Of a stretch of 64,000 nt of DNA, positions 1-64,000 are shown in pieces. The stretch spans positions 1,881,001 to 1,945,000 of the forward strand of contig NZ_CP090975.1 in assembly GCF_021513215.1 (NCBI RefSeq), written 5' to 3'. Source of the DNA: Suttonella sp. R2A3 (GTDB lineage Bacteria; Pseudomonadota; Gammaproteobacteria; Cardiobacteriales; Cardiobacteriaceae). A model generated the notes under the pieces. That model saw only the letters and a list, made by a program, of their open reading frames with translations. It was not told where the DNA came from and made no database searches. The position numbers were made by a program, and so were the translations under genes. Position 1 is the stretch's first letter; the number at the start of each line of letters is the position of its first letter.

Positions 1-1332
1 GCATTGGTGTCCATTTGCGTTAAGTAAGCGAGCAATGATTTGGTTAAAGCGTCCGTAACCGGCGACAATCACCTGATTATGCTCATCGACCGTTTCAGGT
101 TCACGCGTCATCGGCTGGCTTTCTAGGCGCTTAGAGCGCTCGATAAATTCAAGCAACAGCATCATCAGCGGCGTAAGGAGCATTGAGACAATCACTACCA
201 AAACCAATAAATCGGTGAGTGCTTGATCGAGCACATAATTATCAGCAGCGAAGGTAAACAGGACAAAGGCGAATTCGCCGCCTTGTGCTAACACCGAAGA
301 AAACAGCAGGCGCTGTGACTGGGTATGACGAAACGCTTTGGCAAGAAAATACAAGATAACCCATTTAACGCCGATTAACGCAAAGACTAAGGTGGCGATA
401 ACAAATGGCGAATCCATAAACAGGTTGAAATCGAGGCTTGCCCCGACCGAGATAAAGAAGAGTCCGAGTAAGATACTTTTAAACGGCTCGATACTCAGCT
501 CAACTTCGTGGCGGTATTCACTCTCAGCAAGCATGACGCCGGCGATAAAGGTCCCCAAGGCGGCAGAAAGGCCAACAGCTTCCATCAACAGCGCGACAGC
601 AATCACAAAGAATAAGACGGTCGCGGTGAAGATGTCGCGGATATCCATTTTGGCAATCCAGCGAAAGATTGAGGCTGAAAGGAGTCGTCCGAGGACAATG
701 ACTGCCGAAATGGCGATGATAATCAGCAAGAACTGCACAGTGTTTGGCTGCTGCGACATCCAATAAACCAGCGGGCCTTTGTCTGTGAAGTCTTTCCCGC
801 CATTAAGTGGCCCACTCATGGCTAGAAATGGCATCACCGCCAAAATAGGGATAACTGCGATATCCTGGAATAACAACACGGAAAACACAGAGCGTCCAGC
901 GCGCCCGTTTAACAGGCCTTTTTCGCTCAGGGTTTGGATGACAATCGCGGTGGAAGAAAGCCCTAAGACCATACCGATGACCAACGCAGAACGCCAAGGC
1001 TGACCAAAAAGCATCGCAATCGCGGCAATGGCTAAGGCCGATAGCAACATCTGCAGGCCGCCGAGGCCCATAATTGAAGTACGCATGCGCCATAAAAATG
1101 ACGGCTTAATCTCGAGACCGATGATGAAGAGCATCATCACGACGCCAAATTCAGAAAAATGCAGTAATGTTTGTTGATCACCTGTGCCAAGTAATCCCAA
1201 CAAGAATGGGCCAATCACCACACCAGCGAGTAAATAGCCTAAGACAGAACCGAGCTTAAAGAGTTTTGCCAGCGGTACAACGACGATCGAAGCGAGCAGG
1301 ATGACGGCAAATTTGAACAGCATCTCATTCAT
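1..1332 (-). CDS. KefB/KefC-type K+/H+ antiporter (C-terminus beyond window)
   Basis: Inner-membrane monovalent cation:proton antiporter of the CPA2 family, which lets K+ out in exchange for H+ during electrophile stress. The first 444 codons are present; the rest lies beyond position 1. About 385 residues of hydrophobic helices are followed near residue 420 by the start of an RCK/NAD-binding domain with the Rossmann motif VAGYGRFNQ. The reading frame stays open from the ATG at 1332 to the window edge. It overlaps the upstream flavodoxin-like gene by 8 bases, as in kef operons where that protein activates the channel. KefB, KefC and YbaL-like members cannot be told apart from this part. Confidence 0.9.
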   Translation of the reverse strand, partial: MNEMLFKFAVILLASIVVVPLAKLFKLGSVLGYLLAGVVIGPFLLGLLGTGDQQTLLHFSEFGVVMMLFIIGLEIKPSFLWRMRTSIMGLGGLQMLLSALAIAAIAMLFGQPWRSALVIGMVLGLSSTAIVIQTLSEKGLLNGRAGRSVFSVLLFQDIAVIPILAVMPFLAMSGPLNGGKDFTDKGPLVYWMSQQPNTVQFLLIIIAISAVIVLGRLLSASIFRWIAKMDIRDIFTATVLFFVIAVALLMEAVGLSAALGTFIAGVMLAESEYRHEVELSIEPFKSILLGLFFISVGASLDFNLFMDSPFVIATLVFALIGVKWVILYFLAKAFRHTQSQRLLFSSVLAQGGEFAFVLFTFAADNYVLDQALTDLLVLVVIVSMLLTPLMMLLLEFIERSKRLESQPMTREPETVDEHNQVIVAGYGRFNQIIARLLNANGHQC

Positions 1333-1936
1333 CACTTGCTCCTTTTTGCTCAAACAGCTTGCTGTTCACATTCACCGCATCCCGCCAGTTATCGTAATAT
1401 TGCTCAACTTGAGCCAGGCTGTCGAGATAGAAACGGTAATTGCGGGTGTGTAAGTTAAACGCATCATCGTCGATACGGTGACTATCATGAATGACAAACG
1501 GCGGGATATAGCGCATTTCGCAAATCTTCGCCATGCTCTCAATCGGCAATAAGTAATCACGCACCGCAAAACGATAGCCTTGTCCGCGCTGATAGATATA
1601 GTCGCGGCCACCGGTGGAGGTAACCACACCAAAGACTTTATCTTTTAAGGCACGCTCGCCTTCGCCAAAAGCAAACCCGTATTCGAGCACCACATCCTGC
1701 CAATGCTTGATAATTGCTGGTGAAGAAAACCAATACAGCGGAAACTGCATCAAAATGACGTCGTGTTTGCGTAATAAGTCCTGTTCGTGCAGTACATCAA
1801 TAAATTCATCGGGGTAGCGCGCATAAAGATCATGCAAGGTGACATGCTCACACTCCTGTGCGACTTTTTTCCAGCGCGCATGCACGCGCGAGACGTGTAG
1901 GGCGGGGTGGGCGAAGAGGCATAGGATGTTGTTCAT
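1325..1936 (-). CDS. Kef ancillary protein (KefF/KefG-like NAD(P)H oxidoreductase)
   Basis: Flavodoxin-fold quinone-reductase-like protein of 203 residues that in enterobacteria binds the Kef antiporter and is needed for its full activity. Visible family features are the N-terminal LFAHPALHVSR segment, the HDLYARYPDEFIDV segment and FPLYWFSSPAIIKHW, all typical of KefF/KefG and NQO1-like proteins. The stop overlaps the start of the antiporter gene and the start overlaps the stop of yciB, so the three form a tightly coupled minus-strand operon. The choice between KefF and KefG is open. Confidence 0.88.
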   Translation of the reverse strand: MNNILCLFAHPALHVSRVHARWKKVAQECEHVTLHDLYARYPDEFIDVLHEQDLLRKHDVILMQFPLYWFSSPAIIKHWQDVVLEYGFAFGEGERALKDKVFGVVTSTGGRDYIYQRGQGYRFAVRDYLLPIESMAKICEMRYIPPFVIHDSHRIDDDAFNLHTRNYRFYLDSLAQVEQYYDNWRDAVNVNSKLFEQKGASDE

Positions 1937-2499
1937 TTTGAGGCTCGTGAATCATCATCGCTGCGTAAATAACGCCGTAAAACGACAAACTGCGCGATTA
2001 AAAAGATGAGCGTGAGCCCGATTAAGCCCCAAAACTTAAAGCCAACCCAGAAATCATGTGAGAAGTTAAACACCACCCAGGCGTTGATCGCACCTTCGAT
2101 CAGAAAAAAAGCGACCCACGCTAAATTTAAGCGCGTCCATAAATGCTCGGGCATGTGAAAGGCGCTGTGCAGCATTTTTTTGGTTAAATTGCCCTTACCG
2201 ATCCACTGGCTGCCAAGAAATACCGCTGCGATCACCACATTTAAAATCGTCGGTTTTAATTGCACAAAATGCGGGTTGTGGAAGATCAAGGTAATCGCGC
2301 CCAAGACAAGAATGACGAGTGCGGTTAGCCACAGGCGTTTTTCAATCGGTTTGCTGCGGGCTTTAAGCCAAGCAATTTGCGCCACAATGGCAACCATTAA
2401 AGCGACGGTGGCAATATACATCGCTTCTTCGCCATAACCGACCAATCGTGAGATGACATAGGCGCCTATAAACGCGACGACTGGCAAAAAATCCTGCAT
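1933..2499 (-). CDS. yciB: Septation protein A / YciB inner membrane protein
   Basis: Integral membrane protein of 188 residues with about five hydrophobic helices. It matches the YciB (intracellular septation protein A) family along its length, including the FFLIEGAINAWVVFNFS segment and the later WGLIGLTLIF helix. In E. coli, YciB is linked to cell envelope and divisome integrity; the exact biochemical role is unsettled. The stop overlaps the next gene (Kef ancillary protein) by 4 bases, so the two are translationally coupled. It is the first gene of the minus-strand operon. Confidence 0.9.
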   Translation of the reverse strand: MQDFLPVVAFIGAYVISRLVGYGEEAMYIATVALMVAIVAQIAWLKARSKPIEKRLWLTALVILVLGAITLIFHNPHFVQLKPTILNVVIAAVFLGSQWIGKGNLTKKMLHSAFHMPEHLWTRLNLAWVAFFLIEGAINAWVVFNFSHDFWVGFKFWGLIGLTLIFLIAQFVVLRRYLRSDDDSRASK

Positions 2500-2593
2500 A
2501 TTGAATTAATCCTTAATCTAAATGGTGGGTGGTGGCTTGTGTGCTGATAAGCGTCTGTCTGGTTTAAGAAAGCTGAAACCCTTTGATTTCTTT

Positions 2594-2621
2594 ATTCTAA
2601 CGACTTTCATTATTCAAGCAA
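2594..2621 (-). promoter_or_regulatory. Putative promoter of yciB-kef operon
   Basis: On the minus strand a TTGCTT box (2616-2621) and a TAGAAT box (2594-2599) are 16 bases apart, about 95 bases upstream of the yciB start. The -10 matches consensus at five of six positions; the -35 is moderate. Confidence 0.35.
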
Positions 2622-2710
2622 AGCGGTTATCATAGCCGTCCCCAGTAAATCGTTCCAACAACGTGGCGAGAACGTAAGAAAGTGACAAAGGTAAGAAAAG
2701 CATAAATTTC

Positions 2711-2739
2711 TTGCCCTTTTTTGTTGTTTTCGGTATAGT
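2711..2739 (+). promoter_or_regulatory. Sigma70 promoter of rplM-rpsI
   Basis: TTGCCC (2711-2716) and TATAGT (2734-2739) are separated by exactly 17 bases and lie 36 bases upstream of the rplM start codon. This is a good match to a strong housekeeping promoter, as expected for a ribosomal protein operon. The short leader may carry the L13 autoregulatory site known in E. coli, but no clear structure was seen. Confidence 0.7.
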
Positions 2740-2774
2740 TGCCCGCCTTAATTTTCGTGTTCGGAGAGACAGAC

Positions 2775-3205
2775 ATGTCTAAAACTTTCACCGCCACGCC
2801 CAGTACTATTACACAAGACTGGTACGTGGTTGATGCCGAAGGAAAACCCTCGGTCGCTTGGCCAGCGAAGTGGCTAAACGTTTACGCGGCAAACATAAGC
2901 CGGAGTACACACCAAATATTGACACCGGTGATTACATCATCGTGGTTAATGCTGAGAAAATTGCTGTGACCGGTAAAAAACGTACCGACAAAATGTATTA
3001 CCGCCACACTGGTTATATCGGCAACTTAAAAAGCGCAAACTTCAATGAAATGCAGGCGAAGAACCCTGCGAAAATCATTGAGCTTGCGGTTAAAGGCATG
3101 TTGCCACGTGGACCATTGGGTCGCGCACAGCTTAAAAAGCTAAAAATCTTTGCTGGCAGCGAACATCCGCACAGCGCGCAACAACCTATCGCACTTGAGA
3201 TTTAA
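2775..3205 (+). pseudogene. rplM: rplM, 50S ribosomal protein L13, with a one-base frameshift
   Basis: The reading frame from ATG 2775 gives a normal L13 N-terminus ([24 protein letters not shown]). It then leaves frame in the A-run at 2843-2846 and would end early. The remaining L13 sequence ([18 protein letters not shown] through AQQPIALEI) continues in another frame to 3205. Adding one A to the run restores [17 protein letters not shown], the expected family sequence, and gives a normal 143-residue protein. L13 is essential and the rest of the gene is intact, so a base-calling or assembly error in the homopolymer is far more likely than a true loss. It is the first gene of the L13-S9 operon. 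Confidence 0.93.
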
Positions 3206-3214
3206 GGACCGATT

Positions 3215-3604
3215 ATGACAGAACAATACTACGCAACCGGACGCCGTAAAACCTCATCAGCGCGTGTATTCTTGCGCCGTGGTAGCGGTAACATCATCGT
3301 TAACCAAAAACCATTAGATGAGTATTTTGGTCGCGAAACCGCACGTATGGTCGTGCGTCAACCACTCGAAACTGTTGATATGTTAGAAAACTTTGATTTC
3401 TACATCACTGTTGAAGGCGGTGGTAACTCAGGTCAAGCAGGCGCGATTCGCCACGGTATCGCCCGTGCGCTGCGTGCTTACAACGAAGATCTACGTGGTC
3501 CATTACGTAAAGCAGGCTTCCTGACTCGTGATGCGCGTAAAGTTGAGCGTAAAAAAGTCGGCTTGCACAAAGCCCGTCGCGCAACTCAGTTCTCGAAGCG
3601 TTAA
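3215..3604 (+). CDS. rpsI: 30S ribosomal protein S9
   Basis: Small-subunit ribosomal protein of 129 residues, one shorter than in E. coli. It starts with [15 protein letters not shown] and ends in the basic tail [11 protein letters not shown], whose last residues reach toward the P-site tRNA. It follows rplM by 9 bases in the conserved L13-S9 operon and is followed by an intrinsic terminator. Confidence 0.98.
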
Positions 3605-3624
3605 TTTTTCGCCTCGCCGAACAC

Positions 3625-3650
3625 AAAAGCCGGTCATGCACCGGCTTTTT
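3625..3650 (+). terminator. Intrinsic terminator of rplM-rpsI
   Basis: Ten-base inverted repeat AAAAGCCGGT / ACCGGCTTTT around the 5-base loop CATGC, ending in a T-run, 20 bases after the rpsI stop. Confidence 0.9.
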
Positions 3651-3675
3651 GTTTATCTGAAGCAACGATATTGCG

Positions 3676-4464
3676 ATGAAACAGTTAGTCCTCGTTTTTG
3701 GTGAACCGCTTGAACACATGCCGAAGGATTTATATATCCCACCGGATGCGCTGCGTGTGTTGCTTGAGGCATTTGAAGGACCACTGGATTTACTGCTGTA
3801 TCTAATTCGTAAACACAATATTGATATCCTGGATATTCCCGTTGCGCTGGTTACCGAGCAATATTTAGTGTATGTGAGCGCGATGAAGGCGCAACAAATC
3901 GAAACCGTGGCGGAATACCTGTTGATGGCAGCAACGCTGACCGAGATTAAGGCGCGCATGATGCTGCCGATGCCACCAGTCAGTGAAGAAGATGCGGTTG
4001 AGGATGATCCTCGTGCCGATCTCGCCGCACAGCTACTCGCCTATGCCGCTAATGCAAACGCTGCTGAAGCGCTTGCTGCTTGTCCACGTGTTGGTGATGG
4101 TACGCTGTTGAGCGATCATAGTGCGCCTGTGCTTATTGAGCATCGTATCGCGCCACCAGCCGATAGAGCGTTGTTACTTTCGGGATTGTCTCGCCTGCGT
4201 CAGCGACAAAATAACCGTCGCGCACACGATGTGGTCGAAGAGCAATGGTCGCTGCCCGCGCGGATGGATGCAATGAACGCTGCGCTAACTAGCGACCCAG
4301 GCTGGCATAGCCTGAGCAGTTTTTATACCCAGGAAGAAGGGCGTGGTGGGCAAGCTGTATCACTAATGGCGATGTTAGAGCTCGATAAACGCCAAGCCAT
4401 CCAATGGCAGCAAGAAGTACTGTTTGCCCCGGTAGCATTACGTGCTCGGGTGGGTGCTTCATGA
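3676..4464 (+). CDS. scpA: Segregation and condensation protein A
   Basis: Kleisin subunit that bridges SMC heads in the SMC-ScpAB chromosome condensation complex. The 262-residue protein carries the ScpA N-terminal signature FEGPLDLLLYLIRKHNIDILDIP near residues 33-55 and a helical TEIKARMMLP segment. The C-terminal winged-helix part contains SLMAMLELDK. Its stop codon overlaps the start of scpB (ATGA), the usual coupling of these genes. No smc gene is in the window. Gammaproteobacteria that have MukBEF usually lack this pair, so its presence argues against an enterobacterial or Pasteurellaceae-type host. Confidence 0.93.
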   Translation: MKQLVLVFGEPLEHMPKDLYIPPDALRVLLEAFEGPLDLLLYLIRKHNIDILDIPVALVTEQYLVYVSAMKAQQIETVAEYLLMAATLTEIKARMMLPMPPVSEEDAVEDDPRADLAAQLLAYAANANAAEALAACPRVGDGTLLSDHSAPVLIEHRIAPPADRALLLSGLSRLRQRQNNRRAHDVVEEQWSLPARMDAMNAALTSDPGWHSLSSFYTQEEGRGGQAVSLMAMLELDKRQAIQWQQEVLFAPVALRARVGAS

Positions 4465-4961
4465 GTCTGCCTTTAGCACAACGCATTGAAGCGCTACTGT
4501 TTACCCGTGATGAACCATTAAGTGAAAAAACGCTTGCTGACGCACTCGCTGCGGATCTGTCAGTGATTCGTGGCGTACTAGAAGCGCTTGAGTCGCGTTA
4601 CAGTGATAGCGCTATGGAACTTAAATTGGTTAAGGGCGGCTGGCGATTACAGCTACGTGAGGCCTATTTTCCTGATGCTGCGGCGCTAGCGGAGGTGCAA
4701 CCAGTGCGCTATTCGCGGGCTTTTTGGGAGACGCTTGCTTATATTGCTTACCACCAGCCGGTCACGCGCGCAGAAATTGATGCGGTACGTGGCGTGACCA
4801 CCAGTAGCGGGGTCTATCGTCAGTTATTTGATGCGCAGTGGGTACACGTGGTCGGGCAAAAAGAAGTGCCGGGTCGCCCGGATCTGTTGGCAACCACCAC
4901 GCAATTCTTACAAGATTTCTCGCTACAATCGGCTGATGATTTACCCCAACCGACAGAATAA
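4461..4961 (+). CDS. scpB: Segregation and condensation protein B
   Basis: Winged-helix dimer that binds ScpA and stabilises the SMC complex. The 166-residue protein starts at ATG 4461, which overlaps the scpA stop; an upstream in-frame extension would run through scpA and is not needed. Typical features are RIEALLFTRDEPLS at the start, then ETLAYIAYHQPVTRAEIDAVRGV and the later GRPDLLATTTQFL segment. It converges on the minus-strand glpM-like gene, with only 22 bases between the stops. Confidence 0.93.
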   Translation: MSLPLAQRIEALLFTRDEPLSEKTLADALAADLSVIRGVLEALESRYSDSAMELKLVKGGWRLQLREAYFPDAAALAEVQPVRYSRAFWETLAYIAYHQPVTRAEIDAVRGVTTSSGVYRQLFDAQWVHVVGQKEVPGRPDLLATTTQFLQDFSLQSADDLPQPTE

Positions 4962-4983
4962 ATCATCCTGCTACAAGCTGAAG

Positions 4984-5325
4984 CTAAGTACCGACGATCA
5001 GTGGCCAAAGAAGAATTAAAATGGCAGCTGCGACAACCCACAGCAATGAGGACAGCCCAAGCGTCCAAATAAGCGATAGGCGGGTCGAGAGGAACAAAAC
5101 ACCCAGCAAATACACCGCATAAGGGATGAGGGCGAATAGGCCAAATAGTGCGGTGGTCCGTAAATCGAGCGGCCCACGTTGACTGCCGACCAGATAATGG
5201 CTGATCAGGGCAAAGGTGGGAAAGAGCGGAACCAGGCCGGCAAGATAGAACCAACGGCTTTGGCTAAAGAGCTGAATAACCACCACAGCCAGAGCGCCAA
5301 GAAGCGCTTTTAACGCTAAGCTCAC
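4984..5325 (-). CDS. GlpM family membrane protein
   Basis: Small integral membrane protein of 113 residues with about four helices. It matches the GlpM family (QLFSQSRWFYLAGLVPLFPTFALISHY), named for a Pseudomonas protein whose loss affects alginate production; its molecular function is unknown. It overlaps the upstream membrane-protein gene by 4 bases, so both are probably made from one transcript. Confidence 0.8.
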   Translation of the reverse strand: MSLALKALLGALAVVVIQLFSQSRWFYLAGLVPLFPTFALISHYLVGSQRGPLDLRTTALFGLFALIPYAVYLLGVLFLSTRLSLIWTLGLSSLLWVVAAAILILLWPLIVGT

Positions 5326-5993
5326 CAGGAATCTCCAAAATAACTTTGTGGGTCAAACGCGCTGATCAGACGCGGATAAAAAGCCACCATTGAGGTAATG
5401 AATACGCCATTGACAAATCCCTCAGGATAAACAGCGACAAAGCTGAACATGAGGTATTTATGCCAGAGCGTTTGCCAGTCATATACACCAAGGGCGAGCA
5501 TCAACAGCGCTGATGACCATAGTGCCGCAGCTAAAGCAAAACAACCACCAAAGAAGCCGGCACCAAGGGTGAAAATAAAGGGGTTATGTGGTAGGAACCG
5601 GTGTAATAAATGTGCCAGTCCATAGCTGATGGCAACCGGGGCTAAAACCTGACACAGGCCATTAATACCTAGGGCAACCAAAGGTTCATAGCCAAGTATC
5701 ACCAACAAACATTGTGCGACCATGCCAGCAAGTAGCGCTAATCGCCAGCCCATGAGTAGCGTGGTTGCGGTGAGCCCTAATAAATGAATACTCAATCCCG
5801 GTTTAACACCAACCCGCATCATCGCAAGCAGCGTTAGTGCGAGGCACACGGTGAAGAAAATATGGATGGTGTAAGGATGTTCGCGTAATACTGACCAGCG
5901 CACGCTAAATGCAGCATACACCGTTATCCCCAGCCAAATGGTGAGTAAAGTGTAGAGCAGCGGTGTGCTTATCAACGAAGGATCAATATTCAT
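5322..5993 (-). CDS. CbiM-like energy-coupling permease (COG3235-type membrane protein)
   Basis: Polytopic membrane protein of 223 residues with about six helices. The pattern (KPGLSIHLLGLTATTLLMGWRLALLAG, then LGINGLCQVLAPVAISY and AVYPEGFVNGVFITSM) matches the COG3235 group of CbiM-related putative transporter components. CbiM proteins bind nickel or cobalt with an N-terminal His motif after processing; that N-terminus is not seen here, so substrate and mode are unknown. It is followed by the overlapping GlpM-family gene. Confidence 0.75.
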   Translation of the reverse strand: MNIDPSLISTPLLYTLLTIWLGITVYAAFSVRWSVLREHPYTIHIFFTVCLALTLLAMMRVGVKPGLSIHLLGLTATTLLMGWRLALLAGMVAQCLLVILGYEPLVALGINGLCQVLAPVAISYGLAHLLHRFLPHNPFIFTLGAGFFGGCFALAAALWSSALLMLALGVYDWQTLWHKYLMFSFVAVYPEGFVNGVFITSMVAFYPRLISAFDPQSYFGDSW

Positions 5994-6174
5994 ATCTTGC
6001 GCAGTCGAAAAGTTTCCGTTGATTATAACGATGCCCTATGGTGATTGCGAGCCATTACGATGAAAGTGTCATGGCTGGCTCACGATCATCGATTGACTGT
6101 GTGCATTCATTATCCTGTCAAACGATTCAAGCTGGGTTTCTTGCCTGAACTGTTTGATGATGTTTCTATATACT

Positions 6175-8184
6175 ATGGGCATGAAATATTGGCTCACCTT
6201 AGTGTTCATTTTGCTTATGACTGCCGCGCACGCAGTCACCATCACCTTGTACGTTGGTGACGGTAAAGTTGCCGGTAGTACATTGCAAGACGCGAAGTTG
6301 GTGTTAGAGAGCGATAACTGGCGCGATTGGCGGCTAACTGGCGGGCTTGATCAGCTGAGGCGCGCGAATGAAACGCTCAAGGGTATTACCCTTGAAGGGG
6401 CAGGGAGCTACGATAAGTCAAACCTACAGGTTGATGAGTTGTCTTTACGTGCCACCTGGCGTGAGTCAATCCTCCAGTTATCAACCGATGCGTTTGAGAT
6501 TGTCCATTTGCTCGATGGAACGAGCCCTTGGCCAGAGGATTTGGTGCTGCATATTCGTGGCAAAGGTGAGTCTTTAGATATAACCGGCGAATATGCAGGT
6601 AACAACGCGGATGCAGATCTTCGTGCGCGCTTACCGGCCGCGTGGGTCAATGATTGGCTGGCAGCGGCTGGGCTTGAGTTCCCACCAATAAACGGGACGT
6701 TAGTACCTGATGTTCAGTTAACGCGTCGCGCCGGGCAGTGGCGTGTTTGGGGGGAAATTGGCGTGCGTGCATTGAGTGCAAGCTCACAAGATGGTTTGTA
6801 TGGTGTTGAAAAGGTAACCACAACACTTTATATCGACGGCCGCAGTAAACAGGATACTTTTTCAGGAACACTGCGCGCGCGATTTACCCAGGGTGAAATG
6901 CTAATCAACCCTTTGTACTTTAATTTCTCTGACGCACTGCTGGCGATTGATGGCCGATGGCAATGGGCTGATAATCGGCTCGAGCTTGAAGACGTGCGCC
7001 TAGATCATAGTGGCTTACAGGCAGAGTTTTCTTTAGCTTATGATCTGGATGAGAAAGCGCTCACTGAGCTGCGGGTTAAACGCGCCAATGGGGATGCGGC
7101 TGCGTTATTTAGCCGTTATATACAACCGTTTGTCAGCGATTCATTATTAGCTGAGGCAACGGCAGAAGGGTCGTTTTTTGTCTCGCTCGATTGGCGGCGT
7201 GGCAAGCTGCAGAGCTTATCAGCGCTACTCAATCAAGTTTCGTTAGTTGATGGGCAAGATCGATTCGCGCTAAAGGGATTAGATGGGCAATTAGGCAAAG
7301 ACGCGCGCGCGATGCCTTCATCGCTGCGCATAGCGAGTGGGCACTGGCGCGGCGTTCCGGTGGGGAGCTCAGAGTTAAATGTGCTCTGGGATGACGAAGG
7401 TTGGCATTTATTGCGTCCCTGGCGTGTGCCGATTATGGATGGTGCGTTGGTGGTGGAAGACTTGCAACCTGCCGGCTTAGAAGAGTACCGTTTGCGTGCA
7501 AAGATTGAACCGATCGATGTTGAAGCATTATCAAAATATCTGGGTTGGCCACATTTTCGTGGCGATATTTCCGGATCCTTTAATGACGTGCGCTTGAGTG
7601 CGCGAAATCTCTATCTACAAGAACCGGTGTATATTAATATTTTTGATGGTTTGCTTTCGCTCAACGATTTACAAATCGCTGAAATCGGCTCACCACAGCC
7701 GCTGATGTATTTTGATATGGATGTAGAGCGTATTGATTTACAACGCTTAACCCGCGCGTTTGACGTGGGTGAAATTCGTGGTCGTTTGAGTGGGTATATT
7801 GGTGATGTTGTGTTGGTTGATTGGCGCCCGATTGGCTTTGAAGCCTCGTTGGAGACGCCGCTGGATGATCCGGGTGAGCGTAAAGTCAGCCACGAAGCGG
7901 TACAATACCTGTCACAAGCCGGTGGTGGTGCGGCGATGGTTTCTAAATTTGTTGAGGTGCTTAATCAATTCCCTTATGAAAAATTAGGCATACACGCCAT
8001 TTTAGATAACGGGGTGTTGTTCATTGAAGGGGTCGAGAACCGTGACGATGGCGGTTTTTATTTGGTTAAAGGACGCGCTTTGCCGCACCTTAATATCATC
8101 GGCTATGGCAATGAAGTGGGCTGGGAAGATCTGCTGGCGCGCTTAAAAGCGGCTGCAAACTCAGAAGGCGCTGTAGTGCAGTAG
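6175..8184 (+). CDS. AsmA/YdbH-like periplasmic protein
   Basis: Large protein of about 670 residues with a single N-terminal hydrophobic segment (YWLTLVFILLMTAAHA, signal peptide or anchor) and a long beta-rich body. The C-terminal third, with RLSGYIGDVVLVDWRPIGF, the HEAVQYLSQAGGGAA stretch and FYLVKGRALPHLNIIGYGNEV, resembles the conserved end of YdbH-type members of the AsmA/TamB group. Those proteins form long grooves that move phospholipid between the membranes. The start is uncertain: in-frame TTG 6154 and ATGs at 6157, 6160, 6175 and 6181 are possible and none has a clear ribosome site; 6175 gives the most natural signal peptide. Function is inferred from family resemblance only. Confidence 0.75.
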   Translation: MGMKYWLTLVFILLMTAAHAVTITLYVGDGKVAGSTLQDAKLVLESDNWRDWRLTGGLDQLRRANETLKGITLEGAGSYDKSNLQVDELSLRATWRESILQLSTDAFEIVHLLDGTSPWPEDLVLHIRGKGESLDITGEYAGNNADADLRARLPAAWVNDWLAAAGLEFPPINGTLVPDVQLTRRAGQWRVWGEIGVRALSASSQDGLYGVEKVTTTLYIDGRSKQDTFSGTLRARFTQGEMLINPLYFNFSDALLAIDGRWQWADNRLELEDVRLDHSGLQAEFSLAYDLDEKALTELRVKRANGDAAALFSRYIQPFVSDSLLAEATAEGSFFVSLDWRRGKLQSLSALLNQVSLVDGQDRFALKGLDGQLGKDARAMPSSLRIASGHWRGVPVGSSELNVLWDDEGWHLLRPWRVPIMDGALVVEDLQPAGLEEYRLRAKIEPIDVEALSKYLGWPHFRGDISGSFNDVRLSARNLYLQEPVYINIFDGLLSLNDLQIAEIGSPQPLMYFDMDVERIDLQRLTRAFDVGEIRGRLSGYIGDVVLVDWRPIGFEASLETPLDDPGERKVSHEAVQYLSQAGGGAAMVSKFVEVLNQFPYEKLGIHAILDNGVLFIEGVENRDDGGFYLVKGRALPHLNIIGYGNEVGWEDLLARLKAAANSEGAVVQ

Positions 8185-8186
8185 GG

Positions 8187-9275
8187 TTAACGAAAAAATA
8201 CCTCAATTTCTTCGTGTTGTGCCATAGTGTCTTGGTAGCCGAGCTCGATAAGTTTGCGGGTGAACGGTTGATAAAATAATAAATAACTCAGCAGGCCGTG
8301 GCTTTGTTTGCCACCGGTTAAGCGAATCAAATAGCGCAGTACCAAAGGTGCATCTTTTAAATAGTCCTGTGCCAGTGCGGTAAAATCACAGCTGGGCTGG
8401 ATACGTAGCGTTTCTATGCGACGTAGGGGGAGATCGGGACGCAAATCCAATAATTGATTGATGTGTTCGGCGCGCTCGATGTCGCTGTCAAGCGCGTCAA
8501 TAAACAGGGTGTCGAGTAAAAATTCGGTAAGTAAACCTGGCTGAGGGTATTCATTTAGGGTGCGGCCGCGGGCGGTTGGATGGCGAAGACCAATCGTGAG
8601 AATGCGATCAGCACCAAGGTGTAAGGGGGTCGATAGCGGGGCAAACTGGCGAATCGCACCATCGCCAAAATAGGACTCATTCAGGCGCACCGCCGGAAAA
8701 ACAAAAGGAATCGCCGCTGAGGCCATCAAATGATTGAGGGTAATGGTCTGGGCGATGCCGCAGCGTTTGGCGCGTTGCCAGTTGTCGATGGGTTGTTGGC
8801 TTTGGAAAAAACTGGTTGATTTGCCGCTTGCGTAGTCGGTGGCGGTAATACTAAAAGCTTTGATATGCCCAGCATCAAGGTTTTTTTTAATTTTACTGAA
8901 ATCAATGTGTCTGGCCATCAAAAGCTTGAGTGGACGGTTATTGAGCAGTGCTTTGGGGGCGATATTTTCATGTGCGCCAAAAATAAGCGCACCTAAAAAG
9001 CGCAGGTTGGTTTGCAGTAACTGACCAAAGTGGGTGTGAAAGACTTGCTCTGGAGTAAAATTCGCCCACACAAATTCTAGATGCTCGGTGGCAAGCGCCA
9101 TACTGTCCGCGTCCATTGCCAACGCAGCGGCGTTAAAGGCGCCAGCGGATGTGCCGCAAATGAGCTCAAAGGGGGAGCGCTCAGAGCCAAGGATTTCATC
9201 AATCGCTTTTAAGACCCCAACTTGATACGCGCCGCGTGCACCCCCGCCCGATAGATACAGTGCTTTGTTTGCCAT
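8187..9275 (-). CDS. Patatin-like phospholipase
   Basis: Cytoplasmic or exported serine lipase of the patatin family, 362 residues. The oxyanion loop SGGGARG is at residues 9-15, the nucleophile elbow GTSAG at 41-45 (Ser43), and the dyad Asp in the DGA motif at 205-207, so the catalytic Ser-Asp pair is complete. There is no signal peptide. The gene converges on the AsmA/YdbH-like gene, with 2 bases between the stops. The substrate, probably a phospholipid or acyl ester, cannot be named from sequence. Confidence 0.9.
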   Translation of the reverse strand: MANKALYLSGGGARGAYQVGVLKAIDEILGSERSPFELICGTSAGAFNAAALAMDADSMALATEHLEFVWANFTPEQVFHTHFGQLLQTNLRFLGALIFGAHENIAPKALLNNRPLKLLMARHIDFSKIKKNLDAGHIKAFSITATDYASGKSTSFFQSQQPIDNWQRAKRCGIAQTITLNHLMASAAIPFVFPAVRLNESYFGDGAIRQFAPLSTPLHLGADRILTIGLRHPTARGRTLNEYPQPGLLTEFLLDTLFIDALDSDIERAEHINQLLDLRPDLPLRRIETLRIQPSCDFTALAQDYLKDAPLVLRYLIRLTGGKQSHGLLSYLLFYQPFTRKLIELGYQDTMAQHEEIEVFFR

Positions 9276-9377
9276 GGTGGTTTTTAATAGAGATGTCAGG
9301 CTAGTATAAAGGAATCAATAAGCGCAATGAACCGCGATATTTTTACACTATTGGTAGGCAATCAGGCAATAGATCGT

Positions 9378-9383
9378 TATAAT
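9378..9383 (+). promoter_or_regulatory. Probable -10 box upstream of typA
   Basis: A perfect TATAAT lies 37 bases before the typA start. No good -35 is found at 16-18 bases (TTGGTA sits 21 bases away), so the promoter assignment is tentative. Confidence 0.45.
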
Positions 9384-9420
9384 ATGCGCCCTTTTTTTAT
9401 CATGAGTGTGCCCTGTGAGC

Positions 9421-11238
9421 ATGAATAACGACGTTTCTAAAATCCGCAACATCGCCATTGTGGCGCACGTTGACCACGGTAAAACCACCTTGGTTGACCA
9501 GTTGTTTCGCCAATCCGATACCTTGGCCGAACGCGCGGAAGTCTATGAACGCATGATGGACTCTATGGATCTTGAGCGCGAACGCGGCATCACAATCATG
9601 GCAAAAAATACCGCGATTCGTTGGCAGGATTACCAAATTAATATTGTCGATACCCCGGGACACGCCGATTTCGGTGGTGAAGTGGAACGCGTGTTGTCGA
9701 TGGTTGATTGTGTATTGCTGTTGGTTGACGCGATGGATGGCCCGATGCCGCAAACCCGTTTTGTGACGCAAAAAGCGTTTGATTTGGGTTTGAAGCCGAT
9801 TGTGGTGATCAACAAAATCGACCGTCCAGGTGCGCGCGCTGATTGGGTGCTCGATGAAACCTTTGATCTGTTTGATCGCTTGGGTGCAACCGATGAGCAG
9901 CTTGATTTCCCAATCATTTATGCTTCCGGATTAAACGGTTATGCCGGCGATAACGCAGACATTCGTGAAGGCGATATGACGCCATTATTTGAGGCGATTG
10001 TTGAGCATGTGAACCCACCACAAGTTGATCGCGAAAAACCGTTTCGCATGCAGGTTTCTTCACTCGATTACTCCAGTTATACCGGAGTTATCGGGGTAGG
10101 GCGTATTGAGCGTGGTTCGATTAAAACCAACACACCGGTGAAAGTGGTTGGTCGTGAAGGCGATACGCGCAACGCTCGTGTGCTGCAGATTTTTAAGTTT
10201 CTCGGTTTGGAGAAGGTGGAAGTCGATAGCGCCGCAGCAGGCGATATCATTTCCTTTACCGGGATTGATCCGCTCTATATTTCCGATACGCTGTGTGACC
10301 CGAATCATGTTGAAGCGTTACCAAGCTTGAGTGTTGATGAGCCGACGATGAGTATGACCTTCCAGGTCAATACCTCACCATTTGCTGGCCGTGAAGGGAA
10401 ATTCGTTACCAGCCGACAAATCAAAGAGCGCCTTGACCGTGAGTTGATTCATAACGTGGCGTTGCGCGTGCAAGACATGGATGATCCGGATAAGTTTAAA
10501 GTCTCCGGTCGTGGTGAGCTGCATTTATCGATTTTGATTGAAACGATGCGTCGTGAGGGCTACGAGCTTGGGGTGTCACGTCCGGAAGTTATTTTCAAAG
10601 AAGTCGATGGCGAAGTGCACGAACCTTATGAATTTGTGGTGCTTGATATCGATGAAGTCCACCAAGGTGGGGTCATGGAGCGCATGGGTGAGCGTAAAGC
10701 TGAGCTGAAAAATATGGTGCCCGATGGTAAGGGGCGTATGCGCTTGGAATACATTATCCCGACGCGTGGTTTGATTGGTTTTCAAACCGAGTTCATGACG
10801 CTAACTTCTGGTTCAGGGCTGAAATTCCAAACCTTTGACCACTACGCGCCGAAAAAACAAGGCTTAGGGAAAACGCGCCATAATGGGGTGTTGATTGCGA
10901 TGGCAGAAGGTAAGGCACTGGCGTATGCACTGTATAACTTGCAAGACCGCGGCCGCTTGTTTCTTGGTCATGGCGAGGAAGTCTATGAAGGGATGGTGAT
11001 CGGTATCCATAGTCGTGATAACGATCTCACCGTTAATCCATTGAAGGCCAAGCAGCTGACCAATATGCGTGCAGCCGGTAGTGATGAGAACTTAATCCTC
11101 ACGCCACCGATTCGCAACACGCTCGAACAAGCGTTGGAATTCATCGACGATGATGAATTGGTTGAAGTGACCCCGAAATCAATCCGCATCCGTAAAAAAT
11201 TCCTCAAAGAGCACGAACGTAAGCGCGCGAATAAATAA
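9421..11238 (+). CDS. typA: Ribosome-associated translational GTPase TypA/BipA
   Basis: GTPase of the EF-G-like family that binds the 70S ribosome and helps large-subunit assembly and stress adaptation. The P-loop AHVDHGKT is at residues 15-22, then [12 protein letters not shown] (switch I), [11 protein letters not shown] (switch II) and NKIDRPGAR (G4). These are followed by the beta-barrel, EF-G domain III/V-like parts and the TypA-specific C-terminus ending [16 protein letters not shown] 9421 is chosen because it gives the normal short N-terminus (605 residues); the in-frame GTG 15 bases upstream is less likely. Confidence 0.97.
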
Positions 11239-11341
11239 CTGATACAAGGTGTTAGTCGCGTATTGTTTTGTGAAATACAGTGCGCGGCTTAGCCTGTGTT
11301 GCGTGGTTTTAGGTAGGCAAAATATAGTCATTTTGCTATGA

Positions 11342-12412
<1,071 letters not shown>

Positions 12413-12421
12413 GAGAGCAGT

Positions 12422-14782
12422 ATGCGATTAAGTATCGATTGGTTGGCCGAATACGGCATTAGCTGTGACGCAGAAACTTTAGCACACCGCTTAACTATGG
12501 CAGGTTTAGAGGTTGATGAGGTTATTGCTGCCGCACCAGCCTTTAATAAGATTGTTATTGGTGAAGTGCGTTCGCTTGAAGCGCATCCCGATGCCGATAA
12601 ATTGCGCGTGGCGCAGGTTGATGTTGGCGAAGAAGAACTGTTACAAATTGTTTGCGGCGCGCCAAATGTTGCCGAAGGGGCAAAAGTGCCAACTGCACTT
12701 ATTGGTGCCAATTTGCCTGGTGATTTTAAAATTAAAAAATCCAAACTGCGCGGTGTGGCCTCTCATGGCATGCTTTGTTCAGCACGGGAGTTGGGTATCA
12801 GTGAAGACCACAGCGGCTTGATGATTTTGCCGGCTGATGCACCCGTTGGTGAGGATATTCGTGACTATTTACGCCTTAATGACACAATCTTAGATATTGA
12901 TTTAACCCCCAACCGCGCCGATGGATTTTCGATGCGTGGCTTGGCGCGTGAGGCGGCAGTGCTGCTTGAGCAAGAAGCGGATTTAACCTTGGCACAACTC
13001 GTTGATGGGGTAAATCCGGCGAGTATTAGTGTGCACAATGAAGTACCACAGGCGTGCCCTGTCTATCTTGCCCGTCAAATTAAAGGCATTGATCTAACGG
13101 TTGAAACGCCACTGTGGCTACAAGAACGCCTACGCCGCTTGGGTGTTCGCCCACATGATCCGGTGGTTGATGTAACAAATTATGTCATGATGAGCCTTGG
13201 TGCGCCGATGCATGCGTTTGATGCGGCGAAAATCGACGGTAATATTGTGGTGCGTTTTGCCAAAGCAGGCGAGACACTTGAATTACTTAACGAGCAGCGC
13301 GCTGAATTGGCAGACGATGTGTTGCTGATTGCTGATGAGCAAAAACCGTTGGCGGTTGCTGGCGTTATGGGTGGGGCTAATAGTGCCTGCTCAGAGACAA
13401 CCCGCGATATCGTTTTAGAAGCCGCATGGTTTGATCCGCTGGTGATTGCCGGTAAAGCGCGCCGCTTTGCGCTTGCCAGCGACAGTGCGCAGCGTTTTGA
13501 GCGCGGGGTTGATTATACAATTCAGCAAGCGGCGATGGCGCTAGCGACGCAGTTGATTAGCGAGATTTGCGGTGGTGAGGTGTATGAGGTAGTTACTGAT
13601 CAGCACGCTGAGCACTTACCGCAACGAGAAAAAATTGCTCTGCGCCGTGAGGCGATTGGCAAACGCATCGGTCGCAGCTATGACGACGCGCAAGTTGTTG
13701 ATATTTTACGGCGCTTAGGTTGTCAGGTGGCCGACGTTCAGTTCGGTTGGTCGGTTACGCCACCGACGTGGCGCTTTGATTTGGCGATTGAAGAAGATTT
13801 GATCGAAGAAGTGGTGCGTGTTAATGGATATGATCAAGTTGAAGCAGTTGTGCCAGTGCTCGATTATCGTCCGCGTGAAGCACAGAATAACTTAAGCTCG
13901 CATACTGAAAAATTGCTGCGTGCTGGTTTTTATGAAGCGATCACCTATAGCTTTATTGATCAAGACAGTCATCAGGCATTTTTCCCCGATGCACCGATTA
14001 TCCCACTGCAGAACCCAATCAGCGCCACGCTTGCTGAAATGCGCTTGAGCCTATTGCCGGGGCTGGTTAATGCTTTAGCGTATAACCGCAACCGCCAGCA
14101 GCAAGACCTGCGTTTGTTTGAAACCGGTAAAGTCTTTATCCCGCAAGGCGAAAAAGCGGTTGATTGTGTGCAGGAAACCCGCGTTGCTGGGGTGATGAGT
14201 GGTCGTGAGGCCCCTGAGCAGTGGTCGGTTGAGCCGCGCGCGATTGATTTTTATGATGTTAAGGCGGTGGTTGAAAACTTGCTCGATGGACGTGGCGACT
14301 ATCAGCCTACTAAGCAGCATTATTTGCACCCGGGTAAAGGGGCAGATGTGTTTATTGATGGACAGTATGTGGGCTGTATTGGTGCATTGCACCCAGCGCT
14401 CCGCCGCAGCCTAGGGATTAAAGGCAGCGATATTTGGGTATTTGAGCTTAATACGGCAGCACTGATAGATCCAGAGGTAAGCCGTTTCCAGGCATTGAAT
14501 AAATACCCATCGGTACGTCGCGATTTAGCGTTAGTGCTTGATCAATCAGTTGCTGCGGCAGCTATTGCAAAAGTGGTGAATGATTCAGTGGGTGAATTAC
14601 TCGCCGACCAGTTCTTTTTTGACCAATATGAAGGCGAAAGACTGGGCGAAAATAAGAAAAGTTTAGCACTGGCTATTGTCCTACAAGATAAGGATAAAAC
14701 CTTGCAAGATGAAGAAGTTGAGCGTATCATTGCCAACCTTGTTGCGCAATTCAAGCGCTCGTTTAACGCAGAATTAAGGTAA
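12422..14782 (+). CDS. pheT: Phenylalanine--tRNA ligase beta subunit
   Basis: Large subunit of PheRS, 786 residues, close to the 795 of E. coli. The N-terminal OB-fold tRNA-binding domain ([20 protein letters not shown], residues about 42-61) is followed by the B3/B4 editing domain, the B5 domain, the catalytic-like core (PNRADGF, later PLQNPIS) and the C-terminal anticodon-binding fold with [12 protein letters not shown]. An AGGAG site precedes the ATG. It lies in the conserved pheS-pheT-ihfA order. Confidence 0.97.
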
Positions 14783-14787
14783 GTAGA

Positions 14788-15084
14788 ATGACACTAACAA
14801 AAGCGGATATCGTTGAATCCATTATCATGCAAATTGGCGTTGAGCGCCCTGAGGCAAAACAGATCGTTGATGATTTGTTTGAAGAAATCCGTATTTGCCT
14901 CGCTGAAGGGGAAGCAGTGAAGTTATCAGGGTTTGGTAACTTCGAACTACGCGAGAAAAATCAGCGTCCTGGACGCAACCCGAAAACCGGTGAAGAAATT
15001 CCTATTACCGCGCGTCACGTGGTGAGCTTTAAAGCAGGGCAAAAACTCAAAGTACGTGTGGCTGAGAGTAAACCACGCGCTTAA
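14788..15084 (+). CDS. ihfA: Integration host factor subunit alpha
   Basis: DNA-bending protein of 98 residues of the HU/IHF family that pairs with IhfB. The conserved [21 protein letters not shown] stretch forms the beta-ribbon arm that inserts its proline into the minor groove. It follows pheT by 5 bases, as in many gammaproteobacteria, and is probably cotranscribed with it. Confidence 0.97.
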
Positions 15085-15121
15085 GGGTTCGCACTCGCTT
15101 CATACGGCATGACGCCACAGC

Positions 15122-15168
15122 TTGGGCATCCATGCAAAATTGCTTAGCGATTTCGTGTGGATGCCCAA
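15122..15168 (+). repeat. Long-range inverted repeat between ihfA and yebC
   Basis: Perfect 11-base arms TTGGGCATCCA (15122-15132) and TGGATGCCCAA (15158-15168) with a 25-base loop. It is not followed by a T-run, so it is not a classic terminator. A TATAAT at 15174-15179 follows directly and may be the yebC -10 box. Confidence 0.6.
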
Positions 15169-15269
15169 TGTATTATAATCAACCCCCAAAGCACCATTGG
15201 GCTGGATTGCGAGGCTATCACCCTCTCGATCCATCGATTGATCAGTTTAGAATTTCGGAGAATGAATGT

Positions 15270-16004
15270 ATGGCAGGCCACAGTAAATGGGCAAATATTA
15301 AACATAAAAAAGCCAAAGAGGATGCGAAACGCGGCAAAGTATTTACCCGCTTGATTCGTGAGCTCACGGTCGCTGCACGTGCCGGCGGTTCAGACCCCGA
15401 CAGCAATCCACGTTTGCGCTTGGCGATCACCAAAGCCCAAGCCGAAAATATGCCTAAAGACACCATGGATCGCGCAGTGAAGCGTGGTGCCGGTGAGCTT
15501 GATGGGCAGCAAATGGAAGAAATCCGCTACGAAGGTTATGGTCCGGGCGGTGTGGCGATCATGGTTGATTGCTTGAGCGATAACCGCAACCGTACGGTGG
15601 GCGAAGTGCGTCATGCTTTTAGTAAGGCGGGCGGAAATTTAGGTACGTCTGGTTCGGTGGCGTTTCAGTTTGAAGAACGTGGTGTGCTGTTTTTCGCTGA
15701 CGTTGCTGATGAAGAACTGATCCTTGAAGCGGCCCTTGAAGGGGGTGCTGATGATGTGGTGTTCGATGAAGGCAGCGCAGAAGTGTTAACCACCCCCGAG
15801 GCTTATGCTGAGACTTATGAAACTCTGGTTGCTGCAGGATTTGAGCCGGATGATAGCGAAGTGACGATGCGTGCGGAGAATTTATCGCCAGTTTCCGCTG
15901 AAGACGCGGAGAAAGTGTTGCGTTTGATCGATCGTCTTGAAGAATTAGATGATACGCAAAATGTGTATACCAACGCTGATTTTCCTGAGGATTTTAACGC
16001 CTAA
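15270..16004 (+). CDS. yebC: YebC/PmpR family transcriptional/translational regulator
   Basis: TACO1/YebC family protein of 244 residues. It starts with the family hallmark [23 protein letters not shown], which fixes the start at ATG 15270; an ORF extension upstream has no homology. A GGAG ribosome site lies just upstream. Members are reported as DNA-binding regulators and more recently as factors that relieve ribosome pausing at proline-rich stretches. It sits 2 bases ahead of ruvC in the conserved yebC-ruvCAB cluster. Confidence 0.96.
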
Positions 16005-16006
16005 CG

Positions 16007-16531
16007 ATGAACAACACACGCCGCATTCTTGGTATTGACCCGGGTTCGCAAATTACCGGTTATGGGATTGTTGATCTGTGTGGTAATACCGTGCGCTATA
16101 TCGATAGCGGCTGTGTGCGCTTGGCCAAAGAAGAGATGCCGGTGCGTTTGATGATGATCCATCAAGCGATCGGTGAATTGGTGGCGCAATACCAGCCGCA
16201 GGAATTTGCCATTGAGTCGATTTTTGTGCATAAAAACCCCAATTCCGCACTCAAGCTCGGGCAAGCACGTGGGGTGGCGATTTGTGCGGCGGTGTTGGCT
16301 GAGTTACCGGTGAGCGAATATGCGGCAAAAAGCATCAAGCAGGCGGTGGTCGGACAGGGTGGCGCGGATAAATTGCAGGTGCAACATATGGTGAAAATCT
16401 TGCTTAACTGTAGTGGGGCGATTCAAAGCGATGCCGCAGATGCTTTAGCGGTTGCACTGACGCATGCCCATCATTTACAAACCCAACATCGACGGCAACG
16501 TGGTGGTGTTAGTAGCGCTTGGGAGGGCTGA
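16007..16531 (+). CDS. ruvC: Crossover junction endodeoxyribonuclease RuvC
   Basis: Holliday junction resolvase, 174 residues, that nicks both strands symmetrically. The catalytic acidic residues include the Asp in LGIDPGS (residue 11) and the Glu in FAIESIFVHKN; the later DAADALAVALTHAH segment gives the C-terminal Asp pair. Its stop codon overlaps the start of ruvA (TGATG). Confidence 0.97.
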   Translation: MNNTRRILGIDPGSQITGYGIVDLCGNTVRYIDSGCVRLAKEEMPVRLMMIHQAIGELVAQYQPQEFAIESIFVHKNPNSALKLGQARGVAICAAVLAELPVSEYAAKSIKQAVVGQGGADKLQVQHMVKILLNCSGAIQSDAADALAVALTHAHHLQTQHRRQRGGVSSAWEG

Positions 16532-17142
16532 TGATAGGTTATTTACGGGGTCAGGTGTTGGTCAAACAAGGCAATACCTTGATTGTTGAAACCGGCGGTG
16601 TCGGCTATGAAGTGAGTGTGCCAGTGTCTGTGATTGAACAAGTCAGTCAGGGCTCAGAAAGTGCGCTGTTTATTCACCATAATGTGCGTGAAGACGGACA
16701 TTACCTGTTTGGATTTATTGATTTAGCGCAAAGACAGCTGTTTCGTGAGCTGATCCGTGTGAGCGGAATTGGCCCGAAAATGGCGCTGCTGATTTTGTCT
16801 GGCTTTAGTGTGGACAGCTTCGTGCGTCTGGTACGTGAACAAAACAGCGCGGCGTTAGTCAAATTACCCGGTGTGGGCAAAAAAACCGCTGAACGCTTGT
16901 TGATCGAGCTGCACGATCGGGTCGGTAAAACCTTTGCTGGCGTGGGTGAGGATACAAGTGTTGATCAACCAGGCCATGATGCGGCGGTTGAAACCGAAGA
17001 AGCGCTGGTCGCACTCGGCTACAAACCAGCAGCAGCAGCGAAAATGGTCGATCAAGCGCGTCGTGCTTTAGGTGATGGTGTGCACAGTACCGACCAACTG
17101 CTGCGTGAGGTGTTGAAATCGCATGTGCCACGAGGACTATGA
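16531..17142 (+). CDS. ruvA: Holliday junction branch migration protein RuvA
   Basis: Tetrameric junction-binding protein of 203 residues. It starts [10 protein letters not shown] with an OB fold, then has the two helix-hairpin-helix motifs ([15 protein letters not shown] and [16 protein letters not shown]) and ends in the small C-terminal domain that contacts RuvB ([18 protein letters not shown]). ATG 16531 overlaps the ruvC stop; a longer in-frame start 12 bases upstream is unlikely. Confidence 0.97.
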
Positions 17143-18149
17143 TGATTGAATCGGATAGATTGATTGCTGGTGAAGGACAAGGTCAGGAAGAGCAAGCGAT
17201 TGAGCGCGCGGTGCGGCCGAAAAAACTCGCCGATTATGTGGGCCAAGATGACCTGAAAGCGCAGATGTCGATTTTTATCGAAGCGGCATTAGCCCGTCAC
17301 GATGCGCTCGATCATGTGTTGTTATTTGGCCCGCCCGGTTTGGGAAAAACGACGCTTGCTGGCATTATTGCGGCTGAGCTCGGCGTTAGCCTGCGCCAAA
17401 CCTCAGGGCCAGTGCTTGACAAGGCCGGTGATCTAGCGGCGATTCTCACCAATCTAGAACCGCACGATGTGCTCTTTATTGATGAAATTCACCGTCTTTC
17501 GCCAGCGGTTGAAGAAGTGCTCTATCCGGCGATGGAAGACTATCAAATTGATATCTTGATTGGTGAAGGGCCGGCCGCACGTTCGGTTAAACTCGATTTA
17601 CCACCATTTACCTTGGTCGGTGCGACCACACGCAGTGGTTTGCTCACCGCACCATTACGTGACCGTTTTGGGATTACACAGAACCTCAAGTTCTACCACC
17701 CCGATGAACTGACCCGTATTGTATTGCGCGCTGCCTCACTGCTTGGGGTCAATATGGAAGAAGCCGGTGCGGCTGAAATCGGTAAGCGCTCTCGTGGCAC
17801 GCCACGGATTGCTAATCGTCTTTTGCGTCGGGTGCGCGATTATGCCGAAGTGCGTGGGCAAGGTGTGGTTAGTAAAACGATGGCTGATGAAGCGTTAGCG
17901 TTGTTGGCGATTGACGCGCTGGGTTTTGATGAACTTGACCGTCGGTTACTTGAGCGGATTGTCCATCATTTTGCTGGTGGCCCGGTTGGTTTAGATACGC
18001 TATCAGCGAGCGTTGGTGAAGAGCGCGGTACGCTAGAAGATGTGGTCGAGCCGTATCTTATCCAACATGGTTTTATTCAACGGACACCACGAGGCCGTGT
18101 GGCAACCGAGCGGGCATATACCCATTTAGGTGTCGAGATACCAGAATAA
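17139..18149 (+). CDS. ruvB: Holliday junction ATP-dependent DNA helicase RuvB
   Basis: AAA+ motor of 336 residues that drives branch migration with RuvA. Walker A is [12 protein letters not shown], Walker B FIDEIHRL, and sensor 1 [20 protein letters not shown]; the C-terminal winged helix ends with [15 protein letters not shown]. The start overlaps the ruvA stop by 4 bases. The operon ends in an intrinsic terminator. Confidence 0.98.
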
Positions 18150-18171
18150 TATTCTTTGATTTCTAGACAAT

Positions 18172-18199
18172 AAAAAAGCCCGCCTGAGCGGGCTTTTTT
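18172..18199. terminator. Bidirectional intrinsic terminator between ruvB and mdh
   Basis: Perfect 12-base arms AAAAAAGCCCGC / GCGGGCTTTTTT with loop CTGA. A-run on one side and T-run on the other let it stop both the ruv operon and the convergent mdh transcript. Confidence 0.93.
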
Positions 18200-18213
18200 A
18201 ACGAGTTTGGTGA

Positions 18214-19194
18214 TTAACCGAGCAGTTTTTCTACCGCAGCGCGTTCTTCGCGTAACTCTTGTTCGGTTGCATTCATGCGCTCACGGCTAAAGTCGCTAAT
18301 CTCAAGGCCTTGCACGATTTCATAACTGCCATTTTTGCAGCGGCAAGGGTAAGAGTAAATGATGCCTGGCTCGATACCGTAAGAACCGTCTGCTGGTACA
18401 GCCATGCTCACCCAATCATCACCTTCAGTACCGAGCGCCCAAGTGCGCATGTGGTCGATGGCTGAAGAAGCGGCAGAGGCGGCTGATGATGCGCCACGTG
18501 CTTTGATGATCGCCGCGCCACGCTGTTGTACATCCGGGATAAAGGTATTTTCGTACCAATCTTGCGCGACGATATCAGTCGCCGCTTGGCCTTTAACGCT
18601 TGCTTGGCTGATATCCGGGTATTGGGTGGCCGAGTGGTTGCCCCAAATCGTCATGTGTTTGATATCAGTTGAGTGGCTGTCGGTTTTTTCCGCTAATTGG
18701 CTCAGCGCACGGTTATGATCCAAACGCGTCATCGCGGTGAAGTTTTTAGGATTAAGATCTGGGGCGGCAGCTTGTGCAATTAACGCATTGGTGTTGGCTG
18801 GGTTACCGACAACCAACACTTTAACATCACGTGAGGCGTGGTCGTTTAACGCTTTACCTTGCGGGCCAAAAATGGCACCGTTGGCTTCGAGCAAATCTTT
18901 ACGTTCCATGCCAGGGCCACGAGGACGCGCACCGACCAACATCGCATAATCACAGTCTTTAAAAGCGACATTCGCGTCGTCTGTGGCAACGATGTCTTGC
19001 AGGAGTGGGAATGCGCAGTCATTGAGCTCCATGACTACCCCTTTTAGCGCGTCCAAGGCCGGGGTAATTTCAAGCAATTGCAAAATAATTGGCTGATTTG
19101 GTCCCAGCATATCGCCAGCGGCAATACGAAATGCCATAGCGTAGCCGATGTTACCGGCAGCGCCTGTGATGGTTACACGAACGGGGGATGTCAT
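18214..19194 (-). CDS. mdh: Malate dehydrogenase
   Basis: NAD-dependent TCA-cycle enzyme that oxidises malate to oxaloacetate. The 326-residue protein belongs to the longer, cytosolic-type bacterial MDH group. The NAD-binding motif is GAAGNIGY (11-18), the substrate arginines lie in [15 protein letters not shown], the catalytic Asp in TRLDHNRA and the catalytic His in [11 protein letters not shown]. An AGGAGC ribosome site precedes the ATG and a TATACT box (19228-19233, minus) is a likely -10. It converges with ruvB at a shared terminator. Confidence 0.97.
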
Positions 19195-19319
19195 AGAAGC
19201 TCCTGTGTTTTTGAAATTAAGATGTTAAGTATAACAGATAAACTTAAAGCAAAAATAATCACAAATTCAGGTAGAATGAAGCGAGTTTTCCTATGTGTAG
19301 AATCAAAAAGGAGTGGACC

Positions 19320-19814
19320 ATGACCCGAAAAATGCTGTTATTAGGGCTGTTATTCGCTTATGGTGTGGCATCAGCACAAAATGGCGATATGGGTCAGGTT
19401 GTGATTTATAAATGGGTCGAAAACGGCATCACCCATTATTCAAAAATGCCGCCGCGTAATATGAACGGGGTGGTGATGATTGATAAACATGGTCTAGAGA
19501 TCCAAGACGAAAGCGCTTTGCGTGCGAGCTATGAAGCAGCGATGCACCCGCTGCGCCCGGAATCACAATCCACAGAGCCTAGCGAAGAAAACGATTCAGT
19601 AGTGAGCGCAGCAGACAGCGATAAACCGCTGCCAGAAGGGAGTATTACCCGTGCAGAGCGTTGCGAACAAGCCCAACATGACATTGCCACGATTAAGAAT
19701 AACGAAGTCGTTTACGAAACCGATGCGCAGGGTAATTTGGTGCCGGTTTCGCAGGACGTTAAGGCCCAACGCTTAAAGAACGCTGAACAAACTGCTGCGC
19801 AAGTGTGTAAGTAA
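19320..19814 (+). CDS. DUF4124 domain-containing secreted protein
   Basis: Small exported protein of 164 residues. The signal peptide is MTRKMLLLGLLFAYGVASAQ, followed by a DUF4124-like segment (VVIYKWVENGITHYSKMPP, near residues 26-44) and an acidic, low-complexity linker. The C-terminal part has conserved-looking Cys residues (RAERCEQA and AAQVCK) that could pair in the periplasm. ATG 19320 is chosen because it follows an AAGGAG site and begins the signal peptide; an in-frame codon 27 bases upstream is not supported. Function unknown. proS starts 18 bases downstream. Confidence 0.8.
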   Translation: MTRKMLLLGLLFAYGVASAQNGDMGQVVIYKWVENGITHYSKMPPRNMNGVVMIDKHGLEIQDESALRASYEAAMHPLRPESQSTEPSEENDSVVSAADSDKPLPEGSITRAERCEQAQHDIATIKNNEVVYETDAQGNLVPVSQDVKAQRLKNAEQTAAQVCK

Positions 19815-19832
19815 TTAAGACGGAATAGAAGT

Positions 19833-21545
19833 ATGCGATTAGCGAATTATTGGCTGAGCACTCAGAAAGAAGTACCAGCCGAAGCGGAAGTGGTGAGCCA
19901 TCAATTAATGTTGCGCGCAGGCATGATTCGCCAAACGGCGGTCGGCGTGTATTCTTGGCTGCCGCTTGGGTTGAAAGTGTTGCGCAAGGTAGAGACTGTT
20001 GTGCGCGAGGAAATGGACCGCGCCGGCGCGCTAGAGCTGCTCATGCCAGGTGTTCAACCAGGTGACCTATGGCAAGAATCCGGACGCTGGCAAGATTATG
20101 GTCCGGAATTACTGCGTTTTGTCGACCGTCATAAGCGCGATTATTGTTTGGGTCCAACGCATGAAGAAGTGGTGACCGATTTGGTGCGTCGTGATGTCAG
20201 CAGTTATAAACAACTGCCGCTTAATGTGTATCAAGTGCAGTGGAAGTTTCGTGATGAAATCCGTCCACGCTTTGGCATCATGCGCGGTCGTGAATTCTTG
20301 ATGAAAGACGCGTATTCGTTTCACGTTGATCAAGCCTGTATGCAGCGCACCTATGACGCAATGCACGATGCCTACAGCCGTATTTTTACCCGCTTAGGTT
20401 TAGATTTTCGTGCCGTACTTGCCGATAATGGCTCGATTGGTGGAACGGGATCGCATGAGTTCCATGTGCTCGCTGCCACCGGTGAAGACGATATTGTCTT
20501 TTCTGATGATGGTCACTACGCCGCGAATATGGAGAAAGCCGAAGCCGCTGCGCCACAGACTGAACGCCCTGCGCCAACTGCAGCGATGGAAAAACGCGCA
20601 ACCCCACAAGTAAAAACGATTGCTGATTTGGTCTCGGCGCACGATATACCGATCGAGCGCACGATTAAAACGCTGATGGTTGATGGCGTTGAAGGCGGTG
20701 TGGTAGCGTTAGTGGTGCGTGGTGATCATGAACTAAACGCGATCAAGGCAGAGCAGCTTCCGGCAGTCGCTGAACCGCTTACCATGGCGAGCGAAGAAAA
20801 AGTACGTGCGCTGGTTGGTGCAGGCTTTGGCTCACTCGGTCCGGTTGGGCTGGATATCCCGGTAATTGTTGATCGCGATGCAGCGTTAATTGCTGATTTT
20901 GCGGCAGGGGCCAATGAAGACGATTACCACTACTTCAATATTAACTGGCAACGCGATGTCGCGGTGGCCGAAGTCGCTGATATTCGTAATGTGGTTGCGG
21001 GTGATCTTGCACCTGACGGGCAAAGCAAGCTGTCGATTAAGCGCGGTATTGAAGTAGGACATATTTTCCAGCTTGGCGATAAATATTCGGCTTCGATGGG
21101 CCTTGATGTGCTCGGTGAGAACGGCAAACCGGTGACGCCATTGATGGGTTGCTATGGGATTGGTGTGTCGCGTATTGTGGCGGCAGCGATTGAGCAAAAC
21201 CACGATGATAACGGCATCATTTGGCCACAGGCGCTGGCGCCATTTACGGTGGCTGTGTTACCGATTAACGGACATAAATCACCAGCGGTTGCTGAGGCAG
21301 CAGAAAAGCTCTATCAGCAATTATGCGATGCAGGTGTGGACGCCTTGCTCGATGATCGCGGTAAACGACCAGGCTTTATGTTTGCCGATATGGATTTAAT
21401 TGGCATTCCGGCACGGATTGTCATTTCTGATAAAACCTTAGCAGAGGCGGAAGTCGAGTTTAAGACACGTGGCGCAGCCGAATCCGAGCGTGTGTCGCTT
21501 AATGAGATTCTTGCCCGTGTCGTGAATATGAATAATCAGGAGTAG
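19833..21545 (+). CDS. proS: Proline--tRNA ligase
   Basis: Class II synthetase of 570 residues with the bacterial architecture. Motif 1/2 include [19 protein letters not shown] and [26 protein letters not shown]; an inserted YbaK-type editing domain (about 225-400) separates them from motif 3 ([12 protein letters not shown]) and the anticodon-binding domain ending in [20 protein letters not shown]. The editing domain hydrolyses Ala-tRNAPro. Confidence 0.97.
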
Positions 21546-21551
21546 GTCAGT

Positions 21552-23597
21552 ATGAGTGAATCTTTAACGTTTGAACCGAGTTTACAGCATTGGCGGTTAA
21601 ACGCTGATAACGAGGTGCTTCACCTTACTCTGGACCGTGCTGATAGCAGCACGAATAGCTTGAATGCTGAGGTGCTGCGTGAGCTTGCACAAGTGATTAA
21701 TAAATTAGAGCAAGTCGCCTCATCTTATCGTGGTTTGCTGCTTAAATCGGGTAAAGACAACGGCTTTATCGCGGGTGCGGATATTTCCACCATCCAAGAA
21801 ACCAAATCGCCGGAGCAACTCAAAGCGCTGGTTAAAGAAGTGCACGATTATTTCTTGCGTTTTGAACGCTTAGCGCTGGCCAAAGTCGCGCTGATCGATG
21901 GATTTTGCTTAGGTGGCGGGCTTGAATTGGCGCTGTGTTGTGATTACCGCGTCATTACCAAAGCGGCCAAGCTGGGTGTGCCGGAAGTGAAACTTGGTTT
22001 GCATCCTGGTTTTGCTGGTACCGCACGTTTGGTGCGTCTGTTATCACCAATCAAAGCGATGCTATTGATGCTGCAAGGCTACAATCTGCGTGGCGCTAAA
22101 GCGCTTAATGCCGGTTTGGTTGATAAAGTGGTTGCCGATAAAGCTGCGTTAGAAGCCTCAGGACTGAGCTTAATTAAAAAAGGACCACGTCAGGTAAGCA
22201 ACTGGCAGTCGAAAGTGCTCTCAATCGGGCCTGTGCGCAAATTGCTCGCTAAGAAAATCGAAGATAATGTGGCTGGAAAAGTGCAAAAAGAACACTATCC
22301 AGCGCCGTATGCGATGATCGATCTCTGGCGTGAGCATGGCGGCAGTTTTCAGGAAATGGCGAATGCGGAAATTGATTCGTTTGTTGCCTTGCGTCAAACC
22401 CCACAATCTGATGCGCTGATTCGCCTGTATTTCTTACAAGAGCGCCTGAAAGGGTTTGCGAAAAATGATGCTGAGAAGATTGGTCACTTGCATGTGATCG
22501 GCGGCGGCACAATGGGTGGCGATATTGCCGCGTGGTCTGCGATGCAAGGCATTTTTACCACTCTTAGCGACTTATCTGAAGAGCAGCTTGAAAAAGCGGC
22601 AAAACGTGCGCATAAGCTCTTTGACAAAAAACTGCGCGATAAAGATGCGAACCGTGAAGCAAAAATGCGCCTGCGTTTAGATAAAGACGGTTGGGGTTTG
22701 GATAAGGCTGATTTGGTGATCGAGGCGATTGTTGAAAAACTCGAAGTCAAACAAAGCGTGTTCAACGATGTGCTCACTAAAGCCAAACCTGAAGCGATTA
22801 TCGCGACCAACACCTCTAGTTTGAAGCTTGAAGATATTGCCGCTGGGATCAGCGCTCCTGAGCGTCTACTCGGTATTCACTTCTTTAACCCGGTAGCGAA
22901 AATGCCATTGGTGGAGATTGTCCATCAATCAGCAAATTCGCAAGCAACGCTCGATAAGGCCACCAAGTACGTTGGTGAGATCAGCCGTTTGCCGTTGCCG
23001 GTCAAATCTTCGCCAGGCTTTTTAGTCAACCGCGTGCTGGTGCCGTATTTATTTGAAGCCCTAGCTTGCCTTGAAGAAGGGGTTGCTAAAGAAGCGATCG
23101 ATAAAGCAGCGCTCGATTACGGCATGCCGATGGGGCCGATTGAGCTCGCTGATAGCGTTGGTTTGGATGTCTGTCAGGCGATTGCTGGAACGATGAGTGC
23201 GTTTATCGATTATGAAGGCGAAAGTCAGCTCGATCGCTTGGTTGCAGCCGGTCATCTGGGCCGTAAGAGCGGTAAGGGCTTTTATGAATATGTCGATGGC
23301 AAAGCACAAAAAGATGCCGTTAGTGCTGATCAAGCAACCTTAGACAAACTGCAAGAGCGCATGATTATGGCGTTTTTGAATGCGTGTGCCTGGTGCTTGC
23401 GTGAAGGCGTGGTTGAAGACGAAGATTTGGTTGATGCAGGCTGTGTATTTGGTACCGGCTTTGCGCCATTTAGAGGTGGGCCGATGAACGTTGCGCGTAC
23501 GATTGGCCACGCTGAGGTGGTCAAGCGCCTTGAGGCTTTAGTTTCCGAACATGGGGAACGTTTTAGCCCGGATCCTTGGTGGTCAGACAAAGCGTAA
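21552..23597 (+). CDS. Bifunctional enoyl-CoA hydratase / 3-hydroxyacyl-CoA dehydrogenase (FadB/FadJ-like)
   Basis: Fatty acid beta-oxidation multifunctional enzyme alpha chain, 681 residues, slightly shorter than E. coli FadB or FadJ. The N-terminal crotonase domain keeps both catalytic glutamates (LGGGLELALCCDYR and GVPEVKLGLHPGF). The dehydrogenase part has the NAD motif VIGGGTMGGD near residue 317, the ATNTSSLK stretch and the catalytic His in GIHFFNPVAKMPLVEIV. No thiolase (fadA/fadI) gene is adjacent; instead a diverged paralogue with a different domain order follows and overlaps it. FadJ or FadB assignment is left open. Confidence 0.92.
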   Translation: MSESLTFEPSLQHWRLNADNEVLHLTLDRADSSTNSLNAEVLRELAQVINKLEQVASSYRGLLLKSGKDNGFIAGADISTIQETKSPEQLKALVKEVHDYFLRFERLALAKVALIDGFCLGGGLELALCCDYRVITKAAKLGVPEVKLGLHPGFAGTARLVRLLSPIKAMLLMLQGYNLRGAKALNAGLVDKVVADKAALEASGLSLIKKGPRQVSNWQSKVLSIGPVRKLLAKKIEDNVAGKVQKEHYPAPYAMIDLWREHGGSFQEMANAEIDSFVALRQTPQSDALIRLYFLQERLKGFAKNDAEKIGHLHVIGGGTMGGDIAAWSAMQGIFTTLSDLSEEQLEKAAKRAHKLFDKKLRDKDANREAKMRLRLDKDGWGLDKADLVIEAIVEKLEVKQSVFNDVLTKAKPEAIIATNTSSLKLEDIAAGISAPERLLGIHFFNPVAKMPLVEIVHQSANSQATLDKATKYVGEISRLPLPVKSSPGFLVNRVLVPYLFEALACLEEGVAKEAIDKAALDYGMPMGPIELADSVGLDVCQAIAGTMSAFIDYEGESQLDRLVAAGHLGRKSGKGFYEYVDGKAQKDAVSADQATLDKLQERMIMAFLNACAWCLREGVVEDEDLVDAGCVFGTGFAPFRGGPMNVARTIGHAEVVKRLEALVSEHGERFSPDPWWSDKA

Positions 23598-25774
23598 GTG
23601 CAAAAACAGCCACGGTAGAAGCGTTCTTCTACCGTCCAGCGATTTTAGGCGCGACCGAATTTGGCGCACAAATTGCCGCGTTGTTCGCCAACGCCGGTAT
23701 TCATGTGCGCCTGTATGATAAGCCGCACCCTGAAGATCCTAATTTTTATGCGCAGCAGGCAATTGAGCAGCTTTACCGTATGCGACCCTCGCCATTTACC
23801 GGGGTGGAAGCTGGGAACTGGATTGAAGCGCGCAATTATCGCGATCATCGCGCGCTGCTTAGCGAGCATGATTTAATCATCGAGTGCTTGGATGATGATT
23901 TAGTGGTCAAACAGGGGTTACTCTCACGTCTTGCGCCGGTGTTGGCGCGTGATGTCGTCGTCTTATCGCATTCGGCAGGGCTTTCGATGAAGGCGGTCTC
24001 ACAAGCGTTACCGGCTTGGCTGCGCTCACGTTTGTTAGGCGCCCATTTTTTTCGCCCTCCACGGTTTCAACGATTATTAGAAGTGGTGCGCACGGAGCGC
24101 AGCGAGCAGCGCCTGCATGATCAAGTCTGTGGTTATTTTACCGAACGCTTTGGCTTGCATGTTCTGAGCGTGCCCGATACGCCGGACTATGTCAGCACGC
24201 GCTTGGTGATGATGCTGATGAATGCAGTGTTTTATCACGCCGAGCGCGCGCAACTTGATTGGGCGAACGTTGAGGCGTTGACCAAAATGTTGATTGGTCG
24301 CACCACTGGTGGGGTGTGCTATATGATCGATTATATTGGTTTAGCACGCTGGCAACAATTTAGCTTGAATATTCCAAGCGCAGACAAAGAGTATTTTGCT
24401 GAGCGTATTGCTTTACCAAGTTGGCTTAGCGCGTTACTTGCTGCCGGGCGCGAAGGGCGAGCGCATTATTTAGGCTTTTATGACTACCGCCATCGGCCTT
24501 ATTATCTGCTCGATTTAGCGGGCAATGAGTTAGCGCAAGCTAGTGTCAATGATGCGTTATTGCTTAGCTTTGAACAGCGTGATTGGTCGGCAATGTGTGC
24601 GCTAGAGTGTGCTCAGGCGCAGTTTGTTTGCGCCTTGCTACGTGATTGTTGGCAGATTATGGCTTGGGTGAGCCAGACCAGTGGGCAGTCAGGGCAGGCG
24701 CTAGATGATATCTTAACCCATGGTTTTTCTTGGCAAAATACGCCGTATCACTTATTGCAGGCGTTTTCACCAGCGAAGGTTTTAGCCGATACAGAGCGCG
24801 CGTACCGCGAGGGCGCGATTGATTATCCGGTGTTACGCCATTGGACGCGGCGCAGCCGACGGCAGGTAACAACCGATGTGCGCGACAATGCTTTTAGCGA
24901 CGATGCGCGCTTGCTATGGCGGAAAACCCACAGTAGCGCTTGGGTGTATCACGAACGCATGCTTATTTGGCAACCAAACTCTGTGGTCGTTGCGCTTGAT
25001 GAAGAAACACTTGCTGAATTGCTTAGCGCCTGCCAGGAAGCACGTCTTGCTCAGTGGTATTTGGTGATTTATCACCACGGTGAGCAATTTGGCTTGGAAA
25101 GTGATTTAGCACTCGGTGGTGAGGCTCACCAACAAGAACAGACGGTCGAACGGTTACACGAAGTGCTGATGGCGCTGCGTACGCATCCACATGCGGTGAT
25201 GATATCGATATCCGGAACCCTGGGTGATTTTGGTGCGGCTATATTGATGCAAGCCGATCAGGTATTGTGTGAGGCTGGGGTGCGCTGGAAATTGAGCGCA
25301 CCGATGTATCGTTTGCCACCACTTGGTGTGGTGTGGTTTGAATGGTTGCGGCGTTTGCCGTATTTAGGGCAGGCGCACTATCTTGAGCAGATCCATAGTG
25401 TGCTCAGTCAATCAGTGACCGCGCATCCGCCTAGCGATATTCATGTTGCACGCAGTGTGGGTATTTTGCGCGTTCACGATCGTGTGGTGGCCAACCCTGC
25501 GGCGTTGGCTAAAATGAGCAAGGAGTTGGCCGATGGCTGGCTGACCTCTCGCCAACCGCGCACGCCTCGCCAAGCACAATACACTTTGGCCCACCAGGAA
25601 GTTGACGTACTCATGCAGCGGGCGTTAAGCAGTGAGCAGCCTGAGCTTTATCGTGGCTTATTGCGTATGCTCTCAGGACAAAGACAGAATGTCACCGTTT
25701 CTTTACGCATGCTGCTTAAGGAAGAATTACTTTATTTTGCGCGCTTAATCGCGAAGGATGACTCACTAGAATGA
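23576..25774 (+). CDS. Diverged FadN-like 3-hydroxyacyl-CoA dehydrogenase/crotonase protein
   Basis: Protein of about 732 residues with the FadN domain order: dehydrogenase N- and C-domains first (about 18-300), crotonase-like domain last (about 470-620). Landmarks align with FadN proteins, for example LGAHFFRPPRFQRLLEVV, VPDTPDYVSTRL and ALTKMLIGRTTGGV. Several active-site motifs are worn: the Rossmann motif reads GATEFGAQ, the usual SNTS is replaced by SHSA, and the His-Phe-Phe-Asn motif ends in Arg. The crotonase oxyanion region reads SGTLGDFGAA and lacks the GGG and Glu pattern. The start (TTG 23576 or GTG 23579) lies inside the preceding gene. It may be inactive, structural or specialised. 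Confidence 0.7.
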   Translation: MVVRQSVSAKTATVEAFFYRPAILGATEFGAQIAALFANAGIHVRLYDKPHPEDPNFYAQQAIEQLYRMRPSPFTGVEAGNWIEARNYRDHRALLSEHDLIIECLDDDLVVKQGLLSRLAPVLARDVVVLSHSAGLSMKAVSQALPAWLRSRLLGAHFFRPPRFQRLLEVVRTERSEQRLHDQVCGYFTERFGLHVLSVPDTPDYVSTRLVMMLMNAVFYHAERAQLDWANVEALTKMLIGRTTGGVCYMIDYIGLARWQQFSLNIPSADKEYFAERIALPSWLSALLAAGREGRAHYLGFYDYRHRPYYLLDLAGNELAQASVNDALLLSFEQRDWSAMCALECAQAQFVCALLRDCWQIMAWVSQTSGQSGQALDDILTHGFSWQNTPYHLLQAFSPAKVLADTERAYREGAIDYPVLRHWTRRSRRQVTTDVRDNAFSDDARLLWRKTHSSAWVYHERMLIWQPNSVVVALDEETLAELLSACQEARLAQWYLVIYHHGEQFGLESDLALGGEAHQQEQTVERLHEVLMALRTHPHAVMISISGTLGDFGAAILMQADQVLCEAGVRWKLSAPMYRLPPLGVVWFEWLRRLPYLGQAHYLEQIHSVLSQSVTAHPPSDIHVARSVGILRVHDRVVANPAALAKMSKELADGWLTSRQPRTPRQAQYTLAHQEVDVLMQRALSSEQPELYRGLLRMLSGQRQNVTVSLRMLLKEELLYFARLIAKDDSLE
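23612..23635 (+). repeat. Inverted repeat at the junction of the two beta-oxidation genes
   Basis: Perfect 9-base arms ACGGTAGAA / TTCTACCGT around the 6-base loop GCGTTC, 14 bases after the stop of the upstream gene and inside the first codons of the next. There is no T-run, so it is not a terminator; it could affect translational coupling. Confidence 0.5.
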
Positions 25775-26754
25775 ACCGAGCCACAATCAAACAAACCCCT
25801 GAGGATTTTTATGTTGCTGAAGTGCTGGATTTTCCCCTGACCGGTGAAGGTGAGCATTTATGGTGCTACGTGGAAAAAACCGGCATGAACACCGCTTTTC
25901 TCAAGCGGGAATGGGCGCGATTACTCGAATGCCCGGGTAAACTCATCAGTCACAGTGGGTTGAAAGACCGCCATGCGCGCACCCGACAATGGCTGTGCTT
26001 GCCGGCAAAAGACGCAGAGGGATTACCCGATCAGGGTGAGCAGTGGCGCATTGTTGAGCGCAAGCTGCATCAGAAAAAATTACGCATTGGTACCCACCGT
26101 AGTAATGATTTTACATTGGTTTTGCGCGATGTGGTCGGTGATCGTGATGCTATGGAAGAAAAGCTTGCACGCACGGCTGAACTTGGGTTTGCTAATGCTT
26201 TTGGTGCACAACGCTTCGGACATAACAATATTGAGCGGGCGATGAAGTGGGTGGCACGTGAGCAGTTGCCTAAAAAACGCGATGAACGCGCGCAAACCTT
26301 ATCCACATTACGTGCGTTGCTGTTTAATGCCGAATTACAAACGCGTCTCACACAAAATACGGCGCATAGTTTGCTGGTAGGCGATTATGCGATGCTGTGT
26401 GGCTCGAACAGCTTCTTTATGGTCGAGGAAGTTGATGAGGCGTTGCGTACGCGCCTAGCAGAAGGCGATATTGTTCCAGCGGGCGTATTGCCAGGAAAAA
26501 GCAAAGCACAATACGAAGGTGCAGCGCAGCAGGTGCGCGCGTTGGCGTATACGGACTATGAGGCCGCTGTTAGCTATCTTCAGCGCTTTAGCGATCAGGA
26601 TTGTCGTGCGCTCACCGTGCGCGCACAGAACCTTAGTTGGCAATGGCTTGATGAGCACACCTTGCAGCTCAGCTTCAACTTACCACGTGGCAGTTTTGCC
26701 ACTGCTTTATTGGAAGACGTTTTCGATCAGGTGATCGATGCCAGTTCACCCTAA
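25771..26754 (+). CDS. truD: tRNA pseudouridine(13) synthase
   Basis: TruD converts U13 of tRNA-Glu to pseudouridine. The 327-residue protein has the N-terminal TPEDFYVAEVL, the catalytic Asp in SGLKDRHART (Asp66), the NDFTLVLRD and GFANAFGAQRFG segments and a TRUD insertion domain. Its start overlaps the stop of the upstream gene by 4 bases, so it is read from the beta-oxidation transcript. Confidence 0.95.
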   Translation: MNRATIKQTPEDFYVAEVLDFPLTGEGEHLWCYVEKTGMNTAFLKREWARLLECPGKLISHSGLKDRHARTRQWLCLPAKDAEGLPDQGEQWRIVERKLHQKKLRIGTHRSNDFTLVLRDVVGDRDAMEEKLARTAELGFANAFGAQRFGHNNIERAMKWVAREQLPKKRDERAQTLSTLRALLFNAELQTRLTQNTAHSLLVGDYAMLCGSNSFFMVEEVDEALRTRLAEGDIVPAGVLPGKSKAQYEGAAQQVRALAYTDYEAAVSYLQRFSDQDCRALTVRAQNLSWQWLDEHTLQLSFNLPRGSFATALLEDVFDQVIDASSP

Positions 26755-26841
26755 GGATGTGGTTTGTGCGATGGTTGTGCAAAAATTTTGCCTTCATTCA
26801 GTTAATCATTCAAAATGATGCTTTTTCGCGGAGTACGCGCA

Positions 26842-28263
26842 ATGACAGCAATCGAAAAACTAAAAAGCACCTGGCAGTATTTATTACAACGTGGCTCGAT
26901 GGTTTATTGGCTCGGTGGTGCTTTGGCGACCTTCGTGATTCAGTTTCTGATGTTCAATCAAATCTCACGTGCCTTGATGAACGAATTACAGAATTATCCT
27001 AATGATAATGAGCTGCTGTTTATTTTTAATAACTATGGCAGTCAGTTTGTACTGATGCTTTTTTTAACCACCTTGGTGAGCCTTTTCGTTATGGCGCGTG
27101 CCTTAGACAGCGCGGTGCGGATTAGCGAAGGGGATTTGACTGCTAACCACTTAGAGCCTGTGGCGCGAATTGGCTGGCTGGGGGTGCTGAAATATATCGC
27201 TGGTTCGATCATCATTGTGTTGATGATGGTGGTGTTATTTAGCGTGGTTTATATGCTCTCTCGGGTACTCGTAGGTATTTTAGGTAGCACAATTACGGGC
27301 GTGCTGATGATGGGCGTGATGATCATAGGTATTGCAGCGGTGTTTTATATGATCTATGCCTCAATGCTGGTGTTTATTGAGCAGCGCAGTATCAGCGCGA
27401 TGATTTCCCCTGCCCAGTGGCGTGCCAAGGTTGGTGTGTTAGGGAAAAATGAATTTATTAAGATGATCCTGCTGGTGTTTGCGGTCAGTATTGTAGCCGG
27501 GGTAGTGCAAAATCTTTGGAGCACAATCACTGCTGGTTCGCTGCTTTTGACGATGCTGATGAGCGCGGTATTAAATAATTATTTACTGATGTTCGGCGTT
27601 GTTTATGCCGGGTTCTTTGCGAGCGCAAACGCAGAAAAGGTCGATGAAGGATTAAAAGCCCAGAATGCTCGCCTATTGTATAACGCCGATACACGCGATT
27701 TAAGCGCCGAAGAAAAGCAGGTATTTGTGCAAGCGTTAAAAAGCGCGGATGGTGCGCGGGCTGAGCGTCGTTTTGCTGAGGCCTTTGCTTTTTTGGCGCC
27801 TTATGTGGGGCATGATGATCGTGCTGCGGCTTACTTTCCGGCGTATGAGCGTTTATACGCTTGGTATCAAGTAGCCGGTGAATCGCAAAAGTATCATGCG
27901 CTACAGGCCAACATTATCCATTTGGCGGCCCAGGGACGGGAACGATTTTATCAGCTGGTTGATGAAGATCTGTTTGTGATTGCTCAAGAACATAATGCAC
28001 GAATTCCGGCTGATGATGTATCTGGGTTGGTGGACATGGCTTTGGCGCATAATCAACCCGATACGGTATTGGCATTGGCGAAAGATTTCCGTAAGCGTCA
28101 GCCTGATCACCCACAGCTGGTTAAGATTTATGCCTCAGTAGTTAAAGCACTGCAGCTGAAAGGGCAGGATGATGTGGCAAAACAACTCGCTGATCGACTG
28201 TTGGCTGAGTTTTCTAATCACCCAGATAGCCACATCGTACAGGCGCTTAAAGATAGTTTCTAA
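26842..28263 (+). CDS. Membrane protein with C-terminal TPR-like tail, unknown function
   Basis: Not recognised. About 473 residues. The first 270 residues contain roughly six hydrophobic helices. The remaining 200 residues are soluble and helical with TPR-like pairs (for example VDMALAHNQPDTVLALAKDFRKRQPDHPQLVKIYA, residues about 395-430). The architecture suggests a membrane-anchored scaffold, perhaps in envelope assembly. ATG 26842 is chosen because GGAG lies 8 bases upstream; an in-frame ATG at 26815 has no such site. It stands alone, downstream of truD, and ends at a terminator. Confidence 0.75.
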   Translation: MTAIEKLKSTWQYLLQRGSMVYWLGGALATFVIQFLMFNQISRALMNELQNYPNDNELLFIFNNYGSQFVLMLFLTTLVSLFVMARALDSAVRISEGDLTANHLEPVARIGWLGVLKYIAGSIIIVLMMVVLFSVVYMLSRVLVGILGSTITGVLMMGVMIIGIAAVFYMIYASMLVFIEQRSISAMISPAQWRAKVGVLGKNEFIKMILLVFAVSIVAGVVQNLWSTITAGSLLLTMLMSAVLNNYLLMFGVVYAGFFASANAEKVDEGLKAQNARLLYNADTRDLSAEEKQVFVQALKSADGARAERRFAEAFAFLAPYVGHDDRAAAYFPAYERLYAWYQVAGESQKYHALQANIIHLAAQGRERFYQLVDEDLFVIAQEHNARIPADDVSGLVDMALAHNQPDTVLALAKDFRKRQPDHPQLVKIYASVVKALQLKGQDDVAKQLADRLLAEFSNHPDSHIVQALKDSF

Positions 28264-28320
28264 TACGTGCTTGGCTTGAGGATAAATCCTCGTAGCCTTT
28301 TATCAAAGCATCGTCATAAA

Positions 28321-28345
28321 AAACGCCCGGTCAAACCGGGCGTTT
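28321..28345. terminator. Bidirectional intrinsic terminator
   Basis: Perfect 11-base arms AAACGCCCGGT / ACCGGGCGTTT with loop CAA, between the membrane protein gene and the convergent fumC. A longer A-run upstream makes it stronger on the fumC strand. Confidence 0.88.
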
Positions 28346-28365
28346 GTGTTGCTGATAGTATTCGC

Positions 28366-29754
28366 TTATTTTGGATGCACCATATCTTGTGGTTGCACGT
28401 ATTTATCGAACTCTTCAGCAGTGAGTAAGCCTAACTCAACCGCAGTTTCTTTCAACGATTGGTCTTTTTTATACGCTGTTTTCGCCACTTTCGCTGCGTT
28501 CTCGTAGCCAATGTGGCGGTTAAGTGCGGTAACCAGCATCAAAGAATGGTGCAAGAAGAAGTCGATTTTTTCGCGCACCGGCTCAATGCCGATTGCGCAA
28601 TGCTCGTTAAAGCTATTACACGCATCACCCAACAGGCGAATTGATTGCAATAAATTATAGGCAATCACAGGCTTATATACGTTGAGCTCGAAGTTGCCTG
28701 AGGCACCAGCCATGGTGATGGTGGTGTCATTACCCACTACCTGACAACACGCCATAGTCAGCGCTTCACATTGAGTTGGGTTAACCTTACCTGGCATGAT
28801 TGATGAGCCTGGTTCGTTTTCTGGAATGGTAATTTCGCCAAAGCCACAACGTGGGCCGCTGGCGAGCCAGCGAATATCGTTGGCGATTTTGTTTAAGCTG
28901 GCAGCAAGTGTTTTGAGTGCACCTGAGGCATAAACAGCAGCATCACGACCGGCAAGTGCTTCAAATTTATTCGGTGCACTCACAAACGGCAGATCGGTGA
29001 TATTGCTGAGTTCCGTTGCCGCTTTATCGGCGTATTCTGGGTGGCTATTTAAACCTGTGCCAACCGCTGTACCACCTAAGGGCAGTTCATATAAGCCTTT
29101 TAGCGCATCTTGCAAGCGATCGAGTCCATGATCAAGCTGGCTGACATACCCTGAAAACTCTTGGCCCAAGGTGAGTGGGGTGGCGTCTTGTAGGTGCGTG
29201 CGGCCGATCTTAACAATATCGGCAAACTCGTCTGATTTCGCTTTTAAGGTATCGCGAAGTGCTGAGACTGCTGGAATCAACAGGCTGTTGATTTGGCGCG
29301 CAGCGGCCACGTGAATCGCGGTAGGGAACGAATCGTTGGTTGATTGCGCGTGGTTCACATGATCATTTGGGTGGATCGGTTGATACGCACCGCGGCCGGT
29401 ACCGGCAATTTCATTGGCGCGATTAGCGAGCACTTCGTTCATGTTCATATTTGATTGCGTACCTGAGCCGGTCTGCCAAACCACTAATGGAAACTGTCCA
29501 TTGAGTTTGCCAGCGAGCACATCATCTGCGGCAGCGACAATCAGTTTGGCTTGTTCGGCTTCAATGCGACCTAAAGAAGCGTTGGTTGTTGCAGCGGCTT
29601 TTTTCACCAATGCCATCGCATCAATCAGCGCTTGTGGCAGGGTTTCGCCACCTATTTTGAAATTCTCAAAGCTACGCTGGGTTTGTGCGCCCCAATAAGC
29701 GTCTTCGGCAACCTGGATCTCGCCCATAGTGTCGTGTTCGGTACGTGTACTCAT
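28366..29754 (-). CDS. fumC: Fumarate hydratase class II
   Basis: Iron-independent fumarase of 462 residues that interconverts fumarate and malate in the TCA cycle. The superfamily signature [15 protein letters not shown] is present, as are the substrate-site segments [13 protein letters not shown] and [26 protein letters not shown] on the minus strand (29789-29794) is a likely -10 box about 35 bases before the start; no good -35 accompanies it. A candidate small RNA gene on the same strand ends about 95 bases upstream. Confidence 0.97.
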
Positions 29755-29849
29755 ATCTAACCTCGTTATCGTTTAAAAACTTAAGGTCATTATAACGAAC
29801 TAGGGCGCTAGAAGGGGGTGAAAGGTGATTAAATGTCGTGGATTTGGGC

Positions 29850-29876
29850 AAAAAAAAGCCGGGTTGGAAACCCGGC
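29850..29876 (-). terminator. Intrinsic terminator of candidate small RNA
   Basis: Perfect 8-base arms GCCGGGTT / AACCCGGC with 3-base loop; read on the minus strand it is followed by eight T residues (29850-29857). It lies upstream of fumC and its likely -10 box, so it does not end any protein gene. Confidence 0.88.
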
Positions 29877-29923
29877 CAATAACCACCAAAGGAGGATATA
29901 GAGGAGATAACATCGATGATGTC
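29850..29923 (-). ncRNA. Candidate anti-Shine-Dalgarno small RNA upstream of fumC
   Basis: Predicted RNA of about 74 nt on the minus strand. It has a near-consensus promoter (29931-29959), a likely 5' end near 29923, a short hairpin (GACATC / GATGTT, loop ATC, 29909-29923), and an unpaired C/U-rich stretch with UCUCCUC and UCCUCCUUU. It ends in a perfect 8-bp terminator stem with eight U residues. This is the build of an Hfq-type small RNA that blocks ribosome binding sites. Neisseria sibling RNAs with C/U-rich anti-SD loops repress TCA-cycle and uptake mRNAs in this way. No long ORF on either strand explains the sequence. Existence and targets are inferred, not shown. Confidence 0.7.
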
Positions 29924-29930
29924 GATTTTT

Positions 29931-29959
29931 ATTATAGGGATAATGTTGCGTTGCGTCAA
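29931..29959 (-). promoter_or_regulatory. Strong sigma70 promoter of candidate small RNA
   Basis: On the minus strand TTGACG (29954-29959) and TATAAT (29931-29936) are separated by exactly 17 bases: 11 of 12 consensus positions. A/T-rich sequence upstream could act as an UP element. It is the best promoter match noticed in the window. Confidence 0.8.
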
Positions 29960-30058
29960 TAATAAAGTGAGAAAAGTTTTTGCTATCGTAACTAAGCATA
30001 TTATCCACTTAACCCCATGGTTTTTTTAGGTAAAGAAATAAGGCGTTAGAAGGCAATC

Positions 30059-30081
30059 TTTATGCTGCGTTGCAGCATAAA
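30059..30081. promoter_or_regulatory. 10-bp perfect palindrome (operator-like)
   Basis: Arms TTTATGCTGC / GCAGCATAAA with a 3-base centre GTT, in the 278-base gap between the small RNA promoter and the hydroxyacid dehydrogenase gene. No T-run follows on either strand. It looks like a regulator binding site, though an RNA hairpin is possible. The rest of this gap is AT-rich, with a TATGAT at 30141-30146 that may be a -10 box. Confidence 0.5.
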
Positions 30082-30237
30082 ACCAATAAAATTCTGACAT
30101 TTTGTTTTCGCAAGGTTTTTTATCGAAGTAAAAATGGGCGTATGATGACCTTACTTATTGGTTAATTAAGCGGGTTTATCTTGTGTTGCTGGGGTTATGA
30201 CTTTACATTGAGACTCTGAGTCAGAGAAGGAGTGATT

Positions 30238-31185
30238 ATGCGCGCGGTGTTTCTAGATGCGGCAACGTTTTCCCCTGAGGTGAGCTTAATACCACCTGAT
30301 GGGGTGAGCGATTGGCAAAGCTATGGGGCCACAGAGCAGGACGAAGCGCTAATCATTGAGCGCCTACAAGACGCTGAGATTGCTGTGATCAATAAGGTGG
30401 TGATCACAGCATCGATTATTGATCAATTACCGAAGCTCAAAATGATCCAGGTCACAGCTACCGGGGTCGATAATGTTGATGCCAAGGCCTGTGCCACGAA
30501 GAATATTGAAATAAGTAATGTGGCCGGCTACGCGCAAGGGAGCGTCCCTGAGCATACGTTTATGTTAATGCTCTCTGCTATGCGGGCGCTGCGCTATTAC
30601 AACGATGCGGTCAATACAGGGCGTTGGCGTGAAGAAGGTGGATTTTGCTTAAACGATGTTGCGCTTTATGACCTGCAAGGTAAAACCTTAGGGATCATTG
30701 GCGCGGGTGAGATTGGCCGGCGAGTTGCGGGGATTGCGCGCGCTTTTGCGATGACCGTTTTACTTGCTGAACGGCCGGGGTGTGCGCCGCGTAACGCCCA
30801 ATATAGCGCGTTTGATGAGGTGTTAGCACGCAGCGATGTGTTGAGTTTGCATTGTCCACTTAATGAGGAAACCAAAGGGTTAATCAACGCGCAAACGATC
30901 GGCAAAATGCAGCGTAAACCACTGGTGATTAACCTTGCTCGCGGTGGGGTGGTGGATAGTCAAGCAGTGGTGGAAGCGTTAGAGAATAAACAGTTATTCG
31001 GTTATGCGAGTGATGTGTTTAGCCAAGAGCCACCAAGCGAAGATGAACCACTACTCGCGATAGCGGATCATCCTCGAGTGGTGTTTACTCCGCATAATGC
31101 CTGGGCCGGGCTCGGCGCGCAAACGCGATTATGGGAAATGCTTCGCGAGCAGGTCACGCAATTTATTCATTCATACCAACCTTAA
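30238..31185 (+). CDS. D-2-hydroxyacid dehydrogenase (glycerate dehydrogenase-like)
   Basis: NAD(P)-dependent oxidoreductase of 316 residues that reduces a 2-keto acid such as hydroxypyruvate or glyoxylate. The Rossmann motif GAGEIG is at 155-160; the catalytic triad is visible as Arg235 (NLARGGVVD), Glu264 (SQEPPSEDEPLL) and His286 (FTPHNAWAG). An AAGGAG site lies 5 bases before ATG 30238; an in-frame GTG 6 bases upstream overlaps that site and is rejected. A small palindrome (GACTCTGAGTC, 30212-30222) lies just ahead of the ribosome site. Substrate is not certain. Confidence 0.88.
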   Translation: MRAVFLDAATFSPEVSLIPPDGVSDWQSYGATEQDEALIIERLQDAEIAVINKVVITASIIDQLPKLKMIQVTATGVDNVDAKACATKNIEISNVAGYAQGSVPEHTFMLMLSAMRALRYYNDAVNTGRWREEGGFCLNDVALYDLQGKTLGIIGAGEIGRRVAGIARAFAMTVLLAERPGCAPRNAQYSAFDEVLARSDVLSLHCPLNEETKGLINAQTIGKMQRKPLVINLARGGVVDSQAVVEALENKQLFGYASDVFSQEPPSEDEPLLAIADHPRVVFTPHNAWAGLGAQTRLWEMLREQVTQFIHSYQP

Positions 31186-31195
31186 GGAACGATCT

Positions 31196-32734
31196 ATGAT
31201 GAAGAAAAAATTAGCCGTAGCACTGATGGCTATCTATTCAGTTGGCGCTTTCGCTGAAGAATATTCGCTGGAAGCGGATGTCGATAAGGCGGTGCTCTAT
31301 TATGACAGCGCGATGATTAGCCGCCATCTTTCAGTATCGATTGATAAACCAGGCAGACATCAAATTGTTGTCAGCAACCCATTAAGCAGTGATATTTCTT
31401 CGATTCGACCAAAGATAAGCGGTGCAACACTGCGACAAGTCTCACTCGCGGCTAATTGGTCAAGTGAGGATTCGGATCTGACCCAGCGTATTACAGAAGT
31501 GCAGAAACAGCTCAATGATGTTAAGCACGCCATCAATATGAATGAACAGATGAGTTCAAAGCTTGCGGCAAGTTTGGAGAATGAGGGGGTGCTTGCGGAG
31601 GTTAACGCAAATATTGATGCGCTCACCAAAACGCACAGCGCGTTAGTCGGGCAACGGGAAGACCTTTATCGTCAGTTGGCGCGTTTAGAAGCCGAGCAGG
31701 AATGGGTCGGTAATGAATTGCAGGTGGCGCAAGCTTTGGTGTTTGATGTATTTTCAGAGCAGGCTGGCGAGATAGAAATGAGCTGGCAGGAGCAAACCCA
31801 CCAAGCCTCATGGCAGCCGCGCAGTCATTGGTCGCTTGATAGCGAAGCAAACAAAATTGATATTGATGCGATCGCTGAAATTACCCAACAAAGCGGGGTT
31901 GATTGGCAAGAGGTGAGCTTGAGTTTGGCGATCACACCACCGGGCTATGCTGATGAGCCCGGGATGTATCCTTGGACGGTTAGTGCCTACGATCCTGAAG
32001 AAGCGGGTGTCAATTATGCCACCCCGGCACCACAACCTAAGGCAATGATGGCCGCTGATGCGGTCATGGAAAGTCGCACACGAACCGCTGTGGCTGTACA
32101 ACAAGGCGTTGATTACCGTATTGATCTGCCAGGAACGTACACCTTGACCAGTAGTCAGAATCAGCAGCAAGTGCCGTACTGGCAGTATAAGGCTGAAGCA
32201 GAAGTCTATTCTGCATTCTATGATTGGATGTATTACACAGACAAGGCGCTGTTGATGGCAAAATGGACGATGCCTGAAGGACCATCGCTTATTCCTGGGC
32301 AGATGAGCTTATATCGTGATGGTGTGCGGGTTGCTGAGCTCTATCAAGATGAACTGATTAGCGCAGGATACGAACAACGCAACAGTTTTGGCTTTGATCC
32401 AGAGATTGAGGTCAAACAAATCACCCCACCTGAATATACCGACAGTCGCGGGTTTATCTCAAAATCGAATGCCATCGCGAAAGAAGTGACCTTTGAGTTA
32501 AGCAACCGTGGTCAGAAAGACAAGCCGGTTCGCCTTTATAGTCGTGTACCGGTTTCTACTCAAGAAATCGTGAGCGTTGAAGCGCATTTTTCACCACAAC
32601 CCGATCAGCGTGATGTGGAAGAGGTTAAGGGCTTGATGCTTTGGCAAAAAGATCTCGGCGCAGGGGAGACCTGGACGGTTGAGAGCGGGTTTGAGGTGGA
32701 ATACCCTAAAGAAAAGAGCTTGCAAGGGTTATAA
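31196..32734 (+). CDS. DUF4139/DUF4140 (mucoidy-inhibitor-like) exported protein
   Basis: Protein of 512 residues with a signal peptide (KKKLAVALMAIYSVGAFAEE). After a short beta-rich N-terminal domain (DUF4140-like) come a coiled-coil (about 95-175) and the C-terminal DUF4139 domain, with landmarks PRSHWSLDS, YKAEAEVYSAFYDW and WTVESGFEVEYPKEK. Family members include eukaryotic and bacterial MuiA-like proteins of unknown activity. It follows the dehydrogenase gene by 10 bases with an AAGGA site before ATG 31196 (a second ATG follows at once), so the two are probably cotranscribed. Confidence 0.8.
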   Translation: MMKKKLAVALMAIYSVGAFAEEYSLEADVDKAVLYYDSAMISRHLSVSIDKPGRHQIVVSNPLSSDISSIRPKISGATLRQVSLAANWSSEDSDLTQRITEVQKQLNDVKHAINMNEQMSSKLAASLENEGVLAEVNANIDALTKTHSALVGQREDLYRQLARLEAEQEWVGNELQVAQALVFDVFSEQAGEIEMSWQEQTHQASWQPRSHWSLDSEANKIDIDAIAEITQQSGVDWQEVSLSLAITPPGYADEPGMYPWTVSAYDPEEAGVNYATPAPQPKAMMAADAVMESRTRTAVAVQQGVDYRIDLPGTYTLTSSQNQQQVPYWQYKAEAEVYSAFYDWMYYTDKALLMAKWTMPEGPSLIPGQMSLYRDGVRVAELYQDELISAGYEQRNSFGFDPEIEVKQITPPEYTDSRGFISKSNAIAKEVTFELSNRGQKDKPVRLYSRVPVSTQEIVSVEAHFSPQPDQRDVEEVKGLMLWQKDLGAGETWTVESGFEVEYPKEKSLQGL

Positions 32735-32760
32735 GCGACTGAATGGTAAGCCTTGCTGAA

Positions 32761-32796
32761 TTGTATTATTAAGTGGCGGTGATTATAATAACCGCC
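32761..32796 (+). promoter_or_regulatory. icd promoter with inverted repeat around the -10 box
   Basis: TTGTAT (32761-32766) and TATAAT (32784-32789) lie 17 bases apart, about 36 bases upstream of the icd start. The -10 box sits between the arms of a perfect 6-base repeat, GGCGGT (32775-32780) and ACCGCC (32791-32796). The layout suits a repressor site that would cover the -10. Confidence 0.65.
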
Positions 32797-32825
32797 GATT
32801 TTGCACAAATACCTAAGGAGACAAC

Positions 32826-34070
32826 ATGCAACATATTCAACGCCCTGAAGGCGGCGAGTTGATTCGCTATGAAAGCGGTAAATTGAGTGTACCGAATAAC
32901 CCAATCGTTGGTTATGTCGAAGGTGATGGTATCGGTCCGGATATCACTGCTGCTTCTTTGCGTGTATGGAACGCAGCGATCGAAAAAGCCTACGGTAGCG
33001 AGCGTAAAATTCATTGGTGTGAGCTCTATATGGGCGAAAAAGCCGCTGGTTTATACGATGGCGATTACTTCCCGAAAGAAACCGTTGATGCGTTAAAAGA
33101 ATTAGTTGTATCGATTAAAGGCCCTTTGACTACGCCAGTCGGCGGTGGCTTCCGTTCGTTGAATGTGGCGCTGCGTCAGCAATTGGATTTGTATGCCTGT
33201 GTACGCCCAGTGCGTTATTACGATGGCGTTCCTTCACCAATGCGTAAACCTGAAGAAATTGATGTTGTGATCTTCCGTGAGAACACCGAAGACGTCTACT
33301 CAGGCATTGAATACAAAGCCGGCACGGATGAGAACAAAAAGTTGGCCAAATTCCTGCGTGAAGAATTCAAAGCAGCATTTTTCGAAGATGCTGGTTTGGG
33401 GGTTAAGCCGGTATCAGCGTTTGGTACCAAGCGTTTGGTGCGTCAAGCGATCGAATACGCGATTGAGCACAACAAGCCTAGCGTGACTTTAGTGCACAAA
33501 GGCAACATCATGAAATTCACCGAAGGCGCGTTCCGTAACTGGGGTTATGAAATCGCTAAGGAAGAATTCCGTGATCAAATCATCACCGAAGACGAGCTGT
33601 GGGATGAGTATGACGGTAAAGCACCAGCAGGCAAGATCGTGGTTAAAGACCGTATTGCTGATGCGATGTTCCAAATGTTGTTGTTGCGTCCTTCAGAGTA
33701 CGATGTGATCGCGACCTTGAACCTCAACGGTGACTACTTATCTGACGCCTTAGCGGCACAAGTTGGCGGGATTGGTATCGCACCTGGCGCAAATATTGGT
33801 GACGGTGTGGCTGTGTTTGAAGCGACTCATGGTACAGCGCCAAAATATGCGGGTATGAACAAGGTTAACCCAAGTTCGCTATTGCTTTCTGGCGTGATGA
33901 TGCTTGAATACATGGGCTGGCAAGAAGCGGCAGACTTAATCAACGACGCGTATCCGAAAGTCATTGCTGATAAAACGGTCACATACGACTTCGCCCGTCT
34001 GATGGATGGCGCAACAGAAGTCTCAACCAGCGCGTTCGCTGATGCATTGATTGCGAAAATCAACGCCTAA
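32826..34070 (+). CDS. icd: Isocitrate dehydrogenase (NADP-dependent)
   Basis: TCA-cycle enzyme of 414 residues that makes 2-oxoglutarate, CO2 and NADPH. It is the E. coli-type dimeric form. The substrate loop [13 protein letters not shown] includes Ser111, equivalent to the serine phosphorylated by AceK in E. coli; the metal and NADP regions appear as [18 protein letters not shown] and [12 protein letters not shown]. An AAGGAG site lies 6 bases before the ATG. An intrinsic terminator follows. Confidence 0.97.
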
Positions 34071-34094
34071 CACGCATTTGAAATGCGACGTTAT

Positions 34095-34121
34095 AAAGCC
34101 CTGTATCTTGCAGGGCTTTTT
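34095..34121 (+). terminator. Intrinsic terminator of icd
   Basis: Nine-base arms AAAGCCCTG / CAGGGCTTT, loop of 7 bases, followed by a T-run. Confidence 0.88.
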
Positions 34122-34144
34122 TATTATTAAACAGGATGCGCTTT

Positions 34145-34471
34145 ATGTCTGAATCACGTCACGAACAGATGCAGCAGTTGTTAATATTGCTTGAAGCACA
34201 GCTGCGCCACCTGGACTGGTGGCAAGACACGCCACCAAGCGCCCAAGCCTTAGCGTCTAAGGAAGCGTTTTGTGTCGATACTTTGTGTTTTAGCGAGTGG
34301 CTGCAATGGCTTTATATCCCAAGAATGCGCAGTTTAGTGCTGATGGAAGAAGCCTTACCAACACAGAGTGGTTTGTTGCCGATGGCCGAAGAAGCCTGGC
34401 GAGGTTGTACAGAAAATACCGAAGCACTACTTCAGCTAATCGCCCAGCTAGACCAGACGATTAACCGTTAG
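34145..34471 (+). CDS. YqcC family protein (DUF446)
   Basis: Small cytoplasmic helical protein of 108 residues matching the YqcC/DUF446 family: LRHLDWWQDTPPSAQALAS, then FCVDTLCFSEWLQWLYIPRM. In enterobacteria the gene lies next to truC, but its function is unknown. ATG 34145 is preferred because CAGGA lies 7 bases upstream; an in-frame ATG at 34136 has no spacing for a ribosome site. It converges on the SIS-domain gene. Confidence 0.8.
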   Translation: MSESRHEQMQQLLILLEAQLRHLDWWQDTPPSAQALASKEAFCVDTLCFSEWLQWLYIPRMRSLVLMEEALPTQSGLLPMAEEAWRGCTENTEALLQLIAQLDQTINR

Positions 34472-34489
34472 TACTAATACTAATCGCGC

Positions 34490-35509
34490 TTAACGCGTTT
34501 CGGTGCGTTTTTTTAAGTTGGGTGGTTGGTCGGTGTTGATACCGCGCACTGCAGAAAGTTCCTCAACCATCATATAAAAGCTTTGAATGCTGGTTAACCC
34601 TTGAAGTGCGGGATGCCCGGCATCAATCAGTGGTAAGTCGCGTTCGCTGACCGAGTCATCGGCTGCAAGTAATACTTTCGCGCCCATCTCACGGAACTGC
34701 CGCGCCGTTTCAATCAGTCCTGCTTGACTGTCATCGGGTGGTGCAAAAATGAGCACCACTTGCTTAGGATTCATTAACGCCATCGGGCCGTGCTTCACTT
34801 CCGCACCGCTAAACGCCTCCCCTTGAATAAGGCATGTTTCTTTGCATTTCAGCGCTGCTTCTTTGGCGATTGCCAGCCCAGCACCGCGACCAATCACATA
34901 CAAACGATCGACCTCCGCTAAAGTGTCAACTGCTTTTGACCAGTCAAGTGCGCATGCCGCATCGAGTTTTTCAGGTAGCGTTTTAAAAGCCTCGGTGAGT
35001 TGCGGATCATCAAATAAATAATTAAACGCGCGCAGGCCAACGGATAAGGTGGCGACGAAGCTCTTGGTTGCGGCCACGCTATGTTCGACCCCTGCGGCAA
35101 TATCGAGCACATGATTACTCGCCTCAGCGAGTGGTGAGGGAATTGTGTTCACCAAAGCTACGCTGTTTAATCCGGCGGCGTGTAGGTTGTTGATGCTATC
35201 GATCAAATCCGGGCTACCACCAGACTGCGAGATAGTGAGCGCTAGCGCGTTACGCAACTGCCAGCGCGTATGATAAATCGTATTTAATGATAAGGGCACC
35301 GAAAGCGCAGGAATACCGCAATAACGCATGAGTAAATAGCCAAGGTATTCCGCGGCATGATCGGAGGTGCCGCGCGCAATGGTGAGCAGTAACTCGGGTG
35401 GTGCGTTACGCAGCGCCTCACCAAAAACAGCAATGTCGTTATGCGTTTCGTGACGCGCGACAACTGATGCGGTTTCACGAATTTCTCGTGCCATAAAAGT
35501 TTCGTTCAT
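34490..35509 (-). CDS. SIS-domain glucosamine-6-phosphate deaminase (NagB-II type)
   Basis: Protein of 339 residues with two tandem SIS domains, similar to the isomerase half of GlmS but without the glutaminase domain. Landmarks are the E-I-R-E-T start, ARGTSDHAAEYLGYL, ISQSGGSPDLIDS, GVEHSVAATKSFVATL and GRGAGLAIAKEAALKCKET. Such stand-alone proteins act as NagB-II, releasing ammonia from glucosamine-6-P to give fructose-6-P. The divergent position next to nanE-nanA-siaPQM fits this last step of sialic acid catabolism. A related sugar-phosphate specificity (AgaS-like) cannot be excluded. Confidence 0.82.
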   Translation of the reverse strand: MNETFMAREIRETASVVARHETHNDIAVFGEALRNAPPELLLTIARGTSDHAAEYLGYLLMRYCGIPALSVPLSLNTIYHTRWQLRNALALTISQSGGSPDLIDSINNLHAAGLNSVALVNTIPSPLAEASNHVLDIAAGVEHSVAATKSFVATLSVGLRAFNYLFDDPQLTEAFKTLPEKLDAACALDWSKAVDTLAEVDRLYVIGRGAGLAIAKEAALKCKETCLIQGEAFSGAEVKHGPMALMNPKQVVLIFAPPDDSQAGLIETARQFREMGAKVLLAADDSVSERDLPLIDAGHPALQGLTSIQSFYMMVEELSAVRGINTDQPPNLKKRTETR

Positions 35510-35559
35510 AACATCCTCAACTCTATCATCATTTTATGCCTATTGTAACGAACTCTGTG

Positions 35560-35574
35560 CAACACACCGTGTTG
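35560..35574. promoter_or_regulatory. Small inverted repeat upstream of nagB-II-like gene
   Basis: CAACAC / GTGTTG separated by ACC, about 50 bases upstream of the minus-strand SIS gene. Possibly an operator; weak on its own. Confidence 0.3.
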
Positions 35575-35668
35575 TTGCCACTAATTAACAATTTTCTGGT
35601 TTTTATCCGCCACCTGTTTTAAACCTAGTGAGGTAGTACAATAAATAGAAATAATTTACCGAAATAAT

Positions 35669-35700
35669 AAAATAATTTGAAATTGATTTCAAATTATTTT
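35669..35700. promoter_or_regulatory. 15-bp palindrome, candidate RpiR (NanR/SiaR-like) operator
   Basis: Perfect 15-base arms AAAATAATTTGAAAT and ATTTCAAATTATTTT around a TG centre, in the divergent region between the SIS gene and nanE, 55 bases before nanE. The core TTTGAAAT-N2-ATTTCAAA resembles the TGAAAT/ATTTCA half-sites of RpiR-family regulators. A TTGAAA inside it (35678-35683) and a TATGCT at 35699-35704 could be promoter boxes (spacing 15), so binding would block transcription. The regulator gene itself is in the operon. Confidence 0.7.
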
Positions 35701-35754
35701 ATGCTAGAGCCTTCCTGCAACAGGCGTATTTGCCTACGAATTTTGGAGTGTTTC

Positions 35755-36441
35755 ATGACGAGTATCGCTGCGTTACAAGGCAAATTGATTGTTTCTTGCC
35801 AGGCGTTGCCTCATGAGCCACTACATTCCTCTTTTATTATGGGTCGAATGGCTCTAGCTGCGGAGCAGGGTGGTGCTGCAGGGATTCGCGCGAACTCTGC
35901 CGCTGATATCTCAGAAATCCGCAAACACACCGACCTACCGATTATTGGCATTGTGAAACGCGATTACCCCGATAGCGAGGTGTTTATCACTGCGACGATG
36001 GATGAGGTCGATGAACTGATGGGCGTTATTCCGGAGATTATCGCCTTGGATGCGCGCAACACGCTTCGCCCACAAGGACAAACATTAGAAGCGTTTATCC
36101 TTGCGATTCGCGAGAAGTATCCTCGGGTGTTATTAATGGCTGACTGCGCGACGATTGACGAAATGCAACAGGCTGAAAAGTTAGGCTTTGATTTTATTGG
36201 CACCACGTTAGTCGGCTATACCGCCGAAAGCCGTGGACAGTTGATTGAAGCTGATGATTTTGCGTTGATTCGTAAAGCGCTGGCGACCCTCAAAACGCCG
36301 ATCATTGCCGAAGGTAACATCAATACCCCTGAGAAAGTGCGACGTGTGCTAGAGCTGGGGGTATTTAGCGTGGTGGTAGGATCGGCGATTACTCGGCCTC
36401 AGTGGATTACTGAACAATTTGTCGCCGCGACACAGCTTTAA
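35755..36441 (+). CDS. nanE: N-acetylmannosamine-6-phosphate 2-epimerase
   Basis: TIM-barrel epimerase of 228 residues that turns ManNAc-6-P into GlcNAc-6-P. Family segments include KLIVSCQALPHEPLH, AEQGGAAGIRANS, IGIVKRDYPDSEVFITAT, LMADCATIDEM and AEGNINTPEKVRRVLELG. ATG 35755 follows TTGGAG and gives the normal N-terminus; a longer ORF start runs into the palindrome and is rejected. First gene of the sialic acid operon. Confidence 0.95.
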   Translation: MTSIAALQGKLIVSCQALPHEPLHSSFIMGRMALAAEQGGAAGIRANSAADISEIRKHTDLPIIGIVKRDYPDSEVFITATMDEVDELMGVIPEIIALDARNTLRPQGQTLEAFILAIREKYPRVLLMADCATIDEMQQAEKLGFDFIGTTLVGYTAESRGQLIEADDFALIRKALATLKTPIIAEGNINTPEKVRRVLELGVFSVVVGSAITRPQWITEQFVAATQL

Positions 36442-36455
36442 TTATGGAGTTCTTA

Positions 36456-37349
36456 ATGGCTAAAAAATCTTCTCTTTCCGGTTTATTTTCAGCGTTATTG
36501 GTACCTTTTGATGCCGATGGTCAGGTTAATGAGGCTGGTCTCAGACAAGTAGTCCGTCATAACCTTGATCAGATGCAGGTTGATGGTCTCTATGTCGGTG
36601 GCTCAACGGGCGAAAACTTCATGCTCGATGTGGCGACTAAAAAGCAAATTTTTGCCATTGCCAAAGATGAGGCGGGCGATAAGGGTAAGTTGATCGCGCA
36701 AATCGGCGGACCAAACCTCTATGAGGCGATTGATTTGGCTGCCTATGCGAAAGATCTTGGCTATGACGCGCTCTCAGCCGTGACGCCTTTTTACTACAAA
36801 TTCAGCTTTGCTGAGGTCAAGCAATACTACTTTGACATTCTAGAGGCGGTTGATGCACCGATGATTGTGTACTCGATTCCATTTTTAACCGGGGTTGAGA
36901 TCGGCTTAGCGCAATTCGCTGAGCTTTTTGCCCACGAACGAATCATTGGCGTCAAGTTCACTGCGGCAGATTTTTACTTGCTCGAGCGCTTGCGCAGCGC
37001 CTACCCAGATCATCTGATCTATTCCGGTTTTGATGAAATGCTTCTACCAGCGATGGTCAATCAAGTCGATGGGGCAATTGGGTCAACGTATAACGTCAAT
37101 GGTGTTCGTGCACGAGAGATTATGGATCTTGCCCAAGCTGGCGATTTTGCTGCAGCACGGCGCATACAACAGCAAAGCAACGATTTGATCAGCGCGATTT
37201 TAGACAATGGCCTGTACCCAACGATCAAGCAATTATTGGTGCTTGCCGGTTGTAATCAGGGCCCATTTTTATCACGCAAACCAATGGCTAGTGCCACAGA
37301 GGCACAAATCGTGCGCGCCAAAGAGATTTACCAACAATTTCTTGCCTAG
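36456..37349 (+). CDS. nanA: N-acetylneuraminate lyase
   Basis: Class I aldolase of 298 residues that splits sialic acid into ManNAc and pyruvate. The GGSTGENFML motif (48-57) binds the pyruvate carboxylate; Tyr139 in MIVYSIP and the Schiff-base Lys167 in IIGVKFTAADF are in place. ATG 36456 is preferred, with GGAG 7 bases upstream; an in-frame ATG at 36444 overlaps that site. It follows nanE closely. Confidence 0.95.
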   Translation: MAKKSSLSGLFSALLVPFDADGQVNEAGLRQVVRHNLDQMQVDGLYVGGSTGENFMLDVATKKQIFAIAKDEAGDKGKLIAQIGGPNLYEAIDLAAYAKDLGYDALSAVTPFYYKFSFAEVKQYYFDILEAVDAPMIVYSIPFLTGVEIGLAQFAELFAHERIIGVKFTAADFYLLERLRSAYPDHLIYSGFDEMLLPAMVNQVDGAIGSTYNVNGVRAREIMDLAQAGDFAAARRIQQQSNDLISAILDNGLYPTIKQLLVLAGCNQGPFLSRKPMASATEAQIVRAKEIYQQFLA

Positions 37350-38354
<1,005 letters not shown>

Positions 38355-38371
38355 GCCGTAACATCCTTATG

Positions 38372-38393
38372 GGGTGGGCGAGATAGCCCACCC
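38372..38393 (+). promoter_or_regulatory. Intercistronic hairpin between siaP and siaQM
   Basis: Perfect 8-base GC-rich arms GGGTGGGC / GCCCACCC with loop GAGATA and no T-run. A stem of this type after a binding-protein gene usually protects the 5' transcript from decay, so more SiaP than SiaQM is made. Confidence 0.65.
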
Positions 38394-38411
38394 ATCTTGT
38401 GGAGATCAATC

Positions 38412-40259
38412 ATGCGTGTTTTAGACAAACTGGAAGAATGGCTCGGCGGTTCGTTATTTTTGCTGATGTTTGTGATATTAATCGCGCAAATCGTCGCCAG
38501 ACAATTGCTCGATATGCCGTTGATCTGGTCCGAAGAAGCCGCACGCTTGATTTTTGTTTATGTCGGGATGCTGGGGATCTCCATCGGTATCCGTAATCAG
38601 CAGCATGTGCTGGTTGATTTTGTCTGTCATTTTTTTTCAGAACATATTCGTCGCTGGGTATTTAGCCTAGTGCAAGTGTTGATCTTTATTTCGATCATGT
38701 TCTTTACCTATTATGGTTTTGTGCTGGTCAAAAAAGCCTCTTTTACCATCGTCTCACTCGATATATCGGATAAATGGCTCTATTTGGCGTTGCCACTGGG
38801 TTCCATCTTGATGCTCTGGCGATTTATCCAAGCGCAGCGTGAGAATTATCAGCAAAAAATCACCCTGATTCCGGCAGTAGCGTATGGTATTTCCGTGCTG
38901 GTCTTGCTGGCGATTTGGGTTCTTGTGCCAAGTTGGTTTGCTGTGCTCAACATTAGTCAATACGTCGATCTCGATCAATCGGCGGTCTATATCGCTTTGG
39001 GTGTGTGGTTGGTGATCATGTTTTTGGGGGTGCCGGTGGGGTGGTCTTTATTTATCGCCACCGTACTCTTTTTCTCGATGACCAGTTGGATTGTCGGCGA
39101 TTTCGCTGCGAAAAAGCTCGTTGATAGCATCAATAGCTTTAGCCTGCTCAGTGTGCCGTTTTTTATCTTAACCGGCATATTAATGAACAGTTCTGGTATC
39201 ACCACCCGCATTTTTAACTTCGCACGTACCATGCTCGGGCATTACACCGGTGGCATGGGGCATGTGAATATTTCTGCTAGTCTGGTGTTTTCTGGGATGT
39301 CTGGGTCAGCGTTAGCGGATGCTGGTGGTCTAGGGCAGCTTGAGATTAAAGCGATGCGTGATGAAGGTTATGACGATGATCTTTGTGGGGGGATTACTGC
39401 GGCATCGTGCATTATTGGTCCGTTAGTACCGCCGAGTATCGCGATGATTATCTACGGTGTCATCGCTAATCAATCAATTGCCGAGCTATTTCTTGCCGGG
39501 TTTATCCCGGGTGTCCTATTAACCGTTGCGCTAATGATAATGAACGCATGGATTTGTCATCGCCGCGGTTATCCACGCGCCGAAAAAGCCAACTGTGCGG
39601 CACGTATCGAAGCATTTAAAGGCGCATTCTGGGCGCTATTAACACCGATTATCATCATTGGTGGGATTTTCTCGGGCTATTTTACTGCCACTGAAGCCGC
39701 AGGCGTTGCGGCGCTGTATTCGATTGTTTTAGGGATGCTGTACCGCGAGCTTAGCTGGGAAAAGCTGTTTAAGAGCTGCGTTGAGGCGATGGCGATCAGT
39801 GGTGTGACCGTGCTGATGGTGATGGCGGTAACCTTCTTTGGTGATATGATCGCACGTGAACAAGTAGCGATTAAAATCGCTGAAGGGTTTATGAGCGTTG
39901 CCTCATCGGCGCTTATTGTACTGCTGATGATTAATTTATTGCTGCTGTTTTTGGGTATGTTTATCGATGCCTTAGCATTGCAATTTTTGGTGCTGCCGAT
40001 GTTAATCCCGATTGCGCAGCATTTTAATATCGATCTGATTTTCTTCGGGGTGATGACCACGCTGAATATGATGATCGGTATCTTAACCCCGCCGATGGGA
40101 ATGGCGCTGTTCGTGGTCGCGCGTGTGGGCAATATGCCGGTGAGTACGGTGGCCAGAGGGGTGTTGCCGTTTTTAGTGCCGATCTTCGTTGCGCTGATTT
40201 TGATCACGCTCTTCCCGCAAATCGTCACATTTTTGCCGAACTTATTACTCGCCAATTAA
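38412..40259 (+). CDS. siaT: Fused TRAP transporter permease SiaQM (SiaT)
   Basis: Membrane protein of 615 residues joining the small DctQ subunit (about 1-165, with [19 protein letters not shown]) to the large DctM subunit (about 195-615) through an extra linker helix. DctM signatures are [33 protein letters not shown] and [14 protein letters not shown]; the C-terminus has [13 protein letters not shown]. It uses the Na+ gradient to import SiaP-bound sialic acid. Fused permeases are typical of Haemophilus-type sialic acid TRAP systems. ATG 38412 follows GGAGA; a TTG 15 bases upstream is less likely. Confidence 0.94.
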
Positions 40260-40305
40260 GTGATGTTGCGTCACAATCCCTTACTTAAGCTTACCTCAGA
40301 GGTTT

Positions 40306-41118
40306 ATGATGCAATTTGAACGCAGTATTGAGCCATTAATCGAAGCGCGGATGGCGCAATTTACACGCAACGAACGCAATATCGCCGCACAATTTCTCGC
40401 TGGCATTGTCTTTGATGATCCCTCCAGTAAAGCGGTTGCGCAACAACTTAACACCTCAGAAGCCTCATTAACCCGCTTTGCGCAAAAATGCGGCTTTCGT
40501 GGCTTTCGCGAGTTTGTTTATGCTTATAGTCGACCTAATAAACAAACCCGTGAGGATTTTGTTCAACCCGTGCTCGCGAGCTATCAAGAGCTATTAAATA
40601 AAACGTATTCGATTGTCGATATGGCGCAAATTCGTCGTCTAACCGAGCACCTATTAAATAAAAAACGGGTGTATGTGTACGGCAAAGGCAGCTCAGGAAT
40701 GGTCGCGCGCGAGATGAAGCTTCGCTTTATGCGCATTGGTCTGGTTTGTGAGGCGATTACTGACGATGACATGATGCGTATGAACGTGGTGACCGTCGAT
40801 AAAGACTGTCTGGTGATAGGCATCAGCATCAGTGGGCGTACGCAGATTGTCGTCGATGCCTTGCAGGCTGCGGCTGAAGAAGGCGCGACCACCGTGCTAT
40901 TTACCGCGAATGAAGGGCGTCAGTTTGCCAAGATGTTTGATGAAGTGCTGCTGTTTGCAGTGAAAAACAATCTCGAATACGGACGGATGATTTCGCCGCA
41001 GTTTCCTGTATTGGTGGTGCTTGATATACTTTATGCTGATTATATGAACCGTAACAAAACGGCGCGCGAGACGATCTGGCAGCGGACCTACGACGCGTTG
41101 CAACAAAGCAAAGGATAA
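40306..41118 (+). CDS. RpiR-family transcriptional regulator (NanR/SiaR-like)
   Basis: Regulator of 270 residues with an N-terminal helix-turn-helix (KAVAQQLNTSEASLTRFAQKCGFRGFREF, about 46-75) and a C-terminal SIS domain (VYGKGSSGMVAREMKLRF, GISISGRTQIVVDAL) that senses a phosphosugar. SiaR/NanR proteins of this type repress nan/sia genes and respond to glucosamine-6-P or ManNAc-6-P. The best candidate operator is the palindrome at 35669-35700. It lies between siaQM and nanK in the same direction. Confidence 0.88.
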   Translation: MMQFERSIEPLIEARMAQFTRNERNIAAQFLAGIVFDDPSSKAVAQQLNTSEASLTRFAQKCGFRGFREFVYAYSRPNKQTREDFVQPVLASYQELLNKTYSIVDMAQIRRLTEHLLNKKRVYVYGKGSSGMVAREMKLRFMRIGLVCEAITDDDMMRMNVVTVDKDCLVIGISISGRTQIVVDALQAAAEEGATTVLFTANEGRQFAKMFDEVLLFAVKNNLEYGRMISPQFPVLVVLDILYADYMNRNKTARETIWQRTYDALQQSKG

Positions 41119-41120
41119 CC

Positions 41121-42011
41121 ATGCAGGTATTGAGTATCGATATCGGGGGCACGACGGTAAAGTCTGCGCTCTATCGTGAAGACGGCAGCGAAATAGCCGT
41201 ATTTCCTAGCGAAGAAACAGCCATTGTTGGCGGTAAGCAGCAGATAAGCGAACAAGTGATTGCGCTGTGCCAGCGTGTGGCACAAACGCACCGCTTAGAT
41301 GGCGTGGCGATTTCCTCTGCGGGCGTGATTGATCCGTTTCGTGGTGAGGTGGTGTTCGCTGGGCCTTCGATTCCCGGCTATAGCGGCACAGCGTTGAAGA
41401 TAGAAGTTGAGCGGGCGTGTGCGCTGCCGTGTGCGGTAGAAAACGATGTTAACGCGATGGCGTTAGGCGAGGCGTGGTTAGGCGCCGCGCAAGGCTGTGA
41501 TTCTGCGCTGTGTCTCACCCTTGGCACAGGCTTAGGTGGGGCGATTTTATTAAACGGCGAGCTGTGGCGCGGTCATCAGTTTAGCGCGGGTGAAATCGGT
41601 CATATTCCACTCGCAGGCGGTCGTCGCCTCGAAGAAGACGCGTCAACTCGAGCGATGCTGCGCGATTATCAAGTGCGCAGCGGTGAGCTGATTGATGGTC
41701 AGGCGTTTTTTAAGCGTATTGAAGCAGGCGAGGCGCAGGCTGAGGCGGCGTTAACCCACATGCTGGATGCGCTAACTACTGGTCTATTGGCAGCGGTTCA
41801 TCTGCTCAGCCCGCAAGCGATTATTATTGGTGGGGCAGTGGCGGCGCAAAGCCACATTCTAGAGCCACGCATACAGAGTCTATTAGCTGCGCGGGTCTCT
41901 TCAGCGCTGTTTATGCCGGAGATTGTTCGTTGTGCTGCGTTAGGCAATCGCGCGGGGCAAATCGGCGCACTTCGCTGGTTTTTACAAAGCCAAGCGGATA
42001 CCCACGATTAG
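41121..42011 (+). CDS. nanK: ROK-family kinase, likely N-acetylmannosamine kinase
   Basis: Sugar kinase of 296 residues with the ATP phosphate motif IDIGGTTVK (6-14), the sugar-site segments ENDVNAMALGEAWLGAA and GTGLGGAILLNG, and EIGHIPL with the ROK histidine. The ROK zinc motif CxCGxxGCxE is missing; at that place the sequence reads AGGRRLEEDASTRAML, as in zinc-free ROK kinases. Position after the RpiR gene (2-base gap) and within the nan cluster supports ManNAc 6-phosphorylation; another sugar cannot be excluded. Confidence 0.85.
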   Translation: MQVLSIDIGGTTVKSALYREDGSEIAVFPSEETAIVGGKQQISEQVIALCQRVAQTHRLDGVAISSAGVIDPFRGEVVFAGPSIPGYSGTALKIEVERACALPCAVENDVNAMALGEAWLGAAQGCDSALCLTLGTGLGGAILLNGELWRGHQFSAGEIGHIPLAGGRRLEEDASTRAMLRDYQVRSGELIDGQAFFKRIEAGEAQAEAALTHMLDALTTGLLAAVHLLSPQAIIIGGAVAAQSHILEPRIQSLLAARVSSALFMPEIVRCAALGNRAGQIGALRWFLQSQADTHD

Positions 42012-42025
42012 CAAAGCCTATTTAG

Positions 42026-42493
42026 CTATCGATCAGGCGATTCCATCATCTGCGCAATACGTTGCGCTGAGCTGACCAGCATTTGTTGCTCCCAGGTATC
42101 CAACGCATCAAACGCATCAATAAACGATTGTTGTAAGGTTTGCGGCGCGCCATCGAGCATGGTTTTGCCTTGCTTGGTGAGGCGTAAAAACACTTTTCGT
42201 TTATCATCGCTGCCGCGCTCGCGCTCTAATAAACCGCGCGATTCCAAACGACGTACGATATTGGTTACCGTTGCCTGCGACAGGGCAATCATATTCGAGA
42301 GTTCACCGGCAGAACACTCTGGCGCAAAATCGATCGCTTGCATGAGAATAATCTGTGGCATGGTGAGCCCTGTTTGTTGGCTGAGCTTTTTCGAATAAAT
42401 ATCACTCGCGCGGGTGATGCGTCGCAGCGCAATTAATAAGGTGCTACAGCGACGCAATGTTTCTTCGTTAGACAGCGTTTGCGGGCGATTCAT
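42026..42493 (-). CDS. MarR-family regulator (EctR-like)
   Basis: Winged-helix regulator of 155 residues. The DNA-binding part is CSAGELSNMIALSQATVTNIVRRLESRGLLERERGSDDKRKV (about 59-100), with the beta-wing at the end. It is divergent from ectA across a 114-base region. This is the arrangement of EctR regulators that repress ectABC-ask in methylotrophs, so osmotic control of the ectoine operon is the likely role. Confidence 0.85.
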   Translation of the reverse strand: MNRPQTLSNEETLRRCSTLLIALRRITRASDIYSKKLSQQTGLTMPQIILMQAIDFAPECSAGELSNMIALSQATVTNIVRRLESRGLLERERGSDDKRKVFLRLTKQGKTMLDGAPQTLQQSFIDAFDALDTWEQQMLVSSAQRIAQMMESPDR

Positions 42494-42545
42494 AGTGAGA
42501 GCAAAATTTTATCCATAACAGCTATTGTAAGGAAACTATTTAGTG

Positions 42546-42573
42546 TTGTAAATTCTTATTGAGTTGTTATACT
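42546..42573 (+). promoter_or_regulatory. Promoter of the ectoine operon
   Basis: TTGTAA (42546-42551) and TATACT (42568-42573) are 16 bases apart, 35 bases before ectA, in the region shared with the divergent MarR gene. AT-rich flanks suit binding of the regulator; no clean palindrome was found. Confidence 0.6.
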
Positions 42574-42607
42574 GTTGTCGAATTCATAAACGCAACCGGA
42601 GGTGGGT

Positions 42608-43108
42608 ATGTCAAATATCCCAACCAAGGGTGATATTCTCTTTCGCCAACCCACTGTTGAAGATGGGGCGGCGGTTCATGATCTCATCGCGGCGTGTAAG
42701 CCACTCGATGAAAACTCTCTCTACTGCAATTTGCTGCAATGTTCTCATTTTGCTGATTCAGCGGTGCTCGCTGAGCGCGATGGCGAAGTGGTCGGTTTTG
42801 TTTCGGCGTATCATTTGCCCGAACAGCCGAAAACACTCTTTGTTTGGCAGATTGCTGTATCAAAATCGGCACGCGGGCAAGGCCTTGCCAGTCGGATTCT
42901 CGATGAGGCAATAGCTCGCGGGAAACAACGCGGCGCAACGCATTTGCATACCACGATTACGCCGGATAACGAGGCATCTTGGGCAACGTTTCGCAAGCTT
43001 GCCGACCGTCTGAATACAGAACTCAATCACAAACCATTTTTTGAACGCGATAAGCATTTCGCTGGCCGTCATGATACTGAGGAATTATTGATCATCGGCC
43101 CGTTCTAA
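42608..43108 (+). CDS. ectA: L-2,4-diaminobutyrate N(gamma)-acetyltransferase
   Basis: GNAT enzyme of 166 residues, second step of ectoine synthesis. The family start FRQPTVEDGAAVHDLIAACKPLDENSLYCNLL and the acetyl-CoA loop ARGQGLASRIL are clear. A GGAGG ribosome site sits 5 bases before ATG 42608; an in-frame GTG 6 bases upstream overlaps it. First gene of the operon. Confidence 0.95.
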   Translation: MSNIPTKGDILFRQPTVEDGAAVHDLIAACKPLDENSLYCNLLQCSHFADSAVLAERDGEVVGFVSAYHLPEQPKTLFVWQIAVSKSARGQGLASRILDEAIARGKQRGATHLHTTITPDNEASWATFRKLADRLNTELNHKPFFERDKHFAGRHDTEELLIIGPF

Positions 43109-43146
43109 AGATCGCACACATTTATTTTCAACACTAAGGATATATT

Positions 43147-44397
43147 ATGGGTATTTTTAAAGAATTAGAGTCGAATGTTCGCGGCTACTGCCGCCATTTT
43201 GATGTTATTTTTAAGCGTGCAAAAAACGCAGAGTTATTTGATGTTGACGGCAATCGTTATATCGATTTTCTGGGCGGCGCCGGCACATTAAACTACGGCC
43301 ACAACAACGACAAAATTAAACCAGCACTGATTGATTACATCAATGAAGACGGTGTGACCCACGGTTTGGATATGCATACGGTGGCCAAAGAAGCGTTTAT
43401 CCGTTCGTTTGATGAGATTATTTTACAGCCGCGTGAGATGAGCTATCGTTTCCAGTTTGTCGGCCCAACCGGCACCAATGCGGTTGAAGCAGCGCTGAAA
43501 TTAGCGCGTAAAGTCACCGGTCGCCAGCATATTGTGTCGTTTACTAACGGTTTTCATGGCGCGACTATGGGTGCGGCAACGGTCTCTGCCAATCCAAAAT
43601 GGACCGCCGCAAGCAATATGCCACAAACTGGCGTGACTTTTATGCCGTACGACCGCTTCCATGAAGAAGATTGGGATTCATTGGCGTATTTAGAGAGTAT
43701 GCTCGCTGATGGCAGTTCAGGTCTGGAAAAACCAGCGGCGGTGATCGTTGAGTGTATCCAAGGCGAAGGGGGCTTAAACGCGGCACGTGGCGAATGGCTT
43801 AAAGAACTCAACCGCATTTGTGCTGAAAACGACATTCTGTTGATTGTCGATGACATCCAAGCAGGCTGTGGTCGCTCTGGCTGGTTCTTCTCGTTTGAAA
43901 AATTCGGTATTAAGCCGGATTTGATCACACTGTCTAAATCATTATCTGCCTATGGCTTGCCGATGGCGATTGTGCTGATTGGCGAAGGCTTAGATGTGTG
44001 GAGCCCGGGTGAGCACACCGGGACATTCCGTGGTAATAACCATGCCTTTGTGACTGCAAAACGCGCGTTAGAGCTGTATTGGCAGGACGATGCATTCCAG
44101 CAAGAAACTCGCCGTAAAGCGCAAATTCTTCACGACCGTTTTGCTGCGATTGTTGATCGTTATCCTGATCAATTACAACATCGTGGACGTGGTATGATGC
44201 AAGGTATCGCCTTTATGGAACAGCGTGAATTAGCTGCAGAGGTGAGTAAAAAAGCATTTGAAGAAAAATTGATTATTGAAACCAGCGGCTCGGATGATCA
44301 CGTGGTGAAATTCTTAGCGCCTTTAACGATTGAAGACGAAGTCCTCAACGAAGGGCTGGATATTCTTGATCAAGCGTTTGCGAAAGTATTAGATTAA
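43147..44397 (+). CDS. ectB: Diaminobutyrate--2-oxoglutarate transaminase
   Basis: PLP-dependent class III aminotransferase of 416 residues, first committed ectoine step: aspartate semialdehyde plus glutamate to diaminobutyrate. Segments GPTGTNAVEAALKLARK, the aspartate in VDDIQAGCGRSG and the PLP lysine in LSKSLSAYG (Lys264) are present. The last few codons (KVLD) and the following bases were copied in the ectC tandem duplication. Confidence 0.96.
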   Translation: MGIFKELESNVRGYCRHFDVIFKRAKNAELFDVDGNRYIDFLGGAGTLNYGHNNDKIKPALIDYINEDGVTHGLDMHTVAKEAFIRSFDEIILQPREMSYRFQFVGPTGTNAVEAALKLARKVTGRQHIVSFTNGFHGATMGAATVSANPKWTAASNMPQTGVTFMPYDRFHEEDWDSLAYLESMLADGSSGLEKPAAVIVECIQGEGGLNAARGEWLKELNRICAENDILLIVDDIQAGCGRSGWFFSFEKFGIKPDLITLSKSLSAYGLPMAIVLIGEGLDVWSPGEHTGTFRGNNHAFVTAKRALELYWQDDAFQQETRRKAQILHDRFAAIVDRYPDQLQHRGRGMMQGIAFMEQRELAAEVSKKAFEEKLIIETSGSDDHVVKFLAPLTIEDEVLNEGLDILDQAFAKVLD

Positions 44398-44406
44398 GGA
44401 GAAAAC

Positions 44407-44799
44407 ATGATTGTACGTACGTTAAAAGAATGTGAAGGAACGAGTCGTGAGGTTCATTCTGGCACAAAAACCTGGGACAGCGTACGTATGCTACTCAAAG
44501 AAGATGGAATGGGCTACTCGTTTCATATCACCACCGTTTATGCCGGTGTCGAAATGTACGTTCATTACAAACACCATCTTCAAGCGGTTTATTGCATGAG
44601 TGGCAACGGTGAGCTTGAATCCGTGGCCAATGGCGAAGTGCACCCCATCGAAGCGGGCACGCTCTATATCATGGATCAGTATGATAAACATAGATTGCGT
44701 GGTGGCACAGAAGACATGAAGCTGGCGTGTATATTTAACCCGCCGATCATTGGTCAAGAAGTGCACCGTCGTGATGGTTCATTTCCGCCAACCAAATGA
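44407..44799 (+). CDS. ectC: Ectoine synthase, copy 1
   Basis: Cupin enzyme of 130 residues that closes N-gamma-acetyl-diaminobutyrate to ectoine. It keeps the family start MIVRTLKECEGT, the TTVYAGVE segment and DKHRLRGG, which carry the Tyr, Glu and His linked to metal and catalysis. It differs from copy 2 next to the active site: VEMYVHYKHH where copy 2 and most family members read ETHIHYKHH-like sequence. The ribosome site AAGGAG is 5 bases upstream. It is the ectB-proximal copy of a tandem pair. Confidence 0.93.
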   Translation: MIVRTLKECEGTSREVHSGTKTWDSVRMLLKEDGMGYSFHITTVYAGVEMYVHYKHHLQAVYCMSGNGELESVANGEVHPIEAGTLYIMDQYDKHRLRGGTEDMKLACIFNPPIIGQEVHRRDGSFPPTK

Positions 44800-44811
44800 T
44801 TGCTTGAGCAC

Positions 44812-44925
44812 ACAAATGGGTGAAAATAGCGGCGAGTAATGAGCCGCCATCAAAGTGTTCTCAAACTATCTGGTTTAGCGCCTATGAACGCAACACAGCT
44901 CAATGTATCACCGCATTATCAAGGT
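44812..44925 (+). pseudogene. Remnant of the 5' end of the ectoine aspartate kinase gene
   Basis: About 110 bases between the ectC copies align without long gaps to 45353-45465, the start of ask. Shared blocks include CGCCATCAA, ATCTGGTT, GCTCAAT and ACCGCAT in the same order and spacing. The reading frame is broken by indels and a stop a few codons after an ATG at 44816. It ends where homology to the 3' end of ectB begins, which marks the duplication breakpoint. Confidence 0.88.
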
Positions 44926-44953
44926 TTATAAAAGTTTTAGATTAGGAGGAAAC

Positions 44954-45346
44954 ATGATTGTACGGAGATTAAAAGAATGTGAAGGTACGGACCGTCAGGT
45001 TCATTCTGAAACCAAAACATGGGACAGCGTGCGCATGCTGCTCAAAGATGATGGGATGGGCTTCTCGTTTCATATCACCACCATTTATGCCGGTGGTGAA
45101 ACGCACATCCATTACAAACACCACCTCGAATCGGTTTATTGCATGAGCGGTAACGGCGAGATCGAAACGCTGGCCGATGGCAAAGTGTACCCGATTAAAG
45201 AGGGCACGCTCTACATCTTAGATCAGAATGATGAGCATATCTTGCGTGGCGGCACCCAAGACATGAAGATGGCGTGTGTATTTAACCCGCCGATCACAGG
45301 GAATGAAGTACACCGTCCTGATGGATCGTATGCGCCAGCAGAATAA
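44954..45346 (+). CDS. ectC: Ectoine synthase, copy 2
   Basis: Second ectC, 130 residues, roughly three quarters identical to copy 1 by eye. It keeps the more typical active-site wording [22 protein letters not shown] and [11 protein letters not shown] 44954 follows AGGAGG and matches the start of copy 1; an ORF extension upstream runs through duplicated non-coding DNA and is rejected. The aspartate kinase gene starts 8 bases after its stop, as expected for the ancestral arrangement. Confidence 0.93.
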
Positions 45347-45353
45347 CGAGCTG

Positions 45354-46763
45354 ATGACACATACCGTAGAAAAAATTGGCGGCACATCGATGAGTCGCCA
45401 TCAAGATGTACTAAAAAACATCTGGTTACGCGCCGATGATAACGGCTCAATTTATAACCGCATCTTTGTTGTCTCAGCGTATGGTGGGATCACCGACGAG
45501 CTGTTAGAGCACAAAAAGAGTGGTCGCCCCGGCATTTATGGGCTTTTTGCCAGCGCTGAAGAGGGCAACGCCTGGCGCGATCAGATCGAGGTGGTGCGCG
45601 AAAAACTCGCCGAGATCAACGCCAACATGTTTGCTGATGAAGCGCTTCGCGAGCAAGCCGATAGCTTTATCAATACCCGCTTAGACGATGCGCGAGAAGT
45701 GCTCGGCAACCTTGAGCAAGTATGCGATTTTGGCCATTTCAACTTGAGCGAACAGCTCCTGCAAGTGCGCGAAATGCTCTCAGCGATTGGCGAAGCGCAC
45801 AGCGCGCATAACAGCGTGCTATTGCTTAAGCAACACGGTGTGAATGCACAATTTGTCGATCTCACCAATTGGCGCGCTGACCACCAGCCAAGTTTTGCTG
45901 GGCATATCGCTGATAAGCTTAACGGTATTGATCTGACGAACACGATGCCGATCGTTACAGGCTACACGCAATGCTGCGAAGGCCTGATGCGCACGTTTGA
46001 CCGTGGCTATAGCGAAATGACATTTTCGAAAATCGCCACAGTGACCGGCGCGAGCGAAGCGATTATCCACAAAGAATTTCACTTATCGAGCGCCGATCCG
46101 CGTTTGGTAGGCGAAGACAATGTGCGCCCGATCGGGCAAACGAACTATGATGTGGCCGATCAGCTGGCGAATCTGGGCATGGAGGCGATTCACCCGCGCG
46201 CAGGTGCAGGGTTGCGTAAAGCCGATATTATTTTGCGCATCAAAAACACCTTTGAACCAGAACATGAAGGTACGTATATCCGCGCTGATCATGATCCGGA
46301 AAAAGCGCAAGTCGATATCATCGCCGGTTCACAGAACGTTTGGGCGGTGGAAGTATTCGATCAGGATATGGTTGGTAAAACAAACTATTCACAGCGCATG
46401 GTGAACTGTATGTTTGCCGCGAAAATCCGCTTATTGGCGCAAGATTTTAACGCCAACACGGTCACGTTTTACGTCAAAGCGGATAAAAAGCGCATTTTGA
46501 AACTCGTCGAAGAGATTCAAAATGGCTATGCGGATGCGGATATTCGCTTAGAGAAAATTGCGATGGTAAGTGTGATCGGCGCGAATTTGAACATCGCAGA
46601 CTTATTGCATAACGCCTCTGGTGCGCTATATGAAGCAGGGATTCCTGTGCTGGCGACGCATCAGGCGATGCGCCAAGTCGATTTGATGTTTATGGTTGCT
46701 GATGAAGATTATGAAGGCACAGTCAAAGCCTTGCACCGCAAGCTGATTGAGCAAGCCGCGTAA
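45354..46763 (+). CDS. ask: Ectoine-associated aspartate kinase
   Basis: Aspartate kinase of 469 residues of the Ask_ect group, which supplies aspartyl phosphate to the ectoine pathway without feedback by lysine or threonine. The start VEKIGGTSMSRHQDVLKNIWL, the TFSKIATVTGASEAIIHKEF segment and two C-terminal ACT domains (IAMVSVIGANLNIADLL and later) are visible. ATG 45354 is chosen because the family start follows it. The gene ends in a terminator whose loop contains a TATAAT. Confidence 0.94.
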   Translation: MTHTVEKIGGTSMSRHQDVLKNIWLRADDNGSIYNRIFVVSAYGGITDELLEHKKSGRPGIYGLFASAEEGNAWRDQIEVVREKLAEINANMFADEALREQADSFINTRLDDAREVLGNLEQVCDFGHFNLSEQLLQVREMLSAIGEAHSAHNSVLLLKQHGVNAQFVDLTNWRADHQPSFAGHIADKLNGIDLTNTMPIVTGYTQCCEGLMRTFDRGYSEMTFSKIATVTGASEAIIHKEFHLSSADPRLVGEDNVRPIGQTNYDVADQLANLGMEAIHPRAGAGLRKADIILRIKNTFEPEHEGTYIRADHDPEKAQVDIIAGSQNVWAVEVFDQDMVGKTNYSQRMVNCMFAAKIRLLAQDFNANTVTFYVKADKKRILKLVEEIQNGYADADIRLEKIAMVSVIGANLNIADLLHNASGALYEAGIPVLATHQAMRQVDLMFMVADEDYEGTVKALHRKLIEQAA

Positions 46764-46798
46764 TCTCATAACCCACTGATTATCGCAACCGATCAACA

Positions 46799-46828
46799 GA
46801 CCGCGTTATAATAGGCGCGGTTTTTTTC
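46799..46828 (+). terminator. Intrinsic terminator of the ectoine operon
   Basis: Six-base arms ACCGCG (46800-46805) / CGCGGT (46816-46821) followed by seven T residues. The 10-base loop holds a perfect TATAAT (46807-46812), so the site may also serve as the -10 of prmB, 31 bases downstream. Confidence 0.8.
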
Positions 46829-46842
46829 AATGTAAGGAACAC

Positions 46843-47745
46843 ATGCAAGAATTACGCACCTTGCTCGATTGGCTACGCTATAGCGCGAGCGAACTCGCCC
46901 GTCACGACGTGTATTTTGGTCATGGGACCGATTCGCCGCTTGATGAAGCGGCTGCTTTGGTGCTTGGTATGCTATCGCTGCCTTATGACCTCAGCATGGA
47001 TTACTTTCATGCCCGAGTGACTGAACAAGAAGCCGCCATGCTTGCAGGTGCTTTGCAACGCCGTATTCATGAACGCGTACCTGTACCGTATATCACTCAG
47101 CGCACCCTTTACGGCGGCTATGATTTTTATGTCGATGAGCGGGTGCTCATTCCGCGTTCGCCAATTGCCGAGTTGATTGAGGAAAAATTGGCGCCTTGGT
47201 GGCCGGCAGAACAAGCGCCTGAGCGAGTGCTCGATTTGTGCTGTGGCAGTGGTTGTATTGGGATTCTTGCGAAAATGGCGCATCCTGAAGCGGAGGTCGT
47301 GCTCGCCGATATCGATGAAGATGCGTTGGCTGTTGCTGAGATCAACATCGACCGATTCGGCATGCGCGATTGCGGCATTGAAACCCTACAAAGCGATGGC
47401 TTTAGCCAGGTGCAAGGGCAATTCGATTGGATCTTATGCAACCCGCCGTATGTGGAAGCGCCAGAAATGGATGAGATTGCGCCAGAGTTTACCCATGAGC
47501 CGTTACACGCGCTAATCTCTGGCGAAGACGGACTGAACCTCACCCAGCAATTGCTTGCGCAAGCCGCGGATTACTTGACCCCAGAAGGGGTGCTGATTTT
47601 AGAAGTTGGGATGACAGACTACTTACTCGAAGAAGCTTACCCTGAGCTGGATTTTAGCTGGATCGAATTTACTCGCGGTGGGCAGGGCGTTTGTGCGATT
47701 AGCGCTGATGAGCTGATGGCGTGGCGTGAGGCTGGACTGGTGTAG
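46843..47745 (+). CDS. prmB: Ribosomal protein L3 N5-glutamine methyltransferase
   Basis: SAM-dependent methyltransferase of 300 residues that modifies a glutamine of L3. The SAM loop LDLCCGSGCIGILAK (about 127-141) and the NPPY catalytic motif (200-203) are intact, followed by EFTHEPLHALISGEDGL, which favours PrmB over PrmC. The N-terminal helical domain (LLDWLRYSASELARHDVYFGHGTD) also fits PrmB. Confidence 0.92.
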   Translation: MQELRTLLDWLRYSASELARHDVYFGHGTDSPLDEAAALVLGMLSLPYDLSMDYFHARVTEQEAAMLAGALQRRIHERVPVPYITQRTLYGGYDFYVDERVLIPRSPIAELIEEKLAPWWPAEQAPERVLDLCCGSGCIGILAKMAHPEAEVVLADIDEDALAVAEINIDRFGMRDCGIETLQSDGFSQVQGQFDWILCNPPYVEAPEMDEIAPEFTHEPLHALISGEDGLNLTQQLLAQAADYLTPEGVLILEVGMTDYLLEEAYPELDFSWIEFTRGGQGVCAISADELMAWREAGLV

Positions 47746-47851
47746 GTAGTTAAATTTTTGTTCATGTTGCTGTAAATTCGTCATGTTATGCTGAATATGT
47801 CTTTAAAATACATGGGTATAAAAGACAGAAATACACGTAAGGAGTTTAACT

Positions 47852-48058
47852 ATGAGCAGTATTGCAAAAGTCACCGAAGTCATCGCCGTTTCTGAAAAAA
47901 GCTTTGATGATGCGGTCAAAGAGGGCGTTAAGCGCGCGAATAAAACCTTAAAAAATGTCAAATCAGCCTGGGTATCAGATCATAGCGTGGAAGTAGAAAA
48001 AGGAAAAATCATCGCCTATAAAGTACGCCTGAAAGTGACCTTTGTATTAAACGACTAA
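47852..48058 (+). CDS. Dodecin family flavin-binding protein
   Basis: Small protein of 68 residues that forms hollow dodecamers storing flavin. It matches the dodecin family throughout: KVTEVIAVSEKSFDDAVKEGV, then the conserved Trp in SAWVSDHSVEVEKGKI, which stacks on the isoalloxazine ring. A good AAGGAG site precedes the ATG; a terminator follows. Confidence 0.93.
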   Translation: MSSIAKVTEVIAVSEKSFDDAVKEGVKRANKTLKNVKSAWVSDHSVEVEKGKIIAYKVRLKVTFVLND

Positions 48059-48076
48059 GCGTTTAAATCATAGATG

Positions 48077-48106
48077 AAAGCACCACCATTGAGTGGTGCT
48101 TTTTTA
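48077..48106 (+). terminator. Intrinsic terminator of dodecin gene
   Basis: Ten-base arms AAAGCACCAC / GTGGTGCTTT, loop CATTGA, followed by a T-run. Confidence 0.92.
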
Positions 48107-48913
48107 TGTTTAAAATTTTCACTAATGTTTATCATGATTTGAAAAATTAGCATTTTATTACATCATTATTTTATGAGGTCACATACTGATTTGTAGCTTA
48201 CCTTAGTGTTAGAATTTCAAACTGTATTTAAATATAGTCAAATACATCCAAATTATCATTAATCATCTGTTCCATTATATTATTGAATTATTTCTAATCT
48301 TCCCTCTATTAAATATTCCCATATAACTCCAGATTCGATTTTTTTCTTCCTTCGGGCGTTGGTAATTCTAGTTCAATATTTCCAATCCCATTCCAATAGG
48401 AATGCCAAATTTTATCTTGTGTTTCCTGATCAAGCATAGAAATGCTATTTGCAGTCCGTGCTAGAGAAATGATTTCCATATTGACTTTTACTACTCTGTT
48501 AAGAGGGTTAGGTAATAGCTTAAATTTACGTATAGTTGATATATCCCAATGATAGTTTTCACATGCTTTTAGGTAGGATTCACTATCAGCGAATGCATAG
48601 CAAGCAGATAGCCGTGAGGGATATATTGGATGATGGGATTGTCTATATATTTCACAAATATATTCAGTTCTGTAATTTGAGGTTATATTGTTGTTGAACA
48701 TTGATAGAGCTTCTACGTCAGTATTCTGATTTGGAACAAATGGTAAATAGTCCACAGTCCTATTTAAATATTTATCACGGAATTCACCTATAGACTAAAA
48801 AATATGGTAAAAACTCGTTTAAAAGCTCATGTTTTCATAGGTCTTTATAGAAGCATAAGAATAATCGACTGTTGTAAATATAGTTTGGCTTAATTACGCA
48901 CTAATTTAGTCAT
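48107..48913. other. AT-rich patch around an orphan gene
   Basis: This stretch is clearly richer in A and T than its surroundings. It holds one minus-strand gene (48309-48755) with non-coding flanks of about 200 and 160 bases in which no gene, promoter of note or repeat was found. No integrase, tRNA or inverted ends mark an element. Recent acquisition is the simplest reading. Confidence 0.55.
48309..48755 (-). CDS. Hypothetical protein in AT-rich patch
   Basis: Not recognised. 148 residues with no signal peptide or membrane helix. The sequence has IYPSRLSACYAFADSESYLKA near residues 44-65 and HSYWNGIGNIELELPTPEGR near 117-136. The R-S-x-YAF ... YW-x-G ... E order is loosely reminiscent of DUF2441-type proteins, but this is weak. 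The GTG start at 48755 has an AGGA two bases upstream; an in-frame stop lies shortly before it. Codon use is AT-rich, unlike the neighbours, which suggests transfer. Confidence 0.55.
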   Translation of the reverse strand: MDYLPFVPNQNTDVEALSMFNNNITSNYRTEYICEIYRQSHHPIYPSRLSACYAFADSESYLKACENYHWDISTIRKFKLLPNPLNRVVKVNMEIISLARTANSISMLDQETQDKIWHSYWNGIGNIELELPTPEGRKKSNLELYGNI

Positions 48914-49507
48914 TTATTCAACCTTAAACGTATCGCTGTTTTTGTCTTCGATCCAGCGGTATTCGATGTGATTAGCGATTGCTCTTGCGCAGGAGTTTCC
49001 ATATTGGTCGCTGATAAAGCCTAATGTCATATCCATACCGGCGCTGACACCTGCTGAGGTGTAATACTTGCCATCGACTACCCAGCGCGTGTGTTTATTC
49101 CACTGCACGTTCGCACCTTGACTTACCGCCCAGTGAAACGCTTTTTTGTTTGTGGTGGCGTGTTTGCCATCGAGTAATCTCGTTTTAGCGAGCAGGGCGC
49201 TGCCTGTGCATACGGTTAAAACATATTCGCTATGCTCGGCTGCAGTTTTGATCGCTTTAATGAGTGCTGAGTTATCTACTTCTTCTCTTGTGCCTTTACC
49301 GCCAGGGATAAACAAAATATCTGCGCTATAGTTTGTGGGATCAAGCCGTTTTGTGGCTATCGATACGCCGTGATGATTGCTGATCATTCCACCTGTGAGT
49401 GAATAGAAGGTGAGGGTGTATTGATCGCTTAATTGTCCAAAGATTTCTACCGGCCCAAAAACGTCTAGCGTTTCAAAATCGGTAAAAAGGATGATTGCGA
49501 CGTTCAT
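48914..49507 (-). CDS. DJ-1/PfpI family protein
   Basis: Class I glutamine amidotransferase-like protein of 197 residues. The nucleophile Cys100 lies in VLTVCTGSALL; the start AIILFTDFETLDVFGPVEIFG and the later HWAVSQGANVQWNKHTRWVVDGKYYTSAG-type segment follow the isonitrile hydratase/ThiJ-like branch. There is no helix-turn-helix, so it is not an AraC-type fusion. Substrate unknown; glyoxalase, deglycase or hydratase roles are possible. Confidence 0.85.
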   Translation of the reverse strand: MNVAIILFTDFETLDVFGPVEIFGQLSDQYTLTFYSLTGGMISNHHGVSIATKRLDPTNYSADILFIPGGKGTREEVDNSALIKAIKTAAEHSEYVLTVCTGSALLAKTRLLDGKHATTNKKAFHWAVSQGANVQWNKHTRWVVDGKYYTSAGVSAGMDMTLGFISDQYGNSCARAIANHIEYRWIEDKNSDTFKVE

Positions 49508-49637
49508 GGTATGAGTCTGGTGGTTATTAAAAGGTAGGGCTTGCTAAATATTACCTTAAAATAAAAATACAGCTATAACTATGTGACGAGGTTGTGACAG
49601 GGTGGTCAATTAGAGTGATGGATAGGGTGTTTATAGA

Positions 49638-49667
49638 TAAAAAAGAAGGCACCGCTTGTGCGATGCC
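49638..49667 (-). terminator. Intrinsic terminator of superoxide dismutase gene
   Basis: Read on the minus strand, GGCATCGC and GCGGTGCC pair over 8 bases (one G-T) around ACAA, then a T-rich tail follows, 24 bases after the stop. Confidence 0.75.
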
Positions 49668-49690
49668 ATCTTTCTTATCGAACCTAGGAT

Positions 49691-50293
49691 TTAGGCTTTA
49701 GCAAATTGCTCTGCAACGTAATCCCAGTTGACGACTTTCCACCAGTTCTCGATGTACTCAGGACGGCGGTTGTTGTAGTTCAGGTAATACGCGTGTTCCC
49801 AAACGTCTAAGGCGAGGATTGGTGTGCCTTTAACGTCGGCAATATCCATCAATGGGTTGTCCTGGTTTGCTGTGCTGGTTACAGCAAGTTTGCCATCTTT
49901 AACGATCAGCCATGCCCAGCCTGAACCAAAGCGTGTGGCTGCTGCATCAGCAAATTCTTTTTTGAATGCATCAAGGCTGCCAAAGGCGCTGTTGATCGCT
50001 TCGGCTAATTCACCTTTTGGTTCTCCACCGCCATTTGGGCTCATTGAGTTCCAATAAACGATGTGGTTGTAGTAGCCACCGCCGTTGTTGCGAACCGCGC
50101 CGCTTTGGGTAGAAATGTTGGCGAAAATCTCTTCTAGCGATTTATCGGCTAAGTCCGTGCCTTCAATCGCCGCATTAAAATTGTTGCAATAGCCTTGGTG
50201 ATGTTTGTCGTAGTGCAAATGCATGGTTGCGGTGTCGATCACCGGCTCAAGTGCATCATAGGCATAAGGTAATGCAGGAAGTGTAAAAGACAT
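49691..50293 (-). CDS. Superoxide dismutase, Mn/Fe family (Mn-type outer sphere)
   Basis: Enzyme of 200 residues that converts superoxide to oxygen and peroxide. The four metal ligands are His27, His77, Asp163 and His167. The outer-sphere pattern GGYYNH (72-77) with Gln144 in TANQDNPL is the manganese type; iron enzymes place the glutamine before the second His instead. Other parts ([14 protein letters not shown]) look like FeSOD, so cambialistic use is possible. An AAGGAG site precedes the ATG. Confidence 0.93.
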
Positions 50294-50345
50294 GATGACT
50301 CCTTATTAAAAGTTTACTAGATTGAGTTTATGTTTGATTTCATAA

Positions 50346-50372
50346 ATTATAGGTTATAGCGATTAAATGCAA
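50346..50372 (-). promoter_or_regulatory. Putative promoter of superoxide dismutase gene
   Basis: On the minus strand TTGCAT (50367-50372) and TATAAT (50346-50351) lie 15 bases apart, about 53 bases upstream of the start. The spacing is short, so confidence is limited. Confidence 0.4.
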
Positions 50373-50465
50373 GGCTTATGGCTAAATGGCAATCTCATTT
50401 TATCTTCTTTATTCGTTATTTGATACGCATTATTTGTTGTTTTTATAGGTTTTTTTTCTAACGAG

Positions 50466-51857
50466 TCATAACGTTTTATAAGCAGCTAATGCGGCTTTAC
50501 GGCTGCCTTTAATATCCACCATCGGTTGTGGATAATCCGTGTGTGTCCAAGGAGCGAAACATTGTTTTGCGCTGAGACCACGCAGCTCGGGTAACCATTG
50601 TTTAAGATAGTGCACCTCAGGGTCAAACTTTTCTGCCTGAGTGAGCGGATTAAAGATACGGAAATACGGCGCTGCATCCACGCCACAGCCGGCAACCCAT
50701 TGCCAGCCGAGAGTATTGCTCGCGATGTCTGCGTCGATCAAAGTGTGCATAAACCACTTTGCGCCCGCTTGCCAATGCAGGCGTAGGTTTTTCGTCAGCC
50801 AAGAGGCTGTCACCATACGTACGCGATTATGCATCCAGCCGGTCGTCCATAGCTCACGCATACCGGCATCCACCAACGGTACGCCGGTTCTGCCTTGCTG
50901 CCATGCACGAACCCAATCTTGATGCTCGTTCGCTTCGCGCCAGTTAAAACTGTTGAATTTACTTTGGAAGGGCGTGTGCGCGGTGTCTGGAAAATGATAG
51001 AGGATGTGGTAGGCGAATTCACGCCATAATAATTCACGGATAAAATGCTCACTGTCTTCGCCGGTAGCGCTCTGGTGCTTGTTGAGTAAATGAAGCACTT
51101 GTTTGGGTGAGAGAGTGCCGATGTTGAGATAGCGCGAGAGTTTGGATGTCCCTTGAGCTTCAGCGGGGAAATCTCGCCGTGAACTGTAGCCATTTAACCG
51201 CGTTGCAAACCAATCTGCCGCGTGGCGAAGGGCGGCTTGTTCCCCAGCTTGATCTATTTTGAGTATGGCGCTCACCCAAGCTGGAAGCACGGGAACCTGC
51301 TTGCTGATCATACTTTGGTTAATTGGGTCTTTTGCAGCGCTTAAAGAGCTTGGTGCCGATAGGGGCTCGCTGATATCGTTAAGTTGCACGCGTAAACGTT
51401 TACTAAATGGCGTGTAGACGCGATAAGGCTGGTCGCTTTGGTTAAAGCTGCGTGGATCAAATGGCTCAAAAAGCACGTTGCCAGGGCTACTATGCACGAC
51501 AATATTATGGGATTGTAGTTGGGTTTTGAGTGATCGGTCGGCCGCGATACTCTCTGGATCATAGCGGCGATTCCAAAACACCGCGTTGATCGAGCTTTTG
51601 TTGATGGTATCAAGTAACACATGCGGCTCAATGCGGCACAACGAGCCGCCAAGTTGTTCAATAGCGCCGCTAAGTTTGGCTAAAGCCAGCGCACGCCAAG
51701 CATCAACCGCGCTTTGTGATTGCTCTTTATCTGATTCATCAACGTAGGCTAAATACAGCGGCGCTCTTTGGGCTTGTGCTGCGCGCAGCGCTTGTTGTAA
51801 AGTCGGGTTATCGGCAAGTCGTAAATCATGGCCACGAAAGAGATATAACGTGGCCAT
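50466..51857 (-). CDS. phrB: Deoxyribodipyrimidine photolyase
   Basis: Class I CPD photolyase of 463 residues that repairs pyrimidine dimers with blue light. The N-terminal antenna domain starts YLFRGHDLRLADNPTLQQA; the FAD domain has ELLWREFAYHIL, TGVPLVDAGMRELWTTGWMHNRVRM and DADIASNTLGWQWVAGCG. A cryptochrome-like role is less likely. It lies 6 bases downstream of rhlB on the same strand. Confidence 0.93.
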   Translation of the reverse strand: MATLYLFRGHDLRLADNPTLQQALRAAQAQRAPLYLAYVDESDKEQSQSAVDAWRALALAKLSGAIEQLGGSLCRIEPHVLLDTINKSSINAVFWNRRYDPESIAADRSLKTQLQSHNIVVHSSPGNVLFEPFDPRSFNQSDQPYRVYTPFSKRLRVQLNDISEPLSAPSSLSAAKDPINQSMISKQVPVLPAWVSAILKIDQAGEQAALRHAADWFATRLNGYSSRRDFPAEAQGTSKLSRYLNIGTLSPKQVLHLLNKHQSATGEDSEHFIRELLWREFAYHILYHFPDTAHTPFQSKFNSFNWREANEHQDWVRAWQQGRTGVPLVDAGMRELWTTGWMHNRVRMVTASWLTKNLRLHWQAGAKWFMHTLIDADIASNTLGWQWVAGCGVDAAPYFRIFNPLTQAEKFDPEVHYLKQWLPELRGLSAKQCFAPWTHTDYPQPMVDIKGSRKAALAAYKTL

Positions 51858-51863
51858 GAGGCT

Positions 51864-53201
51864 TTAGTGGTTGCCGTTTTTATTGTGTCGGCGAGTGGTG
51901 TGTTTGCGGTTTGCCGGGCGTTTTCCGCCGTTATTGTTACGGCCGTTGCCGCGACGATTGCCTGATTTCTCGCGGCGTTGGCGCTGCTCGTCTTTTAGTG
52001 CAGCTAGTGCTTCGTCGCTTGGCGGGATGACATCAGCGAGTAAGTCGTCGTCGATGGAAACAACCGGGACTTTGTTCTCAATGTAATGCTCAATTTCTGG
52101 CAAAGAATAGACGTATTCTTCGCAAGCAAAACTGATCGCTTTACCGGTTGCGCCAGCGCGTGCGGTACGGCCGATGCGGTGTACATAGTCTTCAGCGACT
52201 TGCGGTAGGTCGTAGTTGAACACATGGCTGACATCAGGAATATGCAAGCCGCGCGCGGCAACGTCGGTGGCGACCACAATATTGGTTTCGCCATTTTGGA
52301 AGCTTTTGATCACTTGCTCGCGTTTTTTCTGCGCAATGTCGCCAGAAAGGGCAGCATTCGGATAACCGTTAGCTTCAAGGACTATGCTTAGGCGCTCTAA
52401 ATCGCGCTTGGTATTTAAGAAAATAATGCTGCGCTGCGGTTGCTCTTTAGCGAGCAGGCCTAAAAGCAGCGGGGTTTTTTCGTGTTTCGCAGTGTGGTAC
52501 AGCGATTGTTCGACGTTATCAGCGGTTGGATGATCGGCTTCGATGCTTACGGTTTTAGGCGCATTGAAATGCTCATAGGCTAATTCTTGCACTTTTTGCG
52601 CCATCGTTGCGCTGAATAAAAGGTTTAGACGCTCTTTAGCTGGTGGCATTTGCTTAAGCAGATAGCGCACATCGTCGATAAAGCCTAAATCAAACATGCG
52701 GTCCGCTTCATCAAGCACACACACGTCAATATTCTTTAAGCGGAACACTTTTTGTTTGTATAGATCGATGATTCGCCCAGGGGTGCCGATCACGATATCG
52801 ATATTGGTCGCTGCAAAAAGGTTTTTCTGGTGTTCGATGTTTGTCCCACCATAAACTGCGAGGCTCTTAAGGCCGGTATAACGGCCCAGTTGGTCGGCGT
52901 CTTTTTTAATTTGAATCGCGAGCTCACGAGTCGGTGCGACAATAATCGCCCATGGGCCTTTGGCTTTTGGGTGCACCGGGTTGACCATCAGGTATTGCAA
53001 TAAGGCGATTAAAAAAGCAGCAGTTTTGCCGGTACCTGTTTGCGCCAAACCCATCACATCGTGGCCTTTAAGCGTTAGCGGCAGGCTTTGTTCTTGGATG
53101 GGGGTGGCATGGGTTAAACCCGCATCCTGTAAGGCTTCTTGGATGGATGCATGCAGGGGAAGATCAACGAACGCTGTGTTCGTGGTGTGTTTTTCTGACA
53201 T
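51864..53201 (-). CDS. rhlB: DEAD-box RNA helicase RhlB-like
   Basis: RNA helicase of 445 residues. Motifs in order: Q motif (THATPIQEQSLPL), AQTGTGKT, PTRELA, GTPGR, DEAD, SAT, then HRIGRTARAG. The DEADRMFDLGFIDDVRYLLKQMP stretch is RhlB-like. The tail after residue about 400 is basic and rich in Arg, Gly and Asn, as in RhlB tails that bind RNA and the degradosome scaffold. A minus-strand TATAAT (53246-53251) is a possible -10. Confidence 0.88.
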   Translation of the reverse strand: MSEKHTTNTAFVDLPLHASIQEALQDAGLTHATPIQEQSLPLTLKGHDVMGLAQTGTGKTAAFLIALLQYLMVNPVHPKAKGPWAIIVAPTRELAIQIKKDADQLGRYTGLKSLAVYGGTNIEHQKNLFAATNIDIVIGTPGRIIDLYKQKVFRLKNIDVCVLDEADRMFDLGFIDDVRYLLKQMPPAKERLNLLFSATMAQKVQELAYEHFNAPKTVSIEADHPTADNVEQSLYHTAKHEKTPLLLGLLAKEQPQRSIIFLNTKRDLERLSIVLEANGYPNAALSGDIAQKKREQVIKSFQNGETNIVVATDVAARGLHIPDVSHVFNYDLPQVAEDYVHRIGRTARAGATGKAISFACEEYVYSLPEIEHYIENKVPVVSIDDDLLADVIPPSDEALAALKDEQRQRREKSGNRRGNGRNNNGGKRPANRKHTTRRHNKNGNH

Positions 53202-53317
53202 ATAGGGTGTTATTTTATTCCGATATTAGACTTTAATTTGCCGCAATTATAGCACGTCAGCGCTATTTAGGATGATATACTGCTTAAACTTGTGAACAAG
53301 CAATAAAGGATAGGACT

Positions 53318-53545
53318 ATGCGGGTGGCTCTTTTATGTTCAATGGCATTATTGTTAGGCGCTTGTGGGTTTATTAAAACTCAATCGCTCTATGAAGTGCG
53401 GATGACTAGCGGTGAACGCTTATATGCGGACAATCGCCCCTCGCTGGATGATGGTTATTACACCTTTTATGATGTGAATGATCAGAAATACATTATCCGC
53501 GAGAACTTGGTGTTGTTTATCGAACCAGCCAAATTTAAGAAGTGA
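53318..53545 (+). CDS. YgdI/YgdR family lipoprotein
   Basis: Small lipoprotein of 75 residues. The lipobox LLGAC (Cys16) follows a short signal peptide. The rest is a compact beta domain (YEVRMTSGERLYADNRPSL) typical of YgdI/YgdR (DUF903). Function unknown. A TATACT at 53276-53281 may be its -10, and AAGGA precedes the ATG. metF starts 11 bases after its stop. Confidence 0.85.
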   Translation: MRVALLCSMALLLGACGFIKTQSLYEVRMTSGERLYADNRPSLDDGYYTFYDVNDQKYIIRENLVLFIEPAKFKK

Positions 53546-53556
53546 CGGGTTAGAAC

Positions 53557-54411
53557 ATGTCAGGCAAAACCCCTCTTGTGCGTGTGAGCTGTGAGTTCTT
53601 TCCTACTTCGACTGATGAAGGCGCTGAAAAGCTTGATGGCGTTCGTCAGGCGTTGTCTGTGTTGGACTGTGAATATTTTTCTGTCACCTACGGCGCAGGC
53701 GGTAGTACACGCGAACGCACGCTACAAACGGTGCGCCGTATCTTAGACGAACAAAGTACAAAAGTGATGCCGCATTTAACCTGTGTGGCGGCGAAACGCA
53801 GCAACATTGAAAGTATTCTCGATATTTATCAGGAATGGGGTGTGACGCAGTTGATGGCGTTGCGTGGCGATATGCCTTCAGGGATGTACCAAGCTGGCGA
53901 TTTGCATAATGCGCGTGAGTTGGTTAGTTTGGTGCGCGAGCGTTGGGGAGAAACGGCGAAAATCTATGTCGCGGCTTATCCAGAGATTCATCCGCGCTCG
54001 AAAACCCCCGAAGATGATTTGCGTCATTTTAAAGATAAAGTGGACGCAGGCGCGAACGAGGCAGTCACTCAGTATTTTTATAACGTTGATGCGTTTTTGC
54101 GCTTTCGCGATGATGCGACGCGTATCGGCGTGGACATTCCGATTGTGCCAGGTGTGATGCCGATCACCAATTACAAACAGCTCGCGCGATTCTCTGATAT
54201 GTGTGGGGCGCAGATTCCACGCTGGATCCGCAAGCGCTTAGAAGCGTATCAAGACAATAAACAAGATTTGCGGGCTTTTGGCGCTGAAGTGGTGGCGACG
54301 ATGTGCGCGCGTTTGATTGATGAAGGAGTTGATGCGCTACATTTCTATAGCATGAACCGCGAAGATGCGGTGCTGGCTGTGGCGCAAGAATTAGGTTGGG
54401 TGGGGCAGTAA
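53557..54411 (+). CDS. metF: 5,10-methylenetetrahydrofolate reductase
   Basis: Flavoenzyme of 284 residues that makes 5-methyl-THF for methionine synthesis. Family segments: CEFFPTSTDEGAEKL, YFSVTYGAGGSTRERT, HLTCVAAKRS, LMALRGDMP, AAYPEIHPRS and EAVTQYFYNVDAFLRF. The catalytic Glu is in the CEFFP motif. Confidence 0.95.
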   Translation: MSGKTPLVRVSCEFFPTSTDEGAEKLDGVRQALSVLDCEYFSVTYGAGGSTRERTLQTVRRILDEQSTKVMPHLTCVAAKRSNIESILDIYQEWGVTQLMALRGDMPSGMYQAGDLHNARELVSLVRERWGETAKIYVAAYPEIHPRSKTPEDDLRHFKDKVDAGANEAVTQYFYNVDAFLRFRDDATRIGVDIPIVPGVMPITNYKQLARFSDMCGAQIPRWIRKRLEAYQDNKQDLRAFGAEVVATMCARLIDEGVDALHFYSMNREDAVLAVAQELGWVGQ

Positions 54412-54435
54412 TCCCACCTGAACGGAAGGATTTTT

Positions 54436-55974
54436 ATGGCTAAATCGTTATTGCGGTCGTCAGCGGTTATTTCAACAATGACCATGGCGTCCCGAGTCTT
54501 GGGCTTGTTGCGCGATATTTTCCTCGCGCGTTATTTTGATACCACAGTCACTGACCCATTTTTTGCTGCACTGCGTATCCCAAATACGTTGCGCCGCTTT
54601 TTTGGTGAAGGCGGTTTTGCCAATGCGTTTGTCCCGGTGTTCTCGGCAACAAAAACCGAACATCCGGATAAGCTTAAAGATTTGTTGCGTAACACATCGG
54701 GCACGCTGTTTACTATTCTCTTGGTGATTACCATTCTCGGGATGGTCTTTTCAGGCGCGATTGTGTCGTTGGTGGCTTATGGTCTAAACGACAAACCGCA
54801 GCAGTTTATTTTGGCCAGCGACATGCTGCGCATTATGTTCCCTTATATTCTGTTGATCTCGCTCACTGCGATGTGTGGTGGAGTGCTCAACACCCATGGA
54901 CAGTTTGGTGTGCCCGCGTTTACACCTGTGCTGCTCAATGTAGCGATTATCGCGGCGTGCTTATGGCACTACCTGCCCGGCCAAGGGGCGATGGTGGATC
55001 CGCTGATTTTGGCTTGGGCTGTATTATTGGGTGGGGTAGCGCAGTTAGCGCTACAGCTGCCATTTTTATGGCGACTCGGTTTGTTGGTGCGGCCAAAATG
55101 GGGCTGGAAACATAGCGGTGTGCGCCGAATTATGAAGCTAATGGTGCCGACCTTATTTGGTTCATCGGTGGGGCAGTTAACGATTTTGGTCAATACCTTC
55201 CTTGCTTCATTATTGGCCACTGGGAGTATTTCCTGGCTGTATTATTCCGACCGTCTGGTGGAGTTTCCAATTGCCCTGATCGGCGTGGCGCTTGGTACGG
55301 TGATTTTGCCAAAGCTGAGTGCGTTGAACGCTGATGATAACCCGAAAGCTTTTTTTGAAACCCTCGATTGGTCGCTAACCTGGGGCTTGTTGATCGGTAG
55401 CGCCGCTTCTATGGGGCTGTTTGTACTTGCGCCAACCATTTTGCTGACGCTGTTCTATGGTGGGCATTTCAGCGATTATGATGTGATGATGACGACGATG
55501 AGTTTGCGTGCGTATGCCTTTGGTGCTTTTTTCTGGATTTTGGTGAAAGTGCTGGCACCAGCATTTTATTCCCGTCATGACACAAAAACGCCGGTTAAAG
55601 CTGGGTTGGTGGCGATGGGCTGTAATATTGTGCTCGCGCTGATACTTAGCCAATACTGGGCGCATGTCGGCTTGGCTGGAGCAAGCGCGCTCTCGGCGCT
55701 GATTAATGTGGCGATTCTGGTGTGGTTGCTGCATGGTGAAGGGGTCAAGCTGCTTTCGAGAGTATGGAAATTTTTAATCCAAATTGTGTTAGCCAATGGT
55801 GCGATGGCCTCGATGCTTGTTTATTTGCAAGGCGATTGGGCGCTGTGGCTTGCTGAGAGCTTTTGGTGGCGCATAGGGCACTTATTTCTGCTGGTTGGCT
55901 GTGGTATTCTTACCTATGTGTTAGCTTTGCGGCTACTGGGTGTGCGATGGAATCAACTGAGATTGGGGAAATAG
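54436..55974 (+). CDS. murJ: Lipid II flippase MurJ
   Basis: MOP-superfamily flippase of 512 residues with about 14 helices that moves lipid II across the inner membrane. The start SSAVISTMTMASRVLGLLRDIFLARYF and FFAALRIPNTLRRFFGEGGFANAFVPVF carry the conserved arginines and the Asp of the central cavity. A GGAAGG site precedes the ATG. tamA follows with a 1-base gap. Confidence 0.96.
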   Translation: MAKSLLRSSAVISTMTMASRVLGLLRDIFLARYFDTTVTDPFFAALRIPNTLRRFFGEGGFANAFVPVFSATKTEHPDKLKDLLRNTSGTLFTILLVITILGMVFSGAIVSLVAYGLNDKPQQFILASDMLRIMFPYILLISLTAMCGGVLNTHGQFGVPAFTPVLLNVAIIAACLWHYLPGQGAMVDPLILAWAVLLGGVAQLALQLPFLWRLGLLVRPKWGWKHSGVRRIMKLMVPTLFGSSVGQLTILVNTFLASLLATGSISWLYYSDRLVEFPIALIGVALGTVILPKLSALNADDNPKAFFETLDWSLTWGLLIGSAASMGLFVLAPTILLTLFYGGHFSDYDVMMTTMSLRAYAFGAFFWILVKVLAPAFYSRHDTKTPVKAGLVAMGCNIVLALILSQYWAHVGLAGASALSALINVAILVWLLHGEGVKLLSRVWKFLIQIVLANGAMASMLVYLQGDWALWLAESFWWRIGHLFLLVGCGILTYVLALRLLGVRWNQLRLGK

Positions 55975-55975
55975 T

Positions 55976-57799
55976 GTGAATAAAATTGTGTTCGGTATCA
56001 GTTTGCTGGGGATGGTAGTAGCTACGCAGGCAGAACCTTTATTTAACGCGGTAGGTAGTAATACCAACACAGCATCTCCGGCCAGTCAGCCCGTTGGCGA
56101 AAACGCACAAGCCATTACCGGATTGAAACTGATCGAGATTGATATCCAAGGGATTGAAAACGAAGAACAAAGAAAAAATGCCTACCTGTTTTTAACCCTC
56201 AATCAGGTGGTGAATGAAAATATTAATCGCCCGGATTATGTGAACTTTTTGATTGAAGATGGTGCTAAAGAGATCGCCGAATCACAACAGCCCTTTGGTT
56301 ATTACAATGTGCGGGTCGATTCAAAGCGTGAGCAAAGCAGTGAAGGATTAATCGTTCACTACACTGTGTCTCTGGGTGAGCCGACGCAGTTGACCAACGT
56401 TGATGTGCGTTTGAGCGGTGAGGCGCAAAATGATCCACCATTTGTTGAATTATTAAACGATAACCCGTTGGCGGTTGGTCAGCAGCTTGATCATAAAGCG
56501 TATGAAGAATATAAAGCGCGCTTTAAGGCGCTTGCCAGCGCGCGCGGCTATTTCGATGGCCAGTTTGTCGAAAAACGCATTGGCATCAACCCACAAAATA
56601 ACAGTGCAGAAATTACCCTGCATTTTGACAGTGGTGAACGATATAAATTCACAAACGTTACTTACAACCAAACCGAGCTGACCCCAAATTTATTACAGCG
56701 TTTTGTGCCCTTTAGCCCAGGCCAGCCGTATACCTCAAAAGATGTCGCCACGCTGCAGCAAGATTTACAAGGTAGTGGCTATTTTAGCCAGGTACTGGTT
56801 GGTGGTGATCCTGATCCGGTGAGCAAAACGGTTCCGGTGGATGCGCAGCTGGAAATGAACAAGAATAAACGCTATCTTATCGGGCTTGGTTATTCGACTG
56901 ACCAAGGTCCACGGGCGAAATTTGAGTTCAATTGGCGTTGGGTGAATGAACGCGGTCATACTTTTGATGCGAAAACGTTTATCTCAGAAAAGGATATGAG
57001 CCTCGATGCGCTTTATCGTATTCCAAGCGATAACCCAACCACAGATTACTATTATCTGCGTGGTGGTGGGCATTATAAAGACAATGATGACTATCGCTCG
57101 AAGCGCGCTTTTGCTGAAGGCGGTTATAACTTCCGTCGCGATAAATGGGAACATCGCTATGGCTTGGTGACTGCCTGGGAAGATTTCCGCATTGGCTTGG
57201 ATCAAGCAGACACCTTGCTCCTTTATCCTCAAGCGCGCTGGACTTACACCTCAACCGAGGATCGCTTAAACCCTGATTCTGGCTATCAAGTATCGCTTGG
57301 ATTGAAAGGGGCGACCGATCAGCTGGTTTCAGATGTGTCGTTTGTGCAAGCTGATTTGCGTGCGCGCGGCCTGTATTCATTCAATGAACAGCATCGTGTG
57401 ATCGGTCGTTTTGATTTGGGTGGCTTAGAAACCAATGATTTTCATCGTTTGCCGGTGAGCTTGCGCTATTTTGCTGGTGGGGATCGCTCTGTGCGCGGTT
57501 ATGCATTTGAGAATATTGGGCCGCGCGATGGTTCTAATACCAACATCGGTGGGCGCTATTTAGCGGTCGGTAGTGTGGAATATGAATACTACTTCAAGCC
57601 GGATTGGGCGTTAGCGGCGTTTGTTGATGCAGGCGACGCTACAGATAAAGACTTTGATTTTAAAGTTGGTGCTGGCGTTGGTCTGCATTGGCGCTCACCG
57701 GTTGGGCCGATTGATATCGATGTGGCACATGGCTTTGATAAGAATGTGGGCGATAATGTTCGCCTGCATTTAACGATTGGCACGGAGCTTAATTTATAA
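55976..57799 (+). CDS. tamA: Translocation and assembly module subunit TamA
   Basis: Outer-membrane protein of 607 residues of the Omp85 family. A signal peptide (KIVFGISLLGMVVATQAEP) is followed by three POTRA domains (about 45-280) and a 16-strand barrel. The Omp85 motif RYFAGGDRSVRGYAFENIGP (about 500-519) and the final VGDNVRLHLTIGTELNL strand are present. The start codon is GTG at 55976. It pairs with TamB, encoded 3 bases downstream. Confidence 0.93.
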   Translation: MNKIVFGISLLGMVVATQAEPLFNAVGSNTNTASPASQPVGENAQAITGLKLIEIDIQGIENEEQRKNAYLFLTLNQVVNENINRPDYVNFLIEDGAKEIAESQQPFGYYNVRVDSKREQSSEGLIVHYTVSLGEPTQLTNVDVRLSGEAQNDPPFVELLNDNPLAVGQQLDHKAYEEYKARFKALASARGYFDGQFVEKRIGINPQNNSAEITLHFDSGERYKFTNVTYNQTELTPNLLQRFVPFSPGQPYTSKDVATLQQDLQGSGYFSQVLVGGDPDPVSKTVPVDAQLEMNKNKRYLIGLGYSTDQGPRAKFEFNWRWVNERGHTFDAKTFISEKDMSLDALYRIPSDNPTTDYYYLRGGGHYKDNDDYRSKRAFAEGGYNFRRDKWEHRYGLVTAWEDFRIGLDQADTLLLYPQARWTYTSTEDRLNPDSGYQVSLGLKGATDQLVSDVSFVQADLRARGLYSFNEQHRVIGRFDLGGLETNDFHRLPVSLRYFAGGDRSVRGYAFENIGPRDGSNTNIGGRYLAVGSVEYEYYFKPDWALAAFVDAGDATDKDFDFKVGAGVGLHWRSPVGPIDIDVAHGFDKNVGDNVRLHLTIGTELNL

Positions 57800-57802
57800 T
57801 TT

Positions 57803-60800
57803 ATGCGTGGTTTATGGCGTGGCTTGTGGCGGATCACAAAATGGTTGCTGATAACCATCCTCTGCTTATTGATCGTGCTATTTGCGGCAGTGTTTTATCT
57901 GACCGGCACAGAGCATGGCTATCGCCAAATCCCCAAGCTGGTGAATACATTCACCAGTTATCGAATTGATTATGAATCATTAAGCGGTACATTTTGGTCT
58001 GAGCAAAGCTGGCGAAAGCTTAAGGTCAGCGGCCCAGCATTAGATTTACAAGCCGAAGAGCTGAGCTTAGATAATGCAACCGCGTTGTTTGCAAAAAAAG
58101 TGGGGATTGCGAGCGCGACGTTTCGTGATGCCACTATCAACTTACACCCGCAGGAAAAACCCCAAGAAGAGCAAAAAGAAGGGGGCATTCCCGAATCGTT
58201 ACCCGATTTACGCCTACCGGTTGATATCGTCTTCCATAATATCGGTTTAGCACGTGTCAGCATCACTCAAGATGACGTGCCGATGCTTGAGATTCATGAA
58301 GCAAATGTAGATGGTGCGTGGCTTGATGGACAACTCGAGCTCACTGGTGATGTGGATACTGATCGTGCGGTGGGCGATCTGTCTGTCGCGATACAAACGT
58401 ATGCCGATTATCCATTGGATATTAATCTTGATGCCGGGTTGGTTAATGACGAAGGTGCGCAGTATCAAAACGTTGTGCTGCGCGGTGAAGGCAGCGCGCT
58501 TAAGCCGAATTTAACGATTAAAGCCAGCGGTGATGCGAGCTTAGATGCTTCGTTAACCGGGGTGATTGATTTAGCGGCGCGTCAATTAGATGCGCGCCTT
58601 GATTGGCAGGAATTCAGCGCCGCAGAAGGCGCGGTTGCGAGCCCTTCCGGAGTGTTAACCTTGGGTGGGGCGTTTGATGATTTAGCGATTGTTTTAGATA
58701 GTGAATTATCGGGGGCGGGCGTACCGACCACTCAGCTTCGCGCACAAGCCAATCTTGGCGCAGACAAACTGCATAATATTGATGTGCTCGCTAAGTTACT
58801 CGATGGCGAAGTGCGGCTCCAAGGTGAGGCAGGTTTTGCTGAGCAGCCAAACTGGCAAGGCGAGCTAGCGATTAGCGGGATTAACGCCAGTAAATACGAT
58901 GAAGCCCTTGATGGCACGATTAACGGTCGTTTGACCACCCAAGGTGAGATGACCAGCGATGGTTTGCATGCGGATGTTTTGGTTGAATCGCTTGATGGGC
59001 AGTGGCAGGGGCAACCGGTAAGCGGTCAGGGGCTGCTTGCGTGGCGTGGTGAGCGTTTAAACGCTGAAGATTTTCAACTTATCTTTGCCGGTAATAGCTT
59101 ACGTGCAAATGGTGGCTTAGGGGGCAGCGACGATACGCTCAATCTAGATATCGAGGCCAAGCATTTGGATGCCGTGGTGGCGGAATTATCTGGGGATGTA
59201 AGTGGAGATATTGCGCTGAGCGGTGCGCTTGATAATCCACAAGTTAAAGGGGCGATCGATTGGCGCGATATTGCTTATCAGGGTGCGTATCAATCAGAAC
59301 AAGGCAAGCTCACCCTTGATGGTGTGCTCAATGCGCTCAATATTCAAGCTGCATTGGTCGCTAGCGGCAAAGATTTACCGCGTAGTGATATTAACGCATC
59401 AGTACTCTATACCCCAGAGCAAGTGCGTGATGTTGATGTTACGCTTAAAGCTGGTGATGGTTCGGCGCATATTAGTGGGGCGGTTGATTTAACCCCGCAG
59501 ATTGCTTGGGACGCAGAAATCACCACCGACCATTTTGATCCTGGGCTGTTCCTTGAAGGCTATAGCGGCAAAGTTGATGCCAAGATCGTTAGTAAAGGAA
59601 ATGTCAGCGCGCTTGGCGGGGTTAATGCGATTGCTGAAATTAAATCGCTTGATGGCCAGTGGTTTGGCGAAGCGTTAAGCGGCGGCGGCACGGTTACTAT
59701 TGAAGATAATAATCTCCGTTTAGACGGTTTAGCGCTTGGTATCGGAAACAACAAATTAAGCTTGGGTGGCGCCTTTGATGGCGAAAAGCTCGATTTTGAT
59801 GTGGACGTTGATGGGCAAAATTTGGCCACGCTTTATGCACCACTTGCAGGTACGTTTAGCGCGAAAGGCCATATTGGCGGCACAAAAAGCCAACCACAGG
59901 CCAAACTCGATGTGTCGGCTAAAAATATCGCCTATCAAGATTATCGTGTGCGAGCGCTTGAAGGCACGGTCGATACATCGTTAGAGCGTGATGGCGCGTT
60001 TGATAATGTGATTAAGATTGATGGCCTAGATTTGGTAGGACAGCGTTGGGAAACGGTCCGCCTAACCACGCAAGGGATTTACCAGGACCACGCGCTTAAA
60101 TTTAGCACCAGCGGTGGCGAAGTTAATGTGGATATGAACGCTGAAGGTGGCCTGAAAGGGCTTGATGCGTGGGCAGGTAAACTCAATGCGCTCACAATCA
60201 AAGGCGAAGGGCTCGACTGGAAACTCACCAAACCAGCCGATGTAACGCTGTCACCCAAAGCGGTCGCGCTCAATCCGTTTTGTTTGAGCGATCCACATTC
60301 GAATTTATGCTTAGATATCGCCTATGCTGAGCAGGCGACAATCAACTACGACATCGCCAAACTATCGCCGAAAAGCTTTGCGTATTGGTTGCCGGATATG
60401 ATCTCGCTCGGCACAGAGGCAAGCGGTAAAGGCACGATCAATATCGATCAGGCAGGCGCCATTAACGGAACAGCGAATATCGCGCTCTCACCGGGTCAGA
60501 TTCGTATTAGCCCACAAGATGGTGCACCGATCACCTTGCATCTGCAAGAAGCCCAGGCAAAAGCGGTATTTTCAGGCTCTGAAGCGAATGTTGGCATGGC
60601 TTTGTCGTTTAGAGATGCGGGAGAATTTATCCTTGATGGTAAGGTGAATAACTTCAGCGATCCGAGTATCGCTGGGCGCTTGCAAATGGATGTGCCAGAT
60701 GTTGGTAAGTTTAAATACCTCGTGCCACAAGTCAGCGAATTACAAGGTCGTGTTCAGGGCGATCTGCGGTTTTCTGGTAAAGCTAGCGATCCGGCAATCG

Positions 60801-61909
60801 GTGGACAGATTATTTTGGATGATGGTCGTGTGGTTATCCCAGAATACTCCACCGAGCTTAATGACATTCGCTTGGAATTATCGGCCAGGCAAAGCGGACA
60901 GATTGATATCTTAGGTAATGTTGGTACACCAGAAGGGGCGCTTGATATCAATGGGGCGTTGAATTTATCTCCTTTGACGCTCAATATGAACCTAAGCGGC
61001 GATCGCTTACTGCTTGCGGATGCTGAGACAATGCGAGTGGTGGCATCCCCAAAGTTTGATGTGGTCATCGACCCTGATACAGGGATCACGCTTAATGGGG
61101 ATGTGCTGATTCCTGAGGCCAAGATTTCGATTCCTGATACTTCATCAGGTCGCAGCCTTTCTGAGGATGTGGTGATCGTTGGTGAGGATAAACAAAATGC
61201 CCAGGAAAAGCTTGAAGAAACGCAAACGCCGTTTAACGCCAAAATTGGTTTGCAGCTTGGCGATAATGTGTATTTTAAAAATAAAGATGTTGATATTCGG
61301 TTGCTTGGCGGCATTAATATCACCATGTTGCCCAGCCAGCCCATCACTGCACGTGGCACAATCTCGATCGCCAGCGGGGAATATAAACTCTACGGTCAGG
61401 AGCTCAATATTGAGCGTGGGGATGTGGTTTTTTCCGGGGGGAATATCGCCAATCCCTACATCAATTTCCTAGCGCTGCGTGAAGTGGAAGATGTGAATGT
61501 TGGGGCTGAGGTTAAAGGCAGCGTGGATACTTTGCAGCTGACCCTTACCTCGACGCCGATTATGCCTGATTCAGCAATTTTATCGTATTTATTATTTGGA
61601 CGATCGCCTGATAGCGGCACCGATGCTAACGCCTTACTACAAGCGGCAGGAAACTACGCCGTGGGTGGCTTGGTGTCTGATGAGATTACCGAAAGCACAG
61701 GCTTGGATGTGTTTGATCTCGGTATCAGCGGTTTAGAAGCCGGTAAATATCTCGGTGAAGATATTTATGTCGGTATGCAAAGCGATTTCTTTAATGCAGT
61801 CACCGAGTTTATTGCCCGCTACCAATTCACTGATCGCTTAAAAGCTGAAGCGAGCACCAGTGGCGATGTGCAGGCAATCGATTTCATCTATGAATTTGAA
61901 ACGGATTGA
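57803..61909 (+). CDS. tamB: Translocation and assembly module subunit TamB
   Basis: Inner-membrane-anchored periplasm-spanning protein of 1368 residues. An N-terminal helix (WLLITILCLLIVLFAAVFYL) is followed by repeating beta segments that form a lipid groove and by the DUF490/TamB C-terminal domain, with DIRLLGGINITMLPSQPITARG-type sequence and AILSYLLFGRSPDSGTDANA. It works with TamA in outer membrane protein insertion and in phospholipid transport. A short lipoprotein gene overlaps its last 20 bases. Confidence 0.93.
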   Translation: MRGLWRGLWRITKWLLITILCLLIVLFAAVFYLTGTEHGYRQIPKLVNTFTSYRIDYESLSGTFWSEQSWRKLKVSGPALDLQAEELSLDNATALFAKKVGIASATFRDATINLHPQEKPQEEQKEGGIPESLPDLRLPVDIVFHNIGLARVSITQDDVPMLEIHEANVDGAWLDGQLELTGDVDTDRAVGDLSVAIQTYADYPLDINLDAGLVNDEGAQYQNVVLRGEGSALKPNLTIKASGDASLDASLTGVIDLAARQLDARLDWQEFSAAEGAVASPSGVLTLGGAFDDLAIVLDSELSGAGVPTTQLRAQANLGADKLHNIDVLAKLLDGEVRLQGEAGFAEQPNWQGELAISGINASKYDEALDGTINGRLTTQGEMTSDGLHADVLVESLDGQWQGQPVSGQGLLAWRGERLNAEDFQLIFAGNSLRANGGLGGSDDTLNLDIEAKHLDAVVAELSGDVSGDIALSGALDNPQVKGAIDWRDIAYQGAYQSEQGKLTLDGVLNALNIQAALVASGKDLPRSDINASVLYTPEQVRDVDVTLKAGDGSAHISGAVDLTPQIAWDAEITTDHFDPGLFLEGYSGKVDAKIVSKGNVSALGGVNAIAEIKSLDGQWFGEALSGGGTVTIEDNNLRLDGLALGIGNNKLSLGGAFDGEKLDFDVDVDGQNLATLYAPLAGTFSAKGHIGGTKSQPQAKLDVSAKNIAYQDYRVRALEGTVDTSLERDGAFDNVIKIDGLDLVGQRWETVRLTTQGIYQDHALKFSTSGGEVNVDMNAEGGLKGLDAWAGKLNALTIKGEGLDWKLTKPADVTLSPKAVALNPFCLSDPHSNLCLDIAYAEQATINYDIAKLSPKSFAYWLPDMISLGTEASGKGTINIDQAGAINGTANIALSPGQIRISPQDGAPITLHLQEAQAKAVFSGSEANVGMALSFRDAGEFILDGKVNNFSDPSIAGRLQMDVPDVGKFKYLVPQVSELQGRVQGDLRFSGKASDPAIGGQIILDDGRVVIPEYSTELNDIRLELSARQSGQIDILGNVGTPEGALDINGALNLSPLTLNMNLSGDRLLLADAETMRVVASPKFDVVIDPDTGITLNGDVLIPEAKISIPDTSSGRSLSEDVVIVGEDKQNAQEKLEETQTPFNAKIGLQLGDNVYFKNKDVDIRLLGGINITMLPSQPITARGTISIASGEYKLYGQELNIERGDVVFSGGNIANPYINFLALREVEDVNVGAEVKGSVDTLQLTLTSTPIMPDSAILSYLLFGRSPDSGTDANALLQAAGNYAVGGLVSDEITESTGLDVFDLGISGLEAGKYLGEDIYVGMQSDFFNAVTEFIARYQFTDRLKAEASTSGDVQAIDFIYEFETD

Positions 61910-62339
61910 TCGAATTACGGTATTCGTTATTGCGGTTGCCACATTTTTAAGCGCCTGCAGAGCACAATTGCCTTTGTCTCATGAGACAGATTTCAATGGT
62001 TATTACGCGAGTAGCGCGTACGTACAGCGCGATCAAGGTGCAGATTGGATCGCTGTGTTCGTTAAAGCGCAAAGCGATCAGACTATGGATATCACGGTGC
62101 GTTCACGTGCTGATGTTAAAAAACCAGCCACTTGTGCATATAAGGCAATAGCGCAGAAGGTAGCGCAGGGCGTGTATCAATCATCGTATAAAGACACGAC
62201 CATTCGTTATCACTTTAGCGAAGCTCAGTTGGAGATTGAAATTCCGAACGCAGAATATGCTACATTAATTCAAGATTTTTGTTCAGGTGGTGCAACCCTG
62301 GCAGGCGTTTATCACAAAACTAATGACGTAATCGACTAA
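61890..62339 (+). CDS. Small lipoprotein downstream of tamB, unknown function
   Basis: Protein of 149 residues with a lipoprotein signal (VFVIAVATFLSAC, Cys at residue 23). The mature part is a small beta-rich domain with two further Cys residues (KPATCAYKA, QDFCSGGA) that may form a disulfide. No family recognised; the size suggests a lipocalin-like or lysozyme-inhibitor-like fold, which is only a guess. ATG 61890 overlaps the end of tamB, so it is likely coupled to the Tam operon. No good ribosome site is seen. Confidence 0.7.
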   Translation: MNLKRIDRITVFVIAVATFLSACRAQLPLSHETDFNGYYASSAYVQRDQGADWIAVFVKAQSDQTMDITVRSRADVKKPATCAYKAIAQKVAQGVYQSSYKDTTIRYHFSEAQLEIEIPNAEYATLIQDFCSGGATLAGVYHKTNDVID

Positions 62340-62430
62340 GGTGCATTTAATAGCGCACATTTACCTGACAGCAATCATTGGCTATGACCAAAACGCTATA
62401 ATCTTCTTTGCTTAAGCTGGAGAAAAAACT

Positions 62431-63294
62431 ATGAAGGCAACATTTTTATTGGTGGCAACAAACCTTGGCGTGATGGCCGTGCTGGCGGTGATTTTTGAGC
62501 TGTTTGGTATCAACCAAGCCTTGGCACAGCAAGGCTCGAGTAGCTGGAGCTTTTTGGCTTTTGCCTGCATTTATGGCTTTGCGGGTTCGTTTATTTCCTT
62601 GATGCTCTCTAAAGGCATGGCCAAAAAACAAATGCGTGTGCAGCTGATTGAAAACCCGAGTAATGATACTGAGCGTTGGTTAGTTGAAACCGTACGTCGC
62701 CAAGCTGAAAAAGCTGGTGTGGGTATGCCGGAAGTGGGTATTTTTCAGCAACCATCTCCGAATGCCTTTGCCACTGGTGCGAATAAAAATAAAGCGTTAG
62801 TCGCTGTGAGTACCGGTTTATTGCAGCATATGAATGCTGATGAAGTGGAGGCTGTGCTCGGGCATGAAATGGCGCACGTGAGTAATGGTGATATGGTGAC
62901 TTCAGCGCTGATTCAAGGCACAATTAACAGCTTTGTGATTGTTTTTGCGCAAATTATTGCCTCGATGCTGAGTCGTGGTAGCAATGGTCGTAGTAGTAGA
63001 GCGGGCTATTTTGCCACCTATATGGTGCTACAAATGGTGCTGGGCTTTTTAGGCTCGATGATTGTGATGTGGCATTCACGCCATCGCGAGTTTAAAGCCG
63101 ATGCTGGTGGCGCGCATTTTGCGGGTAAGCATAAAATGATTGCCGCATTAGAAGCCTTGCAACGTGCGCAACAGCAGGGCGCAGAAGGGGCAATGGCAAA
63201 GGATTTCAAAGCGTTTGGTATTGTGCCGATGAATGGTCTATTCGCCACCCATCCACCGTTAGAAAAACGCATTGCGGCGCTTAAATCGCTATAA
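62431..63294 (+). CDS. htpX: Membrane-bound zinc metalloprotease HtpX
   Basis: M48B protease of 287 residues that helps quality control of inner membrane proteins. Two N-terminal helices, then the zinc site HEMAH (His145, Glu146, His149) in VLGHEMAHVSNGDM, two more helices, and the third ligand Glu in HREFKADAGGA. A TATAAT-like box (62395-62400) lies upstream without a good -35; no clear sigma32 promoter was seen. Confidence 0.95.
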   Translation: MKATFLLVATNLGVMAVLAVIFELFGINQALAQQGSSSWSFLAFACIYGFAGSFISLMLSKGMAKKQMRVQLIENPSNDTERWLVETVRRQAEKAGVGMPEVGIFQQPSPNAFATGANKNKALVAVSTGLLQHMNADEVEAVLGHEMAHVSNGDMVTSALIQGTINSFVIVFAQIIASMLSRGSNGRSSRAGYFATYMVLQMVLGFLGSMIVMWHSRHREFKADAGGAHFAGKHKMIAALEALQRAQQQGAEGAMAKDFKAFGIVPMNGLFATHPPLEKRIAALKSL

Positions 63295-63305
63295 CTGACG
63301 TACTG

Positions 63306-63333
63306 GCGCTACCTGAATGTATTGAGGTAGCGC
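63306..63333. terminator. Hairpin between htpX and the convergent hydrolase gene
   Basis: Nine-base arms GCGCTACCT / AGGTAGCGC with a 10-base loop. The T-rich tail is poor on both strands, so it is a weak or factor-dependent terminator. Confidence 0.5.
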
Positions 63334-63338
63334 TTGAA

Positions 63339-63845
63339 TCAATCTTTCTCGATGTCTTGTAAGAATTGCGTGAATAGCGTGGATAACGTAGGCATCGCAT
63401 CATGGAGCATATGATCGCCAGCAATGAGATGCAAGCTGGCGTTAGTTTGGCGCGCATAGCGCACTGAATGTTCGTATAAAATCACTTCATCATCCCAACC
63501 ATGCACAATACTGATCGGTGCATCTAAATCGAGCGGGTAGCGTTGGTTTGTATAACGCGGCACAAAGAGCGCCGGGGCAATCAAAAATACCCCTTTAAGC
63601 TGTTGACAATGCTTAGCCGCAAGGATTGAGGTATAACCGCCCATCGATGAGCCAAGTAATACGATCGGTTCTTCTAAGGGCTCAACCAAGTGGATTAAGC
63701 GCTTTAAACGTTCATCAGGGTCTTGGGTGTCGCTATCATTCACGCGATGCGTGGTATGGCCTAATTGCTCAGCACTGCGTGCTAAGTAAACCATTTTTTT
63801 CGCGTTTGCTGAGCTGCCGCGACCGTGAGAAAGAATGATATGCAT
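63339..63845 (-). CDS. Small alpha/beta hydrolase
   Basis: Protein of 168 residues of the YqiA/RBBP9-like small hydrolase group. The nucleophile elbow is GSSMGG (VLLGSSMGGYTS, near residue 68), the acid likely the Asp in HGWDDEV, and the base the His in AGDHMLHD. An HGRG-like oxyanion segment (LSHGRGSSAN) is at the start. Substrate unknown. It converges with htpX. Confidence 0.85.
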   Translation of the reverse strand: MHIILSHGRGSSANAKKMVYLARSAEQLGHTTHRVNDSDTQDPDERLKRLIHLVEPLEEPIVLLGSSMGGYTSILAAKHCQQLKGVFLIAPALFVPRYTNQRYPLDLDAPISIVHGWDDEVILYEHSVRYARQTNASLHLIAGDHMLHDAMPTLSTLFTQFLQDIEKD

Positions 63846-64000
63846 GGGTGTCCCTTAGTTAGGATGATAACGGATCTATTGTCGCAGACGGGTCAGCTAA
63901 ATCAAGTCTAATCGTGTATTCACTGCCTATTCTTAATGGCTTATTGAGGCCTTTGTCGATAGACTAAGCGCAGTATTAATCTTTTCATCAGGTGTTCTCG
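63846..64000. other. Right edge, no assignable gene
   Basis: The last 155 bases hold short open stretches on the minus strand that could be the 3' end of a gene starting beyond the window, but nothing in them can be assigned. Confidence 0.4.

Follow-up and report, generated by a model that had tools for sequence, protein, structure and literature searches.

What does the short stretch of DNA upstream of fumC in Suttonella sp. R2A3 encode, and what controls its expression? A sequence-only reading of the locus had placed an unannotated small RNA (sRNA) gene there, composed of a promoter, a 5' hairpin, a C/U-rich stretch and a terminator, and this layout was confirmed on the minus strand of the window (the whole 64-kb stretch of DNA analysed). 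That reading had overlooked two sites (29944-29958 and 30063-30077) like those of PhaR, a PHB-responsive repressor that regulates the metabolism of plastic (PHB) granules. The features of the locus are as follows:

29850..29923, minus strand: predicted sRNA of ~74 nt (-10 box used to place the start, T run the end)
29954..29959, minus strand: -35 box TTGACG (sequence and consensus scan)
29931..29936, minus strand: -10 box TATAAT (sequence and consensus scan)
29909..29923, minus strand: 5' hairpin GACAUC-AUC-GAUGUU (fold, and 10 distinct paired forms among 29 loci)
29883..29907, minus strand: conserved core with two anti-Shine-Dalgarno stretches and GGUGG (conservation)
29907-29901, minus strand: UCUCCUC, first anti-Shine-Dalgarno stretch
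29896-29888, minus strand: UCCUCCUUU, second anti-Shine-Dalgarno stretch
29887-29883, minus strand: GGUGG of the core
29857..29877, minus strand: terminator hairpin GCCGGGUU-UCC-AACCCGGC (fold, consensus scan and per-sequence stems)
29850..29857, minus strand: terminator U tract of 8 T (sequence)
29944..29958, minus strand: O2, PhaR-like site TGACGCAACGCAACA over the -35 box and spacer (matrix score 9.3, just below the 9.58 threshold)
30063..30077, no strand: O1, perfect palindrome TGCTGCAACGCAGCA, PhaR-like operator (matrix score 15.7)

The promoter (TTGACG, a 17-nt spacer and TATAAT) matches the consensus at 11 of 12 positions. The predicted RNA folds at -21.8 kcal/mol (z = -3.69), a stability equalled by none of 200 shuffles, with UCUCCUC left largely unpaired and the second CU stretch held within a weak hairpin; its U-rich terminator tail is the sole Hfq-related feature noted in the sequence. 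The consensus scan gave 2 promoter-like sites (1.4 expected) and 1 terminator-like site (0.6 expected), which is not above chance, so that the scan alone is insufficient and it is conservation that raises the sRNA call above chance.

Conservation was searched in 57 genomes, counting matches at E < 1e-7, and 29 genomes matched. The core TCTCCTCYATATCCTCCTTTGGTGG was found in 29 of the 32 Cardiobacteriales genomes searched: in all 12 of the same family (Cardiobacteriaceae, including Cardiobacterium hominis and C. valvarum) and in 17 of 18 from the order's second family (the Wohlfahrtiimonas and Ignatzschineria group), with no match at that E-value in two other families, each represented by one genome. 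Every one of the 29 loci, one per genome, carries TCTCCTC[TC]ATATCCTCCTTTGGTGG, and the 25-nt core is invariant save for one C/T position. The promoter, the anti-Shine-Dalgarno motifs and the terminator are conserved in the relatives, as the sequence-only reading would have it, and the hairpin and terminator show compensating changes. The arms of the 5' hairpin vary jointly (ACAUC/GAUGU, ACGUUUGA/UCAGACGU, ACGCUUGA/UCGAGCGU, ACAUCUAG/CUAGAUGU), as do those of the terminator (GCCGGGTT/AACCCGGC, GCCGGTTT/AAACCGGC, GCCGGCTC/GAGCCGGT), where many different stems keep their pairing. Covariation was taken from per-sequence stems because the alignment behind covariance model R1 misplaced the terminator pairs, which the model therefore missed; the stem finder in turn put the terminator of L024 and L028 in the wrong place, and its count of 20 "distinct" terminator arms includes some that differ in length alone. 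The window genome has a single copy. Judged from these sequence comparisons, the sRNA gene is real and conserved.

The same loci bear on whether the locus could instead be a short coding gene. An ATG at 29914-29912 opens a frame across the core, and this ATG and the subsequent core codons are identical in the 12 family loci. The ATG, however, is part of an arm of the 5' hairpin, has no visible Shine-Dalgarno sequence upstream, and is missing from many second-family and Chromatiales loci in which the core nucleotides are still kept; a coding function is extremely improbable.

The regulator had also been tied to fumC. The adjacency is true in this genome, where fumC lies on the same strand and starts ~95 nt beyond the predicted sRNA end, an arrangement that would suit a fumC leader or attenuator whose terminator governs read-through into the gene. 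It means little, however, since fumC adjoins the sRNA in only 1 of 29 genomes (flanks of ~1.5 kb on each side, less at contig ends) and the core is kept in 29/29; FumC, searched by tblastn against 31 loci, matched solely the own-genome locus (present in the set as two copies). A conserved position before fumC, as a leader would have, was thus not found, and between the terminator and the gene the minus strand has another TATAAT (29789-29794), a possible fumC -10 box. We consider a fumC attenuator very unlikely. Nor is fumC a standout target of the RNA: pairing with its start region (-12.9 kcal/mol) differs little from the median for the 50 window genes compared (-11.65 kcal/mol), and this candidate was rejected.

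With a free-standing sRNA gene as the preferred reading, its kinship was sought in Rfam. A scan of the whole window returned no family at its cut-off; the lowest sub-cut-off E-values at the sRNA belonged to RF02423 (27.7 bits, E = 3.1e-5, cut-off 80), RF02278 (34.3 bits, E = 3.4e-5, gathering cut-off 50) and RF02784 SorX (25.3 bits, E = 6.5e-4, cut-off 46.6). The RF02278 match runs end to end (model positions 1-64) and preserves the element order of CU stretch, CU hairpin and terminator; at 34.3 bits against a cut-off of 50, the sRNA is a related branch and not a formal member. In an RF02278 scan of 20 loci, the 19 core-bearing loci scored 27.8-35.8 bits and the one without the core (L031) gave no match.

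A wider survey of the class with a model of the core plus terminator (E <= 0.001) found a related RNA in 52 of 369 genomes, 3 of them from the same family; the GTDB class sampled also contains betaproteobacteria. The pattern CTCCTCYAN{0,2}TCCTCCTTTGGTGG was matched by at least 119 stretches from named genomes, and among the matches listed the core spacing is mostly N0 in Chromatiales and Thiotrichales, N2 = TA in Cardiobacteriales and N2 = CC in Burkholderiales. All 18 CC-type loci chosen reach the RF02278 cut-off (58.7-73.2 bits); nearly all are titled Burkholderiales, L158 being titled only as a betaproteobacterium and L190 having no title shown. The same cut-off is reached by 0/20 class-sample loci and 0/19 core-bearing loci of the order, so the sRNA is a diverged relative of the NcS27-containing group, and it marks a group that current Rfam cut-offs miss. 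Its nearest kin are the RF02278 RNAs of betaproteobacteria, called double-hairpin or "toxic" sRNAs (for example NcS27; also Bordetella S17), and it appears to belong to an old proteobacterial group of anti-Shine-Dalgarno sRNAs present in many gamma- and betaproteobacteria. Conservation and these published relatives together support the original proposal of an unannotated sRNA with C/U-rich anti-Shine-Dalgarno stretches. Among the loci surveyed, L178 carries the related core three times in a row, G388 has five model matches, and L063, from a class genome, has a tandem glycine riboswitch (1189-1372) close to its sRNA.

The sequence-only reading had looked to Neisseria for the parallel. NmsRA and NmsRB are of a C/U-rich anti-Shine-Dalgarno design, which the window sRNA shares, and homology with them would explain the likeness. 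The NmsRb family (RF02877), however, scores only 19.4 bits against a gathering cut-off of 52 (E = 1.4), which is no significant sequence kinship, and RF02278 is far stronger; no NmsRA family stands in the same Rfam listing. Descent from a common NmsR ancestor is accordingly left unsupported, and we give it very little credence.

The new element lies in the promoter region. O1 lies 119 bp upstream of the promoter-overlapping site O2, and nine of the 12 Cardiobacteriaceae have two such sites: TGACGCN3GCARCA, which overlaps the -35 box at the same position in all nine, and, 100-121 bp upstream of it, an exact TGYTGCN3GCARCA palindrome. Both sites are absent from the three genomes of genus g4 (two of them Cardiobacterium) and from all 17 second-family loci; the -35 box reads TTGACG in the nine palindrome genomes and TTGACA in the three without it. 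By eye, O1 differs at 2 positions from the Ralstonia eutropha PhaR consensus YTKNTGCRNYGCANMAR (available text of PMC12849132), and the central three bases, unconstrained in the pattern, read R-N-Y in 17 of 18 operator sites, as they do in that consensus. Sites of this kind also occur within genes: the exact pattern has two matches in the genome, O1 and one inside an ORF; two 17-mers within window genes score above O1 with the Sinorhizobium meliloti matrix; one-mismatch sites are many among the matches listed, which reach ~1.09 Mb; and of eight operator-like places examined, one is O1 and the other seven, of which six match exactly and one has a mismatch, fall within stop-to-stop ORFs. One 15-mer recurs on contig G000:C1 of this genome near 897136, 905362 and 913588, in steps of 8226 bases that suggest three tandem copies of an 8.2-kb repeat.

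The genome encodes one 141-aa protein with both PhaR domains (PF07879, 1.3e-21; PF05233, 6.5e-8). Of the nine palindrome-bearing family genomes, eight have PF07879, the exception (G008) being 72% complete; the domain was found in 0/3 Cardiobacteriaceae without the palindrome and 0/18 second-family genomes. One genome from another family of the order (G014) has PhaR and no detected sRNA. The comparison was extended to the 57 relatives, to 49 class genomes and to L092-L191, which make up 100 of the 119 named stretches, using a matrix built from 11 published S. meliloti PhaR sites (PMC12542648 Table 3, rows flagged for efficient binding), with the threshold at the 99% shuffle level (9.58); the scan left out L171, L180, L221, L226, L229 and L233, which had no pattern match, and loci with <60 nt upstream. 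Operator regions numbered 47/86 in PhaR genomes against 4/92 in the others before deduplication, and 45/79 against 4/81 among the 160 loci left after genomes were merged solely by identical promoter-core sequence (Fisher 1.2e-13). Twelve column-permuted matrices matched 0-5 of the 160 loci each, and the matrix applied to other 210-nt windows of the same loci matched 14/607 and 6/597.

This association is not phylogenetically independent, and clustering by upstream sequence corrects for that in part: 73 clusters divided as 17 with operator and PhaR, 3 with operator only, 17 with PhaR only and 36 with neither (p = 6e-5), and 28 clusters divided as 9, 1, 4 and 14 (p = 1e-3), the loosest cut being uninformative with all loci in one cluster. 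The four operator loci in genomes without detected PhaR belong to G008, G235 (86% complete), G436 and G452, and G403 (locus L096) was counted as PhaR-positive on a 29-aa fragment at a contig end. In PhaR genomes 34 of 79 loci have no operator, so PhaR control is lineage-dependent and many lineages must regulate the sRNA otherwise. At L097, L113, L128, L112 and others a different, shared promoter block (TTGACA, then AAGAAACT or ATTAGAA) replaces the PhaR-like operator, pointing to another regulator.

Could the operator be real and yet be bound by another transcription factor co-inherited with PhaR? PF07879 was the sole regulator family compared, and the assignment to PhaR is itself a prediction; the matrix, however, derives solely from S. 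meliloti PhaR sites, its permuted forms fail on the same loci, and O1 stands within two mismatches of the R. eutropha consensus. We regard a different factor as improbable. Scarcely more probable, and still unlikely, is a PhaR that activates the sRNA, or that loops O1 to O2: PhaR can activate, as at phaP3 in R. eutropha (PMC12849132, available text), and O1 sits at a distance upstream of O2, but O2 overlaps the -35 box, and PhaR sites near promoter boxes accompany repression at mmgR and at R. eutropha phaP1 in the published accounts available.

Under the favoured scheme of repression, PhaR at the predicted O2, helped by O1, would block RNA polymerase, and the sRNA would be transcribed when PhaR leaves the DNA. 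The sRNA, probably with Hfq, would then pair UCUCCUC and UCCUCC to ribosome-binding sites in a group of mRNAs and lower their translation, the candidates being transport and amino-acid-metabolism genes. Overall, we think it probable that the locus encodes a free-standing trans-acting sRNA, predicted to be under PhaR control, that occludes ribosome-binding sites.

Candidate targets were sought in 399 crudely called gene starts (the window and 20 stretches of 20 kb). Five starts have a perfect complement of at least 10 nt, against a control mean of 1.2, and none of 200 controls reached five; at 9 nt there are 7 starts against 4.3 in controls, a number equalled by 32 of 200, so the excess is weak and threshold-dependent. 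The five, to be taken as leads, would be a heme-type ABC ATPase (just below the model cut-off), a sulfur-transport protein, a DctP TRAP binding protein, an MBL-fold protein and an aspartate aminotransferase. A dctP-type TRAP solute-binding protein gene lies in the window itself (37374-38354), its start region AAAGGAGATAACCATG containing a 10-nt perfect complement to the 5' CU region of the sRNA. A near-full complement of the core (<=3 mismatches) occurs in the genome only at the sRNA itself.

In PHB-making bacteria the signal for such a circuit would be the growing PHB granule titrating PhaR. The Suttonella genome gave no match to either of two synthase models, PF07167 and TIGR01836, at E up to 0.001, so that by this two-model search the PHB-making host of an MmgR-like circuit was not found. 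Within Cardiobacteriaceae only G007 has a synthase match; 7 of the 8 PhaR-bearing family genomes have none, two of which are incomplete (G002, 86%; G010, 78%). The mirror image of the window genome, PF07167 without PhaR, is seen in G038 and G053. A broader idea, which we put forward tentatively and hold to be rather less than an even prospect, is that PhaR with an anti-Shine-Dalgarno sRNA forms an old module across alpha- (MmgR), beta- (RF02278 type) and gammaproteobacteria, and that in Cardiobacteriaceae that lost PHB synthesis PhaR survives mainly for sRNA control and senses something besides PHB granules. Genomes with PhaR and no detected PHB synthase make the granule-free sensing and role of PhaR a testable question.

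Three published systems offer comparison, each as described in the available text of the papers cited. In Burkholderia cenocepacia, ncS03, ncS05, ncS27 and ncS62 are RF02278 RNAs, a family with three to five copies in Burkholderia; overexpression of NcS27 attenuates growth, and blocking of ribosome-binding sites was predicted (PMC5688073). The window sRNA has the same parts in the same order (UCUCCUC, then a weak GGUGG-closed hairpin holding UCCUCC, then the terminator), but it is 2 nt shorter between the CU stretches in alignments of relatives, has an extra 5' hairpin that the RF02278 model lacks, and is present in one copy. An upstream motif common to three Burkholderia copies (PMC5688073 Fig. 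S3) may be the same operator.

S17 of Bordetella pertussis, noted by its authors as homologous to RF02278 RNAs, has a 67-nt short form that pairs through single-stranded sites with ribosome-binding regions, in many cases those of transport genes; among genes raised in its absence, complementary sites close to the ribosome-binding site occur in 70, transport being prominent, and repression of one target was shown to act via the annealing site in its ribosome-binding region (PMC11722255). S17 co-precipitates with Hfq, is made by RNase E from a 190-nt precursor and is raised by BvgA (PMC11722255). Here, unlike at S17, to which the sRNA is likened by published description, a promoter with a PhaR-like operator stands directly before the short RNA.

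MmgR of S. meliloti is repressed by PhaR (AniA), which binds its promoter (PMC12542648, PMC8401924), as shown by gel shift (PMC12542648), and tunes PHB by lowering phasins (PMC12542648, PMC8401924, PMC9049629). The window locus would resemble this circuit in its sRNA with a predicted PhaR-type operator in the promoter, where by sequence O1 exceeds the matrix threshold and O2 falls just short of it, and phaR is present in its genome. It differs in that sequence similarity to MmgR (RF00519) is insignificant (18.3 bits, E = 0.28, gathering cut-off 41) and in that no PHB synthase was found in the window genome by PF07167 or TIGR01836. Since PhaR represses MmgR, the type of circuit is already known in alphaproteobacteria. 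Work on RF02278-type RNAs has dealt with growth inhibition and carbon use, BvgA, for S17, being the sole controller named in the available text; no link of PhaR to RF02278, NcS27 or S17 was found in the portions of the open-licence literature searched, and PhaR is absent from the main text of PMC5688073 and PMC4603805. What appears to be new is the predicted presence of a PhaR circuit in gamma- and betaproteobacteria, at an sRNA family other than that of MmgR; the operator, if true, would tie many RF02278-type RNAs to carbon-storage status.
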